Shown here one piece after another: positions 1 through 20,089 of a stretch of 20,089 nucleotides of DNA. This DNA is from a virus. The stretch lies in IMG/VR virus record IMGVR_UViG_3300025120_008402, positions 1 to 20,089 of that record. One strand, written 5' to 3'. Both the position numbers and the translations under genes were made by a program. Under the pieces are notes generated by a model. It saw nothing but the letters and a program-made list of their open reading frames with translations, made no database searches and was not told the DNA's origin. Within the stretch, counting starts at the first letter, position 1, and each line of letters begins with the position of its first letter.

Positions 1-1
1 T

Positions 2-97
2 GCATTAACACCAACACCAAAAGATGATGCCATGATCGGTAAGTTATATAAACTTATTGAGATGTTAGCATTGAACATTGGCAAGGCTAAGAAGTAG
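2..97 (+). CDS. C-terminal end of an unidentified gene (partial)
   Basis: An open frame enters from the left edge and stops at TAG 95-97, giving the last 31 residues of a protein. The tail is helical and lysine-rich (ends in NIGKAKK), with no recognisable motif. It lies 2 nt before the nuclease gene on the same strand, so the two are probably co-transcribed. It could be the end of a late or structural gene, but the fragment is too short to say. Confidence 0.5.
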   Translation, partial: ALTPTPKDDAMIGKLYKLIEMLALNIGKAKK

Positions 98-99
98 TC

Positions 100-495
100 A
101 TGTCTAATAGCGTTACACCATTCGTATACAATGCTTCATTGGATAGGGTAGTAGATGGAGACACCATAGATGTAGTGCTAGATTTAGGCTTTGCAGTAAA
201 GCTACACAAACAAAGAGTAAGGCTCGCAGGAATTGACACTCCTGAATCAAGGACAAGAAACCTTGCAGAAAAAGCGCTTGGACTAAAAGCCAAACAAAGA
301 CTAATAGAGCTATGTGTTGGCTCTTTCAAAATACAATCACTAGGAAAAGGTAAATATGGCAGAATACTTGGCATCCCTTATACAGAAGATGGTAAAAGTA
401 TTTGTCAGATGCTCATTGATGAAAAACATGCAGTTGAATACTGGGGTGGTAAGAAGACTGGTAAAATTTTGGAAGATGGAACATGGGGAGAATAA
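100..495 (+). CDS. Staphylococcal-type thermonuclease (SNase family)
   Basis: A 131-residue protein matching the SNase fold (TNase/OB fold), which hydrolyses DNA and RNA with Ca2+. Visible motifs: VDGDTIDV (residues 18-25), then RLAGIDTPESR (41-51), which aligns Arg41, Asp46 and Glu49 with the classical catalytic Arg35/Asp40/Glu43. KYGR supplies the second arginine (Arg88). Asp21 would be another Ca2+ ligand. CQMLI...AVEYWGG near the end is the usual C-terminal part. All catalytic residues are present, so it should be active. There is no signal peptide, so it should act in the host cytoplasm; host DNA degradation or nucleotide salvage is an inference. It sits 1 nt ahead of the endolysin gene. 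Family call is firm; role is not. Confidence 0.9.
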   Translation: MSNSVTPFVYNASLDRVVDGDTIDVVLDLGFAVKLHKQRVRLAGIDTPESRTRNLAEKALGLKAKQRLIELCVGSFKIQSLGKGKYGRILGIPYTEDGKSICQMLIDEKHAVEYWGGKKTGKILEDGTWGE

Positions 496-496
496 T

Positions 497-940
497 ATGA
501 AAATATCACAAGAAGGGTTATCACTAATAAAAAAGTTTGAAGGTTGTGAACTTAATGCTTACAAATGTGCAGCCAATGTTCCCACAATTGGATATGGTTC
601 AACTCATGGTATAAAAATGGGCATGTCTATTTCTAAAGCTAGAGCAGAAGAATTATTACTTGAAGATATTGCAGTTTATGAAGATGCAGTTAAAGAGTGT
701 GTAAAGGTTCCTTTACATCAACATCAATTTGATGCTCTTATATCATGGACATTTAATCTTGGTGGAAGCAATTTAAATTCTAGCACTATGTTAAAAGTAT
801 TGAATACAGGGGCATATGAGGATGTTCCTGTTCAGATAAAAAGATGGAACAAAGCTAATGGCAAAGTTTTAGATGGATTAACTAGAAGAAGATTAGCTGA
901 ATCATTACTATTTGAAGGGCAAGACTGGGAGCATGTTTAA
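497..940 (+). CDS. Phage endolysin, GH24 lysozyme (T4/P21 type)
   Basis: A 147-residue muramidase that cleaves the peptidoglycan glycan strand at lysis. ATG 497 is chosen because GGGAG lies just upstream and the nuclease stops at 495; upstream in-frame starts lie inside the nuclease. The catalytic pattern E-x8-(D/C)-x5-T is complete: Glu15, Cys24, Thr30, followed by IGYG. Family members carry either Asp or Cys at the middle position, and this one is the Cys variant. The FDALISWTFNLGG and LTRRRLAESLLFEG segments are typical of the C-terminal lobe. No signal peptide or signal-anchor helix is visible at the N-terminus, so it needs a holin to cross the membrane, and none is recognisable in this window. 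Confidence 0.93.
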   Translation: MKISQEGLSLIKKFEGCELNAYKCAANVPTIGYGSTHGIKMGMSISKARAEELLLEDIAVYEDAVKECVKVPLHQHQFDALISWTFNLGGSNLNSSTMLKVLNTGAYEDVPVQIKRWNKANGKVLDGLTRRRLAESLLFEGQDWEHV

Positions 941-941
941 T

Positions 942-1088
942 ATGAGTATAATAATTAAAGAGGAAGATGAACTTCCATTAATTGTAAAATTATTAAAGAA
1001 TGCTTTACAGGAAAATAATTTAACTGATACAGAAACCATGATTGCGCATGAACTTTATGAAGATTTAAAAAATTGCAAATGGCATTAA
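942..1088 (+). CDS. Small acidic hypothetical protein
   Basis: A 48-residue frame starting at ATG 942, one base after the endolysin stop, and ending at TAA 1086-1088. It is acidic and helical (IKEEDELPLIVKLLKNAL, then HELYEDLKNCKWH) with no membrane segment, so it is not an obvious holin. The next gene overlaps its end by 10 nt. The tight packing and the start right after the previous stop support a real gene. Function unknown. Confidence 0.6.
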   Translation: MSIIIKEEDELPLIVKLLKNALQENNLTDTETMIAHELYEDLKNCKWH

Positions 1089-1309
1089 GCAAAACACAAA
1101 CTAAAAGATTAGGCGGAATATTAGCAGTCATGTTCGGTGATAACCTGCCTAATGAAATTATCACTGATCTAATAAAACAAGGTTTCGTTAAACTTAATGG
1201 TCAGGAATATATGCTTACTGAAAAAGGACTTGATGAAAAAAATAGGCTATGTACTCTAAGTGGATTAAATATTATGTATAAATCTGAAAGAAAAGTAGCG
1301 AACAGCTAG
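1079..1309 (+). CDS. Small hypothetical protein, possible winged-helix fold
   Basis: A 76-residue protein from ATG 1079; a TTG six bases upstream (1073) is the alternative start. It begins with a basic segment (ALSKTQTKRLGG). The central part, LIKQGFVKLNGQEYMLTEKG, reads like a helix followed by a beta-hairpin wing as in small winged-helix DNA-binding proteins, but there is no diagnostic motif. It is the last plus-strand gene of the lysis cluster and faces the minus-strand early operon. The stop codon lies inside a predicted hairpin (1295-1329). Confidence 0.6.
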   Translation: MALSKTQTKRLGGILAVMFGDNLPNEIITDLIKQGFVKLNGQEYMLTEKGLDEKNRLCTLSGLNIMYKSERKVANS

Positions 1310-1367
1310 GAGGTATTGCTATCCGCTACCTTCACAACCCAATCATATAACTGATAGAATGAGTTGT
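1295..1367 (+). other. Two stem-loops between converging gene sets; possible terminator
   Basis: The first stem pairs GTAGCG (1295-1300) with CGCTAC (1324-1329), with a further AGC/GCT pairing inside. The loop contains a perfect AGGAGG (1308-1313) with no usable start codon at normal spacing. The second stem pairs ACAAC (1334-1338) with GTTGT (1363-1367) and TCAT (1343-1346) with ATGA (1359-1362), leaving a 4-nt bulge. A short T-run follows (AGTTTTAAG). Both lie between converging transcription units, so ending transcription is the simplest role, but neither has a strong uridine tract. Positions and pairing are seen; function is inferred. Confidence 0.3.
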
Positions 1368-1390
1368 AGTAGTTTTAAGTGATACTAGCA

Positions 1391-1516
1391 CTAGCTTATA
1401 TTTTTGTTTGCTATCATACATTTTAAAATAAATAATAAATCTTTTTTTTCTTTTAAAATCTTTTCTATTACTTTAAGTTCTTGTTCTGTTTGTTTTACTT
1501 CTTTATTAATACTCAT
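1391..1516 (-). CDS. Very small lysine-rich helical protein
   Basis: A 41-residue frame starting at ATG 1516 (minus strand) with a good ribosome binding site (AGGAG, 7-nt spacer) and ending at TAG 1391-1393. The protein is a charged amphipathic helix (KQTEQELKVIEKILKEKKD) followed by a hydrophobic tail (LLFILKCMIA), suggesting a short coiled coil. It is the last gene of the minus-strand early operon, 9 nt after its neighbour. Function unknown; the ribosome binding site is the main support. Confidence 0.6.
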   Translation of the reverse strand: MSINKEVKQTEQELKVIEKILKEKKDLLFILKCMIANKNIS

Positions 1517-1525
1517 ATAAAACTC

Positions 1526-1735
1526 CTAATTCATTGCATTAGTACCACTTATAAAAACACTATCATTGAGTCTTTTATAACCATACATTTTTCTAAATTT
1601 TAGTCTTGCTTCATCTAAAGACAATTTAACGTCTTTATAAATTTCACGTTCTACTGTATTAGCATGATGCCACCTATTAAAATTTACTTCATAAGATGCT
1701 TTTTCATCATATAAAAAATTTACTAAGATACTCAT
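1526..1735 (-). CDS. Small hypothetical early protein
   Basis: A 69-residue protein with a clear GGGAG site upstream of ATG 1735. Its ATG overlaps the TGA of the ribbon-helix-helix gene (ATGA, 1732-1735), so the two are translationally coupled. The segment SLDEARLKFRKMYGYKRL resembles short sequences seen in other phage early proteins, and the end is Ser/Thr/Asn-rich. No catalytic or DNA-binding motif can be named. Confidence 0.7.
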   Translation of the reverse strand: MSILVNFLYDEKASYEVNFNRWHHANTVEREIYKDVKLSLDEARLKFRKMYGYKRLNDSVFISGTNAMN

Positions 1736-1908
1736 TTTTTACTCCCTTTTATTTCGTTGTAGTGTATTTCTATCATTTGTTTAATTAATTTGCCAGTTTT
1801 TACCTCATGATATTTACGTAATGCAGTTAACATTTGGTGTGTATCAGGGTCTATTCTAAATTGCACTGTTCTAGTGTTTGCTTTTTTTGTCTTAAATTGT
1901 AATTTCAT
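1732..1908 (-). CDS. Ribbon-helix-helix DNA-binding protein (probable)
   Basis: A 58-residue frame from ATG 1908 to TGA 1732-1734. A basic N-terminus (KLQFKTKKANTR) is followed by TVQFRIDPDTHQMLTALRKY, then a second helix (GKLIKQMIEIHYNEI). This strand-helix-helix order, with alternating polar residues in the strand and DPDTH at the helix cap, is typical of MetJ/Arc-type regulators, which bind DNA as dimers through the paired strands. It follows the DUF3846-like gene by 1 nt and overlaps the next gene by 4 nt. Probably an early transcriptional regulator; its target is unknown. Confidence 0.65.
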   Translation of the reverse strand: MKLQFKTKKANTRTVQFRIDPDTHQMLTALRKYHEVKTGKLIKQMIEIHYNEIKGSKK

Positions 1909-1909
1909 A

Positions 1910-2287
1910 TTAATGCATTGGAAAGAATTCCATATAAGGTTCTTCGCTATAGCCCTCAGGCATCCAAGTTACTAATTCTTCTATAGTGGACATATCTCTG
2001 TCAAAAGATATAGTTCCACCAAAATTGTCATCACATGCAACAATTGAAATTCCTGCATATGCATAAGCATTAGGGTCATCTCCAAGTTTAAAATACCTAT
2101 TCTCATCAATAAGCAATCCTTCATCATCAACATACATAATGACATTAGTTCCTAAACGTACTACATCAAAAACTCTACAATCCATTATTTTTGTGAATTC
2201 ATTAATGCTTTCACTATTACTAATAGTTACTTCTGTTGTTGTTTGTTCAAAAGGATTAATTACTATTACATTTATTGGTTTAGACAT
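1910..2287 (-). CDS. DUF3846-like phage protein
   Basis: A 125-residue acidic protein. The start at ATG 2287 has GGAG upstream and overlaps the XRE gene by 8 nt. The centre, VIMYVDDEGLLIDENRYF followed by an AYAGISIVACDD strand, resembles DUF3846 proteins, which are common in phage and plasmid early regions and have no known biochemical role. The C-terminal half is rich in Glu, Asp and aromatic residues. Recognition is from memory of the pattern around DDEGLL, so the family name is moderate confidence; the gene itself is secure. Confidence 0.65.
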   Translation of the reverse strand: MSKPINVIVINPFEQTTTEVTISNSESINEFTKIMDCRVFDVVRLGTNVIMYVDDEGLLIDENRYFKLGDDPNAYAYAGISIVACDDNFGGTISFDRDMSTIEELVTWMPEGYSEEPYMEFFPMH

Positions 2288-2486
2288 TTGTTATCTCCTT
2301 ACACTTTTCAGCATATTGTTTTATTAACATTTCAATTCTAGGGTTAATATTTGCATGACCATTTTCAAAACGAGCAATCATGCTTCTGTTAGGTATACCA
2401 TTACTAAAGTATCCAAGATATTCAGCTAATTCATGTTGCGTAACACCTAGTTCTTTCCTTAATTCATAAAGCTCTAATCCATTCAT
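2280..2486 (-). CDS. XRE/Cro-CI family helix-turn-helix regulator
   Basis: A 68-residue protein that is essentially one HTH domain. LYELRKELGVTQHELAEYLG (residues 6-25) gives helices 1-2. NRSMIARFENGHANI (33-47) gives the recognition helix and the usual R-x-E-N-G-x-x turn. Its ATG overlaps the preceding TGA (ATGA, 2483-2486). Having only the DNA-binding domain, it resembles Cro-like repressors or plasmid copy-control proteins. It lies late in the early operon, so it may shut down its own operon; that is inference. Confidence 0.85.
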   Translation of the reverse strand: MNGLELYELRKELGVTQHELAEYLGYFSNGIPNRSMIARFENGHANINPRIEMLIKQYAEKCKEITNV

Positions 2487-2683
2487 ACTATTTCCTTATA
2501 ATCTATGTTGAATCTGTCTAAGACTGTATGATGCCATTCCATCAAAAATTCATGGCACATACCCTCAGACCATTCAGCAGGGTTTAATTTTTCCACATTC
2601 CACTTGTTATGCCATATTAAAAACGAATGCCAAAATGTAGGATTTGTTTCTAAACAGCTTTTTAGATATTTTAATTTATTCAT
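2483..2683 (-). CDS. Tryptophan-rich hypothetical early protein
   Basis: A 66-residue protein with six tryptophans and several histidines (FWHSFLIWHNKW, AEWSEGMCHEFLMEWHH). It shares ATGA overlaps with both neighbours (2680-2683 and 2483-2486), which supports a real, translationally coupled gene despite the lack of its own clear ribosome binding site. No family recognised. Such small Trp-rich early proteins often act through host protein binding, but nothing here shows that. Confidence 0.65.
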   Translation of the reverse strand: MNKLKYLKSCLETNPTFWHSFLIWHNKWNVEKLNPAEWSEGMCHEFLMEWHHTVLDRFNIDYKEIV

Positions 2684-3183
2684 GATTTAAAAGATGTTGT
2701 TTTGTAATTCCAATCAACATGACCAAGTTCTTCACGCATAACTTTTTTTATGTGCTCCATATCATCAACTATCTTTTTGTTTTCTTCTTGTAGTTCTGCA
2801 ATTGCTAATACATGTGAGTCAATTTGTGCATAAATTACTGGGTCTACTTTTGCACCATCTTGTACTTCTTTTTTAGATAACATGCCATGTTTTTTTAGCT
2901 TTGTGTCTCTACTAGGACTTATTTCAGTGTATGGTTTAATTTTTTTGCTGTACCAAACTCTATAATTAAAATCACTTTTATGAGTGCCAGTAAAATTCTT
3001 TCTAGCAAGAAGCTCTTTGCCTATAGCGCGAGCATAATTTCTATATCTATTTATTACTGCATATCTATCAATAATAAAAGAATCTCCTATTTCCATTTCT
3101 TTAATAAGATTTTTTTCTGCATCAGGAATACCAACATGTTTTAATGGAATTGGTATATTCTTATCTATTTTCTTAATGCTCAT
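2680..3183 (-). CDS. Hypothetical early protein with a repeated phage domain and coiled-coil tail
   Basis: A 167-residue protein starting at ATG 3183 after AAGGAG. The N-terminal 80 residues share a pattern with the protein at 3725-4042: KNIPIP, then an IGDSFII strand, then a Tyr/Arg/Ala helix (YRNYARAIG), then a closing YRVW. The C-terminal half has a lysine-rich linker and a predicted coiled coil (AIAELQEENKKIVDDMEHIKK). Similar small domains with GDS and RVWR signatures occur in many phage early genes without assigned function. The family resemblance between the two copies is seen; the role is unknown. Confidence 0.7.
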   Translation of the reverse strand: MSIKKIDKNIPIPLKHVGIPDAEKNLIKEMEIGDSFIIDRYAVINRYRNYARAIGKELLARKNFTGTHKSDFNYRVWYSKKIKPYTEISPSRDTKLKKHGMLSKKEVQDGAKVDPVIYAQIDSHVLAIAELQEENKKIVDDMEHIKKVMREELGHVDWNYKTTSFKS

Positions 3184-3347
3184 TAGTGCAACTCCTTACC
3201 ATATTTAACTATATGAGAAAGTTTGTTCCAGTCATCTTTGCTTAGTATTTTTTTAATTTGTTCTAAGTGCATATTTGAAAAGTCTTTAGCGTACTTCTTA
3301 GATAATTTATTTATGAAAGCAAATACATATGATTGTCTTATACTCAT
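3183..3347 (-). CDS. Small basic hypothetical early protein
   Basis: A 54-residue frame with a good start: GGGAG six bases before ATG 3347. The stop TAA (3183-3185) overlaps the next ATG by one base, and its own ATG overlaps the upstream TGA (3344-3347). It is lysine-rich and probably all-helical (FINKLSKKYAKDF, LEQIKKILSKDDWNKLSHIV). Function unknown; the coupling at both ends supports a real gene. Confidence 0.65.
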   Translation of the reverse strand: MSIRQSYVFAFINKLSKKYAKDFSNMHLEQIKKILSKDDWNKLSHIVKYGKELH

Positions 3348-3529
3348 AGTATTCTCCCAGTAATTTTATCTATAGCAGCTATAAAACCATAATCATCTCT
3401 AAGAACCCACCACTTATCAAACTCAGCACTAAGGTCTTTTATTGGTTGATTGTATTTTCTGCCATCATCTGAACATCTACTAATATATTGATATTTAGCC
3501 TGTTCATAAGTTGCTGCTTTATTTGACAT
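3344..3529 (-). CDS. Small hypothetical early protein
   Basis: A 61-residue protein. ATG 3529 is preferred over an upstream in-frame GTG at 3544 because GGGGAG sits 7 nt before it. It overlaps the upstream gene by 11 nt. Composition is aromatic and charged (YEQAKYQYISRC, EFDKWWVLRDDYGF). No family recognised. Confidence 0.65.
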   Translation of the reverse strand: MSNKAATYEQAKYQYISRCSDDGRKYNQPIKDLSAEFDKWWVLRDDYGFIAAIDKITGRIL

Positions 3530-3725
3530 TTTCACACTCCCCACTTATTTCAAAGTCATACCATTGGTATAACTCTTCTCTATTATTTATATAAGAATTT
3601 CCAAAAAGACCTGCTAGTCTTTTGTCTGCTTCTTCATGACCATATTCAGCAATAAACTCAATCATGTTATGTTTAACACAAGATAAAGTTAAAGAGCTTA
3701 CAATGTTTTCTATTTGTTTACTCAT
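3519..3725 (-). CDS. Small hypothetical early protein
   Basis: A 68-residue protein. ATG 3725 overlaps the upstream TAA by one base and has TTGGAG ahead of it; an in-frame non-ATG start at 3755 would push into the neighbour. It contains a helical stretch (QIENIVSSLTLSCVKHNMIEFIAEYG) and an acidic, aromatic end (LYQWYDFEISGE). No motif recognised. Confidence 0.65.
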   Translation of the reverse strand: MSKQIENIVSSLTLSCVKHNMIEFIAEYGHEEADKRLAGLFGNSYINNREELYQWYDFEISGECENVK

Positions 3726-4042
3726 TATGCAGTTCTCCAAACTCTGACAGACCAACTATTATTTACTGCATCTGTTTGAACGCTTTTTGATTTTATTTTA
3801 GGGTAACTTGCTGAATGGTATGTTCCACCATTAAATCCATTAGCAACTGCTTCTTTATATCCATTTTTTAATCGCATATTTCTAGCAGCAGCATAAAGTT
3901 TAGTAAGATCAGATGGGTTATTTATTAATATTGAATCACCAATAGTCATTTCATTATCAATAAATCTTTCAAAATCTTTTTTTGATAAAGCGCCTAGCAT
4001 TCTAGGCATAGGCACATTTTTTTCTATAGTAAATATATTCAT
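3725..4042 (-). CDS. Hypothetical early protein, paralogue of the 2680-3183 protein
   Basis: A 105-residue protein beginning one base after its neighbour's stop. IEKNVPMP near the N-terminus, TIGDSILI in the middle, a YAAARNMRLKNG helix, and the SVRVWRT ending mirror the layout of the protein at 2680-3183 (KNIPIP, IGDSFII, YRNYARAIG, YRVW). The F-N/T-G-x-T/Y-H segment before the final strand is also shared. This looks like divergence after duplication or two members of one phage family. No catalytic residues are evident; a compact DNA- or protein-binding domain is the most that can be suggested. Confidence 0.7.
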   Translation of the reverse strand: MNIFTIEKNVPMPRMLGALSKKDFERFIDNEMTIGDSILINNPSDLTKLYAAARNMRLKNGYKEAVANGFNGGTYHSASYPKIKSKSVQTDAVNNSWSVRVWRTA

Positions 4043-4043
4043 A

Positions 4044-4301
4044 CTATGCTATATCCAAGCTATTAACTTTAACCGCAAGGTCAGAAAAATTAGCATCTTC
4101 TAATGCTTCTGTTGTTACAGTCAGAATTGCATCAGCATTCCATTTAGTAAATTTACTAACTACTAAACCTAATGCTTCTTCATCAGTTGCTTTATATCCT
4201 TTTACAAATGCCTTTCTTTTAACAGCATCTAATAAAACAGGCATTACCACTGCAATCATTTCATCAGTTGTTGTATTATCGTTACTTAATGTTTTAACCA
4301 T
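4044..4301 (-). CDS. Small hypothetical early protein, first gene after an internal promoter
   Basis: An 85-residue acidic protein. ATG 4301 is chosen because a strong AAGGAG lies exactly 6 nt upstream; the frame continues upstream to 4388 without a comparable site. The N-terminus is polar (SNDNTTTDE); the rest is helical with hydrophobic faces (MIAVVMPVLLDAVKRKAF, AILTVTTEALEDA). A near-consensus promoter at 4347-4374 and a leader that is almost identical to that of the amidoligase gene suggest relatively strong, separate expression. Function unknown. Confidence 0.7.
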   Translation of the reverse strand: MVKTLSNDNTTTDEMIAVVMPVLLDAVKRKAFVKGYKATDEEALGLVVSKFTKWNADAILTVTTEALEDANFSDLAVKVNSLDIA

Positions 4302-4322
4302 TGTTTTCTCCTTAAAATTATT
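4299..4322 (-). repeat. Leader repeat, copy 1 (RBS and start region)
   Basis: A 24-nt element covering the start codon, 6-nt spacer, AAGGAG and upstream AT tract of the gene at 4044-4301. It matches the leader of the amidoligase gene (14441-14464) at 22 of 24 positions. The two differences are the first base of the start codon (ATG here, TTG there) and one base in the AT tract. Confidence 0.7.
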
Positions 4323-4346
4323 AACATTATTTTCTTTCATACATTT

Positions 4347-4374
4347 ATTATACATTGGTTGCATAAATAAACAA
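4347..4374 (-). promoter_or_regulatory. Sigma70-type promoter inside the early operon
   Basis: On the minus strand, TTGTTT (4369-4374) lies 16 bases before a perfect TATAAT (4347-4352), itself preceded by TG. Transcription would start near 4340, giving a leader of about 40 nt with AAGGAG before ATG 4301. It falls in the only sizeable gap of the minus-strand operon (4302-4402). Motifs are read directly; activity is inferred. Confidence 0.6.
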
Positions 4375-4402
4375 CCCAAAATGTACAAATAGTTATATTT
4401 TT

Positions 4403-4747
4403 TTAGAAGGGTAATTCATCATCAATATCTGTTAATGTTGAGCCTGTTTCCCAAAGCTGTTGCGCATAGGATTTTGCAAAGTCTGATTTCATTCCATAGT
4501 TCTCAAATAGAGCCTTTTCTGAACCAAATTTTGAATGTAATAAATGATGATGGTATAGACATAAAGGAATTACGTTTCTGTCATCAGCTTTCATGGAAAT
4601 GCCACGTGTGCCAATCCAAGGTTTTAGTAAGTGATGTGCTTGTACAGACTTATGATGTGATAAAAAACCTGCTTTACATATACTGCAAGGCAGGCTTCTT
4701 ATATAAGCAAGATGCTTGGGGTTTCTAGAAGGGCGCTTCTTCTTCAT
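4403..4747 (-). CDS. HNH nuclease-like protein (Ref/DUF968-type) with SSB-like C-terminal tip
   Basis: A 114-residue protein. ATG 4747 lies inside the preceding gene (23-nt overlap) and has no clear ribosome binding site, so translation is probably coupled. Zinc-binding cysteines Cys21-x2-Cys24 are followed by AHHLL (His38-His39), then DDRNVIPLC (Asn58, Cys63) and HHHLLH (66-71). This gives the beta-beta-alpha-metal pattern of HNH enzymes such as phage P1 Ref, a RecA-dependent nuclease, and DUF968 proteins. The last residues, DIDDELPF, match the acidic tip by which bacterial SSB recruits partner enzymes. Its position in a recombination cassette fits a nicking or end-processing role. Catalytic activity is inferred from motifs. 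Confidence 0.8.
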   Translation of the reverse strand: MKKKRPSRNPKHLAYIRSLPCSICKAGFLSHHKSVQAHHLLKPWIGTRGISMKADDRNVIPLCLYHHHLLHSKFGSEKALFENYGMKSDFAKSYAQQLWETGSTLTDIDDELPF

Positions 4748-5075
4748 CAAGAATAGGCATTAGAGAACAACTTAAAAATTCATTACCACTGTCATGACCA
4801 ATTTTTTCCCAACCACCAAATTTGTAAGTTCCTGCATCAATACTTACTTTTCCACTAAGATCAGGTGATTTAGGTGATTTTTTACTTTCTGCATCATGAT
4901 GATAAACAAGACCTGCACTTATCATAAGTTCGTGTTTCTTCTGACCTTTATCATTTTCACTTTGCACTAAGATGCCATATTTTTTAACACCATTTACCAT
5001 AAAGAAACCTCTTTTTAAAACTTGTGATTTGTTTTCCATAAATAAAGCACCTGTTAGATTATTGTCATATTCCAT
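4725..5075 (-). CDS. Candidate phage single-strand DNA-binding protein
   Basis: A 116-residue protein with AGGAG six bases before ATG 5075. The beta-rich pattern (NNLTGALF, KYGILVQSE, GKVSIDAGTYKFGGW, NEFLSCSLMPIL) recalls small OB-fold-like phage proteins and DUF736-type sequences. The C-terminus ends in DEEEAPF, an acidic run closed by Pro-Phe, like the tip of bacterial SSB (DDDIPF) and the acidic tail of T7 gp2.5. It lies directly downstream of an annealing-protein candidate and overlaps the HNH gene. The SSB call rests on tail, size and context, not on a recognised core motif; a generic recombination accessory protein is the alternative. Confidence 0.55.
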   Translation of the reverse strand: MEYDNNLTGALFMENKSQVLKRGFFMVNGVKKYGILVQSENDKGQKKHELMISAGLVYHHDAESKKSPKSPDLSGKVSIDAGTYKFGGWEKIGHDSGNEFLSCSLMPILDEEEAPF

Positions 5076-5340
5076 TTTTTTCTCCTAATAATAATTTATA
5101 TTCATATCCCTGACTGTTAAACATTCTTCTTCTTTTTATAATCTCATCTGAAGCAGGTAGATTATATTTTATGCGATTATGTTGTTTTCGCAAATTTCTT
5201 ATAGCAGCACTTATTGAAGGCTCCCCATAAAATTTATTCGTATTTTTTTGTATGCATTGTTGTAATGACCAAAACGTCCAAAATTTGCCATCACGCATAC
5301 ACATGAAAACGTAATCATCAAGACTATTAGGATTCTGCAT
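5065..5340 (-). CDS. Winged helix-turn-helix protein
   Basis: A 91-residue protein; ATG 5340 is preceded by GGGGAT and lies 14 nt inside the upstream gene. FWTFWSLQQCIQ gives a first helix, EPSISAAIRNLRK a recognition helix, and NRIKYNL...GYEYKLL a two-stranded wing. This layout, with an S-x-x-x-A-I-R-x-L-R core, is common in small phage wHTH proteins whose role is unknown. A DNA-binding role in recombination or replication control is plausible from its place between the annealing-protein and SSB-like genes. Confidence 0.65.
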   Translation of the reverse strand: MQNPNSLDDYVFMCMRDGKFWTFWSLQQCIQKNTNKFYGEPSISAAIRNLRKQHNRIKYNLPASDEIIKRRRMFNSQGYEYKLLLGEKNGI

Positions 5341-5986
5341 TGTAAATCCCCAAAAGTTTATCATATGCTTCTTTTGTACTGTTAGTAGATGCAATTTGTG
5401 CTTTTTGAATAGTATCTTTATTTAACTCAAATATTCTTTTACACTCAACACTAGATGGGTCTTTTAAAAATGTGCGCAAATGATGTAAGTATTGTTCTTC
5501 ATCATCTGTATTAATAACAATAGCTTTATTATCACTCTCTATTTTATATTTACCTTTCTTCTTTGGTGTATAAACAGGCGCTTCAGATTTATTATTTATG
5601 GCATTGTCTACCTCAAAGGAACTTGCATATTCACCACCACTCAAACCACATGATGACAATGCTCTACCTATTGCGCTTGTACAACAATTCTCTAAAGCAG
5701 AAGTTTTATTAACCATGCCCTCTCCACGAAATTCTTCTGCATAGTCGCTACCAATAACATTCCATATGCCTTCATTACAAACGCTTACAGTGGCTTTCAC
5801 GACCACTCTTTCAAGATCATGTAGAATTACTTTTGTAGTTATTTTGGCACTGTCACCATATGCCTTTCTAAATATTTCTACTCTAGTTGCTACTTGCGTA
5901 TAAAATTTACCTTTAATATTTACCTTATCTGATTTAGGTAAGTTTGCTATTTCTGTAATAGCTTCATTTAATTTATTTATATTCAT
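5327..5986 (-). CDS. Putative single-strand annealing recombinase (Rad52/Erf-like)
   Basis: A 219-residue protein. ATG 5986 is chosen since GGAG lies 6 nt upstream; ATG codons at 5989 (overlapping the upstream TGA) and 5998 are alternatives. The N-terminal 130 residues carry KGKFYTQVATRVEIFR, a run of beta strands, then VNKTSALENCCTSAIGRALS and GGEYASSFEV, a conserved arrangement in Rad52-superfamily phage annealing proteins (ITxG-A-E...SAIGRAL-type). The C-terminal part is a basic linker (TPKKKGKYK) and a helical domain. Such proteins anneal complementary single strands during phage recombination. The upstream nuclease gene would be its exonuclease partner. Family assignment is from pattern memory and needs a profile search. 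Confidence 0.6.
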   Translation of the reverse strand: MNINKLNEAITEIANLPKSDKVNIKGKFYTQVATRVEIFRKAYGDSAKITTKVILHDLERVVVKATVSVCNEGIWNVIGSDYAEEFRGEGMVNKTSALENCCTSAIGRALSSCGLSGGEYASSFEVDNAINNKSEAPVYTPKKKGKYKIESDNKAIVINTDDEEQYLHHLRTFLKDPSSVECKRIFELNKDTIQKAQIASTNSTKEAYDKLLGIYNAES

Positions 5987-6759
5987 CATATTCTCCATAG
6001 TTTTTTTGCTGCTTCTTTTTCATTCCTTGACCACATCCAATCATCTAGGTTAGGAATGTATAAATCAGCAATTACATTAATATCATCACTATAAGAAAGA
6101 ACATTCATCATATTGATTGCTGCTCTTTCCACCACATTCATATGCATATCTAAATCTATAACAGGAGTAGTGACTACTTCTTGTTTAGTTGATGTTACAT
6201 ATACATAATCTATTATTGGAGTACATTTTTCAGCAGCAGCATATATAGCTAATTGTCGTGATGTTGTATCAAGCATTTTACTTGTAAGCCTATTTACAGT
6301 TTTTATATCACGAACCACCCCTTCGTATTGCAGGTCTAGGTATCCGATTATAGGAACTGGCAACCAGTCATACTCTAATTTTATTTTTTTCTGCGTAGCA
6401 ACTGGTGTACCTAAACTTCTAAAATGAGGTATTGCTATTTCTACGTAAGTATTAAGTAAATCTCTTTCTTTGCTTACTTTAGAATAATCAAAAGGTATTT
6501 TTTCTTCTTGCGCTTGATTCATTCTTTCATCAAAAACATCTATAGCAAACTTTTGCAATTTTTTTATAGATATGTCTTCATAGACACCTTTACATATAGC
6601 ATCATCAACTGCTATACCTCTCCACATTGCAGGTGAACCAAAAGAATCACGAAAGCCGCTAACTTGTAAAACCCATCTTGCTGGATTAGTGATGTATTGG
6701 TTGATGCTGCTTGCGCTTATATGGTTGATACCATGTTGTTCAAAGGGATTATTTTTCAT
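5986..6759 (-). CDS. PD-(D/E)XK (RecB/Cas4-like) exonuclease
   Basis: A 257-residue nuclease, first gene of the early operon. ATG 6759 is chosen because TTTGGAAT precedes it; the only longer frame needs a TTG at 6804. HISASSINQYITNPARW opens the fold like other Cas4/RecB-like enzymes. The catalytic core is IIGYLDLQY (Asp142) and VVRDIKT (Asp151, Lys153), then RQLAIYAAA (Gln169), the classical D...(D/E)-x-K...Q signature. The N-terminal RGIAVDDAI motif has Asp where many relatives have His. It lacks the cysteine cluster of iron-sulfur Cas4 proteins. It overlaps the annealing-protein gene by a single nucleotide, so the two likely form a lambda Exo/Beta-like recombination pair. Confidence 0.85.
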   Translation of the reverse strand: MKNNPFEQHGINHISASSINQYITNPARWVLQVSGFRDSFGSPAMWRGIAVDDAICKGVYEDISIKKLQKFAIDVFDERMNQAQEEKIPFDYSKVSKERDLLNTYVEIAIPHFRSLGTPVATQKKIKLEYDWLPVPIIGYLDLQYEGVVRDIKTVNRLTSKMLDTTSRQLAIYAAAEKCTPIIDYVYVTSTKQEVVTTPVIDLDMHMNVVERAAINMMNVLSYSDDINVIADLYIPNLDDWMWSRNEKEAAKKLWRI

Positions 6760-6792
6760 ATTATTCCAAATTATTATCAAATTATATGTATC

Positions 6793-6821
6793 ATAGTAAG
6801 ACAAAATGGGTGGATATACAA
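6793..6821 (-). promoter_or_regulatory. Candidate promoter for the leftward early operon
   Basis: On the minus strand, TTGTAT (6816-6821) is followed after 17 bases by TACTAT (6793-6798), and a TATAAT also lies at 6781-6786 without a good upstream box. Matches to consensus are only partial, so the exact element is uncertain. A promoter must lie in this 86-bp divergent region because the leftward operon starts here. Confidence 0.3.
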
Positions 6822-6839
6822 GAACTTATCTGATATAGT
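6811..6839 (+). promoter_or_regulatory. Candidate rightward early promoter, giving a leaderless message
   Basis: TGGATA (6811-6816) is 17 bases before TATAGT (6834-6839), which is extended by TG at 6831-6832. The expected start, 6-7 bases after the -10, coincides with ATG 6846. A perfect 9-bp palindrome, TATCTGATA (6827-6835), overlaps the -10 and would suit an operator. It also overlaps the candidate leftward promoter, so the two would compete or be co-regulated. Confidence 0.45.
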
Positions 6840-6845
6840 TTGTTT

Positions 6846-7052
6846 ATGAAATTAGGTACATGGCTAAAAGATAATAAATATACCCACGCAACATTTATTG
6901 ATATGGCAAATAAACATGGTGCGTCATTTACAATACATGCTTTAGCAAAATGGTGTAGAGGTGTAAGAATACCAAGAAAAGATGAAATGGAAAATTTACA
7001 CAAGCTCACAAAAGGCAATGTACAGCCTAATGATTTTTATAACTTGCAATAA
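6846..7052 (+). CDS. Cro-like helix-turn-helix regulator
   Basis: A 68-residue protein. ATG 6846 is preferred to an in-frame TTG at 6840. LGTWLKDNKYTHATFIDMAN forms helices 1-2, FTIHALAKWCRGVRIPR the recognition helix with the K-W-x-R-G-x-R-I-P-R turn seen in many phage Cro-like proteins, and a dimerisation or closing helix follows (DEMENLHKLTKG), then PNDFYNL. It is the first rightward gene, directly facing the leftward operon, the classic place for a switch regulator. No ribosome binding site is visible; the predicted transcript starts at or near the ATG, so the message may be leaderless. Confidence 0.75.
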   Translation: MKLGTWLKDNKYTHATFIDMANKHGASFTIHALAKWCRGVRIPRKDEMENLHKLTKGNVQPNDFYNLQ

Positions 7053-7079
7053 TTTATAAATAAAAGTACATTATGGGTT

Positions 7080-7436
7080 ATGAGTATTGAAGCCCTAGGA
7101 TGGTGTAAAAAACAAGACTGTAATACGCCAAGTACAAAATTAGTATTATTCATACTTTCTAACTACGCAGATGAGCAACATAGTTGTTATCCAAGTGAAA
7201 AACATTTAGCAAAAATATGTGGCATTAGCGATAGACAAATTCGTAGATGCCTTACATGGTTAGAAAACAACAATATGCTTACAGTAAAACATAGAAAAGG
7301 CACTAGCAATAGGTATTATCTAAGTGTGGACACCAACGTCCTAACCCTTAGGACACGTAAGTCCGCCTATACTAAAGACATACAAAAGACTAATCAGAAG
7401 AAAAAAAATAGGAGTAAAAATGAACTTGCAGGCTAA
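7080..7436 (+). CDS. HTH replication-associated protein (HTH_36 / replication O-like N-terminus)
   Basis: A 118-residue protein. STKLVLFILSNYADEQHSCYPSEKHLAKICGISDRQIRRCLTWLE, split over residues 18-62, is the HTH_36-type winged helix found at the N-terminus of phage O-like and DnaD-like replication proteins. It is followed by a KHRKGTSNRYYL wing and a lysine-rich tail (KKKNRSK) suited to DNA binding. It overlaps the primase-helicase gene by 17 nt. It may bind the replication origin and help load the helicase; that is inferred from context. It lacks the helicase-loading C-terminus of lambda O, so a plain regulator is the alternative. Confidence 0.65.
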   Translation: MSIEALGWCKKQDCNTPSTKLVLFILSNYADEQHSCYPSEKHLAKICGISDRQIRRCLTWLENNNMLTVKHRKGTSNRYYLSVDTNVLTLRTRKSAYTKDIQKTNQKKKNRSKNELAG

Positions 7437-9108
7437 GTTAAAAGATGAACAAAATATAGATGCATATGATTGTGGAGAAGGTTCACATAAAATTATGTGT
7501 CCACAATGTCAACCACCACACAACCCAAAAGATAGACCACTGAGCCTTACTATAGAAAATGACACTGCTTTATGGCTTTGTCATCACTGCAATTTTAGTG
7601 GATCAATAAAACCTAATGGGTCCTATACAAAACCAACAATAAAAGTAGAAACAAAAAGTGTTGGATTTGATGCAAAAGCTAATGATTATTTAGATAGTTA
7701 TTTTAGTAAGAGATCAATTTCTCGTGAAACCTATCAAGCCTTTAACATTTTTTGTAAAGACAAAAAGTGGATTGGATTTCCATTTAATGGTTTCAATAAT
7801 AGATGCGATAATATTAAATATAGAACTGCTGATAAACAATTTAAACAAACACCAAAAGCTAAAAAAAGTTTATATAACTATGCCCATGTAAAAGATGCAA
7901 ACGTAGTTGTATTTGTTGAGGGTGAGATTGATGTACTTAGTTTATGGGAAGTAGGTTTTAAAAACTGCACAACACTTCCTGATGGCGCTCCTGCGACTGT
8001 GTCATACAAAGAAAATGATAAAAGATTTAGTTGCTTACAAACACACCCACTAAAGGCAAAAAAAATAATACTATTTGCAGATGCTGATGGTGCAGGTGAA
8101 AACTTAAACAAAGAATTAATACATAGATATGGTAAAGATAAGTGTTGGATAGTTGAAACGCCAAAAGATTGTAAAGATGCAAATGACATATTAGTTAAAT
8201 TAGGCGCTGAAGTTTTAAAAAGAATAGTAAGGAACGCAAAACCACTTCCAGTAGATGGGCTTTATTCTGTTAATAGTTATACAAAAGATGTTATTGATTT
8301 ATACAATGGGAATTATGACAAACCTTTAGAAGTTGGATACCCAAGTTTGGATAAATTGTATAAAGTACAAAAAGGTACTTTCCATGTTTGGACTGGTATA
8401 CCTAATCATGGCAAAAGCACATTCTTAGATCAAATATTAGTACGCATTGCAAAACAGCATGATTGGAAGTTTGCTATTTTTTCACCTGAACATTCAACAA
8501 AAATGCATATAAGAAGATTGTTGCAAATTGTTGCAGAAAAACCATTTGATAAAGGCTTTACTACAAGAATGGATACAACAGAATTACATAACGCATTAGA
8601 GTGGATACATGAGCATTTCTTTTTTATAGAAACTAGAGAACACATACCAAATGTAGAAAAAATATTAGAGATAGCATCGCAAAGCTGTCAAAAGTTTGGA
8701 GTAAATGGCATTGTTATTGACCCATTTAATGAGGTATCAGCTATAAGGAGAGGTAATCAAAGAGAAGACGAGCATATAAGAGACTTCATTTCTAACTGCA
8801 AGAGGTTCGCTAGAAAGCATGATTGTACTGTTTGGGTAGTAGCGCACCCTACTAAGATGCAAAAGGATAACAATGGCGGCTATGCGCCACCTACAGCATA
8901 TGATATAGCAGGTGCTGCCCATTGGCATAATCAAAGTGATGCAGTCGTAACAATACATAGAGATTTTGATGATGAATCTGTTACTCTTATAACTAGAAAA
9001 ATAAGAGAGCAGGGACTTTATGGTTCCATAGGTGAAGCTAAGTTTGAATATAACCAAGCAAAAAGAATTTTTGAAGAAAGAAAACTAGATAGTAATTGGA
9101 GTTATTAA
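7420..9108 (+). CDS. Bifunctional DNA primase-helicase (T7 gp4/Twinkle-like)
   Basis: A 562-residue protein with AGGAG upstream of ATG 7420. The zinc ribbon is Cys27-x2-Cys30 and Cys54-x2-Cys57. A TOPRIM domain follows: FVEGEID (Glu167, Asp171) and LFADADGAG (Asp221, Asp223). The RecA/DnaB-like helicase has Walker A GIPNHGKST (326-334), SPEHS (355-359), Walker B IVIDP (Asp434), and VVAHPTK (473-479), the sensor-like H3 motif. It synthesises primers and unwinds DNA as a ring at the phage fork. All key residues are present, so both activities should be intact. No phage DNA polymerase is in this window; it is either elsewhere in the genome or supplied by the host. Confidence 0.95.
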   Translation: MNLQAKLKDEQNIDAYDCGEGSHKIMCPQCQPPHNPKDRPLSLTIENDTALWLCHHCNFSGSIKPNGSYTKPTIKVETKSVGFDAKANDYLDSYFSKRSISRETYQAFNIFCKDKKWIGFPFNGFNNRCDNIKYRTADKQFKQTPKAKKSLYNYAHVKDANVVVFVEGEIDVLSLWEVGFKNCTTLPDGAPATVSYKENDKRFSCLQTHPLKAKKIILFADADGAGENLNKELIHRYGKDKCWIVETPKDCKDANDILVKLGAEVLKRIVRNAKPLPVDGLYSVNSYTKDVIDLYNGNYDKPLEVGYPSLDKLYKVQKGTFHVWTGIPNHGKSTFLDQILVRIAKQHDWKFAIFSPEHSTKMHIRRLLQIVAEKPFDKGFTTRMDTTELHNALEWIHEHFFFIETREHIPNVEKILEIASQSCQKFGVNGIVIDPFNEVSAIRRGNQREDEHIRDFISNCKRFARKHDCTVWVVAHPTKMQKDNNGGYAPPTAYDIAGAAHWHNQSDAVVTIHRDFDDESVTLITRKIREQGLYGSIGEAKFEYNQAKRIFEERKLDSNWSY

Positions 9109-9773
9109 TGCGAGATATTGGAAAAATTTATGATTTAATTGCATCTAACTATGATACAAATTATGCAGATGACAGAGTAGGTAACATAGTAGAAGCAGAA
9201 AATAGGTTTATTAAAGAAATTATGCCCTATCAATTTGGTAGTATTTGCGATTGTGGCAGTGGAACTGGGTTGCTATTTGATTTAGCTAATATAAATCCTA
9301 GTGATTATACTGGTATAGATGCATCATCTAAAATGATAAAAGAAGCAAAAAAAAAGCATCCTAATGCTAAATTTATAAATTGTGATATTTTTCAACATCA
9401 TGCATGGTATGACTGCTGCGTTTCTTTATTTAGTGTTCCTGATTACTGCGGTATTGGAATAATTAAAAAAGCATATGATTTATTAAATAACAATGGACTA
9501 TTTATATGCACTTTTATTAATAGTAATGGCGTTTATAAAAAATTACATTGCATAGAAGAAATTGGAATTGATTATGACCCATGTACTTTTACATATGCAG
9601 AAATATCATATGAACTAGAAAAAGTAGGTTTCAACTGGTACTATATACTATCAATTATTAATTTAGAAGATAGTACAGATGTACATAGCATGACAAATCA
9701 ATTACTAGAAAATAAACACAATTTAGCAGAAGCTAAGTATTTTTTTGTTATAGGAGAAAAAAGTGAAACTTAA
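9108..9773 (+). CDS. Class I SAM-dependent methyltransferase (substrate unknown)
   Basis: A 221-residue protein; ATG 9108 overlaps the primase TAA (TAATG) and has TTGGAG ahead. Motif I is CDCGSGTG (48-55), followed by the acidic loop YTGIDASSKMIKEA (Asp71 would bind the SAM ribose) and FINCDIF, a Rossmann-fold methyltransferase of the Methyltransf_25/11 type. No DPPY/NPPY catalytic motif is present, so it is not an N6-adenine enzyme; small molecules, proteins or modified bases are all possible. It opens a run of five tightly linked genes ending in a DNA methyltransferase, so it may act on a nucleotide or DNA intermediate; that is inference. Confidence 0.75.
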   Translation: MRDIGKIYDLIASNYDTNYADDRVGNIVEAENRFIKEIMPYQFGSICDCGSGTGLLFDLANINPSDYTGIDASSKMIKEAKKKHPNAKFINCDIFQHHAWYDCCVSLFSVPDYCGIGIIKKAYDLLNNNGLFICTFINSNGVYKKLHCIEEIGIDYDPCTFTYAEISYELEKVGFNWYYILSIINLEDSTDVHSMTNQLLENKHNLAEAKYFFVIGEKSET

Positions 9774-10896
9774 ATTAAGCATGAATGTGTTTGATGCTGC
9801 TCTCAGCAGGCTACAAGAAGTATATGAACAAGGTCATACAGTTGTTATTTCACAAAGTGGCGGCAAAGATTCTACTGTATGCATGGAGCTTGCAATTATG
9901 GCAGCAGATGCAGCAGGTAAACTGCCTATAAACGTCATACATCGCGACGAAGAAATTATGTTTCCAAATACATATGAATATTTAGATAGGGTTGCTGCTA
10001 GACCTGAGGTAAATATGCATCATGTTTGGGCAGGACAACCAGTTGTAAATGTATTTAATAGAAAAAATCCATATTGGTATATATTTGATGAAACAGTACC
10101 TCGCGAAGAATGGGTTAGACAACCTCCTGATTATGCGTATCAAATAGAAGAAAAAAATATACAAGCACTAGTAACAAAAGAAAGATTTCCTACAGAAGAA
10201 GGAAAAGATTTATTTGCATGCATTGGGTTGCGAGTACAAGAAAGCCCAAATAGAAGAATGGGTTTATTTTCAAGCAAAGGTCATATCACAAAGGCGAATA
10301 AATTAGGTGTTAAATACGTAAGACCAATTTATGACTGGGAAGATGGCGATGTATGGAAAGCTATTGAAGATTTTAAATGGGATTATAACCATGCTTATGA
10401 TGTAATGGTAAAACACGGTCGTAGCAAAAATAAATTGCGTATAGCACCTCTTACAATGACAACATCAGGGATACCTGATTTACAATTAGCGCAGAAGGCA
10501 TGGCCTCAGTGGTTTGATAAAGTATGTCATAGGCTAGATGGCATAAGAACTGTAACTCAATTTGGTAAAATATCATGTATGCCAAGAAGGCGAGCAGGTG
10601 AGACTTGGGAAGATTGTTTCCATCGTGAATGTATTAATGAAGCTCCTGAATGGATTGCGCAAAGAGCAAAACTAGCTTTACGCCAACAACTAGAAAAACA
10701 TCAAAGACAAAATGGCAATATCCCATTTCCACAAATAAATGCTTTAAGAGCAAATCCAATTGGCTCATATAAAAAACTATCTATAGCCATGTGGAATGGT
10801 GATCCATTTAGTTTTAAAGCAGGTTTTTTGCCCTATATGGAGCCTGAGTATTTTAGAAAAGGTGAAGGGTTTTGGGGTGGTAAACCATCATTCTAA
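9763..10896 (+). CDS. PAPS reductase-like PP-loop (adenine nucleotide alpha hydrolase) enzyme
   Basis: A 377-residue protein. A GTG start at 9763 is supported by AGGAG with a 6-nt spacer; an ATG 18 nt later is the alternative. The PP-loop SGGKDST (32-38) binds ATP and defines the N-type ATP pyrophosphatase fold shared by PAPS reductase, DndC and IbrA-like proteins. Downstream are YVRPIYDWEDGDVWKAI, also typical of the PAPS reductase/IbrA group, and a C-terminal helical part with cysteines (CMPRRRAGETWEDCFHREC). In bacteria IbrA is paired with a ParB-like protein, IbrB, matching the arrangement here. PAPS reductase proper needs a C-terminal catalytic ECGLH motif; I do not see it, so true sulfate reduction is unlikely. 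ATP-dependent activation of a nucleic acid or sulfur substrate is the favoured guess. Confidence 0.85.
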   Translation: MKLKLSMNVFDAALSRLQEVYEQGHTVVISQSGGKDSTVCMELAIMAADAAGKLPINVIHRDEEIMFPNTYEYLDRVAARPEVNMHHVWAGQPVVNVFNRKNPYWYIFDETVPREEWVRQPPDYAYQIEEKNIQALVTKERFPTEEGKDLFACIGLRVQESPNRRMGLFSSKGHITKANKLGVKYVRPIYDWEDGDVWKAIEDFKWDYNHAYDVMVKHGRSKNKLRIAPLTMTTSGIPDLQLAQKAWPQWFDKVCHRLDGIRTVTQFGKISCMPRRRAGETWEDCFHRECINEAPEWIAQRAKLALRQQLEKHQRQNGNIPFPQINALRANPIGSYKKLSIAMWNGDPFSFKAGFLPYMEPEYFRKGEGFWGGKPSF

Positions 10897-11168
10897 TGGA
10901 CGATTTAGCAGAACACATAGAAGGTGTAAATTGGATATGGGCAAAGACCTATGCACTAATTGCACCACATTGGTATATAAGAAGTCATGAGCAGCCATAT
11001 CTTTATTCAATTTTGCAAAGAATGATAAAATTACAAGGGGTTGATGAACAATACACAAACCATAAAGGCACGACATACCTTTGTAGATATTTTTATCATG
11101 GTAAATATAAATATTGGGAAATGTCTCCCATAATAAATAGAGCAGAGGTTAATAATGGCGAAGTTTAA
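10896..11168 (+). CDS. Conserved hypothetical protein of the PP-loop/ParB gene block
   Basis: A 90-residue protein starting at TAATG (10894-10898) and overlapping the ParB gene by 14 nt. Features are WIWAKTYALIAPHWYIRSHE near the start and YKYWEMSPIINRAEV near the end. From memory the pattern TYA-x3-PHxY-x2-R together with YW-x-M...INRA belongs to a widespread family of unknown function; this should be checked. Rich in Trp, Tyr and His. No known catalytic site. Its strict position between the PP-loop and ParB genes suggests a partner in the same process. Confidence 0.65.
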   Translation: MDDLAEHIEGVNWIWAKTYALIAPHWYIRSHEQPYLYSILQRMIKLQGVDEQYTNHKGTTYLCRYFYHGKYKYWEMSPIINRAEVNNGEV

Positions 11169-11964
11169 AGGTAAGGCACAAGTAGAAAAGAAAAATGCAG
11201 TTTTGAAAGCATTAGATGTTCAATACATTACACATGATAAAATTGTTCCTAATACTTATAATCCAAATAGACAATCAGAAGATGAATTTGAATTACTTAA
11301 AAGATCAATGACAGAAGATGGTTTCACACAACCAATTGTATGCGTAGAACATGAGACAAAAGGCATGTTTAGAATCGTTGATGGTGAGCATAGATGGCGC
11401 TGTTCTAAAGAATTAGGATATGCAGAAATACCTATTGTAGTAACCCCTATGTCAATGGAGCAGGCGCGTATCGCAACATTAAGACATAACAGGGCAAGAG
11501 GGTCAGAAGATATTGAGCTTACAGCTAACGTGCTTAGAGATTTAGAGTCATTAGGAGCATTAGATTGGGCGCAAGACTCATTAATGATGGACGATTTAGA
11601 ATTACAAAGAATGTTGGAAGATATACCTGCTCCTGAAGCTATGGCAGGTGAAGAATTTGGTCAAGCATGGATACCTGTTGATAATGATTCTAGTGAAGAT
11701 GGTGTTGCAGGTGTTGAACATGCTACTGCTGATGGTGTAATGGTAAAGTCATTAACTGTTGAAGCATTAAATAGACAAAGACAAGTAGAAGCAATAGTGG
11801 CTAATGCAAGAACTGATGAAGAAAGAAATATGGCTGTAAAGGAAGCAAATTTTTACAGATTAAATTTAGTATTTAGTGGCGAAGAAGCTGATATTGTAAA
11901 GTCAGCTCTTGGTGTAAATCCTGCAGAACAATTATTAGAATGGTGTAAAAATGCCAATAGTTAA
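11155..11964 (+). CDS. ParB/sulfiredoxin-fold nuclease-like protein
   Basis: A 269-residue protein with AGAGG before ATG 11155. NTYNPNRQSEDEFELLKRSM and GFTQPIVC lead into the ParB/Srx core motif DGEHRWR (76-82, GEHR at 77-80) and EIPIVV. ParB-type proteins use this site to bind CTP or to cut DNA; IbrB-like and phage versions lack the centromere-binding part. The C-terminal half is an acidic linker and a helical segment ending in LVFSGEEADIVKSALG. No HTH for parS binding is recognisable, so chromosome partitioning is unlikely. The gene overlaps the DNA methyltransferase by 14 nt, and the two look like the halves of ParB-methyltransferase proteins seen as fusions elsewhere. Confidence 0.85.
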   Translation: MAKFKGKAQVEKKNAVLKALDVQYITHDKIVPNTYNPNRQSEDEFELLKRSMTEDGFTQPIVCVEHETKGMFRIVDGEHRWRCSKELGYAEIPIVVTPMSMEQARIATLRHNRARGSEDIELTANVLRDLESLGALDWAQDSLMMDDLELQRMLEDIPAPEAMAGEEFGQAWIPVDNDSSEDGVAGVEHATADGVMVKSLTVEALNRQRQVEAIVANARTDEERNMAVKEANFYRLNLVFSGEEADIVKSALGVNPAEQLLEWCKNANS

Positions 11965-12652
11965 ATATGGAGATGCAGGTGATAGAATACCAGTTCAATT
12001 CGGTGATGTATGGGAAGCTGGTCCCCATAAAATAATATGTGCTGATATGCAGAAACCACAATATTTTGATGCAATAGATTATTTGGGAGATTGGGATTGT
12101 ATGTGGGTAGACCCACCATGGAACTCAGGCAATGCAGCGACTTTCAGAACTAAAGCAGGGATACCTGATAAAGTAGACATACATGAATTATTAAATATCG
12201 TTTTTAAAATGTTTGATAAAACAAAGGGTTCTATTTATATGGAAATTGGGAAACAAACTTTTGATTATGCATATGAATATTTGCAAAAAAGAAATGGTTA
12301 TATAACACAAGAATGGGATGTTTTTTATTATGGAAATAAACCATGTAAATATATACGAAGTGGCAAAGAATCTATAGATTTTGATTTTACACATATGGAC
12401 GAAATGAAAGTTCCGCTACCGAGTTTTAAACATGAAATAAATGTTAATAAAATTAAAACTGTATTTGATTGCTGCACTGGACAAGGTTTAGTTCCAGTTA
12501 CTGCTGATAAATTAGGTCTAAATTTTATTGGCACTGATTTAAATAATAGAAGAATTGCTGTAAGCCTAGATAAACTTGCAAAGCAAAGTGGGTACACACC
12601 TCAAAAAATTGGTCATCTTAATGATATACATGTTACTTCTAATGATGTTTAG
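11951..12652 (+). CDS. N6-adenine-type DNA methyltransferase
   Basis: A 233-residue protein. The N-terminus, FGDVWEAGPHKIICADM, resembles the linker that joins ParB and methyltransferase domains in fused proteins (GDxWxLGxHxxxCGD). The catalytic motif IV is DPPW (54-57); motif I comes later as FDCCTGQG (172-179) followed by FIGTDL (Asp196). The order IV then I is that of beta-class N6-adenine (or N4-cytosine) methyltransferases such as CcrM. Motif I has Cys-Thr where FxGxG enzymes have Gly, but the GxG is kept. No restriction enzyme is nearby, so it is probably an orphan modifier that protects or marks phage DNA. The recognition sequence cannot be read from the gene. Confidence 0.85.
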   Translation: MPIVKYGDAGDRIPVQFGDVWEAGPHKIICADMQKPQYFDAIDYLGDWDCMWVDPPWNSGNAATFRTKAGIPDKVDIHELLNIVFKMFDKTKGSIYMEIGKQTFDYAYEYLQKRNGYITQEWDVFYYGNKPCKYIRSGKESIDFDFTHMDEMKVPLPSFKHEINVNKIKTVFDCCTGQGLVPVTADKLGLNFIGTDLNNRRIAVSLDKLAKQSGYTPQKIGHLNDIHVTSNDV

Positions 12653-12668
12653 TGTTTGGCATATATTA

Positions 12669-12697
12669 ATAAAAAAATTATGTAAATTATCCTTTAC
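12669..12697 (-). terminator. Weak terminator candidate for the amidoligase operon
   Basis: On the minus strand, GTAAA (12693-12697) pairs with TTTAC (12682-12686) around a 6-nt loop and is followed within a few bases by a run of seven T (12671-12677). The hairpin lies across the stop codon of the last gene and between converging genes. The stem is only five A/T-rich pairs, so its efficiency is doubtful. Confidence 0.3.
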
Positions 12698-12911
12698 GTC
12701 TTATCATTAAACCTTGTAAGTAAAAGTCAAACATTTTTGCAGTAGATATATTGTATTGTTTAGGCAGTAATGATGCATCTAGTAAATTCATTACAGTATT
12801 TTTATTTTTTATTACAAAACTATAACTTAACAATCCAATTGCATCCTCTATATCCCAAAACATATGCTTGAAGTTTTCATTTAAATTACCATTTTCTTGA
12901 TACATATACAT
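12687..12911 (-). CDS. Small hypothetical protein of the amidoligase operon
   Basis: A 74-residue protein, last gene of the minus-strand operon. ATG 12911 overlaps the upstream TAA and has AGGAG 7 nt ahead. It has an acidic, polar N-terminus (YMYQENGNLNENF), a helical hydrophobic middle (DIEDAIGLLSYSFVI, VMNLLDASLL) and a basic end (MIRRKG). No family recognised. Co-transcription with an amidoligase and a cyclotransferase makes it a possible substrate or partner of those enzymes, which is speculation. Confidence 0.7.
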   Translation of the reverse strand: MYMYQENGNLNENFKHMFWDIEDAIGLLSYSFVIKNKNTVMNLLDASLLPKQYNISTAKMFDFYLQGLMIRRKG

Positions 12912-13390
12912 TATTTTACTCCTGTATTACTGTACGAGTCTTTTAAAGCGTACATAAGTGGGTCAGTTCCTATATTAAAATCTGTATAACCATTTACTAT
13001 ACTTTCAAAATATCTACTTGATGGCGGATATACGTCTTTGCTATTCATAAAATAAATCATTACTTGTGTTGTACCAAACTTATTCTTTAATGCAGGCACG
13101 TCTACAATTTCTTTGCGATATAAATTAGGGTAGCCTTCATATATATCTAACTTACGTTCACATGCATCTGTAATTCTCCAAAGACCTAGCGGCACTTCTG
13201 ATGTTTTACATTTTTCTATATCAGCAACACCTCTAAACTTTAAAGCAAAGCCACTAACAATAACGCTTCCTAATGCTTCTGCATGAGGGCATCTATATTG
13301 CATTTGTGCCATGTTTAGATTGCTGCCATATGCTCCATATAGGTATGGCATTTCTTTTGTAGGTCTTGTTTCTAGTATCTTATATTTCAT
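12911..13390 (-). CDS. Gamma-glutamylcyclotransferase-like (AIG2/GGCT) protein
   Basis: A 159-residue protein with AAGGAG before ATG 13390. The substrate loop YGSNL (21-25) and the catalytic Glu in LDIYEGYPNLYRKEIV (Glu85) define the GGCT/AIG2 fold. SGFALKFRGVADI and EVPLGLWRITD are the usual intervening strands. GGCT enzymes release 5-oxoproline from gamma-glutamyl amides; relatives act on gamma-glutamylamines. Known surveys of amidoligases report cyclotransferases as neighbours, where they probably reverse or remodel the amide bond made by the ligase. The start overlaps no gene and is 12 nt after the amidoligase stop, so one transcript is likely. Confidence 0.85.
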   Translation of the reverse strand: MKYKILETRPTKEMPYLYGAYGSNLNMAQMQYRCPHAEALGSVIVSGFALKFRGVADIEKCKTSEVPLGLWRITDACERKLDIYEGYPNLYRKEIVDVPALKNKFGTTQVMIYFMNSKDVYPPSSRYFESIVNGYTDFNIGTDPLMYALKDSYSNTGVK

Positions 13391-13402
13391 ATTATCTCCT
13401 TA

Positions 13403-14443
13403 TTAATTAAGTTCTAGTTCTCGTTCTTGGTAAAATGTTTTAACTTTATTATCTACACCATCTAACCAACCACCATCTATTTCATTATCTGTTGTAGGTA
13501 TGTAGTTCCATAAAGAGTAATTAAACTCTATGTCAGCAGGTAAATTTTCATGTAAAAATGCTTCTGCATATAATTTGTTTAATGATGATTCTTTGTTTGT
13601 TTCATATAACTCCTCTAATTCTTCACCATAAAAACCTGTAAACCAACCTGTATTCTCATTAGTTATTATCCAACGCTTACTACCTGATCTATAACTAAGA
13701 TTAAATCCATTATTTTCTAAAAGAGTCCTAAGAGTATTATATGCTCGGCTCTTAGGTGGTTTTGTTTTATTTTTAGTTGTTAATTTTGCACTTGTATCAA
13801 CAAAAGCCATTAAAAAACTAACCCAATTTATAATCTTATCAAAATTAATAGTTCCGCTATGTTGTCTAAACTCCATAGTTCCATATCTTGTAAGACTTTG
13901 TAAATTCACTTTGTAGTATCTACCTGCTGCATGAGCTAGTCCTGTTTTAGTTTTACTTCTTACATTTTTAATACGACCTTTAACATCAGTAACACTTCTA
14001 CACCATCTGCTGTTTTGTCCACGTCTGCTTCTAGGCATAATCATATCTATTTGGCTTTCATAATCTGCATATCTCTCGTAAACACTTTGTATCTGACCAA
14101 CTGTTAAATCACTTACATCTAAATGCACATGCAAACCACATTGCACATTAACTCTAATGTTATCTAATGTATCTAAAGCTGCTATAACTTGCTCTAGTTG
14201 TTTAGCGCCATCTTCGCCTTTTAATATAGGACTAACTATCTCACCACCCACACCATCTAAACTGGCATCAGTAACTAACTTCCAGTAAGGGGTAGTATTA
14301 TGATGGTAGCCTTCAAAGTAACAATCAATACCAGTTGCATTAATTACGTTTGCTACCTCTTGTGGTCTAACACCTACAAACTCTAATTCAACACCAAAGG
14401 TGCGATCAGTTAATGTAGGGTAGTTGTTGTTTAAGTTATTCAA
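13403..14443 (-). CDS. Putative amidoligase (Amidoligase_2, COOH-NH2 ligase)
   Basis: A 346-residue protein. The start is TTG 14443: a perfect AAGGAG lies exactly 6 nt upstream, and the coding sequence begins directly after it. The N-terminus TFGVELEFVG (15-24) is the first metal/ATP strand of the glutamine-synthetase-like fold. DASLDGVGGEIVSPIL, CGLHVHLD and TMEFRQHSGT follow in the order expected for Amidoligase_2, supplying the acidic and histidine ligands. These enzymes are predicted to use ATP to form amide bonds between carboxyl and amino groups of small molecules, peptides or proteins. It heads an operon with a cyclotransferase and a small protein, under its own promoter. The substrate is unknown. 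Confidence 0.85.
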   Translation of the reverse strand: MNNLNNNYPTLTDRTFGVELEFVGVRPQEVANVINATGIDCYFEGYHHNTTPYWKLVTDASLDGVGGEIVSPILKGEDGAKQLEQVIAALDTLDNIRVNVQCGLHVHLDVSDLTVGQIQSVYERYADYESQIDMIMPRSRRGQNSRWCRSVTDVKGRIKNVRSKTKTGLAHAAGRYYKVNLQSLTRYGTMEFRQHSGTINFDKIINWVSFLMAFVDTSAKLTTKNKTKPPKSRAYNTLRTLLENNGFNLSYRSGSKRWIITNENTGWFTGFYGEELEELYETNKESSLNKLYAEAFLHENLPADIEFNYSLWNYIPTTDNEIDGGWLDGVDNKVKTFYQERELELN

Positions 14444-14464
14444 TGTTTTCTCCTTATAATTATT
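14441..14464 (-). repeat. Leader repeat, copy 2 (RBS and TTG start region)
   Basis: Matches 4299-4322 at 22 of 24 positions. It includes the AAGGAG (14450-14455) and 6-nt spacer that fix the amidoligase start at TTG 14443. Both copies sit directly downstream of a predicted promoter on the minus strand. Confidence 0.7.
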
Positions 14465-14478
14465 TACTTAACCCAATA

Positions 14479-14507
14479 ATTTTAATACTAATGTTTATAA
14501 ATGTAAA
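14479..14507 (-). promoter_or_regulatory. Promoter of the amidoligase operon with inverted repeat
   Basis: On the minus strand, TTTACA (14502-14507) and TAAAAT (14479-14484) are separated by 17 bases, each with five of six consensus bases. The predicted start near 14472 gives a leader of about 30 nt. An inverted repeat, GTTTA...TAAAC (14493-14508, 6-nt loop), covers the -35 box and part of the spacer and could be a repressor site. Confidence 0.6.
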
Positions 14508-14530
14508 CAGTAAAACAGAATTAAATGCAC

Positions 14531-14565
14531 TTTTTGGGCTTTTTTCTTTACTTTTAGGGCTTTTG
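14531..14565 (+). repeat. Two GGGCTTTT boxes 21 bp apart upstream of the small terminase gene
   Basis: GGGCTTTT occurs at 14536-14543 and again at 14557-14564, each within a T-rich context (TTTT-x-GGGCTTTT). The spacing of 21 bp is two helical turns. The pair lies in the 153-bp divergent gap, 32 bp before the small terminase ATG. It may be a packaging-recognition (pac/cos-flanking) or regulatory site; only the repeat is seen. Confidence 0.45.
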
Positions 14566-14596
14566 AAGTGAGAATAACGATAAATAGAGATAAATT

Positions 14597-15154
14597 ATGG
14601 TTAAAAAATCAGAAGCTAAAAAACTAACACCAACCTTATTAGAAGAAATAAGAAACAAGTTCGTGCAAGGTATAGAAGCAAATACAGGTGGTCGGAAGCT
14701 ATTTACTATAGATCAGTTAGCTACAGATTATGGGATACCAAAACCCACTCTTTATAAACATGCAAAAAAAGATGATTGGACTATTAAACAAAAACAGTTC
14801 CAAGACTCTTATTTAATTGAATTAGATGCGCGCAGAAAAAAAGAGTTAGTTCAAGAAAGTATTAATTTTGATAGGACAAGTCTCGCTATAGCAAAAGGTA
14901 TAATGGGACAAATAGGAAAGGTGATTAGCAAAAATGCTGCGCCTGACAAAGATGTGCAACCGCAAACCCTTGTCGCTTTATCCAGTGCTGCTACCAATGC
15001 ACAAAGAGTAGCTAAATTAGCACTAGGTGAAGCTACAGATAACATGGAAGTAAATACAAATGTCCAAGACAGCGACTCATTCAGAAGAGCTTTGGAGCGA
15101 TTGGATAGCATCGCCGAAGATATACGAGAAGAAGACTCTAGCTCTATACACTGA
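14597..15154 (+). CDS. Terminase small subunit (probable)
   Basis: A 185-residue protein at the head of the packaging genes. An N-terminal HTH is visible: LFTIDQLATDYGIPKPTLYKHAKKDDW (about residues 35-61). It is followed by a long helical region with basic stretches (RRKKELV), fit for ring assembly, and an acidic C-terminus (EDIREEDSSS). Small terminases bind the packaging start site and regulate the large subunit's ATPase and nuclease. The call comes from HTH plus helices, size and position directly before the large terminase, whose frame overlaps it by 95 nt. Confidence 0.7.
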   Translation: MVKKSEAKKLTPTLLEEIRNKFVQGIEANTGGRKLFTIDQLATDYGIPKPTLYKHAKKDDWTIKQKQFQDSYLIELDARRKKELVQESINFDRTSLAIAKGIMGQIGKVISKNAAPDKDVQPQTLVALSSAATNAQRVAKLALGEATDNMEVNTNVQDSDSFRRALERLDSIAEDIREEDSSSIH

Positions 15155-16364
15155 TTGGCTTACTACAGCTAGAGCAAAACAGATAACACCATCTGAAAAA
15201 TACCACATATGGTTAATACTTGCTGGTCGTGGTTGGGGGAAAACAAGAACAGGCGCACAAGACATTGCTCTATATGCTTTGCGCAATCCTAATACCATAA
15301 GTGCTGTGATTGCTCCTACCTTTGGAGATTTAAGACGTGTATGTTTTGGTGGTCCTAGTGGTTTATTATCTATAATTCCTGAAGAATGTTATTTTGTTTC
15401 AAGAGGTAGAAAAAGTTACTCAACCAATACTGCAGAAATAAGATTAGCCAATGGCTCAAAAATTATGGGCTTTGCTGCAATAGAGCCTGACAGATTAAGG
15501 GGTCCGCAGTTTCATAGGGCATGGTGTGACGAATTAGCTGCATGGAGATACCCTGAGACATTTGACCAATTAATGTTTGGTCTAAGGCTAGGAGACAACC
15601 CACAATGCATTATTACAACCACCCCTAAACCAACACCTATTATCAGAAGCCTAATTGAAAGAAACGACACTGTAGTTACTACAGGTAGTACGTTTGAAAA
15701 CGAAGCTAATTTAGCTAAAAGCGCACTGGCAATGCTTAAAGAAAAATATGAAGGCACTACATTAGGAAGGCAAGAGCTATATGCAGAAGTTTTAAATATG
15801 TTAGAAGGTGCTTTGTGGAATAATGATCTTATTGAGGAAACGCGTTTACCTGCTGATACTAAAAAAGATTATACGCAAATTATAGTAGCCATAGACCCTG
15901 CAGTCACAAGTGGGGCAGATTCTGATGAAACTGGTATCATGGTAGTTGGAAAAGATGTTCAAAATGAGTATTATGTATTAGAAGATATATCAGGGAAGTA
16001 TTCTCCTGATAAATGGGGTAAGATAGCAATAAAGGCTTTCTATGAATGGGGAGCAGATAGAGTAATTGCAGAAACAAATAATGGTGGTGATTTGGTGGAA
16101 AGATTATTAAGGGCTATAGATATAAATATTCCTTATAAATCAGTAACCGCTACAAGAGGTAAACTTGTAAGAGCAGAACCTATTGCAGCACTATATGAGC
16201 AGAGGCGCGTTCATCATATTGGGTATTTTTCTGAATTGGAGTCTCAAATGACTACATATACAGGAGATAGACCAAAACCAAGTCCTGATAGATTAGATGC
16301 TTTAGTATGGGGTTTAACCGAGCTAAGTAAATCTAAAGGACAAGTAAATTGGAGAATAAGCTAA
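15060..16364 (+). CDS. Terminase large subunit
   Basis: A 434-residue DNA-packaging motor ATPase and headful/cos nuclease. Walker A is AGRGWGKT (55-62), Walker B RAWCDELAAW with Asp157-Glu158, coupling motif IITTTPKP (about 184-191). The RNase-H-like nuclease domain starts at VAIDPAV (Asp279), continues with AETNNGG and ends at SPDRLDALVW, which supply its acidic residues. The style, with LAGRGWGKTRTGA and the short N-terminus, resembles Terminase_6/gene-transfer-agent large terminases. ATG 15060 is the only ATG before Walker A, so the 95-nt overlap with the small subunit is probably real. All catalytic residues are present. Confidence 0.95.
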   Translation: MSKTATHSEELWSDWIASPKIYEKKTLALYTDWLTTARAKQITPSEKYHIWLILAGRGWGKTRTGAQDIALYALRNPNTISAVIAPTFGDLRRVCFGGPSGLLSIIPEECYFVSRGRKSYSTNTAEIRLANGSKIMGFAAIEPDRLRGPQFHRAWCDELAAWRYPETFDQLMFGLRLGDNPQCIITTTPKPTPIIRSLIERNDTVVTTGSTFENEANLAKSALAMLKEKYEGTTLGRQELYAEVLNMLEGALWNNDLIEETRLPADTKKDYTQIIVAIDPAVTSGADSDETGIMVVGKDVQNEYYVLEDISGKYSPDKWGKIAIKAFYEWGADRVIAETNNGGDLVERLLRAIDINIPYKSVTATRGKLVRAEPIAALYEQRRVHHIGYFSELESQMTTYTGDRPKPSPDRLDALVWGLTELSKSKGQVNWRIS

Positions 16365-18058
16365 TGGCAGAAAAAACATTTTTACAAAGACTTTTTAATA
16401 CTAAAAGTGAAGTTAAAAACTCAAATATGATGGGTTATTTTGGTGTAGGTACTACACAAACAAAGAAATATAAATATGCAGATTTAGCTAATGAAGGTTA
16501 TTTAAAAAATGCAATAGTTTATAGATGTGTAAATGAAATAAGTAAAGGCGCTAGTGCAGTACCTTTCATAATAAAAAATGGAGATCAAATTGTTGAACAG
16601 CACCCCCTTATTAATCTACTCAAACGACCTAACCCTTTACAATCTTATTCCGAATTTTTTAATAGCCTTTTCGGTTATGTGCTTCTTAGTGGTAATGCTT
16701 ATGTCCTCAAAATAGGTAGTGATAGTGGCGCGCCTACAGAATTACACCAATTAAGACCTGATAGAATAACTATCAAAGGCGGTGGCAATCCAATACCTGA
16801 TAAATATGAATATATGGTAAATGGTAGAGTGCAAGCTACATACCCAGTAGATCAAGTAGATGGATTTAGTGAAGTAAAACATATTAAATTATGGAATCCA
16901 TTAGATGATTATTATGGTTTAAGTCCTCTAAGCGCTGCTGCTGTAGAAGTAGATCAACACAATATGACTAGTAAACATAATGTAAATTTATTGGATAATG
17001 GTGCAAGACCAAGTGGTGCTGTAATTTTTAAACCACAAGATGATGCAGGCTTTGCAGTAAACCTTTCAGAATCACAGAGACAACAATTATTGACTGATCT
17101 TAATAATAGATTTAGTGGCGCAGGTAATGCAGGTAGACCAATGCTTCTTGAAGGAGATTTTGATTGGAAAGAAATGGGTTTAAGCCCCAAGGATATGGAT
17201 TTTCATCAACTTAAAAATATGGCTGCTACTGATATTGCTTTATGTTTTGGCGTGCCCTCGCAGCTTGTAGGCGTGCCTGATGCACAAACTTATGCCAATG
17301 TAGCTGAAGCAAGACTAGCCCTATATGAAGAAACCATAATACCTCATCTTAAAAAAATGCAATCTGATTTAAATGAGTGGCTTATACCAATGTTTGACGA
17401 TAGATTAACTCTAGAGTTTGATATTGACTCTATACCTGCTTTATCAGAAAGAAGAAAAAGAACTTATGAAAATGTAACAAGCGCTGTAAGAGAAGGAATA
17501 ATGACGCGTAATGAAGCTAGAGAACAATTAGGTCTAGGAACTATAGAAGGTGCAGACGAGTTATACATATCAGCTAACATGTTTCCATTAACTGATGCTG
17601 CTGTTCCTGAAGCTACTAATCCTATTAATGATGATGACTTAGAAGATTATGAAGAAGAAGATGAAAAAAATATTGATAAAGAATTAATAGAAATAATAAA
17701 AGCTATTAGTGATATTGACACTAAACCTACAGATGCAATGGCAACAGAAGCACAAAGGGGTTTAAATTGGCGTAGAGAGTTTAAGAGAGGTGGAACTGAA
17801 ATTGGCGTTGCTAGAGCAAACCAACTAACTAACAAAGAAAACCTTTCTCCTGATACTGTTAAAAGAATGTACAGCTACTTTAGTAGGCATGAAGTAGACA
17901 AACAAGGCAAAGGCTTTAAAAAAGGTACTGAAGGCTACCCAAGTGCAGGTAGAATTGCATGGGCTTTGTGGGGTGGTGATGCAGGTTTTGGTTGGTCAAA
18001 AAAAGTATGGGGTCAAATACAAAACGAAAGAGACAATAAAACTACTTCTGATGGCTGA
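16364..18058 (+). CDS. HK97-type portal protein with a C-terminal extension
   Basis: A 564-residue protein; ATG 16364 overlaps the terminase TAA and GGAG lies 9 nt upstream. Residues from about 30 to 420 are a Phage_portal domain: AIVYRCVNEISKGASAVPF, HPLINLLKRPNP, LSGNAYVLKIG, LWNPLDDYYGLSPLSAAAVE, FGVPSQLVGVPD, and ANVAEARLALYEETIIPHL. It forms the dodecameric DNA gate of the head. An acidic linker (about 423-437) is followed by a 105-residue C-terminal module from about 459: EAQRGLNWRREFKRGGTEIG, LSPDTVKRMYSYFSRHEVDK, GYPSAGRIAWALWGGDAG. That module occurs in phage head proteins in various fusions and is not part of a standard HK97 portal. Confidence 0.93.
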   Translation: MAEKTFLQRLFNTKSEVKNSNMMGYFGVGTTQTKKYKYADLANEGYLKNAIVYRCVNEISKGASAVPFIIKNGDQIVEQHPLINLLKRPNPLQSYSEFFNSLFGYVLLSGNAYVLKIGSDSGAPTELHQLRPDRITIKGGGNPIPDKYEYMVNGRVQATYPVDQVDGFSEVKHIKLWNPLDDYYGLSPLSAAAVEVDQHNMTSKHNVNLLDNGARPSGAVIFKPQDDAGFAVNLSESQRQQLLTDLNNRFSGAGNAGRPMLLEGDFDWKEMGLSPKDMDFHQLKNMAATDIALCFGVPSQLVGVPDAQTYANVAEARLALYEETIIPHLKKMQSDLNEWLIPMFDDRLTLEFDIDSIPALSERRKRTYENVTSAVREGIMTRNEAREQLGLGTIEGADELYISANMFPLTDAAVPEATNPINDDDLEDYEEEDEKNIDKELIEIIKAISDIDTKPTDAMATEAQRGLNWRREFKRGGTEIGVARANQLTNKENLSPDTVKRMYSYFSRHEVDKQGKGFKKGTEGYPSAGRIAWALWGGDAGFGWSKKVWGQIQNERDNKTTSDG

Positions 18059-18875
18059 AATTGAAGTTCCAAATAGTTTCCTAACTTTTAGGCAAGGCAG
18101 GGTTAATGCAAGAAAGGAAGCGAGAAAACAGCTTATAATAAGAAACAATCTTGAAAAAAGATTTTACAAAAGACTAAATACTCTATTTAGAAAATTTTTA
18201 AATGTGCAATTGTATTTGTATAAAGAATTTGGCATATATGATCCTACAATAGCCGCTCGCGCACTCAATGAAGATTTTGTACCTCTTATGTTATCTCACT
18301 ATAGAAGGGTGTTCCAAGCTATGTACAAAAATAATGAAGATAATTATTTTAACAATAAAAAAGAAGAAGCATACGTTTTTGGTAGAAGCGAAGATTTTGA
18401 AACTGTTGTAAATGAATATTTTAATAGTAGACAGCTAATATTAGCAGGTATTAGTAACAGGATGGCAACAAGAATTAGTAATCTTATAGAAGCAGGCAGG
18501 GCTGATGGTTTAACACTTCCGCAGATAGCAAAACAAGTGCAAACTAAATTTTTAGCTATAAGTAGAAGCAGAGCAGCCTTGATAGCAAGAACAGAAACCC
18601 ACAATGCAGCAGGTTATAGCAACCATGCTTATCATTTAACAGCGCAAGCAAACTTGGGCAATAGCATGAAAAAAAGGTGGGTAGCTACAAATGACAAGAG
18701 AACAAGGTCTGCACATTCTTTAGCAAATGGTCAGACTGTAGATATGAATGAAAATTTTGTTGTTGGTGGTACTAACATGGAATTTGCAGGCGATGCAAAA
18801 GGTGGTGTAAAAAACGTAATAAATTGCAGATGCATAATAATATATACAGATGAGGCAGATGTTGTATCTGATTAA
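18051..18875 (+). CDS. Mu F-like / SPP1 gp7-like head morphogenesis protein
   Basis: A 274-residue minor head protein. ATG 18051 is used because it overlaps the portal stop by 8 nt (coupled translation); longer in-frame starts lie inside the portal gene. The N-terminus is helical and basic. The C-terminal signature is complete: ALIARTETHNAAGYSNH, KRWVATNDKRTRSAH, ANGQTVDMNENF, and GGVKNVINCRC, the Phage_Mu_F pattern. Members are ejected or head-internal minor proteins needed for normal head assembly, positioned next to the portal gene as here. No truncation is seen. Confidence 0.93.
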   Translation: MAEIEVPNSFLTFRQGRVNARKEARKQLIIRNNLEKRFYKRLNTLFRKFLNVQLYLYKEFGIYDPTIAARALNEDFVPLMLSHYRRVFQAMYKNNEDNYFNNKKEEAYVFGRSEDFETVVNEYFNSRQLILAGISNRMATRISNLIEAGRADGLTLPQIAKQVQTKFLAISRSRAALIARTETHNAAGYSNHAYHLTAQANLGNSMKKRWVATNDKRTRSAHSLANGQTVDMNENFVVGGTNMEFAGDAKGGVKNVINCRCIIIYTDEADVVSD

Positions 18876-18902
18876 TGTTTACGATACTATATGTAGTTAT
18901 AT

Positions 18903-20089
18903 ATGCCTATTCCAAAACCGAACAACAATGAAGGCAGGCAAGATTTTTTAAATAGATGTATGGGAGATGACACTATGGCGAGTGAATATATTAATTCCGA
19001 GCAACGATTAGCTGTCTGTACTAGCAAGTACGATTTAAACAAAGAAGATTCTATTGACAACAAAGCTGCAGCAGATGCCTTAAAAACTGGAGACATGGTT
19101 TCATGGAATTCTAGTGGTGGTAGAGCAAGAGGAAAAATAACTAAAATTGTAAAAAGTGGAAAATTAGCAGTACCTGATACTGATTTTACTCTAAACGCAA
19201 CAGAAGAAGACCCTGCTGCCCTAATAAGAGTATATCAAGCAGGAGAGCCTTCAGATGTTATAGTTGGTCATAGGTTTTCAACACTTAACAAAATTAAGCA
19301 AGAAATAAGAAAAGATGTATTTGACAATCCCATAGAAGCAAATGCACGTGCTAAAGAGATTGGGTGTGTTGGTTCCCATTCACATGACGAAGATGGTAAT
19401 AAAGTTTATATGCCATGTAAAACACATGAAGAATTTATTGATCTTACAGGCGAAGATGTAAAAGACAATCTATCAGATATGAAATCATTTATTGAAATAA
19501 AATCTAATATAAAAGCCTACTATGATGAAGAAGAAGATAAAAACTATGGAACATTTGAAGGTTATGGTTCTGTATTTGGAAACAAAGATTTAGGTAATGA
19601 TGTTATAGAATCAGGTGCATTTGCAAAATCACTAAAAGGCAAAAAGCCACAAAGTGTAAAACTCTTATATCAACATAAATCAGATATGCCTATTGGTGTA
19701 TTTGACGAAATAAAAGAAGATGAGCATGGTCTTGTTGTAAAAGGCAGGTTAGCTCTTAAAACACAAGCAGGAGCAGAAGCCTACGAATTATTAAAAATGG
19801 GTGCTTTAGATGGTCTTTCAATAGGCTTTAAAGTAAACCCTGACAAAGTTTCATATGATAGGCGTGCAAATAAACGTATTATCAAAGAAGTAGACTTAAT
19901 GGAAGTTAGTCTTGTTACTTTCCCAATGAATCCACAAGCACTTGTGCGTTCAGTGAAGGGTCAAGAGATTTCTATAAGAGAATGGGAAAAGGGGATGCGT
20001 GATGCATTCAATCTCTCTCGTTCAGAAGCAAAGATGGCAGCAAAAGCTGTCACAGATGTATTTGTTCAACGAGAGGTTGATACGAGTGC
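18903..20089 (+). CDS. Multidomain prohead protease (partial, runs off the right edge)
   Basis: An open frame of at least 395 codons from ATG 18903 with no stop before the window ends. (a) Residues 1-45: MPIPKPNNNEGRQDFLNRC...EQRLAVC, a short motif recurrent in phage head proteins. (b) About 60-118: TGDMVSWNSSGGRARGKITK and DPAALIRVYQ, an HVA1/DUF2945 TUDOR-like domain. (c) About 120-185: VGHRFSTLNKI, then EIGCVGSHSHDEDG and YMPCKTHEEF, a Cys/His-rich segment that might bind metal. (d) About 205-345: a Peptidase S78/U35 serine protease, YGTFEGYGSVFGN, YQHKSDMPIG (His258) and DGLSIGF (Ser306). The protease matures the head by cleaving scaffold or capsid. Parts (a)-(c) extend it well beyond a typical 200-residue protease; their role, perhaps scaffold-like, is inferred. 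Confidence 0.9.
   Translation, partial: MPIPKPNNNEGRQDFLNRCMGDDTMASEYINSEQRLAVCTSKYDLNKEDSIDNKAAADALKTGDMVSWNSSGGRARGKITKIVKSGKLAVPDTDFTLNATEEDPAALIRVYQAGEPSDVIVGHRFSTLNKIKQEIRKDVFDNPIEANARAKEIGCVGSHSHDEDGNKVYMPCKTHEEFIDLTGEDVKDNLSDMKSFIEIKSNIKAYYDEEEDKNYGTFEGYGSVFGNKDLGNDVIESGAFAKSLKGKKPQSVKLLYQHKSDMPIGVFDEIKEDEHGLVVKGRLALKTQAGAEAYELLKMGALDGLSIGFKVNPDKVSYDRRANKRIIKEVDLMEVSLVTFPMNPQALVRSVKGQEISIREWEKGMRDAFNLSRSEAKMAAKAVTDVFVQREVDTS

Follow-up and report, generated by a model that had tools for sequence, protein, structure and literature searches.

A five-gene block in a 20,089-bp linear fragment of phage DNA, analysed over its full length and here called the window, is probably a DNA-hypermodification cassette built on an IbrA/IbrB core. 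The cassette most likely decorates the phage's own DNA against bacterial defences, because the corresponding region of sister phages holds known base-modifying enzymes instead. The relevant features of the window are as follows:

9108..9773, + strand: MT1, class I (Rossmann) SAM-dependent enzyme of Methyltransf_25 type (Methyltransf_25, E 3.5e-8)
9763..10896, + strand, GTG start: IbrA-type PP-loop (N-type ATP pyrophosphatase) enzyme (PAPS_reduct, 1.2e-13; phrog_2302, 1e-55)
9856..9876, + strand: PP-loop motif SGGKDST, IbrA residues 32-38 (motif alignment)
10896..11168, + strand: U90, 90-aa domain (W..AKT....PH.Y ... YKYW ... INRA; homologue fusions; AF2 predicted structure, pLDDT 90)
11155..11964, + strand: IbrB-type ParB/Srx-fold protein with clade-specific C-terminal extension of ~85 aa (ParB_N, 7e-15)
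11383..11394, + strand: GEHR motif of the ParB-like domain; DGEHR is IbrB residues 76-80 (IbrB family alignment)
11951..12652, + strand: MT2, small beta-class (permuted) DNA amino-methyltransferase, an optional add-on (family profile)
12110..12121, + strand: DPPW catalytic motif of MT2, residues 54-57 (family alignment)
12911..13390, - strand: gamma-glutamyl(amine) cyclotransferase-like gene, GGCT (PF06094, 5.9e-8)
13403..14443, - strand: amidoligase_2 gene (PF12224, 3.5e-34)

An open-reading-frame check of the window bears out the five genes as originally predicted: all lie on the + strand, with overlaps, in gene order, of 1 nt (primase-helicase gene/MT1), 11, 1, 14, and 14 nt, and the SGGKDST, GEHR, and DPPW motifs are each present in the gene to which they had been assigned. 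The order and strand of MT1, IbrA, U90, and IbrB are kept in near relatives having IbrA identities of 79-95%, an arrangement that is more than chance. The window gave no Rfam match and no tRNA. The genes are real, but the unit is wider than the five genes first proposed: the downstream GGCT and amidoligase_2 genes, on the opposite strand, are co-inherited with them. Each of the two is present in 11/11 IbrA-positive vs. 0/6 IbrA-negative sister records, and the amidoligase gene also in 9/9 vs. 0/13 clusters; among distant IbrA clusters, only 6/59 have an amidoligase nearby.

Profiles and alignments confirm the proposed kinship with IbrA/IbrB. A gene for a PAPS-reductase-like PP-loop protein adjoins a gene for a ParB-like protein, and the latter has the ParB_N domain and G.HR motif of the ParB/Srx superfamily. 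In an alignment of 51 IbrA sequences, S32, G34, K35, D36, and S37 are invariant; DG.HR and RHNRARG are invariant throughout the IbrB family. PDB relatives of IbrB are Noc/ParB and free serine kinase. The closest folds to the IbrA model (AF2; pLDDT 91) are the FAD synthase PAPS domain, CysD, and PAPS reductase; as modelled, the IbrA fold resembles adenylyl-transferring or -activating PP-loop enzymes. Like known pairs (the E. coli prophage co-activators, the E. coli K-12 ybdN/ybdM-type pair, and pairs of Flavobacterium, Streptococcus, and Mycobacterium phages), the window combines a PP-loop protein with a ParB-like protein and has the invariant residues SGGKDS, P..DW...D.W, DG.HR, and RHNRARG, with identities, in two alignments, of 22-26% for IbrA and 31-38% for IbrB. 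Unlike known pairs, the window has an extra IbrB C-terminal region, has MT1, U90, and MT2, and has no match at E<=0.1 in IbrA to DUF3440 (PF11922), which lies C-terminal to the PP-loop domain and is present in 5/5 tested homologues from named phages. We class the window IbrA in a divergent clade, not as a canonical IbrA. The pairing itself is near-obligate: of the 59 viral clusters, essentially all place a ParB-type gene close to IbrA, and 76/80 bacterial loci have IbrB alongside it. Tailoring genes are missing from many of the bacterial pairs, which counts against a modification cassette.

MT1 has no DPPY/SPPC DNA-methylase motif and is found in all near relatives (identity 34-79%). Assignment of MT1 as a CmoA-type Cx-SAM synthase was rejected: its matches are BioC/UbiE-type, with no CmoA model among those listed. 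U90 has no Pfam, PHROG, or NCBIfam match, no PDB structure matches the fold of its model at E<=0.001 (best query-length TM-score among 50 listed, 0.41), and tblastn of the window U90 against an isolated-phage collection gave no match. Homologues of U90 elsewhere are fused to a Rossmann methyltransferase like MT1, to SET, or to SAM decarboxylase (AdoMet_dc), and because of these fusions MT1 and U90 look like split halves of a single tailoring unit. With U90 as an independent anchor, in a family scan using an alignment of a closer homologue subset, IbrA was within 5 kb in 41/45 clusters. U90 is cassette-specific; it is missing in two near relatives (L016/L017).

By sequence, MT2 belongs to the beta-class DNA adenine methyltransferases. 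The N6_N4_Mtase match of MT2 alone is weak (0.003), but the MT2 family profile matches CcrM, DpnA, and MboIIA at 4e-10 to 8e-10; D54, P55, and P56 are invariant in the family alignment, and the DPPW/DPPY motif precedes an FxGxG-type SAM motif. MT2 is present in 1/18 near relatives (L011 only), and we rejected it as an integral part of the cassette, since in most relatives it is lost or replaced. The proposed coupling of modification to a DPPW methyltransferase is correspondingly weak, because MT2 is one of several interchangeable add-ons.

The neighbours of IbrAB encode group-transfer enzymes of several kinds: beta-class DNA methyltransferase, Rossmann methyltransferase, SET, SAM decarboxylase, GNAT, glycosyltransferase, and cupin/HxD..H proteins. 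With CUP as an independent anchor, the cassette was recovered in 18/18 cases. The IbrAB-linked glycosyltransferase and CUP were considered as homologues of TAGT and of TET/JBP, respectively, and neither gave a significant profile match, which counts against the DNA reading; pre-replicative base replacement by a thymidylate-synthase-type enzyme was likewise discarded, PF00303 matching neither the window nor any of five relatives. The products of SET and amidoligase genes can have proteins or peptidoglycan as their substrates, a counterpoint to DNA as the target.

The distribution of known DNA-modification genes in sister phages points to DNA. None of the 11 IbrA-positive sister records carries a TAGT, Mom, C5, or TET gene, and 6/6 IbrA-negative sister records carry one of them (one-sided 8e-5, ignoring phylogeny, for 17 records of one phage lineage that include incomplete contigs). 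With a second anchor, the primase-helicase, 22 sister-phage clusters of the same lineage have full context: 9 with IbrAB, 9 with TET/TAGT/Mom/C5, and 0 with both, the remaining 4/22 having only an amino-type DNA methyltransferase (L395, L417) or nothing (L390, L420). The TET/JBP-TAGT, Mom, and C5-methyltransferase cassettes occupy the same region as the IbrAB cassette, between the recombination genes and TerS, often after a ParB-like gene; their enzymes are unrelated to IbrAB, and they never occur together with IbrAB in this lineage. What they share is a general region and no precise insertion point, because sisters differ in the side of the primase gene on which their modification genes lie. 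These counts show the cassette and known DNA-modification genes to be interchangeable among related phages. Together with the tailoring neighbours, this exclusion supports a role in modifying phage DNA, and the original prediction, an ATP-driven modification that shields phage DNA, is partly supported; the sulfur variant of that prediction is disfavoured, and amine-based or other adenylation chemistry is a candidate.

According to the mechanism we propose, IbrB would bind and position phage DNA through its ParB/Srx fold, probably with nucleotide; IbrA would use ATP to adenylate an acceptor, which could be an oxygen of a base or else a carboxyl carried by a base or by a donor; and the adenylated acceptor would then receive a nucleophile, for which an amine is likelier than sulfur. 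MT1 with U90, as a split SAM-enzyme unit, and MT2, as a DNA amino-methyltransferase, would then tailor the product; in relatives, genes of glycosyltransferase, oxygenase-like, acetyltransferase, SET, or SAM-decarboxylase type take their place. The adjoining amidoligase and GGCT may prepare the amine donor. The gene content, the linkage, the fusions, and the exclusion of known systems are observed, whereas DNA as the target, the adenylation chemistry, the sequence of steps, and protection against host nucleases are inferred from them. A bolder version, which we judge less likely than not, makes IbrAB the heart of a large class of base modifications in phage DNA: a complex of the PP-loop and ParB proteins would adenylate a base in DNA and couple to it a group that contains an amine, in lysidine-like fashion, and phage-specific modules (methyltransferase-U90, SET, SAM decarboxylase, GNAT, oxygenase, and glycosyltransferase) would diversify the product. 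U90 would then be a new domain whose task is to offer the modified base to SAM-dependent enzymes. Iyer et al., in 2013, reportedly predicted computationally phage systems for 'lysidine-like pyrimidines' and 'modified SAM derivatives', from PP-loop and SAM-decarboxylase genes in phages; their prediction may coincide with ours or overlap it.

Known systems offer partial parallels. In Synechococcus phage S-B43, CmoA, the DNA methyltransferase CmoX, and CmoY, an asparagine-synthetase-like ligase that forms AMP, make 5-glycylcarboxymethyl-dC, in a 5-carboxymethylcytosine system that frequently includes ParBc proteins (PMC12783734). The two systems share a cluster, in a marine phage, of a SAM enzyme, a DNA methyltransferase, an AMP-forming ATP-dependent enzyme, and a ParB-like protein; however, CmoX is a C5-methyltransferase with SPPC whereas MT2 has DPPW, CmoY is asparagine-synthetase-like whereas IbrA is PAPS-reductase/FAD-synthase-like, and MT1 does not match CmoA. 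The C5-methyltransferase model PF00145 has no match in the 11 IbrA-positive sister records. In the Dpd system, a ParB-like ATPase, DpdB, aids insertion of 7-deazaguanines into DNA (PMC12839542), likewise serving a base-modifying enzyme; in contrast to Dpd, no transglycosylase was seen in the window cassette.

An alternative hypothesis, which we consider unlikely, gives IbrAB a role in transcription, as a co-activator or as a regulator of late genes: the ParB-like protein would bind DNA close to the late region, the PP-loop protein would regulate it by nucleotidylation, and the position of the cassette, with replication genes on one side and TerS on the other, would reflect its switching on late genes. 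Database records label the pair a co-activator of prophage gene expression, and in older literature the only phenotype known for IbrAB is activation of prophage eib genes, which fits regulation and DNA modification alike, because DNA modification could itself alter prophage transcription. The cassette is also often directly upstream of TerS/TerL, and IbrA and IbrB have been called prophage transcriptional regulators (PMC8813620). However, regulation leaves unexplained both the swapped glycosyltransferase, GNAT, methyltransferase, SET, and SAM-decarboxylase partners and the exclusion with TET/TAGT/Mom/C5 genes, and sisters L390 and L420 lack the cassette, their site being empty.

It is also improbable that the target is something other than DNA: the host envelope, virion or host proteins, or tRNA. 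An amidoligase/GGCT set in a marine phage has been interpreted as a peptidoglycan cassette (PMC5498523), SET is fused to U90, and the best PHROG for MT1 is phrog_4752 (tRNA methyltransferase). Against these stand the ParB-type DNA-binding partners and the beta-class DNA methyltransferase family within the cassette, the exclusion with DNA-specific systems, and the amidoligase counts, most distant IbrA clusters having none nearby.

Reduced DNA phosphorothioation, with IbrA as a DndC-like sulfur transferase borrowing host IscS, is very unlikely. IbrA is in the same PP-loop superfamily and weakly matches DndC, SspD, and BrxP models, and DndB and SspE are also in the ParB-like superfamily (PMC11662687), so that Dnd/Ssp systems, too, combine a PP-loop enzyme with a ParB-superfamily partner. 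However, DndC relies on a cysteine dyad and a Cys-bound 4Fe-4S cluster (PMC10853773), whereas the 51 IbrA sequences have no conserved Cys; the window IbrA scores 17.3 bits against the DndC model (cut-off 290); and the nearest structures are those of FAD synthase, CysD, and PAPS reductase. The absence of DndA/D/E partners, claimed originally, is not knowable from a linear 20,089-bp fragment, but the claim gains support from five longer relatives, the largest reaching 53 kb and each perhaps incomplete, in which, as in the window, DndD and cysteine desulfurase have no match. The sulfur-backbone idea is disfavoured because IbrA lacks conserved cysteines and its relatives lack dnd partners.

That IbrA is an assimilatory PAPS reductase, a host-sulfur auxiliary metabolic gene, as homologues are automatically annotated and were read in PMC10434257, is scarcely credible: the IbrA family lacks the catalytic Cys required by CysH, the ParB-like partner is obligate, neighbouring genes give no support, and the NCBIfam cysH match of the window IbrA is 18.5 bits, vs. 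a cut-off of 165.

Homologues of IbrA/IbrB are found in many bacterial genomes and in >200 records of the isolated-phage collection; their usual annotations are PAPS reductase and plasmid partition protein, and some are described as auxiliary genes of sulfur metabolism. Should the cassette prove to be a DNA-modification system, this common misannotation would be corrected, the long-unexplained IbrA/IbrB pair would gain a testable function, U90 would define a new modification-associated domain, and a modified base would be predicted in isolated phages such as Flavobacterium phage 1H, Streptococcus phage CHPC1230, and Mycobacterium phage Gaia.

The five-gene block is as originally predicted: ORF calls (made by a simple longest-ORF rule) and profile matches yield the order, the single strand, the overlaps, and the motifs claimed for it. 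The block and the gene pair downstream of it are as follows:

9108-9773, + strand, MT1, methyltransferase
9763-10896, + strand, IbrA, PP-loop enzyme
10896-11168, + strand, U90, 90-residue protein
11155-11964, + strand, IbrB, ParB-like protein
11951-12652, + strand, MT2, DPPW methyltransferase
12911-13390, - strand, GGCT
13403-14443, - strand, amidoligase_2

Successive cassette ORFs overlap by 11, 1, 14, and 14 nt, and the upstream primase-helicase gene overlaps the cassette by 1 nt. Profile searches identify MT1 as a class I SAM enzyme of UbiE/BioC type, and a search of MT1 for a DNA-methylase motif found none. IbrB has the ParB fold and is of IbrB type; its DG.HR and RHNRARG motifs are unchanged throughout the compared sequences. 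Among DNA amino-methyltransferases, MT2 falls in the beta class, being small and permuted; its family profile matches CcrM, DpnA, and MboIIA. Outside the cassette, ORFs at 100-495 and 356-940 resemble, from translations read by eye, a thermonuclease-type nuclease and phage lysozyme.

IbrA is a PP-loop enzyme by profile searches (PAPS_reduct, 1e-13; phrog_2302, 1e-55). The AlphaFold2 model of IbrA (mean pLDDT 91) comes closest to human FAD synthase, in the PAPS-like domain of that enzyme (TM 0.68, normalised by target length); next come CysD, PAPS/APS reductases, and further PP-loop enzymes. Across 51 family members, PP-loop residues S32 and G34-S37 are invariant, as are D62, E64, G155, E160, R164, P188, D191, D196, W198, Y212, R226, and R257. 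U90 is a domain with the pattern W..AKT....PH.Y...YKYW...INRA, defined by profile searches of fetched loci; its structure model is confident (pLDDT 90) and matches no PDB fold at E<=0.001. In the window, methyltransferase and U90 are unfused, one gene each side of ibrA; in other fetched viral records (L numbers), U90 is fused to MT1-type Rossmann methyltransferases (e.g., L085 4575-5372; L208, L232, L238), to a SET domain in L102 (E 2e-9), and in L230 to a domain resembling SAM decarboxylase (AdoMet_dc, E 5e-11). We read U90 as a module serving SAM-using enzymes. The U90/SAM-decarboxylase-like fusion lies directly upstream of IbrA in L230, L240, and L248; SAM-decarboxylase genes precede SET-U90 fusions in L098 and L102; and in L227 (4980-6770) the fusion partner of U90 is an SMC/RecN-like ATPase domain, and IbrA was not seen in the vicinity.

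MT1-IbrA-U90-IbrB is kept in near relatives L002-L019, except that U90 is missing from L016 and L017. The slot after IbrB holds MT2 in the window and L011, a glycosyltransferase (GT) in L004 and L018, and GT plus a cupin (CUP) in L002, L003, L005, and L012; in others it is empty. An IbrA profile scan yielded 59 clusters at 70% identity. A ParB-type gene lies within 2.5 kb in 57/59 clusters (the other two, L035 and L039, show one in the raw ORF list). Within 5 kb, MT2 occurs in 11/59 and MT1 in 10/59 clusters. Other genes within 5 kb are IbrB-type (50/59), a second ParB-like gene (38/59), U90 (23/59), cupin (16/59), GT (12/59), and GNAT (9/59). IbrB is present at 76/80 bacterial loci. Scans anchored on U90 (IbrA within 5 kb in 41/45 clusters) and on CUP (18/18 clusters) recover the cassette, using profiles seeded from IbrA-linked copies, with some exceptions ending at contig edges. 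In L011, IbrB (1862-2655) is broken into two overlapping frames, by frameshift or sequencing error. Mycobacterium phage Gaia (L020 5596-6492) encodes a fusion of the IbrB domain with an ectoine-synthase-like cupin; stand-alone cupin genes adjoin IbrA in many other phages.

Because the window is a linear IMG/VR fragment of 20,089 bp, absence of genes from this phage must be judged on longer relatives, themselves all fragments. In sister phages lacking IbrAB, collected by TerL-anchored and primase-helicase-anchored scans, the PDDEXK/ERF-to-TerS region holds TAGT glycosyltransferases, TET/JBP oxygenase, C5 DNA methylase, or Mom; their Pfam matches range from E 1e-20 to 1e-45, and in most cases a ParB-like gene precedes them. 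In whole-record searches, these four families are absent from 11/11 IbrA+ records, and one of them is present in 6/6 IbrA- sister records. With the primase anchor, the 22 full-context clusters comprise 9 with IbrAB, 9 with known systems, 2 with only an amino-type DNA methyltransferase, and 2 empty; none has both IbrAB and a known system (P 0.0014, for one phage lineage and ignoring shared ancestry). Sister phage L337 has two Mom-family genes, at 2-586 (-) and 6804-7499, in the region matching the IbrAB cassette of the window, one directly upstream of TerS. Sister marine phages L347 (577-2309), L327, L364, and L381 have TET/JBP and TAGT-type DNA hypermodification genes, accompanied by nucleotidyltransferase or NAD-epimerase-like genes, a possible source of sugars.

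The cassette pattern fits DNA hypermodification, since an ATP-using enzyme and a DNA-binding partner are conserved, group-transfer neighbours are exchangeable, and known base-modification systems serve as substitutes. In PP-loop chemistry, an oxygen is adenylated, and displacement follows. IbrA would adenylate an oxygen, with displacement then by an amine or other non-sulfur nucleophile. The original prediction allowed sulfur- or amine-based modification; because IbrA lacks conserved cysteines (no Cys column above 47% among the 51 family members), sulfur is less likely, and an amine or other non-sulfur nucleophile more so. A 2013 computational study reportedly predicted lysidine-like and SAM-derivative phage bases, predictions that may overlap with the IbrAB cassette. 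In the searched literature, we found no mechanism for the named pair IbrAB and no paper describing U90 or the cassette; CmoA/X/Y, of marine phage, is a precedent combining methyltransferase, AMP-forming ligase, and ParB (PMC12783734).

Clusters with IbrA have amidoligase and GGCT in 9/9 cases, those without it in 0/13, so within this lineage the two genes and the cassette go together; they do not accompany IbrAB in most distant lineages. In another marine phage, amidoligase/GGCT-type genes were interpreted as a peptidoglycan-modification cassette (PMC5498523). Some IbrA neighbourhoods hold SAM decarboxylase and arginine decarboxylase, which, together with the amidoligase/GGCT pair, suggest, but do not prove, a connection to amine metabolism.
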